Part shown: one piece after another, positions 1 to 64,000 of the stretch
Position numbering within the stretch: position 1 is the first letter of the stretch
How the letters are laid out: each line of letters starts with the position of its first letter
Origin: a candidate division KSB1 bacterium
Lineage (GTDB): Bacteria > Zhuqueibacterota > Zhuqueibacteria > Residuimicrobiales > Krinioviventaceae
Direction: 5' to 3'
DNA length: 64,000 nucleotides
Assembly (NCBI GenBank): GCA_034521575.1
Contig: JAXHMJ010000005.1
Coordinates: forward strand, 310,001-374,000
The notes under the pieces: model-generated
What the model saw: the letters and a program-made list of their open reading frames with translations, nothing else
Told to the model about the DNA's origin: nothing
Databases searched by the model: none
Position numbers and translations under genes: made by a program

Positions 1-2
1 AA

Positions 3-1025
3 CAGATCAAATCAATTAAACAAAAAGCATTGGAAATTAAAACTGAAATTGAGAATGGAAAAGATTTTGGCAAATTGGCAAAATTGTACTCTCAGGATAC
101 CACATCATTCAGTGGATATACCCGGCATATCGGATGGGAACAAGCCATTTCTAATCCAATCCATAGAGTTATATTTAAACTTGATGCCGGTGATGTTCGT
201 GTTCTAATTGCGAATGACGGATTTCACATAGTCAAGGTGACAAATATTGGTAAAATCAAAGTTAAACCCTTTAACGACATTAAGAATGAAATAATAAACA
301 AATTAAAGAACGCCTATTATAACAAGACGTTGGAAGAATATGAGCATGATAAAAATAAATTGATTGATGAAAACAGGTTAACCTGGAACGAAAAAGCTTT
401 ACAGCAAATTGTCAAATGGTCAAAGAACCCCCAATTTTATGAAAAAATGTATAAAGACACCTTGCCGAATGCTATTGCTCATAATAATTTTACAATCTTG
501 ACATATTCTGAAGGCAATATCGATTTGAAAGAATATTTCCGTTTGTTAAACAATGTTCTGATTCCAAAATCAGCCGATAATACAACGGACGAGGACATTA
601 AACGATTTATCCTGGAAGCGATTCGCACCGATAAAATCGTCAAAAAAGCTAAAACACTTGGACTCGAAAACAATATCTTTCATGCCCGGACTGCTAATCC
701 GGTATTACAAAATAAAATTGCATACTTGTATAATGTCGCTGTGATTGACTCACAAATTCCAGGGCCAACGGATGAGATGCTGCATACATTTTACAAGCAG
801 CAAAAAGATTCTCTATATTATCAGTTGAAAAAAGTCAATATATACGCAATGATTTTTTCTGAGGAACAAAAGGCAAAAGATGTCATGCAGCGGATCAAAA
901 ATGGTACTCCTTTTGAAGAAATAACCGGGAGATACCTGGTCAAAACATTTATACGAGATCGGGACGGTAACATTAAAACCTTCAAGAGCGCCGAGAACGC
1001 CCTTTTTAGGCAAAGCTGCATTTGA
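3..1025 (+). CDS. PpiC-type peptidyl-prolyl isomerase, 5' partial, frameshifted
   Basis: The reading frame is already open at the left edge, so the N-terminus lies outside the window. The first ~90 visible residues form a parvulin domain: a YSQD element followed by TRHIGWEQA, a phenylalanine-leucine-aspartate-glycine style segment (FKLDAGDV) and GFHIVKV, the standard PpiC/SurA landmarks. After a helical stretch (about residues 95-250) a second, diverged parvulin-like domain begins (YQLKKVNIYAMIF, then DVMQRIKNGTPFEEI). The frame stops at 1025 right after a T5 run (1003-1007), but the next frame continues with LGKAAFELK, the expected next motif. SurA-like proteins act in the periplasm as chaperones for outer-membrane proteins. 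It sits immediately upstream of a membrane spermidine-synthase-like gene and is probably co-transcribed. Family assignment is firm; the exact SurA-like role is inference. Confidence 0.8.
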   Translation, partial: QIKSIKQKALEIKTEIENGKDFGKLAKLYSQDTTSFSGYTRHIGWEQAISNPIHRVIFKLDAGDVRVLIANDGFHIVKVTNIGKIKVKPFNDIKNEIINKLKNAYYNKTLEEYEHDKNKLIDENRLTWNEKALQQIVKWSKNPQFYEKMYKDTLPNAIAHNNFTILTYSEGNIDLKEYFRLLNNVLIPKSADNTTDEDIKRFILEAIRTDKIVKKAKTLGLENNIFHARTANPVLQNKIAYLYNVAVIDSQIPGPTDEMLHTFYKQQKDSLYYQLKKVNIYAMIFSEEQKAKDVMQRIKNGTPFEEITGRYLVKTFIRDRDGNIKTFKSAENALFRQSCI

Positions 1026-1284
1026 ATTAAAGCTACATGAAACAGCCGGGCCGGTGAAAGTTGTTGATCCCGAGAAAGGTGATCAATATGCAATCATCAA
1101 ATGCGCGCATATTCGGCCTGAAAAACAGCTGTTATTTGATGATGTGAAAAATTCCATCGCTAAAGATTACAGGAATCATCATAAAGAAAAATTGATGAAT
1201 AAAGTGAAAGAACAGCTGTGGAAAAAATATGATGTTAAAATTTATGAGAATATTCTGTCCAATAAATTAGAATTAATCAAATGA
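1003..1284 (+). CDS. 3' part of the PpiC-type isomerase after a frameshift
   Basis: This frame picks up the second parvulin-like domain where the upstream frame leaves it: LGKAAFELKLHETAGPVKV followed by a YAIIKCAHI strand matches the end of a PpiC domain. The last ~40 residues are a charged helix (KDYRNHHKEKLMNKVKEQLWKKYD), as in SurA-type C-termini. The only in-frame ATG is at 1054, which lies inside the domain and has no Shine-Dalgarno sequence, so this is not an independent gene. The shift is in a T5 tract at 1003-1007. Its stop overlaps the ATG of the next gene (1281) by four bases, which argues that the operon was translationally coupled and that the break is recent or a consensus error. 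Confidence 0.7.
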   Translation, partial: FLGKAAFELKLHETAGPVKVVDPEKGDQYAIIKCAHIRPEKQLLFDDVKNSIAKDYRNHHKEKLMNKVKEQLWKKYDVKIYENILSNKLELIK

Positions 1285-1667
1285 TTAAAACTTCAGTTCT
1301 CTATTTTGCTATATTGATCATATCAGCAAGCATTGTTTGTTTTGAAATAATTTCTACACGAATTTCATCGGTAATTTTTGTTAATAATTATGCCTATATC
1401 ATTCTTTCACTGGCTATTCTCGGCCTGGGAATGGGGGGAATTTATTCGCATTATAAAATAAAATCCAATAAAAACACCGGCGTATCCAGTATAATTTTAA
1501 AAACTGTCCTTCTCTTGGGAATTTCACTCTCTTTTTTTTTAGTTACCATCATTTTATTCAACGTTACGAATACGTTCCTATACTTTATTCTTCTCTTTTT
1601 CCCGTTTTTTCTTGCCGGAATTGTCTATGCACAACTATTTAAATTTTATGCAAAAAAGAGCTTTTAA
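1281..1667 (+). CDS. N-terminal membrane part of a spermidine-synthase-like protein, frameshifted
   Basis: The 128 residues are almost entirely hydrophobic: helices at about residues 5-25, 35-55, 68-90 and 95-118, with the small-residue motif LGLGMGGIYSHY between helices 2 and 3 that is characteristic of the membrane module fused to spermidine/spermine-synthase-like domains. The frame stops at 1665-1667 immediately after an A6 run (1652-1657). Reading the +1 frame through that run continues KKELLIYAFDLTGAALGS, the conserved next segment (Y-D-L-x-G-A), so this and the next entry are one gene of about 775 codons. ATG at 1281 overlaps the stop of the upstream isomerase. Confidence 0.75.
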   Translation: MIKTSVLYFAILIISASIVCFEIISTRISSVIFVNNYAYIILSLAILGLGMGGIYSHYKIKSNKNTGVSSIILKTVLLLGISLSFFLVTIILFNVTNTFLYFILLFFPFFLAGIVYAQLFKFYAKKSF

Positions 1668-1696
1668 TCTATGCTTTTGACCTGACCGGCGCTGCT

Positions 1697-3604
1697 TTGG
1701 GTTCAGTGCTGTCCATTTTTCTATTGAATTATCTGGGAGCTCCCAACAGTGTCCTGTTTCTCTCTATCCTGATTTTCTGCTCCTTGATATTATTTTTACG
1801 GCAAAGATTGAAAACAGCACAAAAGATCGGGTCATATGCTATTCTGGTGATATTTGCTGCAGCACTCATGATAAACGGAGACGCCGATATTTTAGGAAGA
1901 ATTTCAATAGGACGCTTTCCTGAAAAGGATTTTTATCATGTCTATCCAAATGCTGAAAAAATATCCAACATTGCCGATAGCCGTTGGAGTATTTACGGAA
2001 GATCAGACCTTGTAAAGTATAGTAACCAGGACAGGGTTCGGCAGCTTTTTATTGATGGCGCTGCCGGTACCCAGATGTTCCGGTTTAACGGTAATATAAG
2101 AAATCCGGATTTGATGCTCCAGAATCTTTTAATGAGTCAGAGCAGTTCAATCCCATTCCTGTTTTTATCCAAAGCCGAACGAAACAATATGATGGTTATT
2201 GGCCCGGGAGGAGGTAAAGAAGTATTGACCGGCCTTTGGGCCGGCGTCGAACAAATCACCGGTGTTGAAATTAATCCGGACTTTGTCAGGATCGTTAAAA
2301 AATATAGAGATTTTAACGGCGGTATTTACACGGATTTCCCCAATGTTCAAATTCATGTTGCAGAAGGAAGACACTATATTAAAAACACCTCTGAGTATTT
2401 TGATTTGATCGTCATGGCTCTTCCGTCAACAGAGCAGCTTCAGAGTATTGATCATTTTGCTGCAAGCGAAAACTATCTTTTAACCGTAGAAGCATTACAA
2501 GATTATTTAAAAATACTGACACCGGAGGGGCGTTTAATCTTTACGGTGCATAACAGATGGGAGTTAATGCGTCTCATTACGACCACGATAAAGGCATTTG
2601 ACCAACGGGGTATGGATATGCGTCAAATCCTCAATCATTTTATCGTTTTAGAACAGGATTACGCGCCGACCGTGGTCATTAAAAAGAATATTTTTACGAA
2701 TGAGGACATAAACCGCATTCAAAGCGTCATCAATACGATTCCAAAGGAGCTCCCTCAAGTCACTTATCTTCCTTACCATTTAGACGAAATACCGGATACA
2801 CCGATCAATAATTTGTTAAAACAAATTCAAAACGATGCGGCAAATTTCCAAAATTATATTGATCAGCATCAATATAATATTTCACCTTGCTTTGATAATA
2901 GTCCATATTTTTATAAAATAAAAAAGGGAGTACCTGCAGATTATCTATGGTTATTAGCTGGTATCAGTTTTGTTAATGTAGTGGTCGTTGCGTTGCCTTT
3001 TTCCGGTATTCGAAAAACATTAAAAAAAGACAAAATGAATCCGCTTTTAATGTCCTTGATGATTTTTATCTGTATTGGATTGGGATTTATGATTCTTGAA
3101 ATTTCTCTATTTCAAAAACTTGTTCTTTATCTCGGCTCTCCGACTGTTTCATTGTCCATTCTTCTGGGGTCGCTGTTAATCGGTATGGGAACAGGAAGTT
3201 ATTATGGCAGGCGTTTTTATGCAGGCCATACAATAAAACGATTGTACGTTACCAGTTTGTCTATTGTTGGGTCGGGTATAATATTGTTTATTTTTTATCC
3301 GTTAATTTTAAATTATCTATTAAGCTACAGTCAACTTTTACGTTCAATCATATGTTTTTTTATGTTGGTTCCTTTTGGCTTTCTGTTGGGTATTCCCTTC
3401 CCCTCGGCTATTCAGATGTTGGAAAAAAGCGGCTTGAAACAATATATTCCCTGGATGTATGGCGTTAATGGAACCATGTCAATTTTGGGTTCTATTCTTG
3501 CCGTCATTTTTTCTATCACATTTGGATTCACGGTTTCTTTTTTTGTCGGCTTGACCTTCTATGCGCTTGTTTTTTTCCTGACACGTTTATGGGCGCAGCG
3601 ATAA
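1697..3604 (+). CDS. Membrane-bound spermidine synthase-like protein (main part)
   Basis: Continuation of the gene begun at 1281; the nominal start at 1697 is an internal GTG/Met position, and homologous sequence begins at about 1658. Order: two N-terminal helices, a linker, a SAM-dependent aminopropyltransferase-like fold (MVIGPGGGKEVLTGL as the nucleotide-binding loop at about residues 165-180, GVEINPD as the acidic loop, DLIVMALPST as the next strand), then six or so C-terminal helices including LGIPFPSAIQMLE. Proteins of this architecture are common in environmental bacteria; whether they make polyamines is unproven, and the DLIVM-A-LPS segment differs from the DVII-D of true spermidine synthases. 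It sits in the inner membrane. Function is best left as a membrane-anchored methyltransferase-fold enzyme. Confidence 0.75.
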   Translation: MGSVLSIFLLNYLGAPNSVLFLSILIFCSLILFLRQRLKTAQKIGSYAILVIFAAALMINGDADILGRISIGRFPEKDFYHVYPNAEKISNIADSRWSIYGRSDLVKYSNQDRVRQLFIDGAAGTQMFRFNGNIRNPDLMLQNLLMSQSSSIPFLFLSKAERNNMMVIGPGGGKEVLTGLWAGVEQITGVEINPDFVRIVKKYRDFNGGIYTDFPNVQIHVAEGRHYIKNTSEYFDLIVMALPSTEQLQSIDHFAASENYLLTVEALQDYLKILTPEGRLIFTVHNRWELMRLITTTIKAFDQRGMDMRQILNHFIVLEQDYAPTVVIKKNIFTNEDINRIQSVINTIPKELPQVTYLPYHLDEIPDTPINNLLKQIQNDAANFQNYIDQHQYNISPCFDNSPYFYKIKKGVPADYLWLLAGISFVNVVVVALPFSGIRKTLKKDKMNPLLMSLMIFICIGLGFMILEISLFQKLVLYLGSPTVSLSILLGSLLIGMGTGSYYGRRFYAGHTIKRLYVTSLSIVGSGIILFIFYPLILNYLLSYSQLLRSIICFFMLVPFGFLLGIPFPSAIQMLEKSGLKQYIPWMYGVNGTMSILGSILAVIFSITFGFTVSFFVGLTFYALVFFLTRLWAQR

Positions 3605-3780
3605 CAGCCCATGCGCTATGCTGCATCTCGAATATGATATGATAAAGCCGACATCCCCCCTTTCCGAGTTGAGTTTTTTGCCAATTTTTACATGGATACA
3701 AAGCTTTGCCAGTTACCGAATCTCTTTATGACAATATCCACAGCAAACCGGAAACACCAAAGCCGTAAATTGTATATCGC

Positions 3781-5676
3781 TTACTCGGATTTCCCAAGCA
3801 GACCTTCATAATCCTGCACCGATCCGTTATCCAGACAACACTGAATAATCCGATTCCCCAGCTCTGTCAAATCCGGCTGCAGGAAATCTTTTAAATGCTT
3901 GTCAAAAAATTCTTTGAGTATCGCCGCGCCCTTGTCGTATCCGTCATCGCCGACTTCGGGCTGGGTGTTGACTTCTAAAAACCAGTGTGATAGTCGGTTG
4001 CCTTCAATGCGCATGGAGCTCAGGGCATAGCCCAGCAGAGAACAACGCGCCGGAACAATCTGATCTTTTCTGAACTTTGCGCTGCCGCGGCGTGCCAGAT
4101 AGTCACGGGCCAGCCATTCCGTGCTGAAACCGACTTTCCAGGCGCCAACATGCTGATTGGGAATCAAAATATAGCGGGTACGCGGTGTCTGTTGAATTTG
4201 CTCCAGCAAAAGATTGGCCTGATTGACCATGCGTCCGGGTGCAAACGGCCAATAACTGCCCACGCCCTCACTGCTCATCTTTTGGGTGCCGACAATACTG
4301 GGATTGCCATATCCGCGCGGCGCCACCAGCCGCCACAGCCAGGCCAGCGCCGGAGGCAGCACATGAAACATGCCCATAATCCCGTAGCCCGGATGTTCCC
4401 GGGTGCTGGGCGGTGTGCGCACACCAAAACTCCGAATGTCAACGCTCATGGGTTCATTCACCACATCCGGGACAATAGACCGCGGGATGATCACGCGTGG
4501 ATTGGGACAGGGGGTGCCGGGTTCGTCTTCCACATGTTCCCAGATCAATGCCCGGCTTCCCGGCACAGCATCAATATTCCAGAACACCAGCGGACGCGGT
4601 GGCAGCGCCGTTAATTTTTCCAGATTAGGATCGGTTCCATACTCGGTAATATGATCAACCCGAACAAACCAGCCGTTCTCACCATCCATAATCCATAACT
4701 TGCCGTTCTCCTTCTGGATATCGGGATGACACAATGCGATATCATCGCACACCGGCTCCAGATCACAAGTGCGCGGAAGCTCAACATAACGATCTTCTCC
4801 GGTCACCAGATTGCGTCCAATCAGCAGGGTTCCGTCCGGCAAACGGTGCGGCTGCTCCAGCATTTCACTCTTGCCGCCGCCGCTGGCCCCCTCGTGCATG
4901 ATGGAGACGATATTATCGTACGGCGTCACAACCTTGACCGCTGAACAATGCGCCGCCACCCAGCCTTCGTATTCACCCAGATTAATGATGGAACTGTAAA
5001 CACCCTTTTTGGCGCTGGGCCCGGGATACAGATTGTAGGAAAAGATTTCATACATGGAATCCTGGCGGTGATGCACCACCACCTGCTTTCCTTTAAAAAA
5101 CGTCTGACGAAACGGCGGTGCCACATAAATGACCACCTCTGGAGAAAACTCTTTGGAAATCTGATCCAGGGAAAGAATACCCTGCAGCATGGCCAGACCC
5201 AGCGCGAAAAACGCGGCATTCGCCGGAGCCACTGCCAGCGCGTCCACACCCAGTTCTTTCCAGCCGGTTTTAAACGCAAAAACCGCCAGTTCCTGGTCCG
5301 CCAGCCAATCCAGTGTCTCCTGACGCAGATTTGTAAACTCTTGACCAAACTGTTCATGAAAGCGCGTTTTGTCAGAGGGTTCTTCATCCGCAATCACCAT
5401 ACTCTCCGGATCCCGCCGGCGCATATAGGGCTCGGGATAATTAACAGCAATTCCGTTGCGCACTTTGGCAACCGTGGCATCGACAAATCGTTTCCCATCA
5501 GGCAAATCATAAGCCACTTCCATATAATCCCGGTCCGGGCTGCCGCAGGCCAGTTCAAACAGCTCTTTGGTATCACCGGCGACATGCACTCGCGGAGAGT
5601 TCTCTAAAATCTTTTTCAATTCATCAGGAGGATTAAAACAGGTCCAGGATCGGTTTTGCATTTGTATTGACTCCAT
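3781..5676 (-). CDS. PEP-carboxykinase-like P-loop protein (DUF4914 type)
   Basis: A 631-residue soluble protein without a signal peptide. The landmark is HEGASGGGKSEM at about residues 262-273, a glycine-rich phosphate-binding loop of the kind seen in PEP carboxykinases and related kinases, followed by conserved acidic/aromatic blocks (IALCHPDI, WIMDGENGWFVR, FWNIDAVPGS) and a C-terminal SHWFLEVNTQPE. From memory this matches the DUF4914 family; I could not run a profile. A nucleotide- and possibly carboxylate-handling enzyme is likely, the substrate unknown. Two starts are possible: ATG at 5676, or ATG at 5661, which has GGAG nine bases upstream and looks better. It stands alone, with a 283-base AT-rich upstream gap. 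Confidence 0.6.
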   Translation of the reverse strand: MESIQMQNRSWTCFNPPDELKKILENSPRVHVAGDTKELFELACGSPDRDYMEVAYDLPDGKRFVDATVAKVRNGIAVNYPEPYMRRRDPESMVIADEEPSDKTRFHEQFGQEFTNLRQETLDWLADQELAVFAFKTGWKELGVDALAVAPANAAFFALGLAMLQGILSLDQISKEFSPEVVIYVAPPFRQTFFKGKQVVVHHRQDSMYEIFSYNLYPGPSAKKGVYSSIINLGEYEGWVAAHCSAVKVVTPYDNIVSIMHEGASGGGKSEMLEQPHRLPDGTLLIGRNLVTGEDRYVELPRTCDLEPVCDDIALCHPDIQKENGKLWIMDGENGWFVRVDHITEYGTDPNLEKLTALPPRPLVFWNIDAVPGSRALIWEHVEDEPGTPCPNPRVIIPRSIVPDVVNEPMSVDIRSFGVRTPPSTREHPGYGIMGMFHVLPPALAWLWRLVAPRGYGNPSIVGTQKMSSEGVGSYWPFAPGRMVNQANLLLEQIQQTPRTRYILIPNQHVGAWKVGFSTEWLARDYLARRGSAKFRKDQIVPARCSLLGYALSSMRIEGNRLSHWFLEVNTQPEVGDDGYDKGAAILKEFFDKHLKDFLQPDLTELGNRIIQCCLDNGSVQDYEGLLGKSE

Positions 5677-5959
5677 TGATAATGTAAGAGATTGAATCTA
5701 TTCGCCGTTTGACTGACGGAAATCCCAAAAGCCGACCCGTCAATCGTTACTGAAATATTAATTTGCCGGCTGCGTTATAAAACAATTGTATATGCAATTC
5801 CGGACGTAATAACAGAACAGGCGGTCCTATTATTATTTAAAAGAGGGTATATAGGTTTTAGAACTTTAAATTTACAAATTTAAAAACATATTTCCAAATT
5901 GAAAATACCCCCTATTTATCCCACGGTTATAAAATTTGTTTTTTTTACGTAAAAGTACT

Positions 5960-6190
5960 CTATACCATATCAGATGTGATGGAATTTTTTTTCTTTTTCC
6001 GTTTATTCAACAGAAAATGCGTCAAATATCCGAGAAGGAACGAAATGACAATAACCACCAGCAGCAGAACAATCCTGGACATACTGACCGTCCAAAACAA
6101 CAAACGCACATTAACAATCTGAGTGTTCTGGAGCAACACAATTAACAATAAAACAGCAAATACGGAAATAACAACAGCTCTGACTTTCAT
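5960..6190 (-). CDS. LapA-like small inner-membrane protein
   Basis: Seventy-six residues with two hydrophobic helices: one near the N-terminus (about 3-20, ending at LLQNTQIVNVRLLFW) and one at about 35-57, followed by a basic tail (NKRKKKKN). The pattern helix, QN-x-x-x-V-x-x-x-F/L-W, second helix, basic tail is the LapA (DUF1049) layout; in E. coli the LapA/LapB pair controls LPS synthesis. The ATG at 6190 is preceded by GAGGAGG eight bases upstream, so I prefer it to the ATG at 6226 that lengthens the frame. No lapB-like tetratricopeptide gene is adjacent. Confidence 0.7.
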   Translation of the reverse strand: MKVRAVVISVFAVLLLIVLLQNTQIVNVRLLFWTVSMSRIVLLLVVIVISFLLGYLTHFLLNKRKKKKNSITSDMV

Positions 6191-6421
6191 AAAACAGACC
6201 TCCTCATTAATTTTAATTTTTAACAATATAGCAATTATATATTATAACAACAAACCCCTGGATTATTACCAACGGTTAACAAGTTTACCAAAGCCAACGG
6301 AATAATACTTTACCACCTAAAGTGGAGCACATAGATTCTCTTACAAGACTCTGTAAAAAAAACAGTTCTTTGGCATAAAATATCAATTATATTTTTATAT
6401 TTTTAAAATGAAACCAGATTA

Positions 6422-7162
6422 CTATTTATTTTTCTGTCGATAAGATGGTCCTTCCATCAGTATAATCTCCGAGTTTTTAACGAGCCGGTCTGCGATGGCT
6501 TGAGCGATTACAGCACTTTGAAAGATCTCTCCCCAGCGGCCAAAGGGCAGATTGGTGGTCACGATTGTACTCACACGTTCATGCCTGGCACTGAGCACCT
6601 GGAAAAAAAGATTTGATGACTGTTCGTCAAGCGAAAGAAAACCCAACTCGTCACAAACAAGCAGACTTGGAGTTTGATAAAATTTTAGTTTTTTTAACAA
6701 CGACTGATCAGCTTGAGCGGCAATGAGGTGATTAATCATATCAATAGCTGTTGTGAAGAGTACACGTTCATTTTTCAAACAGGCTTGATAAGCTATGGTT
6801 TTTGCTAATCGGGTTTTTCCGGTTCCGGGGGCGCCAATAAAGATCACGTCTTGTTTTTTATGAATAAAATCACATTCGGACAAACGCAAAACAAGGGATC
6901 GGTTCTGTTGTCGGGAGACATGGAATTTAAAATCAAAGTCACTTGGCAAGCATTTATCAATCAAATGCGACGCTTTGATTCTGTTTTCAACAGAGCGTTT
7001 CCAGCGTGATTCGTTTTCCAGGTCAAGCAAATAATCGAGCAGCCACAGAAAGCCGTTGTTCTGCTCTTTTTCTTTTTCAAAGGCATCTTCGAGATATTCG
7101 GCCATGGTATTGAGTCGCAACTGCTGCAATTTGTGGATTGTATTTTCAATTTTTGTCATCAT
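6422..7162 (-). CDS. istB: IS21 family helper ATPase IstB
   Basis: A 246-residue AAA+ protein that loads the IstA transposase on target DNA. The Walker A loop is GAPGTGKTRLA (about residues 108-118), Walker B is LLVCDELGF (about 165-173), and an arginine-rich segment (IADRLVKNSEII) follows, with the N-terminal helical domain (LRLNTMAEYLEDAFE) typical of IstB. Length is normal for the family and the frame is intact. The start overlaps the last codons of istA (7146) by 17 bases, consistent with translational coupling. The tandem ATG ATG at 7162/7159 leaves the exact start open. Confidence 0.93.
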   Translation of the reverse strand: MMTKIENTIHKLQQLRLNTMAEYLEDAFEKEKEQNNGFLWLLDYLLDLENESRWKRSVENRIKASHLIDKCLPSDFDFKFHVSRQQNRSLVLRLSECDFIHKKQDVIFIGAPGTGKTRLAKTIAYQACLKNERVLFTTAIDMINHLIAAQADQSLLKKLKFYQTPSLLVCDELGFLSLDEQSSNLFFQVLSARHERVSTIVTTNLPFGRWGEIFQSAVIAQAIADRLVKNSEIILMEGPSYRQKNK

Positions 7163-8637
7163 TGTTCCTGCTTTTTTTCAAAGTAATGGCATCATAGATT
7201 AACAGATCGGGTTCCTGTAATTGTAACTGATTGAGCGTTTCATCTTTGAGGGTAACTTTGGGGTAATATGTTTTAATATGCATTTTTTGATGCAGGATAT
7301 TCTCAACATAATCGACGCCATAGGCTTTGTATTTGAGGGTTATTTCAACGGCCTCCACAACTGCTTTGGCTCCATATTGTTCTCTTAATTCCAGGAGATG
7401 ACTGGATGCCCGGGAAAGGCTTTTCCCGGCCTTGGCCAAATTTTCGATGAATAGTTTGATGGGTTCACCCATTGAAAACAAGAGTTGTTCTTGTCTGGTT
7501 AACCTTGCCTTTTTACGTGTTTTCAAAAGTTCTGAAATATGGTTCGGATTTTCAATAACAGCCCGGCGTTTCCAGCTTCGCGTGTGTACAGCAACAATTT
7601 TGTTTTTATGGCCTGCCCAAATTGTATGGTTATCCGCTTTGACACTGACTGTTTTACCGGCCATCCACCAAGGCGCTGAATAATAATTTGCATCAAATTT
7701 AAACCGGCAATCGGAATGGACTTTAGCTTCTGAATGATCTCTGGTATCCGGCAATACATCCGGCAATGGACGCAGGGCTTTCGGCTGAAAACGTTCAACC
7801 GGTTTTTCATTCGTTGTTGCGTGAATACGTGTATTTGCAATGTGATCGCGCCATTTGCAGGCTTGCACATTTACATCATCCAGATCGGCAAAGGTGCGGC
7901 ACGGCCAAAAGTTATAGCGAACGTAATGAACACCGCCTTTTTCTATCTTGCCTTTTGCGGATGCGTCCCTTATGCCGCACGCGTAAGGTCTGATATGAAA
8001 AGGGCGCAAGAAATGCAAATAATCTTCGTTGAACCGGATAATATCGCCGATTCGTTCAATGACCGCTGTTTTCAAATTATCGTGCACCAGTTCTTTGGGA
8101 GCGCCACCAAAGAATAAAAAGAATTCAACAGGGTGCGCATCACAGCTTCTTTGTTTTGACTATGTGTGAACTCGATGTAGAGCATTCTGGAATGGCATTC
8201 TATCACCGTCATGCAGTACAGTTTTCTGGAGGTGTTGCCATAAATGAGACTGCCGAAATGCCCCAATCAAACTGACATTGTTCACCAGGGCTGCTTTCAA
8301 ACCGAATGTAGGCTTTGGATCGTTTCTTACCTCCTCGTTTAGCAAGGAGGTAATCGCGCAAAATCGTAATCCCTCCGGTATAGCCTTTTTCGTCGATACG
8401 TTGTTTAATAACAACAGCGCTGGCGTTCGGCCAACCTTCCAGCAGTTCATCAATATAATTATAGAACGGTTCCAATTTACCTGGCTTTGGACGTCTGGGA
8501 GGTGTGGCAATATCCGGGGAGTTGAGATATTTTTGCACAGTTGGTCTTGAAATACATAACTTTCTGGCAATTTGGCGTTGTTTCATGCCCATATCAGCCA
8601 ATTTGTGAATTTCAAAGATGATTCGTTTATTCATCAT
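7146..8637 (-). pseudogene. istA: IS21 family transposase IstA, two frameshifts
   Basis: Three consecutive frames together make one IstA. The N-terminal part (8637 to about 8266) has an HTH (MKQRQIARKLCISRPTVQKYL) and ends QCQFDWG, where the first catalytic Asp sits. The middle part (about 8266-8105) begins HFGSLIYGNTSRKLYC. The C-terminal part (about 8105-7146) begins FFGGAPKELVHDNLKTAV, with the second Asp, then the zinc/β-barrel-like region (YSAPWWMAGKTVSVKA). The breaks fall at a G4 run (near 8263) and a T5 run (near 8105), each explained by one lost base. Start at the ATG ATG of 8637, overlapping the stop of the upstream HTH gene. Inactive as read unless the breaks are sequence errors. 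Confidence 0.85.
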
Positions 8638-9058
8638 GACTTTTGGCCCTTTCAAGAGATTCAGTTACAAGTTTACGGATCGTCATGGGGTCCCAGTTTT
8701 CAAAATCGGAGCGGGTAGTCAAGGGTTTTGAAGGCAGTGCAACCGGCTTTTTCGGCAAAGAAAGCACCTGAAACATAAACCCGTCAAAGGCAATCAGGGA
8801 TTTTTTGATCAAAGCGTTTCTGGCAGTGATAAAATCATCAAGACTTATCCTCAGCATCGTGCAGAGCCGGTCCTGACTGTAATAAGACAGCCCGTGCCGA
8901 TCTCCGACAAGCACGAGCAAAAAGTAAATCAAAAGCTCGTGTTGATTCAAACTGGTAAAAAAATGGTCTGTGATAAACCGGTGTGGAATAAAACTAAATC
9001 CCCCATCAATGTTACGCACCCGGTCGGGAATAAGGGGTTTTTTGGTGATTTTCATCAT
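8627..9058 (-). CDS. Helix-turn-helix passenger protein of the IS21 element
   Basis: A 143-residue protein with an HTH-like core: LNQHELLIYFLLVLVGD, then YYSQDRLCTMLRISLDDFITARNAL (a winged-helix reminiscent of replication-initiator or DnaD-like N-domains), ending with an acidic-basic tail. It lies inside the putative IS21 borders and overlaps the istA start by a few bases, so it is very likely co-expressed with the transposase and may regulate it. The ATG at 9058 has GGGAGG seven bases upstream and is chosen over the upstream 9127 alternative. I do not recognise a named family; its role in transposition control or target choice is inference. Confidence 0.65.
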   Translation of the reverse strand: MMKITKKPLIPDRVRNIDGGFSFIPHRFITDHFFTSLNQHELLIYFLLVLVGDRHGLSYYSQDRLCTMLRISLDDFITARNALIKKSLIAFDGFMFQVLSLPKKPVALPSKPLTTRSDFENWDPMTIRKLVTESLERAKSHDE

Positions 9059-9129
9059 TCTGCCTCCCGAATAATAGATCACGTACAAATTCAACTGAAA
9101 TCTACTATACCACAAGGCAAATAGCAATA

Positions 9130-9314
9130 GCGTCCATTTTTACAATTAAATTCTTAAAGACAAAAAAAGGTCAATATTTTTATGTAAATCAGCCAGTTGC
9201 ACGATTAACGCGTCCATTTTTACAATTTTCCCGGATGAATCAATTTTATAAGGATTCATTACACAAGTGTATAATTTTTCTGACTGCTTTTTTAACGCGT
9301 CCATTTTTACAATT
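9130..9314. repeat. Three 18-bp direct repeats upstream of the HTH passenger gene
   Basis: The minus-strand word AATTGTAAAAATGGACGC occurs at 9130-9147, 9210-9227 and 9297-9314, spaced 80 and 87 bases. The upstream two copies are within the 3' part of the zinc-finger-like gene, where each is read as IVKMDAL; the third overlaps that gene's stop codon. Spacing and position just upstream of the HTH gene suggest binding sites or a small duplication. Confidence 0.75.
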
Positions 9315-9628
9315 TTAATCAGCTCCGCTTTTTTTGACTGGTTCGCATTGCGTTTTTTCTGAAGGTCTCGGTTTCTTTTCACATAGTCTGGATGCTTTTT
9401 ACGATACTCTTTTTGATATTTATCTAATGGATAGGTCTTGCGCCATTTCTTTAAACATGCGACTTGCTGTTCGTGATACTGAGAATCCTGAATCATTTTT
9501 TGTTTTTGCCAGGCACGTTTGCGGGCTCTTTGGCAGTTGGGGGCACTGCAGTATAACTGATTGCCTTTGAGCCGGGGATTAGCAGGTTTTTGCTTACAGC
9601 AATTCTTGCAAATAATGGTTTTCTTCAT
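9146..9628 (-). CDS. Zinc-finger-like basic passenger protein of the IS21 element
   Basis: A 160-residue, strongly basic protein. Residues ~4-35 hold a cysteine cluster (CKNCCKQK ... LYCSAPNCQRARKRAW) that looks like a zinc-binding motif, followed by a lysine/arginine-rich helical region (RKTYPLDKYQKEYRKKHPDYVKRNRDLQKKR is the basic core, residues ~60-95). The C-terminal third contains the KIVKMDAL repeat encoded by the 18-bp direct repeats, so its true end is uncertain. ATG at 9628 chosen because the cysteine cluster begins right after it; the longer frame to 9697 adds a hydrophobic stretch unlike a cytosolic DNA-binding protein. DNA-binding is inferred from composition. First gene of the IS21 passenger-transposase operon. 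Confidence 0.55.
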   Translation of the reverse strand: MKKTIICKNCCKQKPANPRLKGNQLYCSAPNCQRARKRAWQKQKMIQDSQYHEQQVACLKKWRKTYPLDKYQKEYRKKHPDYVKRNRDLQKKRNANQSKKAELIKIVKMDALKKQSEKLYTCVMNPYKIDSSGKIVKMDALIVQLADLHKNIDLFLSLRI

Positions 9629-10307
9629 CACAGACACTCGTATTGGTGGAAGGATAGTTAGGGCTGAGAACCAACATACAGCCAAAAACAAGCCCAATAA
9701 TCTAAAGTGCCATAAAAATTAATTTGTGAAAAGGGGGGGAAAAAGAGAATAAAACGAATGATATGAAAATAAGAGAAAATTAGATGGAATTTTTATGAAT
9801 ATTTATGAAAATGAATTAAATGAAAGAAAATGTATGGTAAAGTTTTAGACCGGTGAAAATGGTAAAGAATTAAAGTGGTGGTAATACTGGATTCTAATCC
9901 TGATCAATTCATACGTTCAGAATAGCGCTTTCACGATGACAGGTTCGCTGCAAGCGTACAACAATCTTTAAACGCATTCACTGTTTCTGAAACACAAATA
10001 TATTGGCCGTATCCCTGACCTCATACGCAGCATCCGTAAACTCACAGCAATGCTTTCTGAGCTTGATCCCCTCCTTTGCATGCAGCTGCACATACTCGTC
10101 CAAGGTCATCGGGTACAGCCATACCGAACTTGAAAAAGCTATGTGCACCCGGCCCTTCAGCTGTGTGGTAGGGATCATCATAAATACGCGAGCCTGGCAG
10201 CACGTTTCCCATGCCGTATTGAATGGGGAGTGATATTTCACGGAACAGCGTTGTGGCAGGCGCTGAATAGGCTGGTCACAGATACTGCCAAACAGCAGTG
10301 CTGCACT

Positions 10308-10345
10308 CCATACTTGTCCTCGTCGTAAAATTTCCCATTGTGCGA
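10308..10345. repeat. Dispersed repeat family B, copy 1
   Basis: The block beginning CCATACTTGTCCTCGTCGTA and running to TGCGACGA recurs at 11198-11240 with few changes. Each copy carries outer inverted arms TCGTCG/CGACGA about 17-19 bases apart. Confidence 0.7.
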
Positions 10346-10685
10346 CGAGTGGAAGCGGCACAATTTTGAAAAGGTATAGAAATGAGTTCCGGGTCCCCTG
10401 AAATATTCAACTCTCTCGTCGGCTGAGGCACAAAGTGTTCTTTCTGCATTCCGCCAGTGGACAGGCGGAACGATGGAACAGGATGCGATATCGGGTCAGG
10501 CGGCCTTGATCCTCTTTCGTTTCTGAGCCCGGTGGGTTCACCCCCGGGCGGTGCGCGGGACAGTGACAGCCGTGTTGCCGCGCTCAATCGCCCCGAATGA
10601 AATTGCCAAGGGGCGAACACAATCCACCAGTGGGCGAAGGTACTCCGGCAGCTCAGAAACGAAAGCATCCGTCTGGGCCGGAATC

Positions 10686-10827
10686 GCGCATTCCGGGCAC
10701 GTCGTTTGACAGCAGCAACTCACCTGCAGGCGATACGCTGCACGGACCACCCGGCTCTGTCAGATGTCGGACTGCGTCCGCCTCTGACAAAGCGTCCCTC
10801 CTTGGAAAAGGAGGGAAAAGAAAAAGC
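10686..10827. repeat. Dispersed repeat family A, copy 1
   Basis: Shares near-identical sequence with 10965-11079, from CAGCAACTCACCTGCAGGCG through the hairpin TCCCTCCTT-GGAA-AAGGAGGGA (10795-10816) and an A-rich tail. This copy has about 28 extra bases (roughly 10760-10787) absent from copy 2. The hairpin is followed by A rather than T on the plus strand, so it is not a standard terminator. Confidence 0.75.
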
Positions 10828-10964
10828 AACGCTCGGAGGTGAATCAGCCGGTAGGTTGTAAACCGTAGCCGCAACGCTGTACCTATGCAAAACCCAGTCC
10901 GCATGATTACCTACAAGTATTGCTTTTGATTACGTATAAATTTTTCGCATCTGGGCAAACACCG

Positions 10965-11079
10965 CGCCTTCCGGGTACGGTGTTTGACGGCAGCAACTCA
11001 CCTGCAGGCGATACGCTGCACGGACCACCCGACTCTGACAAAGCGTCCCTCCTTGGAAAAGGAGGGAAAAGAAAAAGCG
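10965..11079. repeat. Dispersed repeat family A, copy 2
   Basis: Shorter copy of the repeat at 10686-10827, with the same 9-bp-stem hairpin at 11046-11067 and the same A-rich tail. Confidence 0.75.
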
Positions 11080-11197
11080 TCATTAATGATGCTATTGCTG
11101 AGGATGAACCCGGACTAATTTTTTAAGACAACCTCATATATCGCCCTCCGTATGTCGGGCCCGATGTCCCTGCACGACGGCATCGCGGGTGCTGTGC

Positions 11198-11240
11198 GCC
11201 ATACTTGTCCTCGTCGTAAAATTGCAAAATTGTGCGACGA
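11198..11240. repeat. Dispersed repeat family B, copy 2
   Basis: Second copy of the block starting CCATACTTGTCCTCGTCGTA, with the same TCGTCG/CGACGA arms; it differs from copy 1 mainly in the loop between them. Confidence 0.7.
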
Positions 11241-11627
11241 ATAACAGCGGCATAATAAAGCAGCAAACAAAACGAACGACACGAACTGAAATTATAAAAA
11301 GCCACTATTAGAATTGTTGGCGCCCTTGGAATGCCGATCTTTGACATTCAGGCATGTATTGGTGAATGATTTAGAGCTGCATTTTTCATTTTTATCAGAA
11401 ACTGATAAATTAACTATCCTGGGTTTATTTATTTGTTCGTCTTGTTCGTATCGTTCGTTGCTGATTTTCTTTGAACAGTTGTTTTGTGTGCCGCGTTCTA
11501 CAATAATTGAACCTCTCCGAGGTTCCGCTATTGATTCTCACCGACACCTCTGCCGCTCGTATTTGTCGCACAACGAAAGAGTTCCACGACATGAACTCTG
11601 CCTCCTCTGGACGCCATATAACGGATT

Positions 11628-12920
11628 TCAATCACGATTCCTGCTTTGACTCTTGTCCATCACATGCACAGGCGCCTCTCCCCTGGCCCGTTCTGTATCG
11701 ATCCACTTTTCGGCCTGTTCCCGACATTCCGGGCAGACACGGCGCGGAATGTCCACGCAGACACTCTGGTCCGAGCGGCTGGTCTCGCTTTCAATCATCA
11801 GGGCGCCGCGGCATTGTCCACACACGCGCAGCGTTTCGGTTTGATATTCCATTATTCCTTCAGTATCATAAAACACGCGTTTGTCCCGGGTGACCAGATC
11901 ACCTTCGTCATGCGGCGGATCGCCGGGATCGAAATAAACCGGCAGCGCCTGATCCGGCAGCTGTTTGATAGTCTTCATGATCCGATCATCCTGACGCCAG
12001 GTCCCGGATTCATAGCCGGGTTCTTTGATACCCGAATAATCATATCCGGCCATGGCCAGAATGATCCCCAGATTCATATACGGCAGGGCGCTCTGAATGG
12101 AATAACCGCCTTCCAGCACACAGATATCCGGATTCAGTTTTTCGTTCAGCTGCGCATATCCCAGAGCCGACATGGCCATATGGGTGATGGGATCGGAAAA
12201 ATGGTTGTCCTGTCCCGCGGAATTGATAATCAGATCCGGTTGAAAGTCTTTTAACACGGGCAGCACCACCTCGTCCACGAGCCACAGCACGCCTTCATCC
12301 GAAGTGCCCGGCGGCAGCGGCAGGTTCAGAGTGCGTCCGCGCGCCATCGGTCCGCCGGTTTCATCCGCAAATCCGCTGCCCGGGAAAATGGTGCGGCCGT
12401 CCTGGTGCATGGAAATGAACAGCACATCCGGATCGTGCCAGTAAATATCCTGGGTGCCGTCGCCGTGATGACAGTCCGTGTCCACCACCGCGATCTTTTG
12501 CACATCATAATGATCGCGCAGAACCTCGATCATCACCGCCTCGTTATTGATGCTGCAGAATCCGCGATTGCCGTTCACCACTTTCATGGCGTGATGGCCC
12601 GGCGGACGTACAATGGCAAAGGATTTGTCACAGATGCCGTCCATGACCAGTCGGGCTGCTTTTACAGCGCCGCCGGCCGCCACCCGGTGAGACGGGGTGA
12701 TAACCCGCTCGACCGTTGGAATGCAAAAATGCGCGCGCAGTATATCCGCATCCGCTGCAATTTCCGGCTTGTATTCGTGAATATACGGCAGATCAAATAC
12801 ACCTTCCTCTAACAGCTGATCGCGGGTGTACAGCAGCCGCTCCTGACGTTCGGGATGCGTGGGCGAAATCGCCCAGTCGAATGCCGGGAAAAAAATCAAT
12901 CCTGTATGGTTTTGACTCAT
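11628..12920 (-). CDS. Histone deacetylase-superfamily amidohydrolase with zinc ribbon
   Basis: A 430-residue protein of the zinc-dependent arginase/deacetylase fold. RPPGHHAMK (about 104-112) supplies the catalytic His pair, DTDCHHGDGT (about 147-156) the metal-binding Asp and His, and NSAGQDNH (about 233-240) the third metal region; LEGGYS carries the C-terminal Gly-Gly-Tyr of the family. Bacterial members remove acetyl or acyl groups from polyamines or small amides. A C-terminal extension has CGQC ... CPEC, a likely zinc ribbon not present in minimal family members. The start ATG at 12920 overlaps the stop of the hydantoinase-type gene by four bases, so the two are co-translated and probably act on related amide substrates. 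Substrate unknown. Confidence 0.85.
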   Translation of the reverse strand: MSQNHTGLIFFPAFDWAISPTHPERQERLLYTRDQLLEEGVFDLPYIHEYKPEIAADADILRAHFCIPTVERVITPSHRVAAGGAVKAARLVMDGICDKSFAIVRPPGHHAMKVVNGNRGFCSINNEAVMIEVLRDHYDVQKIAVVDTDCHHGDGTQDIYWHDPDVLFISMHQDGRTIFPGSGFADETGGPMARGRTLNLPLPPGTSDEGVLWLVDEVVLPVLKDFQPDLIINSAGQDNHFSDPITHMAMSALGYAQLNEKLNPDICVLEGGYSIQSALPYMNLGIILAMAGYDYSGIKEPGYESGTWRQDDRIMKTIKQLPDQALPVYFDPGDPPHDEGDLVTRDKRVFYDTEGIMEYQTETLRVCGQCRGALMIESETSRSDQSVCVDIPRRVCPECREQAEKWIDTERARGEAPVHVMDKSQSRNRD

Positions 12921-14599
12921 GATAATCCTTTCAAAGACCCGGTTAACCCCGGACGTATCTGGCTTTTCACCCGCAACGTGCGACCGATCACAGAAGCGCC
13001 GGCCACTTGATTGAATTCCTCGGCCTGATGCACATCAATGCGGGCCTGATCCGGACTCGCGCCCATGCGCTGCGCGTACTGCAGCAGATAGCGGCGCGCG
13101 TCTTTTTTAGCCTGACGCAAATTGTACCGCGACGACACAGAATCGCGCACATTCAGCTGCGCAACGCTGCGGATGCCTTTGACCGTATCCGCAAACAGAT
13201 CGACATTCAGGGTCACCCGGCAAAGCGCCGCACCCACCGCATTGGCCACACCCGACCAGGGCAGCACATCCACCGGCAGGGAAAATCGGTCAATCAGGCT
13301 TTTCTGAAACGCATCTGCGGGGCCTCCCATCAGCAAGATCTGCGTCGGCTTGATCGGATCGGGATGAAACATTTCGTACAGCGTATACACCGGTTTGCTG
13401 TTGATCTCGCGCAGCATTTCGGTCACGGCATCGACCAAAATATCTGCAGCCGCATGCACGGCGCTGCTTGCCGCTTCCATCACGGAACAATCAAGTGATT
13501 CAGTGAGATGTTCAATGCCGCGCTTTGACTTTTGCATATCGCCGAATTCAGCATACCCGAGAACGTTCAAAGCATCCATGAGCGCCGGTTCGGGACCGCC
13601 GGCAGCCAGACAGGGTCCCTGGCGCTGCGGTCCCACCTGCAATGAGCCGTTTTTGATCTGAAGCGCCGAATCACCGCCGATTCCGACTGAATGAGACTGG
13701 ATGGCGCGCACCAGCGTGTCGTATCCCGCCATACGGATGCCGGAGCGTTCCAGTACCGGCGCGCCGCGCGCAAACAGCGCCACATCCGTGGTGGTGCCGC
13801 CCATATCCATACAGATCACATCCTGCTGCATCGGACGCAGCGCCAGGGCGCCCATCACACTGGCGGCCGGTCCCGAATGCACGGTCTCCACCGGCACATC
13901 CCGGGAGGCCGGGAACGGCAGAGTGCCGCCGTCCGCCTTGAGTACGTTGACGTGCGCCTGGATATTCAGGCACTTTAGGGTGTCGGTTACAGCCGAATAA
14001 AAAGTCTGATAATGCGGCCACACAGACGAATTCATGGCTGCGGTGCGAATGCGGCGGGGAAAATTCAAATACCCGGAAACCATATGTCCCCGGGTGGTAA
14101 AGTTGGAATAGGGTTGAACGGCGTCAAACATCTGATTTTCATGTTCGGGATTGCGGGTGGAAAACTTGCCGATCACGGCAAAATGTTGAATCTCCTCTGC
14201 CGCCCAGTCGGACAGCAGAGCGTCCAGTCCATCTGTATTCAGCGGACGCACCTCGGTGCCGCGGTGATCAATGAATCCGTCCAGGACGTGATAATAATCG
14301 CCGTACCGGTTGACCTCCGGCGCGATTCCCGGCCCGGCGCTTACCAGCACCCCGACCGGCGCCGCTCTGCCCTCCACCAGCGCGTTGGTGGACAAGGTGG
14401 TGCTCAGATTCAGCGAATCAATGTCTGCGTTGATCTCGCGTTGAATGCGCTCCAGAGCGTCCGTGACGCTGTCGACCAGATGTTCCGGATCGGTGACGGT
14501 TTTGACATGTGCAATGATCTCACGGCCGCGAATGGCAGCCACATCCGTATGCGTGCCGCCAACGTCAAGGCCGACGGCTATGGGTTCGGGATTGGGCAG
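12917..14599 (-). CDS. Hydantoinase/oxoprolinase family protein, probable CTG start
   Basis: About 560 residues of the HyuA/oxoprolinase type, ATP-dependent enzymes that open cyclic amides. The N-terminal phosphate-binding motif GLDVGGTHTDVAAI, the STTLSTNAL block, and the second ATPase motif DMGGTTTDVALF (about 265-276) are all present, as is GIGGDSAL. No ATG, GTG or TTG precedes GLDVGGTHTD in frame: the frame opens after a TGA near 14655, and the only plausible start is a CTG at 14599 with AGGAG six bases upstream. The GTG at 14542 would delete the first motif. It overlaps the downstream deacetylase-superfamily gene by four bases. A hyuB partner is absent. Confidence 0.85.
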   Translation of the reverse strand: MPNPEPIAVGLDVGGTHTDVAAIRGREIIAHVKTVTDPEHLVDSVTDALERIQREINADIDSLNLSTTLSTNALVEGRAAPVGVLVSAGPGIAPEVNRYGDYYHVLDGFIDHRGTEVRPLNTDGLDALLSDWAAEEIQHFAVIGKFSTRNPEHENQMFDAVQPYSNFTTRGHMVSGYLNFPRRIRTAAMNSSVWPHYQTFYSAVTDTLKCLNIQAHVNVLKADGGTLPFPASRDVPVETVHSGPAASVMGALALRPMQQDVICMDMGGTTTDVALFARGAPVLERSGIRMAGYDTLVRAIQSHSVGIGGDSALQIKNGSLQVGPQRQGPCLAAGGPEPALMDALNVLGYAEFGDMQKSKRGIEHLTESLDCSVMEAASSAVHAAADILVDAVTEMLREINSKPVYTLYEMFHPDPIKPTQILLMGGPADAFQKSLIDRFSLPVDVLPWSGVANAVGAALCRVTLNVDLFADTVKGIRSVAQLNVRDSVSSRYNLRQAKKDARRYLLQYAQRMGASPDQARIDVHQAEEFNQVAGASVIGRTLRVKSQIRPGLTGSLKGLS

Positions 14600-14887
14600 A
14601 GGTCGCTCCTTTTTGGTTTGGATGTTTGTTTCAAAACAAAAGAGACAGGATGAACAGAATCAGCCGGATTGACAGGATGCTCTTTGAATTTAAATATTCA
14701 TTTATCTATACCGGTTAACAATATCATCCATTGGTATCAAATTTACTTTTCCTTCCCTTGATGCATGATAGCGTTTTTCCGCTTTCTTGTACGGTTTCCC
14801 CAAACTTTCAATTCTTTCCATGGGCAATAATGGCAAAGCTATTTAAACATAAGAAATTAATCTCAATTTCGTGATGTGGGGAATTGC
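14600..14887. other. Intergenic junction between hyuA-type operon and cassette array
   Basis: No supported gene. It holds the ribosome-binding site of the hydantoinase-type gene (AGGAG near 14606), a direct repeat of GACAGGAT about 27 bases apart near 14645-14680, and a 39-codon minus-strand frame (14702-14821) without a ribosome-binding site. The first attC-like site begins at 14888. Confidence 0.5.
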
Positions 14888-15017
14888 ACACAACGGTCGA
14901 GTGTATGTGCCGTAAGGGATTGCGGAGCAGTTTCCTGTCCACCGACACGAAAGTTTGAGCGGGCTACAGCGCTTGAATACCCACTGAAACCCTTATGGCA
15001 TATACACTTTGTTGGCG
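14888..15017 (-). other. attC: attC recombination site 1 (integron cassette)
   Basis: Outer boxes ACACAAC and GTTGGCG, then a long imperfect stem: GTGTATGTGCCGTAAGGG pairs with CCCTTATGGCATATACAC using G-T wobbles. About 130 bases. Its right box is the reverse complement of the left box of site 2 across the SRPBCC gene, the signature of one cassette. The central TTTCCTGTC and GCGGGCTA words recur in site 3. Confidence 0.87.
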
Positions 15018-15034
15018 GTTCGTGCTTTTTCATT

Positions 15035-15595
15035 TCATTTTTTCTCAGACTTATTTTTTTCAACTTGTTCCTTAAACGCAAGATTCATTTGATGATAACC
15101 AATTTCAGTTTTTTTTATCATATTACCCATAAATAAAACTATTGGACCTCTAAATCTTTCAATTTGCCGAAACCTGGTTTTTCCATCTTGTATCGGTTCT
15201 AGTAAAAAAGCATGGTCACCGCGATATATGATTTTAAGAAAACTACCTCCCCAGAGAATTTTTTCGTAAGGTATTACTTCGTAAACTTCAGGTTTAAATT
15301 TCATTGGTTTCGAATCAGGTGGAACTACCTTAATGCGCATTCGTTCACCAACTTTTAGATTTCCTTCAACCAATGGAATAAAAGAGTTCCATGATTCCCA
15401 TGATTTAAAGTCAACGAGTACCTCCCATGCTTCTTCAGGAGTAGCATCAATATCTATCCATGCATTTATTTTACGATACATTTTTTTTGTTTTATTTTTC
15501 TCTTTCATACCCGTATTCTTACTCACAGCACAACTTGTTAATATAATCGCTGTTGCAAAAACGAAAACAATTGGGCTTAGAAATTTTATTGTCAT
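15035..15595 (-). CDS. SRPBCC-fold lipoprotein (integron cassette gene)
   Basis: A 186-residue protein with a lipoprotein signal peptide (hydrophobic 5-20, lipobox LTSC, so Cys about 22) and an SRPBCC/START-like domain: INAWIDIDATPEEAWEVLVD opens the fold, WNSFIPLVEG follows, and the long C-terminal helix (IGYHQMNLAFKEQVEK) closes it. Such domains bind hydrophobic ligands in a deep cavity; ligand unknown. The stop lies 18 bases from attC site 1 and the start about 65 bases from site 2, so the gene fills one cassette. Base composition is much more AT-rich than the flanking chromosomal operons, supporting transfer. Confidence 0.8.
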   Translation of the reverse strand: MTIKFLSPIVFVFATAIILTSCAVSKNTGMKEKNKTKKMYRKINAWIDIDATPEEAWEVLVDFKSWESWNSFIPLVEGNLKVGERMRIKVVPPDSKPMKFKPEVYEVIPYEKILWGGSFLKIIYRGDHAFLLEPIQDGKTRFRQIERFRGPIVLFMGNMIKKTEIGYHQMNLAFKEQVEKNKSEKK

Positions 15596-15662
15596 GTACT
15601 ATTCCTTATTTCAAATTATTGCATAATAACCAGAAGTTAGCAGTTCCGTCTTTCAGCATGAC

Positions 15663-15797
15663 CGCCAACGTTTGACAATATGGTGTCGGCGGGGTTTTGA
15701 AAAACATCTCTTACGCAAACCAAAAATACTAAAAAACAGAGATGAAATGTTGATTTCAAAACGTACCGACCCCGCTGCACTATATTGTGTGTTGGGC
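15663..15797 (-). other. attC: attC recombination site 2
   Basis: Boxes CGCCAAC and GTTGGGC enclose a stem in which ACAATATGGTG and CGGCGGGGT pair with ACCCCGC and CACTATATTGT, leaving one unpaired T on the left arm, as also in sites 5 and 6. About 135 bases. Confidence 0.88.
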
Positions 15798-15802
15798 GGT
15801 CG

Positions 15803-16675
15803 TTAATTATTTTCTCCTGTTTCAAAATCTTGTAATGTTTTTCCCGATTTCATTTTCCATTCAGTCAAACCGTTTGCACTGCGACCCATAATTATCATTG
15901 CAGCAGAAGATGAACTGCTGAATAAATAATCTCGTTTCATTATCAGCTTGTCATTTTCTTTAACAATCACTCCTTCTGAAATCAAAGTATCTCGAAGTTT
16001 TTGCATTGTCTTAGGATAAGAATTGGTTATTGGGTCAGCGACTTGTGAATTTTCAAAAACCACAAAACCCTCGCTTGTTGTTTTTCCAATTCCATTTGCT
16101 CCTCTTGTAGCAGAAATATAAAATAAATCTTCTTCTTTATCAGGTTGCACTTTAGTATCAGCTTGTCTAATTTGCTCAAATGCATTGTATCCAAGAGTGC
16201 TTACCAAAGTCAAAATATTTGCTAGAAACTCCTCCATTTCTGCTTTATCAGACTCCGAAATGCTTGATTGTGTTGGTTTATGATTATTAATCAATTCGTA
16301 TCGGTTTGCAGAACATGCAATATCATGAAGTCTGTTTTCCAAATATTTTATGTGTGCTTTATTTAAGTTATCGTCCTTGCTAATAAATACAATCGCCTCA
16401 TTCCAAAAATCTTTCTCTTTTACATGCTGTGTAAGTCGATTAAAAATATTTTCCGCTTCTCCGATATATAATTGTCCTTTTTCAGACAAATCCGCACTCT
16501 TATTTAGCAACATATAAACTCCAGTTGTCTGTATTTCTGGTCTATCCGTGCAAATCTTAATCAAATTGCGTGGAAGTTTATATGCCTTACCAGTCCAATT
16601 TGATAATTCACAAGTCAGTCTCCCGTTTGTGTCACCATCAATCAAGAATAGTTTTATGGTTTTTCCAAATTTCAT
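15803..16675 (-). CDS. GIY-YIG nuclease-like protein with DUF4357 (cassette gene)
   Basis: A 290-residue protein. Residues ~50-130 form a GIY-YIG domain: GVYMLLN supplies the first motif, QLYIGEAENIFNRL the second with the catalytic Arg, and KAHIKYLENRLHD the conserved Glu region. The C-terminus (about 215-285) is a DUF4357 module ending SSSSAAMIIMGRSANGLTEW, a pairing common in mobile and defence-associated loci. The stop is five bases from attC site 2 and the start 30 bases from site 3. Flanking boxes GTTGGGCGGT and GCCGCCCAAC are reverse complements, so this is a complete cassette. A role in DNA cleavage or restriction is plausible but unproven. Confidence 0.85.
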   Translation of the reverse strand: MKFGKTIKLFLIDGDTNGRLTCELSNWTGKAYKLPRNLIKICTDRPEIQTTGVYMLLNKSADLSEKGQLYIGEAENIFNRLTQHVKEKDFWNEAIVFISKDDNLNKAHIKYLENRLHDIACSANRYELINNHKPTQSSISESDKAEMEEFLANILTLVSTLGYNAFEQIRQADTKVQPDKEEDLFYISATRGANGIGKTTSEGFVVFENSQVADPITNSYPKTMQKLRDTLISEGVIVKENDKLIMKRDYLFSSSSSAAMIIMGRSANGLTEWKMKSGKTLQDFETGENN

Positions 16676-16704
16676 GTCAGTGTCGTAGTGTCTGTTTTAA
16701 TGCC

Positions 16705-16834
16705 GCCCAACGGTAAGTATAAGAATAGTAGCCGACTGCGTGGCACTTTCCTGTCAAGTTACAAGAAAGCTGAAGCGGGCTATAACCCTTGAATTTACTA
16801 CTTTCTCGGCTATTATTTTTATACATTGTTACAG
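16705..16834 (-). other. attC: attC recombination site 3
   Basis: Boxes GCCCAAC (matches RYYYAAC exactly) and GTTACAG; the stem GTATAAGAATAGTAGCCGA pairs with TCGGCTATTATTTTTATAC. The HNH gene's stop codon lies inside the right box. About 130 bases. Confidence 0.88.
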
Positions 16835-17296
16835 GGCGTTTTGATTTATTTTTTGTTTTATTTCTTCAATTCCAAATGTCGGGTCTCCGCGATGTAACAT
16901 TCGATGACAGTTACTACAAACGAGTGCAATATCTTCCCGTTTAGTCTTTGCTTTTCCATTCCTTTCTGATAATGGATTTTTGTGATGTGCTTCAATAAAG
17001 CCTTCTCCAATTTCTCCATATTTTTCAAAAAACGAAAACCCACAAATTTGACAATTCAGCATTTTATTTTCAGCTATCGCTTGTTTCTTAATTCTTTGAA
17101 TAAATGCATTATTCCTTTCATATCTCATATGTTGAGCTAAAACTGAATTGCCTTCTATTACTGTTGGTTCAACCTCTTCAGCAACTTGAATCGTTTTATT
17201 CTTTGGTTTGTATAAATCAAGAATTTGTCTGTGGACGAACAAATGAAAGTCTTGTACCATCCAAACTTTATCTATTAATAAGAGTTCTGTTTTAAT
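16829..17296 (-). pseudogene. HNH endonuclease, 3' part, split by an IS element
   Basis: C-terminal 155 residues of a cassette gene whose 5' part lies at 18616-19206. The HNH domain is clear: CQICGFSFFEKYG (zinc pair), EAHHKNPLSE (catalytic His-His-x-Asn) and LVCSNCHRMLHRG (second zinc pair and final His). This layout resembles McrA-type modification-dependent and other HNH nucleases. In the sequence as it stands a frame runs on into the element to 17455, which gives a false N-terminus. Joining through one copy of the 9-bp target duplication gives the continuous reading IPIKTELLLIDKVW and a 352-residue protein. Inactive unless the fragments complement. Confidence 0.85.
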
Positions 17297-18606
17297 CAGT
17301 AACGTCCGGTTAGGTTTTTGCACGTAAGTAATTTCGTCGATTTTTTCGATGAGATTTTCTACGATTTTTCTTGTCGGAATCTCGCACTTCATTTTGAATT
17401 TGAATACGGAGTTCTCGCACTCTTTCGATGTTAACTTTTTCGTTATAATTTTCATGACAATAGATTGCCAGTAGCAAATATGTAATGAGGCCGCCGAGAA
17501 TTTGAACCATAAGTCCGTACTGACTTCGAGCTATGAGATGATAGACTTTGAGATGGCGTTTCCACCAAGCGAAGAAATTTTCAATTTCCCAACGAAGTTT
17601 GTATGCCTGAGCAACATCTTCTGCAGAGAGGTCATAACGATTTGTCGCGATCCAGTATTTTACATTGCCGATTTTATAACCGACAAGTCGTATCGACTTT
17701 TTTGTTTGATTGGTGCCCGGCGTCCCCAAATAAAACTATAGCATCATAAAAAACAATGCTTTCTGGTTTTATGTCATGTGCATAAAGACATTTTTTTCGT
17801 CGATGCTTTGATGCGGCAGAAAAATTGACGACCGTCCTCCTGCCATTGGTCAAAGCGTTTATGGCATTGATAGCCCCGATCAAGAACGCCGGACTGGTCA
17901 GAAGAGAGTATTTGATCGACAAATGGTCGTTCACCGGCTAAACCGCCTGTGAGATATAGTTTTGTTGGAATGGACCGATTAATATCAAAACCGAGATGAA
18001 CTTTTGCCTTTTTAGAGCCGTTTCTATAATCAGCCCAAGTCATTGAAAGAACAGCATCAATCAAAGAACCGTCGATGGCAACAAGCTCCCCCAAATGTTC
18101 AAATTGCTTTGGGATAGTGGTCGCAGCTTTGGCTTGAAGTTCATTGAAAACAACAGCTAGTTGTTCGAGGCCGCGATTGTTGATAGCCTCAAAAAAGCTA
18201 CTTTTTTTGATTCCTTCTTTCGGGGCAATATGCTCCCGAGCAAATGTATCTTCTTGAAGAACCTGGACAAGATGAGTCCCTGATTCATGCTCTTCAAGAT
18301 GATAAAACACGAGGGCATTGAGTTGATCTTCAAATGTCATTTGCAGAGGTCGATCTCCTCGTGAAACTAATGGTGGTACCTTGGACAAGATAGCCTTGAT
18401 CGGTTCCATTAGTCTTTTGAATGTTTTAGATTTTTGTCGAGGCTTAAACTTTTTGAATTTACGTCGCATTTCCATAACACCTTATATTTATTAATGTTAT
18501 GAAAATCGACTTCAAAATTTTTGACGTAATGTCAAGTGTTTTTTTGTGTTATGTCATATTTTTTTGTATAATCTGAGCGTTGCAATTACCTAACCGGACG
18601 TTACTG
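17297..18606 (-). mobile_element. IS4-family insertion sequence with perfect ends
   Basis: A 1310-bp element bounded by the perfect 19-bp inverted repeat CAGTAACGTCCGGTTAGGT (17297-17315, and its complement at 18588-18606) and flanked by the 9-bp direct repeat TGTTTTAAT (17288-17296 and 18607-18615). It sits inside the HNH cassette gene. Identical ends and duplication point to a recent insertion. Confidence 0.95.
17310..18475 (-). pseudogene. IS4-family DDE transposase, two frameshifts
   Basis: The N-terminal frame (18475-about 17795) carries the first catalytic Asp (VAIDGSLID) and the second (GVLDRGYQ). A middle frame (about 17800-17725) reads KPESIVFYDAIVL. The C-terminal frame (to 17310) carries YKLRWEIENFFAWWK, an exact Y-(2)-R-(3)-E-(6)-K signature of the IS4 family with the catalytic Glu. 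The breaks fall at an A7 run (near 17790) and a T3G4 run (near 17727). Because the ends and target duplication are perfect, sequence error is at least as likely as decay. Confidence 0.88.
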
Positions 18607-18615
18607 TGTTTTAAT

Positions 18616-19206
18616 GGGAATATTCAATTCTGGGTTGTCATTGTAAAATTTGTTCCATTCTGTTAAACACAAATCTTCAATTGGGTATTGAGCCAAATTA
18701 TTCCATGTTTCTTGCATAAACGATTGGCATTCCAATAAATATTCATGTCCGACTTTTGGGAATTTCTCTTTCTCATAATTAAATAAGTATTTAACAGTCT
18801 GGTCAAAACCTTTCATTGGAATAGGATAGAATTTTTCAGGGAACAAAGATGCTAACCATGCAGAAAGAGCTGTAAAACTCATAGTTCTTTCTGTCCAGTC
18901 AATTTGCTCAAAATCCTTAGTTCTAAATTCACGAAATAATTTGATGTCGCTTAAGGAAACAAAATCTTTTAAATCAACTCTGCCGCTTTTTTGGATAAAT
19001 TGAATTCCTCTTACGTCTGTAGTATATTTTATTTTTTGAGATTGTTGAAGAATTTGAAGTATTTCTGAATCGGAATTAGAATCCCAGTCAACATTACAAT
19101 TTACATAATTTGCATATTCAAATTTATATGCTTCTTCTTCAATCCAGTTTTCGTTTTTACAGAATCGAATGTATTTGTCAATCGAATTTTTAAAAGGATC
19201 ATTCAT
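18616..19206 (-). pseudogene. HNH endonuclease, 5' part, split by an IS element
   Basis: N-terminal ~197 residues of the cassette gene, with a helical, aromatic-rich region (WTERTMSFTALSAWLASLFP, then FYPIPMKGFDQTVKYLFNYE) that I do not recognise as a named domain; it may read the DNA target. The frame would end with a stop inside the insertion element (18601), five residues after the junction. The start ATG at 19206 is about 28 bases from attC site 4, as expected for a cassette gene. See the 3' part at 16829-17296 for the HNH domain. Confidence 0.8.
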
Positions 19207-19233
19207 CTTATGTAGTGTCTTTCTTTAAATGCC

Positions 19234-19292
19234 CTGTAACGTTCTGCGTGTATGTGCTGTTGCGAAGCAATGGCATATACACGCTGTTATGG
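19234..19292 (-). other. attC: attC recombination site 4 (59 bases)
   Basis: Boxes CTGTAAC and GTTATGG, five-base spacer GTTCT, stem GCGTGTATGTGC paired with GCATATACACGC, short loop with GCGAAGC. Exactly 59 bases, the classical compact size. Shares the GTGTATGTGC/GCATATACAC stem with site 1. Confidence 0.92.
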
Positions 19293-19304
19293 GATGTTTA
19301 TTGG

Positions 19305-20513
19305 TCACCACTCTTCCTTTTTCAAATTTTCTGACACTTCATAGTTTAAGGTTGCCATTTCTTCCCAGACATGTTGAGCCAGTTTTTTTAGTCTTTCAAA
19401 ATTGTAGTTCTGGCTGTTTGATTCGAACGCTTGAAGACAAGGCTTGATATATTTTTCTTTGTCGACAAGGGATCCCTGATATGCGTTCATTTCTTTATCA
19501 AAGTTTGTCCAGCGTATCGTTGGGATGTCGTTTTCATTGTTTTGGTCTAGAAACATCTCTATGGCAACCGCCCTAGTATTTACATTTTCAAAAGCTTCTC
19601 CTGATGGCCCAATTGTGCGAAAATTATCAAAGTCAGATAACACTGGTAAAGTTGTGCATCTGATGTATTTGTCGTTTACTATTTCGCACTTGTTTTTGGC
19701 TTTGTTGCCTTCTGTGTCGTTGTCAAATATGAATAAAATCTTCCTTTTGACTCCAATTTTACAGAGGCCTAAATAGAAGTTTGCGATATTTCCAGTTCCA
19801 GTAAAGGGATAGTTTTCCTTCATATCAATGAATTCAATTGACTTGGATTCGGAGGGATAATATTTTTCAAATGCCCTTTTTATGATCTCTGAGTCACTCT
19901 TGCCTTCTGTTACAATCAATATCTCCGCTTTCCTTTGATTGAATAAATTGTAGAGTTCTATTTCTGATGACCAACCAGACTCAATCAAGTCATGAGTTTC
20001 CCAAACAATCCTTTGATCGAGCCAGGAATCCACCGTTGATAACATAGCTATAATTTCATACTCATGTAAACCATTCAAAATACTTGAAATTGATTCGGCA
20101 TTTTTATTCCTTATTTCAGGATATTGTTTTTTAATCAGGTAGCATGAATAATTGCCAAAATCGCAATCTCCATGAAAACCTTCTACAAAATCACGATTTT
20201 TGAAAATTGAGGGGCCATACCTCTCAAACAATTCAGTGAGAATTGAATATGAAATGGGGATTCCTTCATCATGGAATTTTTTGTTTAATTCAAATTCAAC
20301 TTTGGCGGCGTCATATCCAAAAAACTTTAAGACTGAAGTACAATCAGAAAGATTCTTCTGGTACCCAGGCATTTGTATTACTTCATCGTCGGCAAAATAA
20401 TAATCAACGATTCCTCTATCGGCGTTTTCAAAAATTGTTGTGTGATCCATTTGAAAATTTTTTGACCAGCTAACAACAAGTTTATTTATTCGGAGATGAC
20501 TATAAGTTCCCAT
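19305..20513 (-). CDS. HEPN/Toprim-associated protein (cassette gene)
   Basis: A 402-residue protein. The N-terminus (MGTYSHLRINKL...SWSKNF) matches the HEPN/Toprim N-terminal domain found in front of Toprim-like and HEPN proteins in defence contexts. A Toprim-like fold occupies about 195-300: ILIVTEGKSDSEIIKRAF has the conserved Glu, and ILFIFDNDTEGN has the DxD. The stop lies 12 bases from attC site 4 and the start 36 bases from site 5; the flanking GTTATGGG and CCCATAAC are exact complements. The Toprim acidic residues suggest metal-dependent nucleic-acid cleavage; an anti-phage role is inference from family context. Confidence 0.8.
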   Translation of the reverse strand: MGTYSHLRINKLVVSWSKNFQMDHTTIFENADRGIVDYYFADDEVIQMPGYQKNLSDCTSVLKFFGYDAAKVEFELNKKFHDEGIPISYSILTELFERYGPSIFKNRDFVEGFHGDCDFGNYSCYLIKKQYPEIRNKNAESISSILNGLHEYEIIAMLSTVDSWLDQRIVWETHDLIESGWSSEIELYNLFNQRKAEILIVTEGKSDSEIIKRAFEKYYPSESKSIEFIDMKENYPFTGTGNIANFYLGLCKIGVKRKILFIFDNDTEGNKAKNKCEIVNDKYIRCTTLPVLSDFDNFRTIGPSGEAFENVNTRAVAIEMFLDQNNENDIPTIRWTNFDKEMNAYQGSLVDKEKYIKPCLQAFESNSQNYNFERLKKLAQHVWEEMATLNYEVSENLKKEEW

Positions 20514-20549
20514 GGTTTTCTAATCCGGGTCTAGTGACCAATTAATTTC

Positions 20550-20682
20550 CCATAACGGTCGGCGGTAAGAAATCGTTGCGCATTTCGGAGCACAAACCTA
20601 TCGAGCCGCTACGCCGTTTGTTAAATGTTATGTCTTTCAAATTTAGCACTTTCCGAGCAATGTTTTTTACCGCATGTTATAG
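20550..20682 (-). other. attC: attC recombination site 5
   Basis: Boxes CCATAAC and GTTATAG around a stem in which GCGGTAAGAAA pairs with the TTTTTTACCGC arm and TTGC with GCAA, leaving one unpaired T on the left arm. About 133 bases. Confidence 0.88.
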
Positions 20683-20689
20683 CGCGTTA

Positions 20690-21781
20690 TTATTTTTTTC
20701 GTATATATTCAATCGCATAATCCAATACTCTGTCTACTTGATTCTGAATATCCGACCTTGTATTAATAATCGACGAATCGGGTATTAATCCAATATCTTC
20801 TACAACATTATCAGTCCAATCGTTGGTTTTTCTAATTGACAAGCGATATTCCCAACCATTTGGAAGTTTGCCAATATGAGTATCACCAAATATTCCTGAT
20901 GTTGTATCTCCGATAATTCTGACACTTGGCATAGTTTTCATCATAAGAGTAAATAATTCAGCTGCACTTTGAGTATTTGCATTTGTTAACAATGAAATCG
21001 GCTGATTGTCATAATTGCTATTTTCATTTGGCTTTAATTCCCAATAATTAGGTTCTTGGAATTTGTATATACTATCAGGACTTCTTAGTCTTGATATGGC
21101 ATAAGTTTGTTTTTTTGTTGCAAAATATTCGGCTAATTCTTTTACTGGCAGAGAATACCCACCTATATTGTCCCTAATATCTATTACAAATCCTGTTGCA
21201 TTTTGATATTTTTCTAAAAAAGAGTTTATTGATTTCTGGACTTCATCTGATTTATTGCTCATTTCTGTCATATGGATATAAGCAATTGAATCCGTTAACC
21301 AACCAGTTGTAAATACTTTTCTAATTCCAATAGGTGGCAAAAATGACTTTACTTTTAACGATTTTTCATAATCGATGAGATAGTTGTTTTCAATTAGTTT
21401 TAATGAGAAGTCATTTGTCGGCAATCTGAAGTCAAATGATGTTAAGTCAAGATAATTTAAGGACGGAAGTCCAAAACCCGAAAAATATATCTCATTGAAC
21501 CGATAAATGTAACAATGTTTGTCGTCTAACTTTCCCAATATCTTCTGGAAAATATTGAATAATTCATCATCTGTAGTTTCTTCATTTATTCTCTCTGAGT
21601 AAAAAACGTATTCTTTGTTCCAATCGACCCCTTTTACATCAAAAAGTGCATAGTTTTCCTTGAATATTTTGAAGAATGCATCAAAATTTTCCACAGGTTG
21701 TCCTTTATCTCTGGTCAAATAAATCCAACCACAGATTAAAACTATCAGGACAATAATTGCATATGTAAGTAGCTTCTTCAT
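20690..21781 (-). CDS. S41 family (C-terminal processing) peptidase (cassette gene)
   Basis: A 363-residue protein with an N-terminal signal anchor (about 4-23, ICGWIYLT). The helical domain with DDKHCYIYRF (about 88-97) is the usual S41 leader region. FVIDIRDNIGGYSLPV is the core strand-turn, and TNANTQSAAELFTLMMK carries the nucleophile Ser in the family's S-A-A-E context at about residue 270. Predicted to be a periplasmic or membrane-tethered serine protease of the tail-specific type. The start is ten bases from attC site 6 and the stop eight bases from site 5. S41 proteases are unusual but not unknown as cassette cargo. Confidence 0.85.
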   Translation of the reverse strand: MKKLLTYAIIVLIVLICGWIYLTRDKGQPVENFDAFFKIFKENYALFDVKGVDWNKEYVFYSERINEETTDDELFNIFQKILGKLDDKHCYIYRFNEIYFSGFGLPSLNYLDLTSFDFRLPTNDFSLKLIENNYLIDYEKSLKVKSFLPPIGIRKVFTTGWLTDSIAYIHMTEMSNKSDEVQKSINSFLEKYQNATGFVIDIRDNIGGYSLPVKELAEYFATKKQTYAISRLRSPDSIYKFQEPNYWELKPNENSNYDNQPISLLTNANTQSAAELFTLMMKTMPSVRIIGDTTSGIFGDTHIGKLPNGWEYRLSIRKTNDWTDNVVEDIGLIPDSSIINTRSDIQNQVDRVLDYAIEYIRKK

Positions 21782-21791
21782 TTTTTATGCG

Positions 21792-21923
21792 CTATAACGG
21801 TTGATGGTATGGTGTCGTGCGGGATTACGAAGCGATTTCCTATCAGTTTACACCGACCTTTTTTACGAGCCACGAACCTTCGAAAACCTCTGAAACCCGC
21901 ATGCACTATACCATGTGTTGTGC
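21792..21923 (-). other. attC: attC recombination site 6
   Basis: Boxes CTATAAC and GTTGTGC. ATGGTATGGTG and CGTGCGGG on the left pair with CCCGCATG and CACTATACCAT on the right, leaving one unpaired T as in sites 2 and 5. About 132 bases. Confidence 0.9.
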
Positions 21924-21935
21924 CGTCGTGCTTTA

Positions 21936-22607
21936 TTAACATTCAAAATCAATATATCTTTTTAAAATCAATGTCTTTTTGTCTTTAAGAACAACCTTTG
22001 CAATACATAACATCGGCGCATATGCTGAAACGCCTAATGCATAATCATCTTGTTCGTTTCTCTTAATCACTGGATTTTTGAAGAACTTTCTGCCCAATTC
22101 ATATTCAACATAATCTATTTGATTCATAGTCAATGGTCCTTGTCGATGCTGGTAAACGCTAATTCTAATATCAGCAACTTGTCCTTTTAATTTCGATGGA
22201 CGCCATATATGTATTAGAAATAATCCTGCATTATTCTGATATTCTGAAATTCTTTGAGTTTCCAATGACGAGTCATCTATGTTATCAATTGGCTTATCAG
22301 TTAAATTTTCAGGTGAAAATCCTTGGAACTTTTTATCTACAAACTCTAAGTATTCTTTACCCGAAAGCATTTCTGGACGATATTTTGTCTGCATTAGAAA
22401 AATCAATACGATAAATATAAATACCAATAAAATACCAGAAATCACAAGTAATGGACTTATCCATTTTGGTTCATGAATTTGAGATGCTGCTGTAAAAAAA
22501 GCACTTGTCAACAATAAAAGGGCGATAAACCAAACAGCCAATAATTGTATCGGGGTCGTAACTTTCTCTGGATTTATTTTATGGCTATTTACATCCATTA
22601 TTATCAA
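21936..22607 (-). CDS. Hypothetical two-helix membrane protein (cassette gene)
   Basis: A 223-residue protein I do not recognise. Two hydrophobic helices lie at about 22-44 (LLAVWFIALLLLTSAFFTAA) and 53-75 (a long isoleucine/leucine/valine run), then a soluble C-terminal domain of β-strand character ending in KTLILKRYIDFEC. This layout suggests an inner-membrane protein with a cytosolic or periplasmic domain. Start either ATG 22607 or ATG 22598; neither has a strong Shine-Dalgarno. Its stop is 12 bases from attC site 6; the other side abuts the small gene at 22648-22935 with no attC between, so the two share one cassette. Confidence 0.6.
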   Translation of the reverse strand: MIIMDVNSHKINPEKVTTPIQLLAVWFIALLLLTSAFFTAASQIHEPKWISPLLVISGILLVFIFIVLIFLMQTKYRPEMLSGKEYLEFVDKKFQGFSPENLTDKPIDNIDDSSLETQRISEYQNNAGLFLIHIWRPSKLKGQVADIRISVYQHRQGPLTMNQIDYVEYELGRKFFKNPVIKRNEQDDYALGVSAYAPMLCIAKVVLKDKKTLILKRYIDFEC

Positions 22608-22647
22608 TATTTATCTTGCTCATTATTACTTTCTTGTTTTTCTAATT

Positions 22648-22935
22648 TTAAAATGGTAAATCTTTTGTATCCTCATTATCAGGACAATCGAATTCTTCTC
22701 TATTTTGGTCAATTCCATGGTTATTAGAATCTTTTTCGCTACTCATTAACTCATAATCTCCATTCAAATAGAAATCCAAGTCAGTTGCATTTTTCTCATA
22801 AAATTCATCAGCTGGTATGCCATCAATTACATAAATTCTATGGAATTTCATTTTTCCACCGACAAAGTAGGACTCCTTTATGAATTCACGTCCGTTTTTA
22901 TCCCTATGAATCTTTTTCTTCTTTTTATTCTTCAC
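22648..22935 (-). CDS. Small highly charged hypothetical protein (cassette gene)
   Basis: Ninety-five residues, starting with a lysine run (MKNKKKKKIHRDKNGREF) and ending acidic (DCPDNEDTKDLPF). No domain recognised. It lies 41 bases upstream of the two-helix membrane gene within the same cassette and about 45 bases from the box of attC-like site 7. The charge asymmetry would fit a small nucleic-acid-binding or antitoxin-like partner, but there is no direct evidence. Confidence 0.5.
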   Translation of the reverse strand: MKNKKKKKIHRDKNGREFIKESYFVGGKMKFHRIYVIDGIPADEFYEKNATDLDFYLNGDYELMSSEKDSNNHGIDQNREEFDCPDNEDTKDLPF

Positions 22936-22980
22936 TTATCCTTAATCTTAATTTAGTTGCACTACGGTTTCTTGCATGCG

Positions 22981-23165
22981 GCACAACGTCTGTATATATT
23001 CATTGTTCTTATACCACAAATTGGGTTGCATAAACACAATTGTTCATATTTTTTTATGCACAGTGCATCTAACTCGTGCTATGTGCAATATACAAAATCA
23101 CTTTTTCCCAGTCAATATGAATGTATTTTCAATGAGGGCTTTTGCCAAGGCATATACTGTTGTAA
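22981..23165 (-). other. attC: Probable attC-like site 7, weak
   Basis: Left box GCACAAC matches the consensus and is the exact reverse complement of the right box of site 6 (GTTGTGC) across the two-gene cassette. The right side is less certain: ACTGTTGTAA at 23156-23165 with a GCATATAC arm that pairs imperfectly with GTATAT near the left box. It could be a diverged attC or an attI-like end. No complementary partner to the right box was found upstream of the next gene. Confidence 0.5.
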
Positions 23166-23216
23166 TTTAACCAATGCATAGCGTACAAACATAAAGATTA
23201 ATTTTCCCCTGAATGT

Positions 23217-24416
23217 TTAGACATCTATTTCTGCATCTTGAAGATCATCACAGAAAGCATCAACCGTGTCTGTAAACCTTTCGATATCTATTTTTTGAAC
23301 CGCAGCGGCAAATTCCACTCGATTTTTGTCCATAAAAAGGATATTCCGCATCTTTTCTATGTATTCCTCGACAACTGCTAAAGGAATACCCACTCGACGC
23401 AATTGCTCAGTGATGCTGTTTGACCAAACGCATAACTCGGCTTTTGTAGTAATGAAAAATAGCGATACTTGTTGTCCTGAATTTTGAATATTAAAACGGA
23501 CAACGAGCGCACTCTCAGCCGGATCTATTGTAATTCCATCTTTTTCCCGAAAATATTCTACTAAATCATACGTTTTTTTATAGACATCAGCATTTCGTTT
23601 CTGTAATAATTCCCAAAAAGCTTCTTCTGTTAATGTAACCCGTTTTCTCGTTTGTTTTGAATCAGCTTTTTCCTGATGAACATTAATTTCGTAATCGCCG
23701 TCTTTATGCAAATGAATTTGAACAATAGACCTCTCAACAATCTCTGTTTTTGTCTCTATTCTAGGGATAACCAGTAAAGGCCAATCTTCGTTACCATGCA
23801 AATGATAAAATTTCAGCTGAATCAAGGCTATATCTGTGGAAAGGTGGGGATATCGGTTTGCTGAGTAGTTGAGCATCTCTTTCATGGATTGTCGAATTTT
23901 ATCACCAACAATAAGGGTTAGGAATCGACCCAACCTTAGATTCTTGCTAACAATTTCCTCGAAATAATCCCGCCCCTCCCGTATAGGTCCGCATTGATTT
24001 TGCACATAGTCAAAAAGTTCGACTTCTTTCTGCATGTATTTGTTCGTATACTCTTTTGTCACCTCGTTAAGCTTCTGATAATTCCATTTTGACATCGAAG
24101 ACGCATAATCAATTGCCTGGGCAATCACTTCCCGTTTTGCTTCCCGGTTCTTCCAAAGCTTTGTTTCTACTAGAACTGGATAACCATGTTGACTAATAAA
24201 AAGATTATCAATGGCACCCACGTTTGTTGTAACCTCCCGACCAATCGAAACCAGCGGATAGAAAATGGGTTCAATCTCAGAGGTGGGTAATATGCCTGGA
24301 AAAAGACGGAGCAGTTCCTGCAACCAGGATTCGTCATAGAACCCGGATTTAAAATCCAAAGCTCGTAACGGACTACCGGATGAATCGCTTTTAATAATAA
24401 AGGGATTTGTATTCAT
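23217..24416 (-). CDS. PD-(D/E)XK nuclease-like protein
   Basis: A 399-residue protein with an N-terminal nuclease-like core: NVGAIDNLFI (Asp) and YPVLVETKLWKN (Glu-x-Lys), about residues 65-90, give the D...ExK pattern of PD-(D/E)XK enzymes, followed by a helix (REVIAQAIDYAS). The C-terminal half is helical with unknown role. No TM helices or signal peptide. It adjoins attC-like site 7 but has no attC on its 5' side, so it may be the chromosomal edge or an old cassette. Similar enzymes are widespread in defence and repair. Confidence 0.65.
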   Translation of the reverse strand: MNTNPFIIKSDSSGSPLRALDFKSGFYDESWLQELLRLFPGILPTSEIEPIFYPLVSIGREVTTNVGAIDNLFISQHGYPVLVETKLWKNREAKREVIAQAIDYASSMSKWNYQKLNEVTKEYTNKYMQKEVELFDYVQNQCGPIREGRDYFEEIVSKNLRLGRFLTLIVGDKIRQSMKEMLNYSANRYPHLSTDIALIQLKFYHLHGNEDWPLLVIPRIETKTEIVERSIVQIHLHKDGDYEINVHQEKADSKQTRKRVTLTEEAFWELLQKRNADVYKKTYDLVEYFREKDGITIDPAESALVVRFNIQNSGQQVSLFFITTKAELCVWSNSITEQLRRVGIPLAVVEEYIEKMRNILFMDKNRVEFAAAVQKIDIERFTDTVDAFCDDLQDAEIDV

Positions 24417-24435
24417 TATTTCTCAATTGTTTATT

Positions 24436-24799
24436 TTAATTTTGAGGATAACCCGTATCAAGCCTGTTTGCCGCTTCCTGCAGCCGTTTGTCCAGTGTCC
24501 ATAACGGTATGCTTGATAATACAGATGAAGCAAGCAAGGCAATGTCAATATATCCCAACCCCCTGCCCATCAGTTTGTGGTTTTCAATAAACTGCAGGAT
24601 TTCATCATGACTGGCATCTTTGGTTTTGGAAAGACTGCAGCGATAAGAGTATTTCAAATCGATTTTTCAAGTTTCCACAGGCCAATTCACCCACAATGAA
24701 ATCATGACAAAAGACCTCCTCATTATCCAAGATAGTTACAAGCCTGTCATTTCCATTTCGGAAATGGTCTACCCAGATTGATGTATCGACCAGTACCAT
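24436..24799 (-). pseudogene. vapC: VapC-like PIN-domain toxin, frameshifted
   Basis: The first frame (24799 to about 24630) begins MVLVDTSIWVDHFR, the signature of VapC with the first active-site Asp, and continues VGELACGNLKNRFEILLSLQ. The second frame (about 24640-24436) takes over at KTKDASHDEILQFIENHKLMG and contains GYIDIALLASS and WTLDKRLQ, the later acidic residues of the PIN fold. The shift lies in the CTTTCCAAAACC stretch near 24635. As read, the toxin is broken. It lies seven bases after vapB, in the usual antitoxin-toxin order. Confidence 0.85.
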
Positions 24800-24805
24800 A
24801 CTCTG

Positions 24806-24988
24806 CTATCGCCGGTTTATATCATTCAATTGTTTTTCTTTACCGCCGAGTTGAGCCAGTCGTTTTGCGTTTTCTTTGGCGATTAATGATTTCAGACCAA
24901 GCCGGACCAGAGATGTTTTTTCATTGATCCCGGTTAATTCGGCTGCTTTTTTAATTAAATCATCTTCTATGTTGATTGTAGTTCTCAT
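24806..24988 (-). CDS. vapB: VapB-like antitoxin
   Basis: Sixty residues: MRTTINIEDDLIKKAAELTG is the ribbon-helix-helix of VapB type-II antitoxins, followed by an intrinsically charged tail (AKRLAQLGGKEKQLNDINRR) that would wrap the toxin. It precedes vapC on the same strand, the normal order. The AT-rich palindrome at 25017-25036 immediately upstream is a candidate autoregulatory operator. With the toxin frameshifted, the antitoxin may be orphaned. Confidence 0.85.
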   Translation of the reverse strand: MRTTINIEDDLIKKAAELTGINEKTSLVRLGLKSLIAKENAKRLAQLGGKEKQLNDINRR

Positions 24989-25016
24989 TTAAAACTCCAT
25001 ACATTATAATCATATG

Positions 25017-25036
25017 TATAAATATGCAAATTTATA
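25017..25036 (-). promoter_or_regulatory. Candidate vapBC operator
   Basis: Perfect inverted repeat TATAAAT-ATGCAA-ATTTATA located about 28 bases upstream of the vapB start, the usual place for the antitoxin-toxin complex to repress its own promoter. Binding is inference. Confidence 0.5.
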
Positions 25037-25065
25037 TGCATACTGTCAATACATTTTTACAATAA

Positions 25066-25383
25066 ACAAAAAAACAAACATTAATCCAACATCTGCCGAA
25101 CGATGTCATGATTACCCGCGATGTGCTGCGGATCAGAGACTATGGCGATGATCAGGCCATCAAGACTCCCAATGCCGTTTGGGCCCGATTGAACGGGCAA
25201 TACCAGGAGTATTTCAATTTCAATGACCTGATTCTGCATCCCTCAAGGGAAAATCGCGACGATGCATATTACACACAACCGTTTTTATCTTTTGATAAAA
25301 CCCACCTTCTGTTTGAATTTAACGATAAAATATACAAAATAAAACTCATTCGTCAAGCGTCCCGACAGCAAACGGTGGGTTGA
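25066..25383 (+). pseudogene. C-terminal gene fragment, unknown family
   Basis: An open frame following a TAA at 25063, with no start or ribosome-binding site; it reads LPNDVMITRDVLRIRDYGDD, then VWARLNGQYQEYFNFNDLIL, then FLFEFNDKIYKI-like strands and a stop. Composition is protein-like and matches the chromosomal genes downstream rather than the AT-rich cassettes upstream. It looks like the 3' end of a gene cut off by the vapBC/cassette segment. The segment FDKTHLLFEFNDKIYKIKL could be the last strands of a secreted sugar-active protein, but I do not recognise the family. Confidence 0.45.
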
Positions 25384-25519
25384 TCTGACCCGTATCTCCA
25401 AAACAGTTAGAATATACTTTTAAATCAGGATTGAAATTTTTATTTTACAAGGTGATCGTGCTGTCTCGATCATCGATAATCTCAAATCCGAAACTCACAC
25501 CCAACCCGACAGGACTATT

Positions 25520-28312
25520 ATGAATACCAATGCTTTCAAATCCGTTCTCCTATTTGTTCTCATGTCCGTTTTTTTTGCCTGTCAGCAAACTCCGGTACAC
25601 CGGCAGAGTCTCGACCTTGCCGGAGAATGGCAATTCCGCATGGACACCTCGAATGTCGGCATTCAGCAACAATGGTATCTGCAGGAACTGACTGATACCA
25701 TTGAACTGCCGGGCACCATGGACCGAAATCAAAAAGGATTTGCGAACACAGATACGACCACCGCGCATCTGAATCGACTTTACACATACAAAGGACCCGC
25801 CTGGTACCGAAAAACCGTTAATATCCCCGAGGAATTTGCGGACAAACACATCCAACTGATTCTGGAGCGCACAAAAGCTGCTAAAATCTGGATCGATGAT
25901 CAATATATCGGCGAATCGCATTTGCTGCAGTCGCCGCAGCGCTATGATGTATCGGCACACCTGTCCCCCGGCGAGCATAGCATCAGCATCCGCGTTAACA
26001 ATGATCTGAAACTGACGCCCTACGGCAATGTGCATATCTATACAGACGACACCCAGACCAACTGGAACGGCATCATCGGGGATATCAAACTTGAGGCCTC
26101 CCCTCTGACCCGCATCTCTAATCTGCAGATTTTCCCCGACATTGACAATCGTAACATCAAGGTGCGCCTCGGTATTGTCAATGATCTGAATCTGGATTCT
26201 CTCGACATCTTCCTCCAGGTTGTACGCCTCCGGGACGGCAAATCCAAAAAACTGAAATCCGCGCGCTATCATATAGCCTGCGATTCGGTTATCGAGTGCG
26301 ACTACAATCTCGGCAAACAGCTGCAACTCTGGGATGACTACCAGCAGCCAAGATACACCCTGACCGCGGTGCTGAATCAGGGGCTGGACGCGGTATCCGC
26401 GCCGTTCGGCATGCGTTCTTTTAAAGCCGGCGACAATCAGTTCCGCATCAACGGACGCAGCACGTTTCTGCGCGGCAAGCATGACGCCTGCGTGTTTCCA
26501 CTCACCGGCCATCCGCCTATGGACGTTGACGGCTGGAAGCGGGTATACGACATTGCCAAATCCTACGGCATCAATCACTACCGCTTTCACAGCTACTGTC
26601 CGCCGGAAGCGGCATTTACTGCCGCGGACGAGCTGGGCATTTTCCTGCAGCCGGAGCTGCCGTTTTGGGGCGGACTGGAATCGGACAGCGTGGCCGCCAA
26701 ACTGCAGGCAGAGGGGCTGGCCATGTTGAAAGAATACGCCAATCACCCGTCATTCGTCATGTTGGGTCCCGGCAATGAAATCTGGAGCGGTCATAACCGG
26801 GTGGAAGACATGATCAATACTCTAAAAACATATGACAGTCGGCCGCTGTACAGCATGGGCGCCAACAACAATATCGGCTATGTGGGACCGCGCGACGGTT
26901 CCGAGTTTTTCATCGCTGCACGCACACCATCGGACGGCGACACCCTGCTGACGCATACGCGCCTCGCTCACGGATTCGTCGATTCCCCGCAGGGCGGTAT
27001 CCTGAATTCACAGGAACCGTCTACAACGGTCAATTACGACTATCCGGTTGAACAAATTGATGTCCCGTTGATCAGTCACGAAATCGGCCAGTACCAGATT
27101 TACCCGGATTATGACGAAATCGACAAATACACCGGTGTGGTGCGCGCCTGGAATCTAATGGTGTTCCGCAATCGCCTGAAACAAGCGGGCATGCTGGATC
27201 AGAACTTTGACTTTCACCTGGCGTCCGGCGCCTGGTCGGCACGCTGCTACAAAGCGGAAATGGAAGCCGCCCTGCGCACAAGCAAATTTGCCGGATTCCA
27301 GTTGCTCGATCTGCAGGATTTTCCCGGACAGGGCACGGCGCTGGTCGGGATTCTGGACGCATTCATGGACAGCAAAGACGTGGTGGAACGCAAAACCTGG
27401 CTGCAGTCGTGTAACGACGTGACTCTGCTGCTGGAATTCCCGCGCTACTGCTGGCAGTCCGACGAATCGTTTCAGGCCACCCTCAAAATCGCCAATTATT
27501 CCAACCGCGCTTTGGTTGACGATATCACCTGGAGCATTGGAGACCAGCACGGCAATATCATTCATGCCGGTACTTTTGAGAATTTGAACATCCCGCACGG
27601 TGGACTGCATATTGCAGGCAGGCTTGAGACCCGCCTGGATCAGGTTGAACAGGCGGACAAACTCAGCATCCGGATGGCGTGTGTCAAGAACCGGTACTCT
27701 AACATCTATCCCATCTGGGTCTATCCGGTTACGGATAAACAAATTCCGCATCAGGACATCACGGTTGCCGAACAGCTGAACGAGTCGGTTCTAAACAAAC
27801 TCGAACAGGGTGACAAGGTGCTGCTGTTTCCCGAACACAAATCCGTTGCGGACAAGAGTGTCGGCGGGTTGTTTCACCCGGATTTCTGGAATTACGGCAT
27901 GTTCAAATCGATCAGCGAATCCGTGAACAAACCGGTTTCACCCGGCACTTTGAGTCTGCTGATGGACCCCGATCATCCTCTGTTCAGCAGTTTCCCGACC
28001 GAGTTTCACACCAACTGGCAATGGTGGTCGATTATCCGCGCCGGACGGCCGCTGATATTGGACGATACACCGCATGATTATCGTCCGCTTGTGCAGATGA
28101 TCGACAATCTGCAGCGCAATCACAAACTGGGATTCATCTTTGAATTCGCAGTGGGAAAAGGCAAACTGCTCGTCTGTATGTCGCGGTTAAACGAAATTTC
28201 CCACAAACCGGAAGCCGACCAGCTGTACAAATCCATTGTGCGCTATATGCAGTCCGAAGCATTTGCGCCGGAATACACCGCGGACAGGGCATTGTTAAAA
28301 AATCTGCTATAG
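25520..28312 (+). CDS. Glycoside hydrolase family 2 lipoprotein
   Basis: A 930-residue protein with a lipoprotein signal (hydrophobic 8-20, lipobox FFAC). Domains in order: jelly-roll sugar-binding (about 30-200, LDLAGEWQF...WYRKTVNIPEEF), Ig-like (about 205-315), then a TIM barrel (about 320-620). The acid/base Glu is in GPGNEIWSG (about residue 416) and a likely nucleophile in LISHEIGQYQ (about 521). A large C-terminal β-rich region (about 630-930) follows. Probably acts at the cell surface on β-linked sugars; substrate undefined. Next downstream is a GH3 enzyme, giving a small glycan-degradation block. Confidence 0.87.
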   Translation: MNTNAFKSVLLFVLMSVFFACQQTPVHRQSLDLAGEWQFRMDTSNVGIQQQWYLQELTDTIELPGTMDRNQKGFANTDTTTAHLNRLYTYKGPAWYRKTVNIPEEFADKHIQLILERTKAAKIWIDDQYIGESHLLQSPQRYDVSAHLSPGEHSISIRVNNDLKLTPYGNVHIYTDDTQTNWNGIIGDIKLEASPLTRISNLQIFPDIDNRNIKVRLGIVNDLNLDSLDIFLQVVRLRDGKSKKLKSARYHIACDSVIECDYNLGKQLQLWDDYQQPRYTLTAVLNQGLDAVSAPFGMRSFKAGDNQFRINGRSTFLRGKHDACVFPLTGHPPMDVDGWKRVYDIAKSYGINHYRFHSYCPPEAAFTAADELGIFLQPELPFWGGLESDSVAAKLQAEGLAMLKEYANHPSFVMLGPGNEIWSGHNRVEDMINTLKTYDSRPLYSMGANNNIGYVGPRDGSEFFIAARTPSDGDTLLTHTRLAHGFVDSPQGGILNSQEPSTTVNYDYPVEQIDVPLISHEIGQYQIYPDYDEIDKYTGVVRAWNLMVFRNRLKQAGMLDQNFDFHLASGAWSARCYKAEMEAALRTSKFAGFQLLDLQDFPGQGTALVGILDAFMDSKDVVERKTWLQSCNDVTLLLEFPRYCWQSDESFQATLKIANYSNRALVDDITWSIGDQHGNIIHAGTFENLNIPHGGLHIAGRLETRLDQVEQADKLSIRMACVKNRYSNIYPIWVYPVTDKQIPHQDITVAEQLNESVLNKLEQGDKVLLFPEHKSVADKSVGGLFHPDFWNYGMFKSISESVNKPVSPGTLSLLMDPDHPLFSSFPTEFHTNWQWWSIIRAGRPLILDDTPHDYRPLVQMIDNLQRNHKLGFIFEFAVGKGKLLVCMSRLNEISHKPEADQLYKSIVRYMQSEAFAPEYTADRALLKNLL

Positions 28313-28498
28313 CATGTCATTTTCATAAAAAGGAACCCGCATCCAAATACACTGAACAACGATTGACAGGCAAAACGTAAAACCGGCAGCACACGGATGA
28401 TTCTGTCAGACTCTTGCAGAATGCCGGTGATCAAATTACAAACAAACTTTTTTTAAATTTATAAGCTATTATTATTATATATTTTAAACAACTCGCAA

Positions 28499-28524
28499 AC
28501 AGTACGTACTACAGTACATACTGT
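28499..28524. promoter_or_regulatory. 26-bp near-perfect palindrome, candidate operator
   Basis: From ACAGTACGTACT to ACAGTACATACTGT the sequence is its own reverse complement except at four positions (two symmetric mismatched pairs). It lies about 75 bases upstream of the NagZ-like start, after an AT-rich stretch (28455-28490), a typical repressor-operator position. The regulator is not identified. Confidence 0.5.
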
Positions 28525-28598
28525 TTTCAACTGTTGCAGCGTTAAATCTGCAGATCATGTATAGCGGCATGGGAGAATATGATGTACAGGAAGCGTTT

Positions 28599-29840
28599 AT
28601 GAAGATCACTTTTCTCGGGATGGGCCTGATGCTGTTTTTATGTTTCGTATCAGCAGGCGTTCCCGCGTACACAGAACAGCAAATCGGCCGGATGCTCATC
28701 ATCGGATTCCGGGGCACGAGTATCCAGGACACATCTTATATCACCAGGGTCATCAGAGACCTGAACATCGGCGGCGTGGTGCTCTATGATTACGACGTGC
28801 CGTCGCAAAGCCACCCGCGCAATATCATTGATTCAACCCAGGTGGCGCTGCTGACACGCGGATTGAAACGCCTGTCTCCTTCTCTGCTCATTGCCGTGGA
28901 TGCCGAAGGCGGTCAGGTGAACCGGTTGAAACCGCAATACGGCTTTGCTGAAATACCCGGTCATCAAAAACTGGGGCAGCTCAATGACCCGGACTCGACC
29001 CGCGCAGCAGCCGCCCGATTGGCGGAACAGCTGTCCGGGCTGGGGATCAATACCAATTTTGCGCCGGTCGTGGATGTCAATCGCAACCCGGACAATCCCA
29101 TTATTGCGGGAAAAGGACGGTCTTTCTCGGATAACCCGGACACGGTGGTGCAGCATGCCGGAGCCTTTATCCGGGCGCATCGGCGTCACGGCATTCTGAC
29201 CGCTCTGAAGCACTTTCCGGGGCACGGCAGTTCCGCCGGCGATACGCATATTGGTCTGGTCGACGTTACAGACACCTACAGTCGCATTGAACTGCAGCCG
29301 TTCCGTGAGCTTGTTCAGGCCGGACTGGCGGATATGATCATGACCGCGCATATTATGAACCGGGACATTGATCCGGTTTATCCGGTCACAGTGTCGCGGC
29401 ATTATATTCAACCGCTGCTGCGGGAGCAGTACGGTTTTAACGGCGTTGTGGTATCGGATGACATGCAAATGGGCGCGATGACCGGGCATTTTACGTTCAA
29501 AGAATCGGTGATCCGCGCTGTGAATGCCGGCTGTGATATGCTGATCATTTCCAACAATGCCGGTACATACAATGAGCAGGCGCCGTACACTGCTGTACAG
29601 ATCATAAAACACGCATTGAATACCGGGAAGATTGCCCCGGAACAAATTAAAGAGTCGCTTTTCCGGATTCATAAATTAAAAACAGGCTTGCCGCCGGACA
29701 CCTATTTAAAAATGCAGAGATTCAGGAAAGCGTTAAATCACGTCCGAACCGGAGCACAGGAAACAATAGTTTCCGGTGTAAACGTTCATGCTTTGCATTT
29801 GACAATAGAGTTATGTATTTTTAATTTTCACATGACTTGA
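28599..29840 (+). CDS. GH3 β-N-acetylhexosaminidase (NagZ-like)
   Basis: About 413 residues. A signal peptide (LMLFLCFVSAGVPA) precedes a GH3 TIM barrel. AVDAEGGQVNRL, the FAPVVDVNRNPDNPII block and KHFPGHGSS (catalytic His loop) are classical NagZ features, and VVVSDDMQMGAMT gives the nucleophile Asp. It hydrolyses β-linked N-acetylglucosamine from glycans, here with an export signal unlike cytosolic NagZ, which suggests digestion of external or periplasmic glycans. ATG at 28599 chosen because AGGAAG lies five bases upstream and the signal peptide starts there; the upstream ATG at 28557 would spoil it. Confidence 0.9.
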   Translation: MKITFLGMGLMLFLCFVSAGVPAYTEQQIGRMLIIGFRGTSIQDTSYITRVIRDLNIGGVVLYDYDVPSQSHPRNIIDSTQVALLTRGLKRLSPSLLIAVDAEGGQVNRLKPQYGFAEIPGHQKLGQLNDPDSTRAAAARLAEQLSGLGINTNFAPVVDVNRNPDNPIIAGKGRSFSDNPDTVVQHAGAFIRAHRRHGILTALKHFPGHGSSAGDTHIGLVDVTDTYSRIELQPFRELVQAGLADMIMTAHIMNRDIDPVYPVTVSRHYIQPLLREQYGFNGVVVSDDMQMGAMTGHFTFKESVIRAVNAGCDMLIISNNAGTYNEQAPYTAVQIIKHALNTGKIAPEQIKESLFRIHKLKTGLPPDTYLKMQRFRKALNHVRTGAQETIVSGVNVHALHLTIELCIFNFHMT

Positions 29841-29980
29841 ATTCAATGAGGCAAAATTCCTGGCGTTCAAATCCAGATATTACCGCTCAGACCTTAAACA
29901 AAAGAATTTTTATAACGGGCCGATAAAATCAATATTGAATGAGCCAATCATCTGTTTTAAACATATCAAGGAGACCACTG

Positions 29981-31654
29981 TTGAAAACGAAATTATTATT
30001 TCTAGCCCTCCTGTGCCTTGCTACTCTGGTATTGGCACAGGACATGCAGCCGCCGGTCCAGGCGCCGTTCACCAAACTGGACCTGTACTGTGTCAATGAC
30101 TGGTGGAATGTTGCGGAAAAAATGGCAGATGATCCACAGCGCATTATCGATGTTGATGTGCCGCGCGATGAGGTTATCTGTTTCGGAATCTATACCGTTC
30201 AGAACAACGTCCTCAAACTATCGGCGCAACTCTTTCCCTTATATCCGGACGAAAACCGCGCGGTGAGCCTGGAGCTCAAGCGGGACGGTAAATGGATAAA
30301 AACAGCTACGCAAACGGTGAATGATATCGGCTGGTCGGCTTTGTTCCGTATTGAAAACTGGGACCACACAAAGGATGTACCTTATCGTCTGACACACAAC
30401 AAAGGCTCTGTGTTCGAGGGTCTGATCCGCAAAGATCCGCTGGACAAAACAGAAATCGTTGTGGCGTCCCTGAACTGCAATTCCAACAAGGATCGCGGGC
30501 CTCGCAGCGAGTACATTCGCAATCTAAAACATTTTGATCCGGATTTGCTGTTTTTCAGCGGCGACCAGAGCTATGATCACACCGAGCACACAGCGGCCTG
30601 GTTGTTGTGGGGATTGCATTTCCGCGATATCCTGCGCGACCGTCCCTGTATCACTATTCCGGATGATCATGATATCGGACACGGCAATCTTTGGGGAGAA
30701 GGCGGCAAAACCGCCAGTTCGCCGGCAGGCGATGACGGCGGTTATTTTTATCATTCGGACTATATAAAAATGGTGGAACGCTGCCAGACCTCGCATTTAC
30801 CAGATCCGTATGATCCCACACCCGTCAAACAGGGGATTGGTGTGTACTATACCCATCTGACCGTCGGCGGCGTTGATTTTGCCATTATTGAAGACCGCAA
30901 ATTTAAAACCGGTCCGGCCGGCAAAATCCCGCAAATGGGTCCGCGTCCCGATCATATCCGTGATGTCAATTACGACCCGGCTTCTGTGGACGTGGAAGGG
31001 CTGAATTTGCTGGGCGAACGCCAGTTGACATTCCTGCGAGACTGGGGTCAGAGAGACGGGGTTGAACTGCGGGCTGTGCTGTCTCAAACCGGATTTTGCG
31101 GCGCCGCGCATCGACACGGCAATTTCAAAAACTATCTGCACGCGGATCTGGACTGCAACGGTTGGCCGCAAACCGGACGTAAAAAAGCGCTTCGTCTGAT
31201 CCAAAAAGCCGGCGCCGTGCATCTCGCGGGTGATCAGCATCTGGCCACCCTGGTTCAGCACGGAATCAAGGAATTCCGCGATGGACCATTTGCGTTTATC
31301 GCCCCGGCCATTGTCAATAATTACTACAGCCGCTGGTGGCATCCTCTAAATGAACAGCCGGGTGCCAACCGGGATCCGGATAATCCCTTGCCGTTCACCG
31401 GCGATTATCACGACGGACTGGGCAACAAGATCACCATGCTGGCGTACGCCAATATCGAAGGCGAAACCCGCCGCGACGGATTCGGGCTGATCCGCTTTAA
31501 TAAAACGGACAAAAGCGTCACATTCGAAAGCTGGGACCGCTATGAGGATGTGACAAAACCGGATGCAGAACAAATGCCGGGCTGGCCCCGGACAATACGC
31601 CAGGTTCAAAAGTCGGGCGAACCGGTGGTCTGGAAACTGGATCCGATCAAATAA
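29981..31654 (+). CDS. PhoD-like alkaline phosphatase/phosphodiesterase, TTG start
   Basis: A secreted metallophosphatase of about 557 residues. The TTG at 29981 is preceded by AAGGAG with seven bases spacing and followed by MKTKLLFLALLCLATLVLAQ, a clean signal peptide; the ATG at 29939 lacks a good ribosome-binding site. Motifs: VVASLNCNSNKDRG, LFFSGDQSYDH (Gly-Asp), TIPDDHDIGHGN (Asp-Asp-His-Asp, central to PhoD enzymes), and HLAGDQHLATLVQHG (metal His). Predicted to be periplasmic and to release phosphate from organic esters, probably calcium/iron-dependent as in the family. Confidence 0.85.
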   Translation: MKTKLLFLALLCLATLVLAQDMQPPVQAPFTKLDLYCVNDWWNVAEKMADDPQRIIDVDVPRDEVICFGIYTVQNNVLKLSAQLFPLYPDENRAVSLELKRDGKWIKTATQTVNDIGWSALFRIENWDHTKDVPYRLTHNKGSVFEGLIRKDPLDKTEIVVASLNCNSNKDRGPRSEYIRNLKHFDPDLLFFSGDQSYDHTEHTAAWLLWGLHFRDILRDRPCITIPDDHDIGHGNLWGEGGKTASSPAGDDGGYFYHSDYIKMVERCQTSHLPDPYDPTPVKQGIGVYYTHLTVGGVDFAIIEDRKFKTGPAGKIPQMGPRPDHIRDVNYDPASVDVEGLNLLGERQLTFLRDWGQRDGVELRAVLSQTGFCGAAHRHGNFKNYLHADLDCNGWPQTGRKKALRLIQKAGAVHLAGDQHLATLVQHGIKEFRDGPFAFIAPAIVNNYYSRWWHPLNEQPGANRDPDNPLPFTGDYHDGLGNKITMLAYANIEGETRRDGFGLIRFNKTDKSVTFESWDRYEDVTKPDAEQMPGWPRTIRQVQKSGEPVVWKLDPIK

Positions 31655-31663
31655 GAATGTGGT

Positions 31664-32218
31664 ATGAAAAAACAATGGCCCGTCATATTCATTGCCTTTT
31701 TGATTATTACCGGATTGTATCTGCTGGAGCTGAGCAAGATCCGCAGCAGCGGCAATTCCGACATGGCCACTCTGGATGAACTGGACATCGATAAATCGGC
31801 TGCCGCCTGGGAGCCGTTTTATCGGGTCCGGGCCACGCTCATTGACGGACAATCCGCGCGCTTTTCCATACCCGGGCAGATGAAAAAAGCACAGGGGCAA
31901 TATTACAAGCTCACCGGCGCCTGTGTGTTTTACGGCAACGGCTGTTCACGCAGAGGTGATACGGTAACCGTATCAGAGTTTTATCTACTCCCTTCACTGG
32001 GTCTGGCCAACGCCTGCGTGATCGAACCCGACATTGAGATGCGCTGGACCGTGCGCGTGATGCTCAGTGAGGACTGGATCCTGCACCGCGATGACATGAT
32101 CAACAGTATGGCCCGGGTGAGCGGCACGTTCAGGATCGACACCTCTCACCCGTATGAAGGTGTCTTTTTTCTGGACCAGGCAGCCGCACATCTCATCACA
32201 GACCCGGATACCCTGTAA
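31664..32218 (+). CDS. Membrane-anchored hypothetical protein upstream of a permease
   Basis: A 184-residue protein: N-terminal anchor (about 6-20, VIFIAFLIITGLYLL), then an extracytoplasmic domain. Cysteines occur at GACVFYGNGCSRRGD and LANACVIEP. I do not recognise the family. Its stop overlaps the permease ATG by one base, so it is likely to be a partner of that transporter, perhaps a metal-binding periplasmic subunit. The cysteines are spaced for a disulphide or metal site, not for heme. Confidence 0.65.
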   Translation: MKKQWPVIFIAFLIITGLYLLELSKIRSSGNSDMATLDELDIDKSAAAWEPFYRVRATLIDGQSARFSIPGQMKKAQGQYYKLTGACVFYGNGCSRRGDTVTVSEFYLLPSLGLANACVIEPDIEMRWTVRVMLSEDWILHRDDMINSMARVSGTFRIDTSHPYEGVFFLDQAAAHLITDPDTL

Positions 32219-33426
32219 TGTTCACCACTCTCGTCAATATACTGCTCGAATCCGCACCGTACGTGATCCTGGGATTTTTAATCGCCGGTATCCTGCGATT
32301 CTATGTACCACAGGATATTATGCAACGGCATCTGGGCGGCAGATCGCCCGGCACCTTGCTGAAATCTCTGGGAATGGGTTGTCTTTTGCCGCTGTGCTCC
32401 TGCGGCGCCATTCCCCTGGGCATCGGACTGTACCGCAGCGGCGCCTCGACCGGTAATATGCTGGCATTTATGACGTCTACCCCGGTTCTCTCTCCCATTC
32501 TGATCGCCTTGTCACTCAAGCTGCTGGGTCTCACCCTCACCCTCACCCTGCTGCTTTCCGTCATCACAGGCGGTCTGATCATCGGATTGATCGGCAATCG
32601 ACTTTTTGGTCCGTCAGAGCAGCCTTGTAAAAACAGCGCTACACAACGGCAATATACACCGACAGCCGAAAACGCTCTTTCATCAAAACAGCCGAAAACC
32701 CTGCACACTTTGAAATGGTCCTTTTTAGAACTGGGCGCGGATGTCAGCGTTGATATTTTTATCGGGCTCGCCATGGCTTCGCTGCTGCTCACGTTTCTGC
32801 CATTGGAATGGATTTCGCGCTGGCTGGGTCAACAGGACCTGTACACGCTTGTTTACGTTATTCTGCTGGGACTGCCTGTTTACGCGTGCAGCATCCCGTC
32901 CATTGCCGTGGTCCAGGGTCTGCTGCTGCTCGGCGCCACACCCGGCGCCGCCGTCGCCTATATGATTGCGGGTCCGGCCACCAATCTGGGCGAACTCAAC
33001 GCTATCCGTCGATCCATGGGCGGCAAACCGGCTGTCTTTTACGCTCTGGCGCTGATCGTCATTGCGCTGTCCGCCGGCATGATCACGGATCATCTGGTGT
33101 TTCCGGATTATCAGTATCACGCCTACCGCGTTCAGGGAGAGCTGGTGGTCAGTCAATGCTGTGTGCCGCTGATCTTTGGCGACGGCATTGATTCCGCCGT
33201 CGCCAACCGTACGAGTCCCGTCTGGCACTGGCCGTTTGCCCTTTTGCTGGCTGCGGTGATTTTGTTCGGAATTTTTAAAAAATTGCGTTATTTTTTCATC
33301 AATCCCTGCCTGTCCTGTTCGTGGCGGGCGTACGGCGCAGACGGGGTCTGCGGTTCTAAATGCCATGTGCGCCGAAAATATGAGTTTTTACGCAATTGCG
33401 GTCGTATGTTAAAACGCAGAGATTAA
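32218..33426 (+). CDS. SO_0444-type permease (Cu/Zn efflux-like)
   Basis: A 402-residue membrane protein with about nine helices. The motif GCLLPLCSCGAIPLGIGLYR near residues 55-75 contains CSCG, the hallmark of the permease group often called SO_0444 (DUF318/UPF0718). A second half repeats with GLPVYACSIPSIAVVQGL (ACSIP) and GPATNLGEL. The cytosolic tail has CLSCSWRAYGADGVCGSKC, a cysteine set suited to metal binding. Proposed to export copper, zinc or arsenic-type ions; the substrate here is inference. Overlaps the upstream anchored protein, and is followed by remnant and redox genes. Confidence 0.8.
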   Translation: MFTTLVNILLESAPYVILGFLIAGILRFYVPQDIMQRHLGGRSPGTLLKSLGMGCLLPLCSCGAIPLGIGLYRSGASTGNMLAFMTSTPVLSPILIALSLKLLGLTLTLTLLLSVITGGLIIGLIGNRLFGPSEQPCKNSATQRQYTPTAENALSSKQPKTLHTLKWSFLELGADVSVDIFIGLAMASLLLTFLPLEWISRWLGQQDLYTLVYVILLGLPVYACSIPSIAVVQGLLLLGATPGAAVAYMIAGPATNLGELNAIRRSMGGKPAVFYALALIVIALSAGMITDHLVFPDYQYHAYRVQGELVVSQCCVPLIFGDGIDSAVANRTSPVWHWPFALLLAAVILFGIFKKLRYFFINPCLSCSWRAYGADGVCGSKCHVRRKYEFLRNCGRMLKRRD

Positions 33427-33836
33427 GGCCTTGTGGCGTGCATCTGACCCTGAACTGCGAATGGCAGCATTACAAATGGGGGCCGGTGACGGATGCCAAA
33501 ACCCTGATGGATGAAAACAATTATTTTTATTCCAGAGCCGGGCAATTGTATGAAAAAGAGGTGGACCTTGCGGAGGTTGAACAGGAACTGCGGGCGCAAA
33601 TCGAAACGGCGCTGCAGCAGATTCCGCAGCTCTCCCATTTGTCTTTTCACATGGGGACAAGTGTCGGCAAACCCAGGTACAAGCGTATTGTTAAAAAATT
33701 GTCTACGGAATTTGATCTGCCCATGTATTTGGGACGGCTTTTGCCACCTGCTTTTGGTGCACAATTCGATTTTGAAACAGAGGCTCAACCGTATATTGCA
33801 AAAGTTTTAGACTATGAATCTCACCTTAAAACATGA
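33420..33836 (+). pseudogene. ChbG/HpnK (YdjC) deacetylase fragment
   Basis: Two motifs of the YdjC family are intact: GVHLTLN and HLSFHMGTS, the His regions around the metal, with the intermediate WGPVTDAKTLMDENNYF block. The N-terminal ~90 residues with the catalytic Asp-Asp are missing, the frame instead running into the permease C-terminus, and the last ~100 residues are absent. The fragment begins just before the permease stop and ends ten bases before the next gene, so it looks like the core left after two deletions. Unlikely to be active. Confidence 0.7.
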
Positions 33837-33845
33837 GGACATCCG

Positions 33846-34706
33846 ATGCTGAACAGCAAACACAGGGTTTCTTACCTACAAACCATACGCACGTTTCTTA
33901 AAGTCGGCACCTGCTCGGAAACAGCCTGCCTTATGATCAACCGCGGTTTCGATCAATCCCTGATCCCCGAAGAACAAGCTGCTATGCCGATGGCCGGTGG
34001 TATTCTGCAGCACGGCTATCAATGCGGACTGCTCTGGGGTGCGGCGCTGGCGGCGGGGGCGCGTGCCTATCAGCTCTATGGTGCAGGCCCGGAAGCCGAA
34101 ACTCGTGCCGTCCTGGCGGCGCAGCAGGCTGTAAAAAATTTTCGAACCTGTAATAAGCACAAAACCATCGACTGCGGCGATTTGACCGATCTGGATGAAA
34201 CATCCTCACCGGTAAAACTAATTCAATATTTCCTTCTCAAAGGCGGCGTGGTCAGCTGTTTGCGTATGGCCGGTCGTTATGCGCCGCGCGCCTACACGAC
34301 CATCAACGATTCATTTGCCGAACATCAGATGCCCGTCCACCCTGCTCCGGTCAGCTGCACGGCTGTGTTGTGCAAAAAAGCCGGCGCGACCGAACAGCAG
34401 GCGGTCATGGCATCCGGACTCGCCGGCGGAATCGGTCTGTGCGGCGGTGGATGCGGCGCCCTGGGAGCGGCAATCTGGCTGCTTGCCCTGAGAACCAACA
34501 AAACGGATCAAAAAATGATGTTTAACAGTCCGGAGGCACAAAACATTATGAATACATTTGTAAAATGCACCGGGGCTGAATTTGAATGTTCTGAAATTGT
34601 CGGACGGAAATTTGAGGATATTCAGGATCATGCGATATATCTACAAAACGGGGGCTGTTCTCAGCTTTTAAACGCACTGGCAGATGACCAAGAGTCAAGC
34701 TATTGA
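33846..34706 (+). CDS. C_GCAxxG_C_C family redox protein
   Basis: A 286-residue protein named for its cysteine pattern: CSETACLMINRG near residue 22, YQCGLLWGAALAAG (the GCxxxAxxG-type block, about 58-70), and CGGGCGALG (about 197-205), with several more cysteines. Similar proteins are found next to metal and redox enzymes and may hold an iron-sulphur or metal site; function is unestablished. A ribosome-binding site GAGGA lies upstream of the ATG. Sits at the end of a metal/redox run beginning with the anchored protein and permease. Confidence 0.75.
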   Translation: MLNSKHRVSYLQTIRTFLKVGTCSETACLMINRGFDQSLIPEEQAAMPMAGGILQHGYQCGLLWGAALAAGARAYQLYGAGPEAETRAVLAAQQAVKNFRTCNKHKTIDCGDLTDLDETSSPVKLIQYFLLKGGVVSCLRMAGRYAPRAYTTINDSFAEHQMPVHPAPVSCTAVLCKKAGATEQQAVMASGLAGGIGLCGGGCGALGAAIWLLALRTNKTDQKMMFNSPEAQNIMNTFVKCTGAEFECSEIVGRKFEDIQDHAIYLQNGGCSQLLNALADDQESSY

Positions 34707-34986
34707 AAATTAATGCAATATACCAATCAGAAATATCAGTATCCCAAGCCGCGTTTAAAAGTTTATAGCATGAAATCATAGTGTTCACCGGGACGCATGT
34801 CTCTGATTATCCAACGCCCCGGATAAATATCCGGAGCGATCTGAATCTTTTATGCACAATACCCATCCCGTCCCGGACGGCATATCTATAACAGCAAACA
34901 GGTTCTACTCGAGCATATACTGATTTGGGTAAAAGAACACAATCAACGGACGTGACCGTTTAAACACTTCAACCCTTCAACTGTGT

Positions 34987-36216
34987 TCATTTCAGGTTCT
35001 TGACAATGCTGTCCACAGCCTGCTCGACGTCCTCACGGTGACCGAATGCGGAGAGCCGGAAAAAGCCTTCGCCGCTGGGACCGAATCCGGAGCCCGGGGT
35101 GCCGACCACGTGTGCGTTGTTAAGCAGCTGATCGAAAAACTCCCAGGATGTGGTGCCCGGCGGGGTTTTCAGCCAGATGTACGGCGCATTGTCGCCGCCG
35201 TAACAGGTCAGGCCGATGTTTTCCAATCCCTGTTTGATGATGCGGGCGTTCTGCATATAGTAATTCACCAGTTCCATGCATTCCTTAGTGCCGGTGTCCG
35301 ACAGCACGGCCGTCCCGCCGGCCTGCACAATATTGGAGGCGCCGTTAAAAAATGTGTTCTGGCGGCGCGCCCACAGACGGTTCACCTGCTCGGGCTCGGA
35401 ATCTTCCACCTCCAGCTCCTTGGGGACAATGGCCCAGCCCAGACGCACACCGGTGAATCCGGCCATTTTGGAAAAACTGTTGATCTCAATGGCGCATTCG
35501 CGGGCGCCGGCAATTTCGTAAATGCTGCGCGGCAGACTGTCATCCTGAATAAATGCGGCATAGGCGGCATCGAAAATAATCACGGACTTTTGTTCGCGCG
35601 CATAATCAATGAACTTTTTCAACTGCTCGCGCGATGCCACGGCGCCGGTGGGATTGTTGGGACTGCAGATATAGATCAGATCCACTTTATCCTGCGGCAC
35701 CTCGGGGAAAAAACCGTTTTCCTCGGTGCACGGCATATAGTGAATGCCGGTGTACTGGCCGGATGCTTTGTCAAATTTACCGGTGCGTCCGGCAATCACA
35801 TTGGTATCTACGTAAACCGGATAGGCCGGGTCCTGTACAGCGACCACGTTATCGGTTCCGAAAATCGACTGAATGTTGCCGGTATCCGGTTTGGCCCCGT
35901 CACTGACAAAGATTTCAGCGGCATCCAGCACCACACCATAGGATTCGTACAGATTGATCAGCGCTTCCTTCATTTCCGGTTCACCGGTGGAATCATCCGA
36001 ATAGCCGCGATAGGTGGTCACGTTGGCCAGCCGGTCAACACCGGTGTGCAGTCCGTCCAGGACCGCCGGGGTCAGCGGTTCGGTGGTGTTGCCGATACCC
36101 AGCTTCATCACGTTGGCATCCGGATGCTGCGCCTGAAACTCGCGCACGCGTCGTCCGATTTCTGGAAACAAATATCCTGCTGACAGTTTATTATAATTGC
36201 TGTTGATTTTGGCCAT
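34987..36216 (-). CDS. dapL: LL-diaminopimelate aminotransferase
   Basis: A 409-residue class-I/II aminotransferase converting tetrahydrodipicolinate to LL-diaminopimelate in one step. The opening [21 protein letters not shown] is the DapL hallmark, with [28 protein letters not shown] and the pyridoxal-phosphate Lys in [12 protein letters not shown] (about residue 270), plus [10 protein letters not shown]. Full length. Separated from dapF by 253 bases yet on the same strand at the end of the lysine operon, so likely driven by read-through or its own promoter. The pathway avoids succinylation. Confidence 0.95.
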
Positions 36217-36469
36217 AATATATCCTTGTCTATTAATTCTCGTTTTGTTTTAAAATATTAACGGGCTCTGTGCCTCACGAGGCGCAGAGGCTGTTGAGGA
36301 TGAATTCCAACCACTGCGGCGTAGTTAAAATGAATATTTTTAAACCTGTGATCAGAACAAACATGACTCTATTCTGCCCAGCGCAGATTCTTTCTGCGGT
36401 CTCTGCAGACTGTGTTGGCTTTACAGCGCACATTCGTCAAACTGACTTGGCGCAGAATATTGATGCGTC

Positions 36470-37315
36470 CTACACGGTCTGTTCAAACGCTTCGCTGTCA
36501 ATCTCGCCGTCGCCGATATGCAGCACCGGACCGGTCATGTCAATGCTGTAATCGGGATGAATGGTGATTTTCAGCGTGCCGCCGGGCATGTGCACGGTAA
36601 TGTCGGCGTCGCAGAGTCCCAGTTTATGCGCCACGGCCGCGGACGCGCTGCTGGAACTGCCGGAAGCCAGGGTATACCCGGCGCCGCGTTCCCAAATCTC
36701 GATCTGAATATTGTTGCGGTCCAGGACTTTGAGAAACTGCACATTGGTGCGGTTGGGAAAGCGTTCATCGACTTCGATATGCGGGCCGTAGGTATAGGCC
36801 AGTTCTTCCGAGATCTCTTCACATGGAATCACGCAATGCGGATTGCCGATGGTGGCGGCGCAAAAGGTGAACAGGTGGTCTTTGACCATGATCTCTTCAT
36901 TGATTACCTCACGCGTTTTTCCCGACACCGGGATCACCTCGCTGTCAAAAGACACAGCGCCCATTTCCACATCGATCATGCGCCCGTCCGCATGCACGCG
37001 CGACTGCACCTGTCCCCCGGCGGTCTCGATCGTAAACGGCCGGGTATCCACAAAACCGTGATCGAACAGGTATTTGGAAAAAATTCGCAGACCGTTTCCG
37101 CTTTTTTCCGCCTCGCTGCCGTCCGGATTAAAGATCTGCAGCCGGGCGCGGCTCTCCTGCGACGGGGACGGTCCCCACAGGATGCCGTCCGATCCAATAC
37201 CGTAATTGCGGTGACAGATCAGCCGAATTTCGTCCGGCGTCAATTCACGGCCGATTTCGGCTGGATTCATGACGATATAATCATTCCCGAGTCCGTGATA
37301 CTTGTAAAACTTCAC
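36470..37315 (-). CDS. dapF: Diaminopimelate epimerase homologue, both catalytic Cys replaced by Ser
   Basis: A 281-residue DapF-fold protein. The fold is clear (KYHGLGNDYIVM, NYGIGSDGI, TIGNPHCV, GPHIEVDERFPNRTNV). The two halves carry the usual active-site loops, but the Cys are Ser: SEAEKSGNGLR has Ser72 where the classical enzyme has Cys (EMCGNG), and TLASGSSSSAS has Ser218 where Cys217 is expected (LACGTG). Changes are encoded by normal Ser codons, not frameshifts. It could be a divergent epimerase or an isomerase for another substrate; its operon position says lysine/meso-DAP. The gene sits 15 bases after dapA. Confidence 0.85.
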   Translation of the reverse strand: MKFYKYHGLGNDYIVMNPAEIGRELTPDEIRLICHRNYGIGSDGILWGPSPSQESRARLQIFNPDGSEAEKSGNGLRIFSKYLFDHGFVDTRPFTIETAGGQVQSRVHADGRMIDVEMGAVSFDSEVIPVSGKTREVINEEIMVKDHLFTFCAATIGNPHCVIPCEEISEELAYTYGPHIEVDERFPNRTNVQFLKVLDRNNIQIEIWERGAGYTLASGSSSSASAAVAHKLGLCDADITVHMPGGTLKITIHPDYSIDMTGPVLHIGDGEIDSEAFEQTV

Positions 37316-37330
37316 GCGGTCTCCTTTGGT

Positions 37331-38224
37331 TTAGATCAAATTCAATTCTTTGAGCGCGGCGGCCAGCGGTTTGGCGTGGTCGTCGCTCAGCTGCACCAGG
37401 GGAAGCCGGACGTAGGATTCGCACAATCCCATCATAGCGCAGGCGGCCTTGACCGGAATCGGATTACTTTCAATAAAGTTCAGGCGCATCAGCGGCAGCA
37501 GGTTGTAATGCAGCTCGCGCGCTTTTTTCCAGTCATTGTCGAATGCAGCTTGTACCATATCACTGAGCATACCGGGCGCTTCGTTGGCAACCACGGCTAC
37601 CGCGCCGTCCGCACCCAGACTCAGCAGCGGCAGAGCGATGGAATCCTCGCCGGACAGAACAAGAAAATCATCCGGGCGTTCGCGCAGGATAGTCATCACT
37701 TCGGTGAAATTGGCGCTGGCCTCTTTGGTTCCGGCAATATTGGGAATCTCCGCCAGACGCAGCTGGGTTCGCGCGTCGATGTGCTTGCCGGTGCGTCCCG
37801 GCACATTGTACAAAAACACCGGCAGATCGGTGGATTCCGCCACTGCCTTGAAATGCTGATAAAAGCCTTCCGGCGTGGGTTTGTTGTAATACGGGCCCAC
37901 GGACAAAATAGCGTCGGCACCGCTTTTCGTGGCGTGTTCGGTCAGTGAAATGGCTTCCGTCGTTGAATTGCTGCCGGCATTCGCCATTACCGGCACACGA
38001 CCGTTTGACTGATCGCACAGTATTTCAATCACCCGGTGGTGTTCATCGTGACTCAAGGTCGCGCTCTCACCGGTGGTACCGCAGCCGAGTATCACACGGG
38101 TACCTTTATCAATATGCCAGTCCACCAGCTTGCGCAGCGCAGCCTCGTCCAGGCTGTTGTCCTTTTTAAACGGTGTGATCAATGCAACGGTTGTTCCTCT
38201 GAATTTTGATAAATCAATAGACAT
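37331..38224 (-). CDS. dapA: 4-hydroxy-tetrahydrodipicolinate synthase
   Basis: A 297-residue class-I aldolase-like enzyme condensing pyruvate and aspartate semialdehyde. GCGTTGESATL (about 47-57) binds pyruvate, YNVPGRTG carries the catalytic Tyr, and GTKEAS the Schiff-base Lys (about 164). GEDSIALPLLSLGADGAVAV is also conserved. Length and motifs are complete. Fourteen bases separate it from dapB, indicating one transcript. Confidence 0.96.
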   Translation of the reverse strand: MSIDLSKFRGTTVALITPFKKDNSLDEAALRKLVDWHIDKGTRVILGCGTTGESATLSHDEHHRVIEILCDQSNGRVPVMANAGSNSTTEAISLTEHATKSGADAILSVGPYYNKPTPEGFYQHFKAVAESTDLPVFLYNVPGRTGKHIDARTQLRLAEIPNIAGTKEASANFTEVMTILRERPDDFLVLSGEDSIALPLLSLGADGAVAVVANEAPGMLSDMVQAAFDNDWKKARELHYNLLPLMRLNFIESNPIPVKAACAMMGLCESYVRLPLVQLSDDHAKPLAAALKELNLI

Positions 38225-38238
38225 GGTCTTTTCCTTTA

Positions 38239-38961
38239 TTATTCCTGATTCATTTTCATAAAATCATCCATACTGTAAACACCGGATTTATCCACAAGCC
38301 ATTCGGCGGCTTTGACCGCACCCAGGGCGAGTCCTTCGCGGCTGCGTGCGGTGTGTTTGATCTCGATGCTGTCAGGAGCGGAATCAAACCCGATCTGATG
38401 CGTGCCGGGTACGTTGCCAACGCGCGTCGATGTGACATGCAGCGTTTCGGGATCAATCGCACCGTGACTGGTTTCGGTCTTGATGTTCTTTTTCTGCGGC
38501 AGCTGGTCGAGCAGAATTTCAGCCAGCCGTATAGCGGTGCCGCTGGGACTGTCGGCTTTGCCGATGTGATGCCACTCGTGCAGATAAGCATCATAATCCG
38601 GCAGACCGGACATTAATCCGGACAGGCACTCGGTCAGCCGAAAAAACACATATACGCCGATGGAGAAATTCGGACTGTACAACAGAGTGAGATTTTTAAT
38701 CTGTTTGATTTCCTCGAGCTGATCGTACCAGCCGGTGGTGCCTTCCACAATCGGTACGCCGAGTGCTGCGGCGGTTTTGCAGTTTTCCATCACCGCATCT
38801 GCGAGCGTAAAGCTGATGACAGTTTCCGCCCCCTTGAGATCGGATTCCCGGGTAAACGGTTTATCTATATCAAACACAGCAGCGATCTCGTGACCGCGCT
38901 GTACAGCCTGGCGTTCCACTTCGTGGCCCATGCGACCGTACCCTAATATGGCTATTTTCAT
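38239..38961 (-). CDS. dapB: 4-hydroxy-tetrahydrodipicolinate reductase
   Basis: A 240-residue NAD(P)H-dependent reductase. ILGYGRMGHEVER is the nucleotide loop, and EWHHIGKADSPSGTAIRLAE the catalytic HHxxKxDSPSGTA motif (about residues 140-155). It belongs to the shorter form seen in several phyla. ATG at 38961 has AAAGGAG with a good spacing and begins the nucleotide-binding loop; the longer frame to 39039 overlaps lysC and is unlikely. Confidence 0.95.
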   Translation of the reverse strand: MKIAILGYGRMGHEVERQAVQRGHEIAAVFDIDKPFTRESDLKGAETVISFTLADAVMENCKTAAALGVPIVEGTTGWYDQLEEIKQIKNLTLLYSPNFSIGVYVFFRLTECLSGLMSGLPDYDAYLHEWHHIGKADSPSGTAIRLAEILLDQLPQKKNIKTETSHGAIDPETLHVTSTRVGNVPGTHQIGFDSAPDSIEIKHTARSREGLALGAVKAAEWLVDKSGVYSMDDFMKMNQE

Positions 38962-38971
38962 AAGGCTCCTT

Positions 38972-40324
38972 TTATTTTGAAAAAAACTGTTCATGCAGTC
39001 GATTGATGACCCGGGGCAGCTCCGCATCTTCAATGACAAAACTCAGATTAATATCAGATCCGCCGAGGGATATCGCATAAATCTTGGTGTGTTCCAAATG
39101 TCCCAGGATCTGCGCTGCCAGGCCAGGTGTGCCTTTTAATGATTCGCCGACACAGCAGACAACGGCTTTTTCGGTTTCGATTTCGACCGCGGCAAAGGCC
39201 TCGAGTTCGCGAACAATGTCTTTGAGGTGCCGGGTATCATCGATGGTGATGGACACAGACACCTCGGACGTGGCCACCAAATCCACGGCGGTGCGGTATT
39301 TCTGAAACACACCGAACAGCGACGCCATAAAACCGTGCGACATGAGCATGCGCGACGAGATCACCGTAATCACAGTCAGATTTTCTTTGTAGGCAATGGA
39401 CTTGACGCGGCCGTCTTCTTCGCCCCGGTCTTCGCCTGTGTTGGAAATGATGGTGCCTTTAAATTCGGGATTCATGGAATTGAGAATAATCACGCGGATA
39501 TTGTCCTCGACCGCCGGCAGCAGGGTTGACGGATGGATCACCTTGGCGCCGAAATAGGCCAGCTCGGCCGCTTCCTGAAAGGTCATATGCCGGATGCGCT
39601 GCGCCGAGGGCACCAGGGACGGATCCGCGGACAGCACGCCGTCCACATCCGACCAAATCTCGACTGTGTGCGCGCCGAGCATACTGGCAAACAGAGTCGC
39701 CGAGTAATCCGAGCCGCCGCGTCCGAGTGTGGTGGTGCGACCGGCCGTATCGCTGCCTACAAAGCCCTGCAGCACCGGCACATGTTTTTCGGCTGCGGGT
39801 TTCAAATTCTTCTGCACGCGTACCCGGGATTCCTGCATCAGCGGACGCGCCGAGCCGAATTCCGAATCCGTGATCATCAGTTGGCGGGAGTCGTGCATCT
39901 GACTGTCGATGCCGTTGCGCTGCAGGACGGCCGCAAGAATGTTGGACGAAAGAAACTCTCCGATGCTGACCAGTGAATCGTACAATTCATCCGAGTATTC
40001 ACCGGCCTGTTCCAGCATCTGAACAGCGCTTTCCAGCATATTGGCGCCGCTTTCAAATGCAGAAAGCAGTACGGGTTCGGACAGACTCAGGTCCTGGATC
40101 AATTTTTGATGTGTATCGAGAAACAGATTCTTGAGTCGATCGATCTCTGTATGATTTCCGGAACAGGCGGCGCGTGTAAGCTCGACCAGTTTATCCGTTA
40201 AACCGCCAACAGCAGACACCACCACGACGGGTTTTTGATCCAGACGCGATTTAATGATATCCGCGACCCGCTTGATGGCGTCGGCGCTGCCGACGGAGGT
40301 GCCGCCAAACTTCATAACGATCAT
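38972..40324 (-). CDS. lysC: Aspartate kinase
   Basis: A 450-residue kinase that phosphorylates aspartate, the first step to lysine. VMKFGGTSVGSADAI opens the catalytic domain, GFVGSDTAGRTTTLGRGGSDYSAT is the phosphate region and EIWSDVDGVLSADP the metal and substrate site. Two ACT domains follow (about 300-450), so feedback control by an amino acid is expected. It is monofunctional (no homoserine dehydrogenase). The start overlaps the M20 gene's stop by four bases. No asd gene is in the window. Confidence 0.96.
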   Translation of the reverse strand: MIVMKFGGTSVGSADAIKRVADIIKSRLDQKPVVVVSAVGGLTDKLVELTRAACSGNHTEIDRLKNLFLDTHQKLIQDLSLSEPVLLSAFESGANMLESAVQMLEQAGEYSDELYDSLVSIGEFLSSNILAAVLQRNGIDSQMHDSRQLMITDSEFGSARPLMQESRVRVQKNLKPAAEKHVPVLQGFVGSDTAGRTTTLGRGGSDYSATLFASMLGAHTVEIWSDVDGVLSADPSLVPSAQRIRHMTFQEAAELAYFGAKVIHPSTLLPAVEDNIRVIILNSMNPEFKGTIISNTGEDRGEEDGRVKSIAYKENLTVITVISSRMLMSHGFMASLFGVFQKYRTAVDLVATSEVSVSITIDDTRHLKDIVRELEAFAAVEIETEKAVVCCVGESLKGTPGLAAQILGHLEHTKIYAISLGGSDINLSFVIEDAELPRVINRLHEQFFSK

Positions 40325-41319
40325 GTTTGTATCCTTTTTAATAGTTGCTTGACTATTTTCTCTAACAGAGTGACGCCTGTTTCCAGATCCTCGACGGTAA
40401 TATGTTCATCTTGCCGGTGCGCCGTGGTGATCGAGCCCGGGCCGAACAGCAGAATTTTTCCCAGAGGTCTGAGATATCCGGCATCGGTTCCAAATCCCAC
40501 CACCGTGGTATCGAATCCGGGCAGTGCGATCAGGGTCTGCGGCTCGGATGCGCTGAGAATCTCGATTTCTATGGAATCGGGGACGTGGTCAATCAGCTGG
40601 TTTTTAATATCCTGTATGGACGTGGTCACCCGAAAAATCGCCATAGCGGTCGCCTGCGGTGCCAGAATATTGGCGCCGGTACCGCCGTTGATCTTGCCGA
40701 TATTCACGAATGTCTGTCCCAGCACTGGGTCCCGGCCCCATTGCCGTGTCAGCCAGGGGTGCAGAAAACGCACAAGATCATGAATCGCCGAGCGCCCCTG
40801 ATCCGGCATGGACGAATGTCCGCCAGTGCCTGCAGCAGTGATCCGGCAGACCAGCACGCCTTTTTGTCCGGTGGCCAATTTATTGTCCGTGGGCTCACCG
40901 ACAATAATATAATCGGGTGAAACAGGAAGCGTCGCAGCCGCTTTGGCGCCGGCGGATATATTTTCCTCATCCACTACAAACAACAAACCGATATTGTTGA
41001 TTCCCGCCTGTTTCAGGCGTCTGGCAGCAGTCAGCATGACCGTGATCTGGCCTTTGGCGTCACAGCAGCCGCGTCCCCACAGGGTGGCGCCGTCGCGTTT
41101 GAACGGGATGACCGGAGACACCGTATCCATATGGGTACAGAATAAAATTGAAGGATCATGCTTTGTTGTTGCGAGGATGTTGAAACGGTCGCTATCGACA
41201 GGCTGACGGGTAACGGTGAAACCGAATTCCTGTAACCGATCCGCTAAAAATTCACCGACCTGTCTTTCCTGACCGGAGGGTGATGCCATGTTGACCAGCT
41301 GTTCCAGAAAATGTATCAT
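40321..41319 (-). CDS. M20 family metallohydrolase
   Basis: About 332 residues of the M20 di-zinc amidohydrolase family (DapE/ArgE/LysK type). Motifs: FCTHMDTVSP (first zinc His with Asp), LWGRGCCDAKGQI (bridging Asp), FVVDEENISAGA (catalytic Glu pair), and TAGTGGHSSMP. Preceding lysC in the same operon suggests a role in amino-acid or peptide metabolism. Because dapL bypasses the succinylated intermediates, DapE activity is not required, so acetyl-ornithine/lysine or dipeptide hydrolysis are open. ATG at 41319 preferred over a TTG at 41346, as MIHFLEQLVNMASPSGQE is the family's usual start. Confidence 0.82.
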   Translation of the reverse strand: MIHFLEQLVNMASPSGQERQVGEFLADRLQEFGFTVTRQPVDSDRFNILATTKHDPSILFCTHMDTVSPVIPFKRDGATLWGRGCCDAKGQITVMLTAARRLKQAGINNIGLLFVVDEENISAGAKAAATLPVSPDYIIVGEPTDNKLATGQKGVLVCRITAAGTGGHSSMPDQGRSAIHDLVRFLHPWLTRQWGRDPVLGQTFVNIGKINGGTGANILAPQATAMAIFRVTTSIQDIKNQLIDHVPDSIEIEILSASEPQTLIALPGFDTTVVGFGTDAGYLRPLGKILLFGPGSITTAHRQDEHITVEDLETGVTLLEKIVKQLLKRIQT

Positions 41320-41636
41320 TCGTACCCGAATGTAATCAGCCTGCAAAATCGCCGTAAATCATCTCGAACGATGGAGGCAAACCAATGGTCGATTGACGAA
41401 ATAGCGCTCCACGGATCGTTTCCGCGACAGTCCGGCAGTTGTTCACTGTCGGCCCAGCAGTACCCCTCGCACCGCTTCGGCCCGGTTCCCTTTCCCGTAC
41501 GGTACTTTTGAACCAGGCGCCTCTATTTCAGAATAGAATATAGGAATTTTCAGAATTTATTTCAAGGATAAAGTCAAAGTCAGAAAGCCTGAATATCAAA
41601 AGCACGGCGCAGCAGTTTATATTCCCCCTCGCCACC
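41320..41636. other. Intergenic region upstream of the lysine operon
   Basis: Contains the presumed promoter of the M20-lysC operon. I see no lysine-riboswitch architecture or strong terminator, and no supported gene. The repeat cluster begins at 41637. Confidence 0.5.
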
Positions 41637-42640
41637 TGATGTCGCCCCTTCAGGGCTAAAAAAACATATCCCCGATTCCCGGGGCGTTGCCCCGGGCTGG
41701 CCTACATCGCCCCGTTGGGGCTGGGATTAAGCCGCCAGGGTTGTAAAAATGAAGGAGATCAATCCGACTGCCCAGGCGTTTTTCGCATGTCCCCATCCTT
41801 TGCTCGTTCCCGCACAATACCAGCCCTGAAAGGGCGGTATACAAAAGCCCCGGGCAGCGCCCGGGGATCAATCAAAAACACCAAACCCAAGCCCTGAAGG
41901 GGCGACATCAGGCGCAGTGAACGACAAAACCCGTACATCACCCCCCGATAGATGAACAACAAGCGCCTAGTGTTCACAAAACCCCACCCCATGACCTCAC
42001 CGCACATCACCAGCCCTGAAAGGGCGGTATACAAAAGCCCCGGGTAGCGCCCGGGGATCAATCAAAAACACCAAACCCAAGCCCTGAAGGGGCGGCATCA
42101 GGCGCAGTGAACGACAAAACCCTTACATCACCCCCGATAGATGAACAACAAGCGCCTAATGTTCACAAAACCCCATCCCATGACCTCACCGCACATCACC
42201 AGCCCTGAAAGGGCGGCATACAAAAGCCCCGGGCAGCGCCCGGGGGATCAATCAAAAACGCCAAACCCAAGCCCTGAAGGGGCGGCATCAGGCGCAGTGA
42301 ACGACAAAACCCTTACATCACCCCCGATAGATGAACAACAAGCGCCTAGTGTTCACAAAACCCCATCCCATGACCTCACCGCACATCACCAGCCCTGAAA
42401 GGGCGGTATACAAAAGCCCCGGGCAGCGCCCGGGGGATCAATCACAAACACCAAACCCAAGCCCTGAAGGGGCGGCATCAGGCGCAGTGAACGACAAACC
42501 CCACATACATCACCCCCCGATAGATGAACAACAAGCGCCTAGTGTTCACAAAACCCCATCCCATAACCTCACCGCACATCACCAGCCCTGAAGGGGCGGC
42601 ATCAGGCGCAGTGAACACAAAATCAACCCGATGAGCAAAG
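41637..42640. repeat. REP-rich tandem-repeat cluster 1
   Basis: A leader (41637-41818) with GCCCCTTCAGGGC, CCCGATTCCCGGGG and GCCCCGTTGGGGC palindromes, then units of about 190 bases starting at 41820, 42010, 42199, 42389 and 42582; the last is cut short at about 42622. Each unit holds GCCCTGAAAGGGC, CCCCGGGC-AGC-GCCCGGGG and GCCCTGAAGGGGC hairpins joined by a spacer around GATGAACAACAAGCGCCTAG. Reading frames in all units are fortuitous. Near-duplicate of cluster 2. Confidence 0.9.
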
Positions 42641-42678
42641 ACTTTTTCTCACAGAAATTACAGTGCAAAATTAAGCTG

Positions 42679-43131
42679 CTAATCCCACACATATCTCTCA
42701 TCATAATCAATATTGTATTTTTTCAAAAGATTGATGTATTCAGCCTGGTAACTGGCTTTACGGTGATGAATTTTCTGATTTGAAATATAGTTTTTAACCA
42801 AATCAATATGAGATCGACCAATGGAAAAAGCACCATAACCGTTTTGCCAATAAAACCCCAGATAACCACGCCCCTTGCTTTTAATCCATTTTGATGAGGA
42901 TCTTTTAACCATACCAACCACCTCACTCATCGAATGTTTTCGCGACAAATAAAACAAATTATGGATGTGATTCCAATGGCCATTGATTGCTAAAAGTGGA
43001 GAATCACATTCTCGAAATACTTTGGCCATATAGGGATAAAGCTCAAGTTCAATATCAGGATCAATCAGGGTTTTTTGATTTTTTGTACTAAATACAAGAT
43101 GAATGTATACTTTGGATAGACTTTGTGGCAT
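42679..43131 (-). CDS. RAYT-like (REP-associated) Y1 transposase
   Basis: A 150-residue HUH/Y1 endonuclease: VYIHLVFSTKNQKTLI opens the fold, NGHWNHIHNLFYLSRKHS carries the HIH metal motif, and SHIDLVKNYISNQKIHH the nucleophile Tyr. The Tyr and HIH are intact. Placed exactly between two clusters of REP-like palindromes, the arrangement seen for transposases that move or maintain REP sequences. ATG at 43131 has AGGAGGGAG seven bases upstream and is preferred over 43233. Activity on the flanking palindromes is inference. Confidence 0.85.
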   Translation of the reverse strand: MPQSLSKVYIHLVFSTKNQKTLIDPDIELELYPYMAKVFRECDSPLLAINGHWNHIHNLFYLSRKHSMSEVVGMVKRSSSKWIKSKGRGYLGFYWQNGYGAFSIGRSHIDLVKNYISNQKIHHRKASYQAEYINLLKKYNIDYDERYVWD

Positions 43132-43306
43132 ATTTCTCCCTCCTGTTATTTGAGAACCCCTTTTTATTGAATTATCAATATAACAAATTATCAACAATTC
43201 CCCAAATAATAATCGCAGATACGCGAATATCATCTTTCATTTCAAAAACACCTTTAAATTCCTATCACTGGTTAATCAGGGTTACAAGATTCCAAAGGCT
43301 GGTTGA

Positions 43307-44640
43307 TGTCGCCCCTTCAGGGCTAAAAAAACATATCCCCGATTCCCGGGGCGTTGCCCCGGGCTGGCCTACATCGCCCCGTTGGGGGTTCGAATGGTGC
43401 CGCGGGGGTGATACATCGAGATTTATCTAATCTAGCAGCCCAGTATTTAACCCCACCCCATGCCTCATCCCACTGGCAACCGCATATCATCCTTTCAGTC
43501 CTGAAAAGGCGTATAAAAACACCAACGCCTTCGAATCCTAAACCTGCGCATGCCATACCCCTTTCGCCACCTGATGGCGCCCCTTCAGGGCTAAAAAAAA
43601 CATATCCCCGATTCCCGGGGCGTTGCCCCGGGCTGGCCTACATCGCCCCGTTGGGGCTGGGATTAAGCCGCCAGGGTTGTAAAAATGAAGGGGGATCAAT
43701 CCGACTGCCCAGGCGTTTTTCGCATGTCCCCATCCTTTGCTCGTTCCCGCACAATACCAGCCCTGAAAGGGCGGCATACAAAAGCCCCGGGTAGCGCCCG
43801 GGGGATCAATCAAAAACGCAAAACCCAAGCCCTGAAGGGGCGACATCAGGCGCAGTGAACGACAAACCCCACATACATCACCCCCCCGATAGATGAACAA
43901 CAAGCGCCTAGTGTTCACAAACCCCCATCCCATGACCTCACCGCACATCACCAGCCCTGAAGGGGCGGCATACAAAAGCCCCGGGCAGCGCCCGGGGGAT
44001 CAATCAAAAACGCCAAACCCAAGCCCTGAAGGGGCGACATCAGGCGCAGTGAACGACAAACCCCATACATCACCCCCGATAGATGAACAACAAGCGCCTA
44101 GTGTTCACAAAACCCCATCCCATGACCTCACCGCACATCACCAGCCCTGAAAGGGCGGTATACAAAAGCCCCGGGTAGCGCCCGGGGGATCAATCAAAAA
44201 CACCAAACCCAAGCCCGGAAGGGGCGGCATCAGGCGCAGTGAACGACAAACCCCACATACATCACCCCCGATAGATGAACAACAAGCGCCTGAGGTGTTC
44301 ACAAACCCCCACCCCATGACCTCACCGCACAACACCAGCCCTGAAAGGGCGGTATACAAAAGCCCCGGGCAGCGCCCGGGGGATCAATCAAAAACGCCAA
44401 ACCCAAGCCCGGAAGGGGCGGCATCAGGCGCACTGAACGACCAAACCCCACATACATCACCCCCGATAGATGAACAACAAGCGCCTAGTGTTCACAAAAC
44501 CCCATCCCATAACCTCACCGCACATCACCAGCCCTGAAAGGGCGGCATACAAAAGCCCCGGGCAGCGCCCGGGGATCAATCAAAAACACCAAACCCAAGC
44601 CCTGAAGGGGCGGCATCAGGCGCAGTGACCCCATTACACA
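43307..44640. repeat. REP-rich tandem-repeat cluster 2
   Basis: Begins with a second, and at 43568 a third, copy of the leader found at 41637, including the shared TTAAGCCGCCAGGG segment (43672-43770 matches 41721-41836). Five ~190-base units start at 43757, 43951, 44141, 44335 and 44528 and show the same three hairpins as cluster 1. The clusters are so alike that one likely arose by duplication of about 1 kb. No gene in this region. Confidence 0.9.
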
Positions 44641-44781
44641 AATCCGGTAAATAAAAACGCCGGGCGCGCTCATGCGATTTAAGAAAATATCACATAAAAA
44701 CACTTGGATTTCTGCATAAAATTCCTAAATTCTTGCAGTTACACAACCTGACTCCTCATTCATTAAACAGGATACTTTTTC
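44641..44781. other. Spacer before the heptose genes
   Basis: AT-rich spacer carrying AGGA nine bases before rfaE1. No gene. Confidence 0.5.
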
Positions 44782-45762
44782 ATGCAGGTTATCCATTCGC
44801 TGATCAAAAGAATGCAAAAACAGCATATTCTTGTTCTGGGCGATGTCATGCTGGACCAGTTTATATACGGTCATGTCAATCGCATCTCACCGGAAGCGCC
44901 GGTCCCGGTGGTGCATGTGCACCGTGAAGCCGCATACCCCGGCGGTGCTGCCAACGTAGCGCGCAACCTGTCGGAATTCGGGATTTCCGCCACGATCAGC
45001 GGCCTGATCGGCAATGACGCCAACGGGGGGACCCTGCAGAGCGTCTTGAGCGGCAGTGGAATCTCCATTAACGGTCTGCATCAAATCGAGAATTTTCAAA
45101 CCATCGTAAAAACACGCATCATTGCCCGGCATCAGCAGGTGGTTCGCGTGGACCGGGAACAAAAGCACCAACTGAATCCTGACGTTATCAGAACCTTTGA
45201 CAAATCACTTGAGCAGCTGATCGCCTCGATCGATGCGGTCATCATTGAAGATTACGGCAAGGGATTCATTGTCCAGAACCTGGTGGAACGGGTGCTGCAT
45301 CACGCCAAAAAGCACAGTAAAATCGTTACCGTGGATCCAAATCCCAACAATCCATTGAAATGGAAAGGCGCCACGCTGATCAAACCCAACCGCAACGAGG
45401 CTTTGCACTGCGCCGGTGTGCCTGTCGATCAGCCGTTCATCGAATGGGAACAGGTCGGCAAAACACTGCGCAAAAAATGGCAGGTGGATGAAACCCTGAT
45501 CACGCTGGGAGAAGAAGGCCTGATATATGCCAATGCCACAGACCCGGTTTATCATTCAGCCACCAAGGCCAAGGATGTCTATGACGTCTCCGGGGCCGGG
45601 GATACGGTCATTGCATTTTTCACAGCCGCATGCGCTGCCGGCATTGCGCGCACCCAGGCGGCCGAACTCGCCAATCATGCCGCAGGCGTGGTGGTCGGCA
45701 AAGTCGGAACCGCCACGGTGACCCCGGAAGAATTAATCGAGAGCTTTAACTCGCATGAATAA
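44782..45762 (+). CDS. rfaE1: D-glycero-β-D-manno-heptose-7-phosphate kinase
   Basis: A 326-residue ribokinase-fold enzyme of the HldE N-terminal type. VLGDVMLDQFIYG, PEAPVPVVHV and YPGGAANVARNL bind the sugar, KTRIIARHQQVVRVDRE is the lid region, and DVSGAGDTVIAFFTAA carries the catalytic Asp. No adenylyltransferase domain is fused, so a separate rfaE2 is expected elsewhere. It makes heptose 1,7-bisphosphate for the LPS core, implying a Gram-negative envelope. The stop overlaps gmhB by eight bases. Confidence 0.93.
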   Translation: MQVIHSLIKRMQKQHILVLGDVMLDQFIYGHVNRISPEAPVPVVHVHREAAYPGGAANVARNLSEFGISATISGLIGNDANGGTLQSVLSGSGISINGLHQIENFQTIVKTRIIARHQQVVRVDREQKHQLNPDVIRTFDKSLEQLIASIDAVIIEDYGKGFIVQNLVERVLHHAKKHSKIVTVDPNPNNPLKWKGATLIKPNRNEALHCAGVPVDQPFIEWEQVGKTLRKKWQVDETLITLGEEGLIYANATDPVYHSATKAKDVYDVSGAGDTVIAFFTAACAAGIARTQAAELANHAAGVVVGKVGTATVTPEELIESFNSHE

Positions 45763-46282
45763 AGCTGTATTTTTCGACAGGGACGATACAATTATTGAAA
45801 ACGTCCCGTATAACGGTGATCCGGCCCGGGTCAACCTGCTGCCGGGCGCACGCCGGGCGCTGCAGCGCTGCCGGGACGCCGGATTCCTGTTGTTTATTGT
45901 TTCCAATCAATCCGGGGTAGGCCGCGGATACATCAGCAAAGATCAGGTGCATGCGGTCAACCGGGAAATGATCCGGCAGCTGGGAGAACATTTTTTCAAA
46001 GACATTTACATGTGCTATGACGATCCTACCGTACAGCAAAACGGCTGCCGAAAACCCTCCCCCGCCCTGATCGAACAGGCGGCGGCCGATTATGACATTG
46101 ATCTCACCCGGTCATTTATGGTGGGAGATGCGGACTCGGACATCCAGGCCGGACAACGCGCCGGCTGCCGGACCGTCAGACTGGTGCAGGCATTCAGCCT
46201 TTCTTCATCCGACTCGGCGCCCTCTTCCTTTACGGCTTCCAGCCTGATCCAGACGGTTGACTGGATACTGGAACAGTCCTGA
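45755..46282 (+). CDS. gmhB: D-glycero-D-manno-heptose 1,7-bisphosphate 7-phosphatase
   Basis: A 175-residue HAD phosphatase. FFDRDDTIIE holds the DxD nucleophile and acid, IVSNQSGVGRGY the second motif, CRKPSPALIEQA the conserved Lys, and FMVGDADSDIQAGQRAG the metal Asp pair. The usual DRDGT is DRDDT here, a conservative change beside the catalytic pair. It removes the 7-phosphate after rfaE1, which it overlaps, so the two form a coupled pair. Confidence 0.92.
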   Translation: MNKAVFFDRDDTIIENVPYNGDPARVNLLPGARRALQRCRDAGFLLFIVSNQSGVGRGYISKDQVHAVNREMIRQLGEHFFKDIYMCYDDPTVQQNGCRKPSPALIEQAAADYDIDLTRSFMVGDADSDIQAGQRAGCRTVRLVQAFSLSSSDSAPSSFTASSLIQTVDWILEQS

Positions 46283-46359
46283 CATTTATTATCTTGACTT
46301 TGTGCTTATAAACTGTTATTATATGTTGTATCAATTATTTACCAATATGCGGGGTCAAG

Positions 46360-47697
46360 ATGTTAAAAACACCATTATTTATGCTGCTCCTGTGTATGTC
46401 CGTTTTCGCACAGGACATACCGGCTGGTAAAGACGCCCTGGGCACCCGATCCTACAGTGATTTTGAAAAACCTGAAACCTGTTACAGCTGTCACACGGAT
46501 ATTTACATGCAGTGGCGGCAGGCCATGATGTCTCAGGCCTACACACACCACTGGGACGAAATCGAATATTTCGATCTGGCGGTGGCGCACGCTGAAAAAG
46601 TACCCGAGTTAAAAGAGGCTGTTGACGGCTGCAACGGCTGTCATACTCCCATGGCCTATCTGGCCGGAGATGTCACACCCCCGCGGCCTTCGGAAGGCTC
46701 GCGTGCCAACGAAAGTGTGAACTGCGATGTGTGCCACACCATTGTCGGATTTAAAGGCGATGTGCCCTTTAATTTCAGTTACCAGTCCGATCCCGGACGT
46801 GTCAAATACGGCAGCAAACCCGGACAGGAATCACCGCACCACGAGACCCAGGAAATGTCCCTGTACGGCACCACAGAATACTGCGGCAATTGCCACAATG
46901 AAAAAAGTCCGTTCGGCGTATGGGTAAAATCCACACAGCTTGAGTGGAAAGAAGGCCCGTATGGTCAGGACAACGTACCGTGCCAGCAATGCCACATGCC
47001 CAAAGCCAGAGGCCGCAGCGCCAAGATGGCCCAGGAAAGCATGGTGGCTCAGCATTTGTTTCACGGGGCGCATTCACCCGGCAAAGTATACGGTTCTATC
47101 GAATTGAGAATGCACCCGGAACGACGGGAACTGATGTACGATGAAGCAGTGGTGCTCAAGGTACAGCTGTTTAACGGCAAAGCCGGACATAAAATCCCCA
47201 CGGGTTCTGTAGAAGACCGCATCATGTGGCTGCATGTGACCGCCACGGATTCAAAAGGCAAGACTTACCACCTGCCGGTTGATGAAAAAGGGTTTGAGGG
47301 TGAAGAATACACGATTGCCGCGGATGTACTCGCCTATCAGGATATGGGCGTGCCGCTCGGTAAACCGGATTTCAAAGGCGTACAGCGGGACGGGGTTCCC
47401 ATCGGCGACCGCATTTTCCGTATGCCGTATTTTGATCCACAGGGACGCATGACCATCATGCAGTGGAACACCGATTCGCTCGGTGTCGATTACCGTATCG
47501 GTCCACGCGAGACCAAGATCGAAACCTACACCTGGCTGCTGCCGCGGGATATCCCGCTGGGCAAGATAACATTCAACGCCAGGCTGAATTATCAGAAACT
47601 GGTCAAACCGGTGGCGGATTTTCTGAATGTTCCCGCTGATGAGAGTGAAATGATGACCATCAATACCACGACCACGTGGGTAGAAATTTATGATTAG
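46360..47697 (+). CDS. Pentaheme c-type cytochrome
   Basis: A 445-residue secreted protein, signal peptide about 1-18 (FMLLLCMSVFAQ). Five CxxCH heme sites: CYSCH, CNGCH, CDVCH, CGNCH and CQQCH, all in the first ~220 residues, resembling the cytochrome c554/nitrite-reductase-like fold. The C-terminal half (about 245-445) is β-rich without hemes. Located in the periplasm or on the outer surface. Twenty bases before a gene for a heme-bearing barrel-like protein, so the pair probably moves electrons across the outer membrane. Physiological donor and acceptor unknown. Confidence 0.88.
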   Translation: MLKTPLFMLLLCMSVFAQDIPAGKDALGTRSYSDFEKPETCYSCHTDIYMQWRQAMMSQAYTHHWDEIEYFDLAVAHAEKVPELKEAVDGCNGCHTPMAYLAGDVTPPRPSEGSRANESVNCDVCHTIVGFKGDVPFNFSYQSDPGRVKYGSKPGQESPHHETQEMSLYGTTEYCGNCHNEKSPFGVWVKSTQLEWKEGPYGQDNVPCQQCHMPKARGRSAKMAQESMVAQHLFHGAHSPGKVYGSIELRMHPERRELMYDEAVVLKVQLFNGKAGHKIPTGSVEDRIMWLHVTATDSKGKTYHLPVDEKGFEGEEYTIAADVLAYQDMGVPLGKPDFKGVQRDGVPIGDRIFRMPYFDPQGRMTIMQWNTDSLGVDYRIGPRETKIETYTWLLPRDIPLGKITFNARLNYQKLVKPVADFLNVPADESEMMTINTTTTWVEIYD

Positions 47698-47716
47698 ATA
47701 AACAAAGGGAGTAACC

Positions 47717-48940
47717 ATGCGACATTTTACATCTATTACTCTGTGGATTGTAGTTGTCCTGATATTATTATCGGCCAGCATTGATGTCCAGGCCGTACCG
47801 GCCTTTGCACGCAAATACCGTTTATCCTGCAACACCTGTCATAATCCGTTTCCGCGCTTAAAACCCTACGGGGATGACTTTGCCGGAGCCGGATTTATCC
47901 TGCAAGAAGAAGAAAGTGAACGCGATTATGTGACGGCCGGCGACAGTCTGCTGTGGCTGAACCGTGATTTTCCCCTCGCGGCGCGCGTTGATGCCTACGG
48001 TGTCTATGACCAGGAACATGACGTGGAAACCGATCTGCAGACCCCGTTCGGCGTCAAACTGATGTCCGGCGGCACCCTGTACAAAAGCATCGGCTATTAT
48101 TTCTATTTCTACATGTCGGAGCGCGGCGAGGTGGCCGGAATTGAAGACGCCTATATCCACTTTGACAATGTACTCAAAACCAATCTGGATGTGATGGTGG
48201 GACAGTTCCAGACCTCGGACCCGTTGATGAAACGCGAATTGCGTCTGACCTATGAAGATTATATGATCTATACCAACAAAGTCGGGCTTTCCCGCACCGA
48301 TCTCACTTATGACCGCGGTGTCATGTTGGCATACAGCGTTGAACAGACCGGCACGGACCTGATCGGTATGATCGTCAACGGAAACGGCAAGGTGGAGGCC
48401 GGAGAGGATCACAAATTTGACATTGATTCCAATAAAAACATCGGACTCCGGATCAATCAGGGTATCGGCGAGATCGGATCGCTGGGATTTTTCTACTACC
48501 AGGGGGCTGAACGCGGCTCATCCATCGGACAATGGGTTGAAAACAAAGTCACTTTTATGGGACCCGATATGACCCTGAGCGTCGGACCGCTGGATTTTAC
48601 CGGACAATATCTGCTGCGCAAGGACAGCGCACCCACTTATAATCTGTACAATATCAGCGATATCGAAACAAGCGGTATTGTCGCCGAGCTCATCTATGCG
48701 CCGCGTCTGGACCGGTCGCGCTGGTATTTCACCGCTTTGTATAACAAAGTAGACTCGAATCTGGATAATTTGGATCCAATGGTCCTCAACGATGCAGCCA
48801 TACACACGCTGGGCTATGAAACCGCCTCACTGAGCGCAACCTGGCTGTTTGCACGCAATCTCCGGCTCATCGGGGAATACCGTTATGATTTGCATAACGA
48901 AAAACATCGATTTATCCTCGGATGTGTGAGCGGATTTTAG
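47717..48940 (+). CDS. Outer-membrane barrel-like protein with one c-type heme motif
   Basis: A 407-residue secreted protein. Signal peptide (about 8-27, ending VQA), then LSCNTCHNPFPRLKPYGDDF, a single CxxCH near the N-terminus, followed by about sixteen amphipathic β-strands (for example KSIGYYFYFYMSERGEV) and a terminal aromatic (SGF), typical of outer-membrane barrels. Coupled to the pentaheme cytochrome, this gives a plausible two-component porin-cytochrome conduit, smaller than the classical MtrAB type. A strong terminator follows. Electron-transfer function is inference. Confidence 0.8.
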   Translation: MRHFTSITLWIVVVLILLSASIDVQAVPAFARKYRLSCNTCHNPFPRLKPYGDDFAGAGFILQEEESERDYVTAGDSLLWLNRDFPLAARVDAYGVYDQEHDVETDLQTPFGVKLMSGGTLYKSIGYYFYFYMSERGEVAGIEDAYIHFDNVLKTNLDVMVGQFQTSDPLMKRELRLTYEDYMIYTNKVGLSRTDLTYDRGVMLAYSVEQTGTDLIGMIVNGNGKVEAGEDHKFDIDSNKNIGLRINQGIGEIGSLGFFYYQGAERGSSIGQWVENKVTFMGPDMTLSVGPLDFTGQYLLRKDSAPTYNLYNISDIETSGIVAELIYAPRLDRSRWYFTALYNKVDSNLDNLDPMVLNDAAIHTLGYETASLSATWLFARNLRLIGEYRYDLHNEKHRFILGCVSGF

Positions 48941-48962
48941 CCAACTCCACAATAAACGGTTT

Positions 48963-48993
48963 AAAAGCCGGGTCGATCACCCGGCTTTTTTTT
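48963..48993 (+). terminator. Rho-independent terminator
   Basis: AAAGCCGGGT and ACCCGGCTTT form a stem with a five- to six-base loop, followed by eight Ts, about 22 bases after the barrel gene's stop. Confidence 0.92.
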
Positions 48994-49165
48994 ATGTACA
49001 AACAATCGAATATGCTGATCATTTAATCGTACGAAATATTTGGATTTTTAATATTGGATTCGCATCTCGTCAGGTCTTTAGAATCCTGGCGGCAAGGTTC
49101 CCCTAATCATTTCGGGGTTTAATTTCCAGCCCCACATCGTCCATGTTGTATATCGTAAAAGTCTC

Positions 49166-50395
49166 TCAGGGATTCTCATCCACATCCGGCAGATCTTCTT
49201 CAGATACGGAATATTGAAAGCGCCGTATTCGGTCTTTGCCGCTTTCCAGCACATAAATAATATTTTCAGCAGCCATAATACCACGCGCATCGGTAAAACG
49301 GGCAGTGGCCAGACCTTTTTCGCCCAGATCCGCCAAGGCGCCGGACTTTTCAAATTTGAAAACCTGTTTCTGCTCTGCATCGACCACAAAGATATTATTA
49401 TCATCGTCCAGGGCCAGATCGTATGGCGATTTAAATCGGCCCAAATCCATAATTTCATCCTGATAGAGCACAAATTCAGATGCAAAAGTTCCGGCGAGCA
49501 GTTTCTGAACGCGAAAGTTACCGCCCAGTTGTGTAAAATACAGATTGCCCAGATCATCCACTATGCATCCCTGCGGATCAAAAGCCGTACCCGCACCGGA
49601 TCCGGCTGTCACCACTTTATTCACCAAGACTCCTGCATACTGCATGACAATATTACCGAATTGGTTGCGGAATGCCGCTTTGGGGATCAATCCGATTTGC
49701 AGAATTTTATCTTTAGTTGATTCGGTTGCATAGACCAACCCTGATCCAAAGCTTCCGGCCGCCACATCATTGATCTGCGCCTGACTCTGTTCATCGGCAA
49801 AAAAGGGATACATCCGGCGGGCATTTTCAATCGCCTGATCGTCTTTTTTAAAGACATATCTCCGAATTTGAGGCAGCTGAGCATCGCTGTGCACAGCCAG
49901 ATCGATATAGGCGTCCAGAGTCATCTCATATGCACTGTCCTGTTGACTGTCATAAACAACCACATCACGGGCGATTGAATCCAGTTGAGCATAATTCAAA
50001 TACTGGTTCCAGCACCATATTTGGTTGGTTCCGTTTGTGATCAGAACATTCAGTTTGCTGTCCACGCACACGCCCTGGGGGTGCGGCACTTCATCCAGCC
50101 CGTCCAGGCCGTCACGCTGCAGCAGTGCTCCGGCTTTGGTCATCACAACGATATTGTCATTTCCCTCATCAGCGACAAAAATCAATCCGTCCGGCCCCAT
50201 GCTGATATCGACGGGATGATTGAAAGAATAGCCCAGCGCTGAAGCATCCCATACCGGAAAGAGCTCGACATAGCTGGTATCATTGGCGCCAAATGAAGCA
50301 GAATCGCCGGCAGGCGCGGGCAGGGGCATTTTATCATATTCACAGGCCACAAATACGGCACAGGCCATCAATAAATATTTGACTTTACGAAACAA
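49166..50395 (-). CDS. NHL-repeat β-propeller lipoprotein
   Basis: A 409-residue lipoprotein (signal MFRKVKYLLMACAVFVAC, so Cys at about 18). Repeated blades: NHPVDISMGPDGLIFVADEG, HPQGVCVDSKLNVLIT, DPQGCIVDDLGNLYF, SPYDLALDDDNNIFVVDAE and FTDARGIMAAENIIYVL, an NHL propeller. These bind other surface components or carbohydrates. It is last in the minus-strand set starting at 60637 and follows the PorV-like gene by 15 bases. Probably on the cell surface; its ligand is unknown. Confidence 0.82.
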   Translation of the reverse strand: MFRKVKYLLMACAVFVACEYDKMPLPAPAGDSASFGANDTSYVELFPVWDASALGYSFNHPVDISMGPDGLIFVADEGNDNIVVMTKAGALLQRDGLDGLDEVPHPQGVCVDSKLNVLITNGTNQIWCWNQYLNYAQLDSIARDVVVYDSQQDSAYEMTLDAYIDLAVHSDAQLPQIRRYVFKKDDQAIENARRMYPFFADEQSQAQINDVAAGSFGSGLVYATESTKDKILQIGLIPKAAFRNQFGNIVMQYAGVLVNKVVTAGSGAGTAFDPQGCIVDDLGNLYFTQLGGNFRVQKLLAGTFASEFVLYQDEIMDLGRFKSPYDLALDDDNNIFVVDAEQKQVFKFEKSGALADLGEKGLATARFTDARGIMAAENIIYVLESGKDRIRRFQYSVSEEDLPDVDENP

Positions 50396-50410
50396 ATCTC
50401 GAATCCTTGC

Positions 50411-51397
50411 TTATAATTCAAATCTAAAGGTGAATTGCTGTGTGGAACTCAAATATGTATAATCCGCGTAGGAATAATCGATTTTGGCGGTTTTGCCGAA
50501 AACCGTAACACGAAATCCGGCCCCGAACGTCCAGTTATTGGAATCGGAATTGCTCAAATAGCCGGATCGAAGATTAAAATGCTCAAACGCCTGATATTCG
50601 ACGCCGATCACATAATTTTCAGCGTCATCCATCGGATGGTCCATCTGGAACGAGCCGGTAAATGTATGCTCACCCACTGAATAGACATCCATCGCCACAC
50701 CCAGACTGAAAATGGTCGGCGGTGAAAAGGCTTCATAACTCGACTCGCTGGTTCCGATTTTTTCACGGCGTTCATAAGAACCTGCCGGACGCAAATCGTT
50801 ACCGAAATTCCGCATACAGGCGGCCAGTCGCAATGTTTTATAGCCTGTCCAGTAATAGGTGCCAAAGTCGAATAATATACCGTCCATAACCAGATCGTCC
50901 AGTTGTTCTCGCACATATTTTCCACTAATCCCGAAAGAAAAGCGGTCAGTCATGCGAATGGATACGCCAAGTCCGGTCATCATATCATAATAGCTGAAAT
51001 ATTCGCCATTGCCGTAAGGATGATACTCTGTGGTGACGGGCATATCAGCGAGGTGCAGATAACCGACAAACGCACCCAGTGCAATATTCGAGTTCACCTG
51101 ATGCACATAACCCAAATATTCTGAATCCACATCCAAAAGCCAGTCTGTATGCGAAACCATAATCTCGTTGCTGTTCACCTGTACCAATCCGGCAGGATTC
51201 CAGTAAAGAGAAGACGCATCATTGGACATGGCGACAAACGCACCTCCCATGGATACGGCCCGGGCGCCCACACCGATTTTCAAATAGGTCATAGCAGACG
51301 TGCCGGCGCGCTGTTCGCCGAGTTCGGGGAGTAAACTCTGCCCGAAAACAGGACAGACGATGATAAATAAAAGTAATACAGATAATTTTCTTTGCAT
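50411..51397 (-). CDS. PorV/PorQ-family outer-membrane protein
   Basis: A 328-residue secreted β-barrel-like protein with signal peptide (LSVLLLFIIVCPVFG). The N-terminal AGTSAMTYLKIGVGARAVSMG and WNPAGL segments are the hallmark of the PorV/PorQ (UPF0164) family, used in FCB-group outer membranes and in type IX secretion. The C-terminal strand FTFRFEL ends in an aromatic-like pattern. ATG at 51397 chosen as it starts the signal peptide; 51427 is too long. Only 14 bases from the TonB receptor, so they are likely partners at the outer membrane. Confidence 0.85.
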   Translation of the reverse strand: MQRKLSVLLLFIIVCPVFGQSLLPELGEQRAGTSAMTYLKIGVGARAVSMGGAFVAMSNDASSLYWNPAGLVQVNSNEIMVSHTDWLLDVDSEYLGYVHQVNSNIALGAFVGYLHLADMPVTTEYHPYGNGEYFSYYDMMTGLGVSIRMTDRFSFGISGKYVREQLDDLVMDGILFDFGTYYWTGYKTLRLAACMRNFGNDLRPAGSYERREKIGTSESSYEAFSPPTIFSLGVAMDVYSVGEHTFTGSFQMDHPMDDAENYVIGVEYQAFEHFNLRSGYLSNSDSNNWTFGAGFRVTVFGKTAKIDYSYADYTYLSSTQQFTFRFEL

Positions 51398-51410
51398 AAT
51401 ACCAATTCCG

Positions 51411-54125
51411 TTAAAAACGTATACCAATTCCGGTTAACACACGACGCGGCCAGTTGTAGCGGGCCGGATTATCGGGCGGCAGATCGAACGGGTCATCATA
51501 CCATGTTTTGGGGATGATATCGCCGGGTTCATAAGGCCTTCCGGTAGCCGGATTGATGATTCGCGGGATTTTTGCATTGAATACGTTTTGTGCTTCGATA
51601 AAGAAAGACAATGCCGTACCGGCAAAATCAAAATTTTTGTAAAATTTAATATCTGTGCGCATCCAGGGATCCGAAATACTGCCGTATCTGTCTTTTTCGT
51701 AAATATGGTTTTCCACATCCACTAATTGCGTATAGCGTTTCCCGGATTCAACTTCCCAGCGCAGGGATATGCCCCAATTTGCCGGAACAGGAATTCCGAA
51801 CAATCGCACATTTGAACCTTTGGGCATATCAAAGTAAAGGTCTGTTGAGAAACGATACGGGCGGTCCCAGCTCAAACGGCTTTCCCGCAGCGGTTTCTCC
51901 GAAACCTTGCCGGCGGCAACCAGCAGATTGGTGTTTGGCGTTGAACTTTTGCCCGTGGCCACAGCATAGGTGAAATCAATATTACCGCTCAGGTATTTCG
52001 AATAGCGGCGTCTAAACCGCAGTTCCACACCGCGTGAACGAGCGTAATCCATGTTCACGTACATGAGAAAACTGATATTGCCGTATCTGGGACTGAATTT
52101 ACTGATACGGGTCGACGTCGGATAATCAAACATATCCTTGTAATAGGCTTTGATCTCTATGGTCTGATTGGCATTAAACCTGTGTTTGAGCCCGAGTTCA
52201 TAAGCAACCGTGGTTGTAGGGTCCAGATTGGGATTGCCGAACAACTGGTAGGTTGCTTCAGACGTTGATTTCAGTTTTGCATAAACATATTGTCCCTTGG
52301 GCTTTTGGGAAAAATGTCCATAATACAGGTACAGCACATCGTTATCGGTAACCGGGTGTGATATACCCAGTCTGGGACTCAAATGACTCTTGCCGCGCAT
52401 GCCAAAGAGTTCAAACGTCTCATTGTTGTACTTTTTCCGGGCTTGCTCTGTGATGATCACAGTTTCCGGGTCCCGGACCGCATTATCCACATATTCACCG
52501 GGGAACCAGTAATCATAGCGCAGTCCAATATTGACAATCATGCCCGAATAGGTAATGCGGTCCTGAATATAAAACGCACCGTCATTTGGATAAACACGGA
52601 AAAAATCATGGTTGCGTCCCAGTCCGGTTTCGCCATACCAGGGCGCGTTGATGTCAATGACCTGCATATCCGTATAGCGCGAGTGCAGTCCAAATTTGAT
52701 TTGATGCCGGTCGTTGGGCTGGGTCGTGATATTGGCTTTCAGCTGATAATTATCACTAAAATAATCATACCAGTTTTCCGCATCGCCGGTATCCCAGAAT
52801 CCGTCTCCGTATCGGGTCTGGATATTACCGCGGCTGTCCGGTGTATAGGTAATCGGCTGGAGATCGAGGTGCTGATCATAGTCGCTCCAGTGTTTATTCC
52901 GAACCGCAGAATGCAGGCTGGTATAAAAACGGGAAAACATGACCTTGTAATATGTCTTCGAAGACAATGTATGCGTCCACTGCAGAGTAGCCAGATTGGC
53001 TTCCTTGGTAAAGGTATTATAATGATCGAGGTTCTGCTGAAATTCATAAGGATAACCGCGGTTACCGCTGATATGCGGCATAAAATACCCCTGATTGATG
53101 TTCAGAGAACGATCATAGGACATCACAAATTTCATACCGGGTTTGATATACCAGCTCAACTTGCCGAGCAAATGCCAGTCATTTTCTTCCCGTGGTGCAA
53201 ACTGCTTAAAATCCGGGTTAGACGGATACAGTTTATCAGCCTGAGGCAAGTAAGAATCTCTGATGCGGCCATAGCCGCTGACAAAGAAGGACAGATCACC
53301 GGGCAGGTCCAAACCGATGTTCTCCAGAGCTCCGGTGATGGGTTCCGGTCCGCCGAGATTGAACTGCAGTCCATCTGTGTTATAGCTCTCCCACAAACCG
53401 GAGACGACATTATCGGATTTATAAGACAACCCGCCGGTATAGGTATCGGTACCCTCTTTGGTCTCAATATCAATAATGCCGGACATGGCCTGTCCGTATT
53501 CTGCATTATAGCCGCCGGTGATCACTTTGAGTTCCTTGATCGAGGCAGCATTGACATACAGGGTGTTGGAATAGCCGGAAAGCGGGTCCTTGATAGACTG
53601 ACCATCAATAATATACATACTCTCATCAGCCCGGCCACCGCGGATGTGTATTTTATTGTCCTGCATCACCACACCCAGCTGGTCTTTAACCAGATCCTCA
53701 ACGTTTTCCACGACCTTTTGTTCGATTTCCTGAGACGAAAGTCGCTGCTGAGAAGCGGTCACATCCGTTTCCAGCAGAGGCTTTTCACCGACAACCTGTA
53801 CATCCTGTCCCAGAGCCAGAACCGTGGGCTGGAGCGCAAAATTTACCTCTATTTTTTCCGACAGCCTGACCCGCACTCCGGTTTTGAGCTGTACGGTATA
53901 CCCCATCATGGAGGCCTTGATATCATAATCGCCGGGAGTCAATCCCGTAATTTTATATCGGCCGTCGGCGCCGGTGGCTGCGCCCTTGTAGGTGCCGGGG
54001 ACTAGAACATTGACGCCCGGCAGTGATTCTCCAGTTTCCTTGTCTGTAATATGTCCGGTAATGGTGGTGGTTTGCGACCATAACGTACCGGCCAGAAACA
54101 ATGCAACTAAAAATTTAAAATTCAT
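51411..54125 (-). CDS. TonB-dependent receptor with CarboxypepD-like domain
   Basis: A 904-residue outer-membrane receptor. After the signal peptide (to about 18), TTTITGHITDKETGESLPGVNV opens a carboxypeptidase-regulatory-like β-sandwich (about 22-100). The plug follows (EIEQKVVENVEDLVKDQLGV, then IHIRGGRADESMYIIDG), then a 22-strand barrel ending GIGIRF. The NVED-LV plug and RGGRADE motif are typical of SusC-like receptors. It imports large or scarce ligands using TonB energy. No SusD is adjacent; the PorV-like and lipoprotein neighbours may replace it. Ligand unknown. Confidence 0.9.
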   Translation of the reverse strand: MNFKFLVALFLAGTLWSQTTTITGHITDKETGESLPGVNVLVPGTYKGAATGADGRYKITGLTPGDYDIKASMMGYTVQLKTGVRVRLSEKIEVNFALQPTVLALGQDVQVVGEKPLLETDVTASQQRLSSQEIEQKVVENVEDLVKDQLGVVMQDNKIHIRGGRADESMYIIDGQSIKDPLSGYSNTLYVNAASIKELKVITGGYNAEYGQAMSGIIDIETKEGTDTYTGGLSYKSDNVVSGLWESYNTDGLQFNLGGPEPITGALENIGLDLPGDLSFFVSGYGRIRDSYLPQADKLYPSNPDFKQFAPREENDWHLLGKLSWYIKPGMKFVMSYDRSLNINQGYFMPHISGNRGYPYEFQQNLDHYNTFTKEANLATLQWTHTLSSKTYYKVMFSRFYTSLHSAVRNKHWSDYDQHLDLQPITYTPDSRGNIQTRYGDGFWDTGDAENWYDYFSDNYQLKANITTQPNDRHQIKFGLHSRYTDMQVIDINAPWYGETGLGRNHDFFRVYPNDGAFYIQDRITYSGMIVNIGLRYDYWFPGEYVDNAVRDPETVIITEQARKKYNNETFELFGMRGKSHLSPRLGISHPVTDNDVLYLYYGHFSQKPKGQYVYAKLKSTSEATYQLFGNPNLDPTTTVAYELGLKHRFNANQTIEIKAYYKDMFDYPTSTRISKFSPRYGNISFLMYVNMDYARSRGVELRFRRRYSKYLSGNIDFTYAVATGKSSTPNTNLLVAAGKVSEKPLRESRLSWDRPYRFSTDLYFDMPKGSNVRLFGIPVPANWGISLRWEVESGKRYTQLVDVENHIYEKDRYGSISDPWMRTDIKFYKNFDFAGTALSFFIEAQNVFNAKIPRIINPATGRPYEPGDIIPKTWYDDPFDLPPDNPARYNWPRRVLTGIGIRF

Positions 54126-54128
54126 TGA

Positions 54129-55625
54129 TCAGGGTCCAAATTCTTCAAAAAGTATATATCTCATCACGTCAACGACGTTATCTCTTCCATAGCAAAAATG
54201 AAAAGGCAGGGAAAAATAAATACAGGCTCCCTCTCCCACTCTATAGCGCAGTCCCACAGCAGGAGCGCCACTGTAGGGCACTTGCATGGTGGTTGTCGAA
54301 TCATGTTGCATTCGATAAATAACATCAGACTGCGAACCGGGGATCAGGGCTGACACCCGATTGCCCAGCAATTGGCCCAGTTCCAGATCATAGAGTGAAT
54401 CACTGGCTGTTTCAAAACTTGCATTTACGCGGACACCGGAAAACAGGCGGCCGCCCGGGTTGAGTCGATAAACCGAATCAATATCTGTAAACGTCCAGGT
54501 GGTGTCCGGACGCTCTTCATTGCCGTTGCTGATAAATATATGACCGCCGTTTTTCACAAAACGGGTAATACTCAGACCGGCATCAGTGAGATTGGGACGT
54601 CCGAGATGCGAAAACCAGATCACCTTGTCAAAATAGCCCAGATTGGCCTGTATATCAATCGAGGAATACGGCAGGGTATTCTGCGCATTGATAGACGGGG
54701 AGCCGACACTGCCGATTTCCCAGATCGAATATCCTTCCGGCGAAACCAGTTGATCCAGAATATCGGTGTACCAGGTTTCAATTTCACGTTTGGTTTGATC
54801 CTGTGCATAATCGTTGACCAGCAGAATATCGCCTTTGGGTTCCTTGACCTGCCAGCGATTGGGTACATTGGGATCAGTCGGGTCCGGAAAACTCACTGCA
54901 TCGCTGGTGGCGCCGGATATATCCACAGCACGTACGAAAAAACGATGTTCTCCAGGAGAAATATCCCGCAGCGTTATCTGGTTGACGCTGCCGTCCAGCC
55001 GCTGCCATTCGCTGGTGTCATCGAGGGCATACTCGATATGCGTGATCGTTTCACGGCCGTCCGGATCCTGGGCATCCCAGATAAATGTGCGTGTGGGAAA
55101 CGTATAACTGGTGACATTTGCATTGCCGCGCACCTGGGGATTGCTGTTGAGAGCAAACATGATCGTAGGCGGCGAATTGAATACCGGAAAGCGTAGTGTA
55201 ACCGGTTCCGGGTCTTCAAGCCCCTGATCATCCACGGCCCAGACTGAAAAGGAAAACTCGTCATAATCTGTACGGATCGGCACGTAAAATGTATCAGATT
55301 CCTGGGTAGTATATGTGGGTTCAGGATCAAAATCCCATTGATAAAAATAACCCATTACCTGACCATCGGGATCGTCGCCCCACCAATGCAGAACCTGCTT
55401 GCTGGGGGTGGTATCCAGTCCGGTGGTATAAAAGTCGGACACAATATCTCCATTGTCCAGCGTATCATACACAGTCGACTGCTGCTGATCGACCATGAGG
55501 AACAAATGTGTATCCGGCGGATGATTTCCCACAGGCTCAGAAACACGCTTATCGCCAAAGGGATCATCCAGGCTGCAGGACATCAGGAACGCAACCATCA
55601 AAATAATCAAACTTGTTTTTTTCAT
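54129..55625 (-). CDS. Surface lipoprotein with Ig-like domains
   Basis: A 498-residue lipoprotein (lipobox near LMSCS). Residues ~20-260 hold Ig/fibronectin-like sandwiches (WWGDDPDGQVMGYFYQWDF, IWDAQDPDGRETITHIEYALDD). The C-terminal half resembles a Rossmann/GATase-1-like fold used for unfolding-response proteins (ILLVNDYAQDQ, KVIWFSHLG, FVKNGGHIFISNG). ATG at 55625 begins the signal peptide; the longer frame to 55652 adds nothing. Four bases separate its end from the receptor, so they are co-expressed. Confidence 0.75.
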   Translation of the reverse strand: MKKTSLIILMVAFLMSCSLDDPFGDKRVSEPVGNHPPDTHLFLMVDQQQSTVYDTLDNGDIVSDFYTTGLDTTPSKQVLHWWGDDPDGQVMGYFYQWDFDPEPTYTTQESDTFYVPIRTDYDEFSFSVWAVDDQGLEDPEPVTLRFPVFNSPPTIMFALNSNPQVRGNANVTSYTFPTRTFIWDAQDPDGRETITHIEYALDDTSEWQRLDGSVNQITLRDISPGEHRFFVRAVDISGATSDAVSFPDPTDPNVPNRWQVKEPKGDILLVNDYAQDQTKREIETWYTDILDQLVSPEGYSIWEIGSVGSPSINAQNTLPYSSIDIQANLGYFDKVIWFSHLGRPNLTDAGLSITRFVKNGGHIFISNGNEERPDTTWTFTDIDSVYRLNPGGRLFSGVRVNASFETASDSLYDLELGQLLGNRVSALIPGSQSDVIYRMQHDSTTTMQVPYSGAPAVGLRYRVGEGACIYFSLPFHFCYGRDNVVDVMRYILFEEFGP

Positions 55626-55673
55626 AGAAAAAATCACCGGGATGTCCGGCACAGGACATCCCGGCTAACTGTT

Positions 55674-58358
55674 TTATTTAATCATCATCATTTTTTTATG
55701 TGAGACAAAATCACCGGCTTTGATCCGGTAAATATAGACACCGGAACCCACACGGTTGCCGGTTTTATCCGTACCGTCCCAATTCAACACATGACGTCCC
55801 GAAGAAAATTCGGTATTGGTCAGTGTCTTGACGTGACGGCCGAGCACATTGTAAACAGCAACCTGTACACGTTCGGATTGGGGAATTTCAAAATAGATTT
55901 TAGTTTCCGGATTGAACGGATTGGGAAAGTTCTGATCAAGCTTGTAGGACAACGGCGTGGCCTGCACGTCAGACTCAACTCCCACTTCAATTCCGCCCAG
56001 ATCCTGGAAACCGCGGATTTCAATTTTGTACGTGCCAAAGCTGTAAATAAAGGGACCCTGTACGTACGTGAACTGGTCGCCTATACGTAGAGTATCCGTA
56101 CCGCCGACCACCAGGTATTCATCATCTGTGTTGAAATAAAAGAAGGGATTTTCATCCTGATCTGCTCCGGCCCAGCCGTCCGCATCGATCAGGCATTCAC
56201 CCGTACCGTCATCAACCGAAATATCATAACCGTTGAATGATGTAATAACCGGATTTTCGACCCTGACCAGACTTCCTTCATAGGCTTCTGCATTGGATTC
56301 TTCTTCATTGCCCAAAACGCCCGTGGTCACCACTTCAGGTGCAGGAACCGTTGCACCGTCTCCCAGCACATCAAAGCTGTCGACCAGAACAACTGTATTA
56401 TTGCCCCATTTGAACAGCCAGTCCGGGTTATAATCGGAGACCTTGCCGTATACCTTGATTTCATATCCCGGGAACAAAGCGGTAAAATCGCCAAACAGGA
56501 AAATACCATTCCAGGGACCGGAGGCATCCTGCATGGCATAGGCTTCAAACTTGTTATAAAATGTAGTATCTACCGTAACAACACCGCTGAGTTCAACATT
56601 ATAGCCGTGAAACGGGCTGTCACCCTGCGGCCACGGTGTGGTTTGAACATCACTAATGCTCAATGCACCGTCTTTAACCACATATGCATAATGGGTTTGT
56701 GTGGTGTCAACCGGATCAACCGTGGTCTGCCCCTCTTCATCTTCAGCCTTGACAAAATAACTGACCAAAACATCGTTGGTGGCAATACCGGGGATTGCAC
56801 CGGTAAAGGTACCGTCATCGTTATCGGACATTTCCACGCTGCTGTATTCGCCGTCGTCGATTTTGTAGTTCAGGCTTACGGATGCCAGATTCAGGTTGGT
56901 TTCAACTTTGGTGGTCACATTAACCGGAGTATAGGTGCCCACATAGGCGGCATCCCGCCGCGTGTTGCTGACAGTCGGGGGGCCTGCACTCCAGACCATA
57001 TCACTCAGGTACAGAGGTTCAAGTTTGTAGGTAGAAGAGTCGGCGTAACTGCCAAAGTGATGATAAACCCAGCCGCGGATCTTTTCGGCAATGGTTCCGA
57101 TCGGCGGACGCGGTTTACCATTACCGTCATCGGGAAAATAAGCCGACTGCAGACTATCGGAATCGGCATCCACAATCACCTCACCGGTGCCGTCATCCAC
57201 TTTAAAGAGTTCATTATAGCTGTTCTGGTGAGTGGTAATTTGCGCCTGGTTCACCTGAACCATCACATTTCCCCACTGTTCAGCCGAGGTGGGCCAGCGC
57301 AAATCACCGGTTTTGATCGAATCCGGTTCCGGCAGATCATTGCCGATCGACAGCACATTGATGGTGCTGATATTAAAGATTTCGGTCATCTGCGATTCAC
57401 CGCTCTGATATTCTTCAATATAGCCGGTCATTTCGATTTCATCCCCTTCCAGCAGAATGGGGACTGCAGTTGAATCTTCTGCATAGGAAAGAATAGCTGA
57501 CCAGGGACCGCCTTCTGGTTCGCTCACGATAAATTTGATGCCGTCACCTGCGTAACTGAGCCCTGCAGGCATGGTAACAATACCGTGTACCGAAACCGTG
57601 TCTGTACTTAAATAACTGGAATCCGATGCCTGGTCCTGAGGCGCTTTCAAAAGATCGCTGTAGCGAACCTGCTGAATGCGCTGAATTCGGGTATAAGAAC
57701 CATCTTCCACAACATCGAGCGCCAGCCGCGGCTGGATTTTAGTATCGCCAAAGCTGTATTCCAGGACGCCGGTAATGGATTTTGCAGAGGTGTATTCAGC
57801 CGGATCAAAATAATAATCAGCTGCATCGTCCACAACACAGGGGCCGGAACCATCATCGACTTGATACTCGCCGTATCCCAAATCCGGATTGGTGATATCG
57901 ACATCCCGAACCTGCACCAGACAGCCTTCACAGGCTTCGGCAAGTGATCCGCCGGTCCCGACTTCCTGAGTGGTCACCACAGCGGGCTGGATCTCGAGGG
58001 ATTGCAAAGTATCGACATTAAACTCTGTGACATCGGATATTTGAGTACATCCATAATATTCTGATACTGTACCGGTCAGTGTCACCCAGTCGCCTTGAGC
58101 TGCTTCGTTGCGGTCATAAACTTTAATACCGTTCCAGGGGCCGGACGAGTCAGCCACAAAATAAAAGCTGCCGCCAAACGCATATCCTTCCGCGGTCACA
58201 ACACCGGAAATAGTTACGGTTTCTCCGGACAGTGGGGAATCTCCGGATGCATCTTCGGTATATTGGATATCCTTAATTGGGGTAACCTGGGCCCAGGCAG
58301 TACCTATTAAGCATAACATCAATATCCCGGCTGTTAGTACTTTTATCAATTTTTTCAA
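55674..58358 (-). CDS. Secreted multi-OB-fold protein with T9SS/FlgD-like tail
   Basis: An 894-residue secreted protein. Signal peptide ends AWA (about 22). The body repeats an OB-fold pattern found near extracellular nucleases, VTISGVVTAEGY, VSVHGIVTMPAG, VELSGVVTVDTT, and DDGTGE-type β-hairpins (VDDGSGPC, VDDGTGEV, VDDGTGECL). The tail has NFPNPFNPETKIYFEIP, a YNVLGRHVKTL strand, then WDGTDKTGN and SGVYIYRIKAG, the FlgD-like/T9SS type-A sorting signal. The repeats may bind nucleic acid or other polymers; no catalytic domain is visible. Export by a type IX-like route is inference. About 32 bases after the next upstream gene. Confidence 0.8.
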   Translation of the reverse strand: MKKLIKVLTAGILMLCLIGTAWAQVTPIKDIQYTEDASGDSPLSGETVTISGVVTAEGYAFGGSFYFVADSSGPWNGIKVYDRNEAAQGDWVTLTGTVSEYYGCTQISDVTEFNVDTLQSLEIQPAVVTTQEVGTGGSLAEACEGCLVQVRDVDITNPDLGYGEYQVDDGSGPCVVDDAADYYFDPAEYTSAKSITGVLEYSFGDTKIQPRLALDVVEDGSYTRIQRIQQVRYSDLLKAPQDQASDSSYLSTDTVSVHGIVTMPAGLSYAGDGIKFIVSEPEGGPWSAILSYAEDSTAVPILLEGDEIEMTGYIEEYQSGESQMTEIFNISTINVLSIGNDLPEPDSIKTGDLRWPTSAEQWGNVMVQVNQAQITTHQNSYNELFKVDDGTGEVIVDADSDSLQSAYFPDDGNGKPRPPIGTIAEKIRGWVYHHFGSYADSSTYKLEPLYLSDMVWSAGPPTVSNTRRDAAYVGTYTPVNVTTKVETNLNLASVSLNYKIDDGEYSSVEMSDNDDGTFTGAIPGIATNDVLVSYFVKAEDEEGQTTVDPVDTTQTHYAYVVKDGALSISDVQTTPWPQGDSPFHGYNVELSGVVTVDTTFYNKFEAYAMQDASGPWNGIFLFGDFTALFPGYEIKVYGKVSDYNPDWLFKWGNNTVVLVDSFDVLGDGATVPAPEVVTTGVLGNEEESNAEAYEGSLVRVENPVITSFNGYDISVDDGTGECLIDADGWAGADQDENPFFYFNTDDEYLVVGGTDTLRIGDQFTYVQGPFIYSFGTYKIEIRGFQDLGGIEVGVESDVQATPLSYKLDQNFPNPFNPETKIYFEIPQSERVQVAVYNVLGRHVKTLTNTEFSSGRHVLNWDGTDKTGNRVGSGVYIYRIKAGDFVSHKKMMMIK

Positions 58359-58390
58359 AACAAGTCTCCTTTTTTAGTGAACAATTTCAT

Positions 58391-60637
58391 TTATTTAATA
58401 ATGGCAAACTTTCCGGTCTTTATCTCTCCGGTATCGAGATCTTTAACGCTGAAAAAATACAATCCTGTCGCCACAGCCTGGTCATATTTTGATATCAAAT
58501 CCCAGGCATGCATCCCGCCGGCCAGGATTGTTTCATTGCTTCCGATTCGCTCCGACATTAACCGCACGTCATCGCCGTGATATGTCTCGCCGTTGTGCTG
58601 GATTTCATCCACCAGATCCCCGGCCAGTGTATAAATACGAATCGCAGAACGCGCCGGCAAGTTGATAAACCAGAGCATACGTTCCCGGTCTCCGGTTCCG
58701 TCCCAGGCCGCCTGAGCCCGGTACGGATTCGGGAACACAGAAACCGGCAGATCTTTTTCAGGTGTATTCGCGGGCGTGCCGGGAATTACATAAACTCTGT
58801 TCTCCAGGATTGAACTCTCCAGTCCCGGTAATCCGGTTTTGGGATTGCCTTTGTCATAAGCCGTAACCGCATACCAATATTCACCGGGCCATCCGGTGCG
58901 CAGATTGCGGTTGGTAAATTTATAGTCATAATGTTGGCCGTCTATTACAGTATCCACCTTGATTTTTTCAAATCCCGTATCATAGCCCTGATCATCAACC
59001 TTATCAAACTGTGCCAAAAGCGTGGCGTTCTCTGCACTTTCTGTTTTGGGGGCGCTGTAAATGCGGTATCCTTCAAAATCTTTCTGCCGTGTGATGGGAT
59101 CTTCATATTCTTCGCTGGTGGTATCCCAGAACAGATTCACCTCTCCGTCCCCCGGGGCCGCGTACAGAATTGGCGAAGGGGGCGGACTGGGCAGAATATA
59201 ACGGTCGATTGCCTGGTTATTCGCCTCTATGCCGCGCAGGGGATTGCGGAACACATCTTCCTCAACATCCAGATGTCCATCCTCGTCACCAAACACCTCT
59301 TCGCCCGGATCCCATTGGCCGTTGCCGTTGGTATCTAGATCAGCCCGGTAGTCATCTTCCCCTTCATCCAAAACGCCGTTATTGTTTTGATCTTCATTGG
59401 GATCCAGCTTGCCGTCTCCATCCACATCTTCACCATTATAGGCAAGCTGTGCCCAATCGGAGTTCAGCCGCAGTTTCATACGCCGTTCGGGGGTATCCGA
59501 TTGATCATTGTTTTCCCAGAGTCCGCACACAATCGCATAGACAACCGTGACCGAATCACCGGGAGCCAGATCGTCCAGGGGTCCGGCATTAATGACCAGC
59601 ATCCAGCTGTCCGCATCTCCCGGATCGGTAGGAACCCCGCCCGCAGATACTGTATTAAAATATTTGCCGATATGGCGGCCCTGCATAACCTGATAACGCT
59701 GTTCATCATTGGTGGGCATCACATAATCCGGGAATCTTGTGTTCGCATCCCCCAGCCATCTCCATTGATCATAAGTTACAGTTATATCTGCATCAAAATT
59801 TGATGTTCCCAGATAACGGATTCCCAGATAGGATTCAGAAAATCCTTCATCGCCGTCCACGTCATACTGATACGCCATATCATAATCAATATCAAAGCCG
59901 TTTAAATTGTCATACCAGCTCCATCCCCCTCCGGGTTCGTAGATACTGGTATAATTCATATTGCCGATCGAGGCATCCACCCACAGGCCGGCGTACACAT
60001 CCTCAATTGGAAATCTGGATACATTTTTAATCGTATAATTCAAAATAACAAAGGCTTCCGTATAGGGATAATTCCAGGCATAGGATTCCAGATGAACCTC
60101 GAGACCGAGCGGTTCGTGATTGGGAATTTCAAAATCGGTTCCGGGAACAGAGGTGTTGACATCAGTGAATTCACATATATAATCCTGGTGTGAAATCGCA
60201 GAGGGATCATAATAGCGAGAGGTGACCAATGAAGAACGCACTTTGATCGTATCTCCTTCACTTGCCGTATTGGTAAATTCAAACCCCTCTTCCCCGGACT
60301 CAAACACGCCGTCGACAATGGCAGTGGAAACATGCACACCGCCATCACTGCTGCCGCGGCCGCCGACCCACAATCCACCGAAGGAAAGATGTTCGATCTG
60401 TTCACGGATATTGTCCGTATAAAGTTTGTACATACAGGAAGGCTGATCGGGATTGTTATATCCTTCTCCGATCACACCGTAATTGGTAATGGTTAAACCC
60501 AGATTCCCGGCATCGTGATAATGCCAGTAATCATCAATTTGAACTTTTCCAAGTCTACGGGGTTGTGAACCAGCAACAACAAAAGAAAACAAGAGGAGTA
60601 AAACAACGAACGGGCGAGACATGTTTTTACGAATCAT
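58391..60637 (-). CDS. Secreted protein with EF-hand-like repeats and FlgD-like tail
   Basis: A 748-residue protein, signal peptide about 8-23. A large β-rich body (about 30-420) is followed by acid repeats, DVDGDGKLDPNEDQNNNG, DLDTNGNGQWDPGEEV and FGDEDGHLDVEEDV, resembling dockerin/EF-hand calcium loops. Then a fibronectin type III-like domain (LYAAPGDGEVNLFWDTT) and a C-terminal FlgD-like/T9SS domain (VSVFPNPYRAQ, IYTLAGDLVDEI, GLYFFSVKDLDTG). Probably exported to the surface, with calcium stabilising the stalk. First gene of the minus-strand set running to 49166. Confidence 0.8.
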   Translation of the reverse strand: MIRKNMSRPFVVLLLLFSFVVAGSQPRRLGKVQIDDYWHYHDAGNLGLTITNYGVIGEGYNNPDQPSCMYKLYTDNIREQIEHLSFGGLWVGGRGSSDGGVHVSTAIVDGVFESGEEGFEFTNTASEGDTIKVRSSLVTSRYYDPSAISHQDYICEFTDVNTSVPGTDFEIPNHEPLGLEVHLESYAWNYPYTEAFVILNYTIKNVSRFPIEDVYAGLWVDASIGNMNYTSIYEPGGGWSWYDNLNGFDIDYDMAYQYDVDGDEGFSESYLGIRYLGTSNFDADITVTYDQWRWLGDANTRFPDYVMPTNDEQRYQVMQGRHIGKYFNTVSAGGVPTDPGDADSWMLVINAGPLDDLAPGDSVTVVYAIVCGLWENNDQSDTPERRMKLRLNSDWAQLAYNGEDVDGDGKLDPNEDQNNNGVLDEGEDDYRADLDTNGNGQWDPGEEVFGDEDGHLDVEEDVFRNPLRGIEANNQAIDRYILPSPPPSPILYAAPGDGEVNLFWDTTSEEYEDPITRQKDFEGYRIYSAPKTESAENATLLAQFDKVDDQGYDTGFEKIKVDTVIDGQHYDYKFTNRNLRTGWPGEYWYAVTAYDKGNPKTGLPGLESSILENRVYVIPGTPANTPEKDLPVSVFPNPYRAQAAWDGTGDRERMLWFINLPARSAIRIYTLAGDLVDEIQHNGETYHGDDVRLMSERIGSNETILAGGMHAWDLISKYDQAVATGLYFFSVKDLDTGEIKTGKFAIIK

Positions 60638-60793
60638 TCACAAATCCTTAAAACCAAACGCAATTCAATAGAGGATATAGTAAAAAAAAAGATGATCTTT
60701 AGATATAGAGGATAAATAAAGTGAGGATAAAAAGCAAGAAAAAGATTAAAATAAAGGGCCAATATTGCATTTTTTTTATCGGGTTACGGAATT

Positions 60794-61228
60794 CTATTGA
60801 CCCTTTTCAATTCTACGTATCAGATGTTTAACAAATCGTGCCATGGGCGCACCGTCAATTACATCATGATCAATCAGCAGGGTCATGTGCAGTATATCCC
60901 GGATCATCACGCCATCTTTCACGACTGCCGGTTTCCGGACAACCGATCCAATCCCGAAAGAGAGCGGATGCACAGAGGAATGAATGAACCAGCCCTTGAT
61001 CCGCCCCATCATCCCCACTGATGTGACGGACACATTCCCCATATTGCGGTATGCCGTTTTGGGATGTTTGAGGAAATATTTCCAGATCCAGCGCCTGATA
61101 AAGCCGGGCAGGCGGTAATATAACTGTTCTTTGAATCCCGACGAGCGCTGTAGAACAATATCGCGTTCGGTGAGAGTCTGTTGTTGAGCGGCGCGTATCT
61201 CGGCAGTGATCTTTGATCTGGGTCGCAC
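60794..61228 (-). pseudogene. 2-oxo-acid dehydrogenase E2-like acyltransferase, C-terminal fragment
   Basis: The 144 residues match the C-terminal half of a stand-alone E2 catalytic domain: NVSVTSVGMMG, FGIGSVVRKPAV, HMTLLIDHDVIDGAPMARF, where His-Asp-x-x-Asp-Gly is the acyltransferase signature. The first ~110 residues of the domain are missing. The frame (GTG at 61228) is preceded by an in-frame TGA; a short ORF MKTQQKLGMSAVLAVVGG with AGGAG lies upstream at 61310 in the same frame but stops at that TGA. Looks like a gene that lost its 5' half, sitting beside the vWA gene. Confidence 0.6.
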
Positions 61229-61320
61229 CCAGCAGCGGCGTCAAAACAATGCCGACCCCCCAACCACCGCGAGTACAGCGCTCATTCCGAGTTTTTGTTG
61301 CGTTTTCATAAAAGTTTCTC

Positions 61321-62088
61321 CTATCTTAAAAAAGCGGAACGCACACCAAAATCCACATTGTCTTTCAGCCATTCAAAAAATCGAGTTTGTTCTTCAATCG
61401 GTTGATTGGGAACAAAAATTGTTTCATCGTTCCAGGATGTCATTACTTTGGCATCCTGGGTCCACATCTTCACCCGCCGGCGCGAAACCAGAGTCTGCCA
61501 TTTTTTAGCGGTCGCGGCGTCCGTGTACAGCAACCTCACCGTGATGCTGCGAGCCAGCTTTTCCAGCGGGCTTAAATCGATGCTTTCATAGTCAGCCGCC
61601 TGTGAAGATTCAACATCCGGCACGCCGTCGCTCAGCATAACGATAGAAATAGGGCGCAGCAGCAGATTGCGATTGCGTACGGTTGTCGCCACTTGTTCAA
61701 AAAAAGCGTTGTAATCCGTATACGGATTGATTCCTTCTTTGGGAAATATTTCTTTTAGCTGTGTACGGATTTCCTCGATGCTTTTGTTTTCGAATGTCTG
61801 AATCGGGAAAAACGTTTTAGGTTCTCCCTCCCGGGCACCGCCGATGGCCCCGACAAACAGCACATTGGGTTCTTTTAGGTCATCGAGTGCATGCAGATGG
61901 CAGTAAATATAATAAGACAAAAAATTCAGAGCATCATCAAAATAGTCTCCCTTTACAAAGGAGCCGCTGATGTCGACACCGACAAACATGGAGAGCCGCG
62001 GTTGCGGTTCTGCATCGGTCTCAAACCAGCCGCAGCTGATTGCAAAAACAGCAAACAGCAGCATCATCAACAAGGGTTTGCGTATCAT
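61321..62088 (-). CDS. vWA-domain lipoprotein
   Basis: A 255-residue lipoprotein (lipobox near AISCG). A von Willebrand factor A-like domain occupies about 35-220: FVGVDISGSF is a DxSxS metal-binding motif, and SIVMLSDGVPDVES gives the later Asp (LSDG). The C-terminus is a helical tail (EWLKDNVDFGVRSAF). Such proteins bind partners at the surface through a metal-dependent site. It follows the multi-TM gene by 12 bases and likely works with it. Confidence 0.78.
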   Translation of the reverse strand: MIRKPLLMMLLFAVFAISCGWFETDAEPQPRLSMFVGVDISGSFVKGDYFDDALNFLSYYIYCHLHALDDLKEPNVLFVGAIGGAREGEPKTFFPIQTFENKSIEEIRTQLKEIFPKEGINPYTDYNAFFEQVATTVRNRNLLLRPISIVMLSDGVPDVESSQAADYESIDLSPLEKLARSITVRLLYTDAATAKKWQTLVSRRRVKMWTQDAKVMTSWNDETIFVPNQPIEEQTRFFEWLKDNVDFGVRSAFLR

Positions 62089-62100
62089 ACCAGTCTCCTT

Positions 62101-63308
62101 TTACTCTTCCTGTTCTGCGGGTTCAACAACGGTGACCTTGTCAATCAATGTACTAGAAGGCTGTATATCGGACAAGGTTTCAAACGGGATATCGAACAAA
62201 TGTTTAGCCGTGAACAGAAAAATTAAAAAGTTGATAGCAGCTCCCACAATCTGCAGCGGCGGAATAGCAAAGGTACTGAGCAGGTATTCACCGCGCTGCT
62301 GCATCCAGTCGGTTTCATCGTGCAGACTTGAGAAAATGCCGGTGTGCTGTTGAATATACTTTTGGGTTCTTCCTTTTGTGTCTGCTGTTCCAGACCGCGG
62401 CCCTGAATGATCTGCAGGAGGGTTGGCGTTCCATAGGAGGCAAACAGGAACCAGGACAAACTGCGGACACTGAACCAGACAAAACAGGAAACAGCCAGTG
62501 TTCCCCAGATCCCCAGAGAAAAATCCGGCGAATACTGGGCAAACCAGGGAATCAACGATGCGACGAATTCACGGTAAAAGAATATCACTTCTACAAAAAG
62601 CACAACAATTTCAATCATTCCGATGCCGATGAGCGAAGAGACGTTTTTCTTTTTCGTCTGTTCCATAAACGTAGACAGAACGGCATAGCTTCCCAGCACG
62701 ATAAAAAACAAAAAGATAAACAGCGGAATACGGATCGCATTTTCCGCCAGCATGCTACCGGTGATATTGGAAAAGGCGTCAATCACCAACGGCGTCATCA
62801 CATAGGTAAAAATCGTGGCTTCGATGATACACCAGAACAGCGTCAGGGTAACCGCGATCCAGGGCACAGAGGACCCGACCACACCGCGTCCGATTGTGGA
62901 CAACAGCCGAAATGGCAGCAGCACCAGATCTTTAATGATGGACCAGAGCCCAACCACAATCACCTTGAGCAGAGCAATCAGCGAGTAAACAAAACTGAAC
63001 AAAAAGCGCAAAATACCGCCCCAAAATGTCACGATCGCCTTGCCCAGGTCCCACCAGGTTACCACCAATGCGACCACAAAGCGCTGCCGGTCATGGCGGA
63101 ATATTACAGTGATAAATGCGGCAATCGTGATCCAGCAGGCGGCAATGAGCGCCAGCACCGGAAGCAGCAGAAACACACGTTTCAACAGCATGAGCACCAT
63201 TGGGTCTGTCTGTCCCCAGCTGAATTGTACAAACTTTTGCTGAAAATAAACCGGGAAAAACAAAACAGACAAAAGGATGTGCAGTATGGAATTGGTTTGA
63301 TTGATCAT
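62101..63308 (-). CDS. Multi-pass membrane protein, frameshifted near its end
   Basis: About 400 residues with eight or so hydrophobic helices and no recognised family. The frame from 63308 reads to about residue 315 (ending GLEQQTQKEEPK), then shifts in the CCCAAAAG run near 62360; the next frame continues YIQQHTGIFSSLHDETDW and a last TM segment (LQIVGAAINFLIFLFTAKHLF) to a stop at 62101. ATG at 63308 has AAGGAGA seven bases upstream and precedes MINQTNSILHI; the 63401 start is too long. Together with the vWA gene it may form a membrane-associated module. Confidence 0.65.
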
Positions 63309-63412
63309 CTTTGTCTCCTTGTTGTTGCTGTATGGTTTTGCCTCGAATGATGGCAGGCGTGAAAGCAGTAAAGCTTCCATCATCATAGGGTATAAAACCA
63401 ACCGGACAATTT

Positions 63413-63949
63413 TTATTCGTTTTCGGAGCTGATAAACTTGCTCTCCGGCGGTCCCAGATAACTGGCTTTCAATCCGCCGGTATCGATCACAATCTTTTGT
63501 AAAACCACGGCGGGATCAACCATCCAGAATTTCACAACATGGGCACCGGGACCGGAGACCGGGTGCCGGGATATATTGCGGATCACATTTCGGCGCACCG
63601 CCTCTTCCCATTCGCGAAATCCAAAATCATTATGGATATTAATGATTTGAGGTTCTTGATCATCAATGGACACGCCATATCGCAGACCCTTGTTATGAAA
63701 CTGCAGGGTGGGTGACACATAGACATGGATATCGACGCTGTCTGCCTGTAAAAAACCGACATCATATTCGAGACGCGGACAGGCATTCCCGGGTGTTTGA
63801 GAATCCGCAGTGACCGGGACCGGAGTCACTGCCGAACCGGTGCGCCCGAGGTTCGGCACAGTCTGCCAGCGAACCGGTGCAATATCGATTTTACGTGAAA
63901 AATGTGCAGCCTCGATCAATACATGAACCATTGCGTTCAATAAAACCAT
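63413..63949 (-). CDS. GH115 C-terminal domain fragment
   Basis: The 178 residues match the C-terminal β-sandwich of GH115 α-glucuronidases: RWQTVPNLGRTGSAVTPVPV, LEYDVGFL, LRYGVSIDDQEPQIINIH, and KFWMVDPAVVLQKIVID...SYLGPPES at the end. No start with a ribosome-binding site: an in-frame TGA lies just upstream of 63950 and the catalytic domain is not present. The gene probably extends beyond the right edge and is frameshifted there, or it is a remnant. Confidence 0.6.
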   Translation of the reverse strand: MVLLNAMVHVLIEAAHFSRKIDIAPVRWQTVPNLGRTGSAVTPVPVTADSQTPGNACPRLEYDVGFLQADSVDIHVYVSPTLQFHNKGLRYGVSIDDQEPQIINIHNDFGFREWEEAVRRNVIRNISRHPVSGPGAHVVKFWMVDPAVVLQKIVIDTGGLKASYLGPPESKFISSENE

Positions 63950-64000
63950 ACTAGTTCTTGCCGTTGCTCATTAGAAATGAAACGGACAGGTGCGTCTATT

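Follow-up and report, generated by a model that had tools for sequence, protein, structure and literature searches.

Organization of the Locus

The locus lies within a 64,000-nucleotide stretch of a candidate division KSB1 genome, referred to as the window, and comprises an HUH/Y1 transposase gene flanked by two arrays of ~190-bp units, each consisting of four full units and one partial unit (Table 1). The leader and array of cluster 1 align to cluster 2 with 95.3% identity over 986 bp, and Tandem Repeats Finder reported periods of 190 (96% match, score 1432) and 194 (94%, score 1558), both far above chance. The remnant closing cluster 1 measures 41 bp, and the full units of cluster 2 are ~190–194 bp long. 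Inverted copies of the three-hairpin core, termed leaders, were found at three positions. Leader 2, which adjoins the transposase start, is identical to leader 1 (100% over 84 bp), and in the window the upstream three-hairpin end is located ~170 bp before the transposase start codon instead of ~25 bp.

An earlier sequence-only reading had described two near-duplicate arrays around the transposase, and these were recovered here, together with its three hairpins, which form the H2-H1-H3 core of the units in both clusters. Its count of five units per cluster holds if the partial last unit is included, the number of full units being four each, whereas its duplicated leaders proved to be three copies instead of two and to represent inverted members of the core family. 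Open frames of 80–146 aa cross the repeats (43538–43975 (-), 41759–42061 (-), and plus-strand frames in the arrays). The repeat-borne frames tested (80–146 aa) gave no match in Pfam and none above cut-off in NCBIfam; the warning that such frames could mislead annotation was therefore fair, and the open frames within the arrays are likely spurious gene calls.

Beside the left array, a lysine riboswitch (RF00168, 93.8 bits) was detected at 41394–41533 on the minus strand, upstream of a minus-strand cluster encoding M20 peptidase, aspartokinase, dapB, and dapA, representing a lysine/diaminopimelate operon.

Table 1. Features of the transposase locus and its two repeat arrays (positions refer to the window).
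Feature	Position	Strand	Evidence
Leader 1, inverted core	41637..41726	+	R1 match 41678-41722 (+); alignable with unit cores
Leader 1 hairpins	H3 ~41644-41656; H1 41678-41696; H2 41709-41721
Array 1 unit 1 (first ~92 bp three-hairpin core, remainder spacer)	41820..42009	-	RF01687 41822-41866 (-), 42.7 bits; blastn 96%
Array 1 unit 2	42010..42198	-	RF01687 38.4 bits; 97%
Array 1 unit 3 (reference unit)	42199..42388	-	RF01687 43.9 bits; core ssDNA fold z = -2.4
Array 1 unit 4	42389..42581	-	RF01687 42.7 bits; 95%
Array 1 truncated unit (H2 start fused to H3 end, H1 gone)	42582..42622	-	Unit positions 72-111, 97.5%
Transposase gene, TnpA-Y1 subclass 1.2, 150 aa	42679..43131	-	Pfam Y1_Tnp 2.5e-24; IS608 TnpA 3.5e-4 (phmmer)
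Leader 2, inverted core 5' of transposase gene, mirrors downstream array	43304..43395	+	R1 matches 43292-43324, 43345-43389 (+)
Leader 3, inverted core, head of array 2	43572..43662	+	97.8% to leader 1 over 186 bp; R1 43614-43658 (+)
Array 2 unit 1	43757..43950	-	RF01687 39.6 bits; 95%
Array 2 unit 2	43951..44140	-	RF01687 43.3 bits; 98%
Array 2 unit 3	44141..44334	-	RF01687 38.4 bits; 93%
Array 2 unit 4	44335..44527	-	RF01687 42.7 bits; 95%
Array 2 last core, without spacer	44528..44628	-	RF01687 43.9 bits; 98% over 102 bp

Classification of the Transposase

The conserved start of the transposase is MPQSL, whereas a longer frame of 184 aa uses a non-conserved start. Its catalytic motifs are intact, as noted previously for HIH and the tyrosine: NHIH (H55, H57), WQ (95–96), Y115, and Q119 were all identified. 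The tyrosine motif YISNQKIHH follows the pattern Y-xxx-Q-xx-HH, which is also present in 22 aligned relatives; among these, H55, H57, W95, Q96, Y115, Q119, and H123 are invariant. The consensus HUH motif of the relatives is DHVH, the window protein having NHIH instead. The AlphaFold model of the transposase (pLDDT 79) matches the IS608 and ISDra2 transposases as well as the E. coli TnpAREP structure 4er8.

Tyrosine motifs of this enzyme family were divided into Y-xxx-Q (class 1), Y-xxx-NP (class 2, RAYT/TnpAREP), and Y-xxxx-Q (class 3) by Quentin et al. (2018, PMC6006769). Since YISNQKIHH is the subclass 1.2 signature, the gene falls outside the RAYT class; Q119 occupies the position at which the N of the class-2 NP motif stands. 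The remaining features of subclass 1.2, namely a DH[IV]H-type HUH motif together with WQ, a length of ~148 aa, and a low copy number, were likewise found. In the cited survey, this subclass is listed without REP and reported as not IS-like. The previous designation of the locus as a RAYT with REPs thus captured the arrangement, a Y1 transposase among palindromes present elsewhere, but not the class, given the tyrosine motif and the missing GTAG foot.

The gene is single-copy in the genome, and its nearest relative there is 39% identical. This second subclass-1.2 gene (L034, G000:C2:332277-332717) is of the MANTYTQ type and is devoid of three-hairpin ends. The clade of L034 carries other hairpins; in relatives such as L123, some of these precede ATGTTTATAG.

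The Three-Hairpin Core and Acido-Lenti-1

Alignment of the genome copies revealed a conserved core of 92 bp (CCAGCCC...GACATCA) composed of three hairpins in the order H2-H1-H3, of which H2 and H1 together represent the Rfam family Acido-Lenti-1 (RF01687), a point missed by the earlier reading. RF01687 was found in all nine core-bearing units of the window, on the minus strand, with 38–44 bits compared to a gathering cut-off of 37. Read outward from the gene, the order is H3, H1, H2, so that the outer two hairpins are Acido-Lenti-1.

The palindromes do occur elsewhere in the genome, and their absence there, which the earlier reading had named as a refutation, is thereby excluded: eight further sites on three contigs carry the core (genome size 5.26 Mb, five contigs). 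Only the 92-bp core is common to these sites, each of which has its own flanks and spacers; at one site (C5:469k), the H3 sequence is different and yet still pairing. Array periods at four loci were 190–194, ~190, 201, and ~232 bp. Since the spacer is repeated within each array and is locus-specific between arrays, the arrays have the appearance of local tandem duplication of the core together with neighbouring DNA. The proposal that the 190-bp period is the element was accordingly rejected, the element being the ~92-bp core and the remainder a locus-specific spacer duplicated along with it. Copies in the source genome are few, namely about 25–30 in about nine places, and the system may therefore be old or inactive there.

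Pairing of the hairpins is conserved in the alignment of the named-locus matches, with 86.6% of cells paired and 12 out of 13 pairs changed on both sides. Double changes were counted in 229 cells compared to 53 in shuffles, a count that leans toward structure because helix 1 had been imposed on the model to which the aligned rows were fitted; the signal was abolished by sliding the register, and the shuffle and slide controls leave covariation that is not explained by this imposition. No GT[AG]G foot consensus was found in the palindromes. Among unpaired positions, conservation is highest for a CT immediately 3' of H1 (T in 99%; AG on the opposite strand) and for an A six bases beyond it (88%). 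Because cleavage by E. coli TnpAREP takes place at C|T beside its hairpin (PMC8266576), the CT beside H1 is the first candidate for a putative cutting place, by analogy with that enzyme.

Association with Subclass 1.2 Transposases across Phyla

To search for the element, a model (R1) was built from 29 Acido-Lenti-1 matches in the phylum of the window (KSB1), selected without regard to genes; its E-values are rough by construction. The flanks of 64 subclass-1.2 genes of KSB1 were searched, and 34 Y1 genes of other classes served as controls, including weaker, longer Y1_Tnp matches that are expected to be class 2. An R1 match within 300 bp was detected for 28 of the 64 subclass-1.2 genes and for none of the 34 controls. 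The named-genome scan yielded 80 further genes, of which 73 remained after removal of KSB1 duplicates. The element was located within 300 bp of 53 of these 73 genes from other phyla, and on both sides in 23, the scanned loci being biased to the branch of the window since the query was a protein alignment of closer relatives. Record titles of these loci name Acidobacteriota, Planctomycetota, Verrucomicrobiota, Bacteroidota, Desulfobacterota, Nitrospinota, and Chlorobi/Ignavibacteria. In ten genomes from several phyla, the element was found beside 21 of 22 subclass-1.2 genes and beside none of eight other Y1 genes (p = 1.5e-6).

Around these genes, the element is usually mirror-imaged. In total, 112 out of 143 R1 matches fell within the 12% of the flank closest to the gene. 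The nearest upstream copy was in minus orientation relative to the gene in 34 of 40 cases (median distance 60 bp), and the nearest downstream copy was in plus orientation in 30 of 36 (median 55 bp). At least seven loci without an R1 match showed the full plan H2-H1-H3-gene-H3-H1-H2 by folding; they escape R1 because their stems have changed in sequence.

When mapped on a tree of 151 subclass-1.2 proteins, the element turns up in all parts, with the exception of one clade of ~20 in which it is rare. A sub-branch of ~20 KSB1 genes is mostly without recognisable ends of this type, as is the second copy in the source genome (C2:332277). In 6 of the 33 KSB1 genomes with the repeat, no subclass-1.2 gene was seen, some of the assemblies being incomplete. 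Taken together, there is little doubt about the association of the element with the subclass-1.2 transposase.

At two loci, L154 (G058:C6) and L155 (G057:C59), the contigs stop within the region encoding the transposase C-terminus, beside Acido-Lenti-1. This suggests a multi-copy gene that breaks the assembly in the genus concerned.

Dispersal and Turnover of the Element

A census with R1 in 25 named genomes, for which 150 candidates per genome were scored so that copy numbers are lower bounds, revealed at least 149, 120, 107, and 91 copies in the four richest genomes. Many copies form '-..+' pairs ~150 bp apart, in the same order as the ends of the gene. Eleven copies in a Desulfobacteraceae genome (G103) align as H2-H1-H3/H3-H1-H2 and have mostly unrelated flanks. 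Such a gene-less six-hairpin mirror element equals the bracketed unit minus its gene and corresponds to the REPINs of classical RAYT systems.

Presence and absence of the element were observed between two genomes of the same genus. G076 carries a six-hairpin element between two genes where G074 is ~200 bp shorter and has no R1 match; the flanking DNA is 85–87% identical, and this difference was found at both of the two sites with orthologous flanks. Divergence of the intergenic DNA prevents the junctions from being drawn. Insertion in G076 is the likely event at the two sites, and loss in G074 may be the alternative. Another sister-genome comparison (L332) provided no orthologous site. The genes neighbouring the window locus are not together in relatives of the family, and an empty-site comparison is therefore unavailable for the window. 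Among 72,556 plasmid records, only two full-length relatives of the transposase with >40% identity were present, and no filled/empty pairs were found.

In G103, the six-hairpin copies at six loci (L296, L298, L300, L301, L302, and L310) adjoin a common outer repeat, TAGACATTATCGGAAATAA, or its reverse complement, and in most of these loci it flanks both sides. This outer repeat is perhaps a second miniature element enclosing the six-hairpin copies. A further locus of the same genome (L305, G103:C222:26317-27157) contains tandem H1-H2 units with a period of ~60 bp in at least four copies, without H3.

Comparison with Known Systems and Alternative Explanations

The locus shows the arrangement of a REPtron, in which the palindromes on either side of a Y1 gene also occur scattered over the genome. 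Canonical RAYT/REP systems, with a class-2 TnpAREP and GTAG-tagged palindromes, share this logic, since a low-copy HUH-Y1 gene is accompanied by flanking, dispersed palindromes, often in inverted pairs and with up to >100 per genome (PMC6006769, PMC8266576, PMC3116915), and the fold of the modelled transposase agrees with that of 4er8. A RAYT/REP system in the strict sense is nevertheless improbable here, because the reading is contradicted at the motif level by Y-xxx-Q-xx-HH in place of Y-xxx-NP, the palindromes have no GTAG foot, and each end combines three hairpins in ~92 bp instead of one hairpin of 20–40 bp. Moreover, none of the control Y1 loci, class 2 being expected among them, had the element near the gene. 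The system was found here mainly outside Proteobacteria. An ordinary IS200/IS605 insertion sequence with decayed ends would account for the enzyme family, its fold and catalytic residues, and the score of the transposase with the NCBIfam IS200/IS605 model (60 bits, cut-off 55). This explanation appears more doubtful still: IS608 and ISDra2 are multi-copy elements, often with tnpB, that have one small hairpin per end and not inverted copies, whereas the gene studied is present once instead of in several near-identical copies, its ends are inverted three-hairpin copies, relatives are nearly absent from plasmids, and subclass 1.2 is not regarded as IS-like.

It also had to be considered whether Acido-Lenti-1 is a functional ncRNA that lies beside transposase genes by chance or regulates them. 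Hairpins next to a gene could serve as a terminator or translation block, and the small hairpin, read on one of its strands, frequently shows C-UNC-G, a kind of loop that RNA favours. The complement of the UNCG loop is C-GNA-G, which is exceptionally stable in DNA; as the two are complements, the loop type does not support RNA and was rejected as evidence. An ncRNA is, in our view, as improbable as a canonical RAYT/REP system, since the orientation of the element is opposite on the two sides of the gene, gene-less mirror pairs exist, some genomes harbour >100 copies, and presence differs between sister species. RF01687 was introduced as a candidate ncRNA (Weinberg et al. 2010, PMC2864571), and its two-hairpin consensus is matched above the gathering score by nine units of the window; while Rfam keeps it as a candidate ncRNA, it represents here the outer two hairpins of a transposase-tied three-hairpin DNA element. 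According to a 2026 paper, the function of Acido-Lenti-1 is still little known, and control of protease genes by its hairpins is proposed there (PMC13298647). A literature search that covered few subscription journals found no publication joining RF01687 with a transposase.

With regard to the enzyme, the subclass 1.2 of Quentin et al. (PMC6006769) agrees with the present genes in motifs, length, low copy number, and Bacteroidetes hosts. That study gave it no REP and placed it for the most part in Cyanobacteria and Bacteroidetes. Here, a defined repeat brackets many members, and their hosts include Acidobacteriota, Planctomycetota, Verrucomicrobiota, Desulfobacterota, KSB1, and others. TIRtrons (Di Nocera et al. 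2013, PMC3733652) are similar in that inverted repeats lie on both sides of tyrosine transposase genes; some of these repeats are double palindromes, some recur within the genome, and cases from Acidobacteria are among them. The RAYT-like proteins of TIRtrons are said to keep the motifs distinguishing RAYT from IS200 transposases, and that article makes no link to Acido-Lenti-1 or subclass 1.2; single TIRtron cases described there may overlap with the present loci.

Proposed Mechanism and Implications

The locus is thus quite probably a REPtron-like system of mobile palindromes whose transposase belongs to class 1 (IS200-related) and is not a class-2 RAYT. Mobilisation by the subclass-1.2 enzyme would be the most likely mechanism, a reading that we consider probable. 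The gene is bracketed by mirror-image ends of three hairpins each, which would fold in single-stranded DNA such as the lagging-strand template. TnpA-Y1 would then bind the folded ends and cut beside the foot of a hairpin by means of its HUH metal site (H55, H57, and Q119) and Y115. Through rejoining of the strands, single ends and gene-less end-to-end pairs could be copied or moved to other sites. An insertion might subsequently be amplified in place with its neighbouring DNA, resulting in tandem arrays with a period of ~190–230 bp. The observations themselves cover the anatomy, the specific and mirror-image association across phyla, dispersal, high copy number, hairpin covariation, and presence or absence at two orthologous sites; cleavage of single strands, its position, movement driven by the transposase, and the origin of the tandem amplification are inferred.

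In the broader interpretation, which we favour with more reserve, Acido-Lenti-1 would not represent an RNA at all; it would be the end recognised by the enzyme of a second REPtron lineage with an independent origin. In that lineage, a class-1 transposase would have been domesticated into a repeat-spreading enzyme in many phyla, and some Acidobacteriota and Desulfobacterota carry >100 copies per genome. Two orphans are joined in this way, namely an Rfam "RNA" of little-known function (PMC13298647) and a transposase subclass for which no DNA partner had been reported (PMC6006769), and candidate enzyme-substrate pairs from many phyla are now available for direct in vitro testing. If the interpretation is true, regulatory-RNA annotations of these hairpins, such as the control of protease genes (PMC13298647), would need re-examination, and dispersal of the REP type would have evolved not only with class-2 RAYTs but also with a class-1 enzyme.
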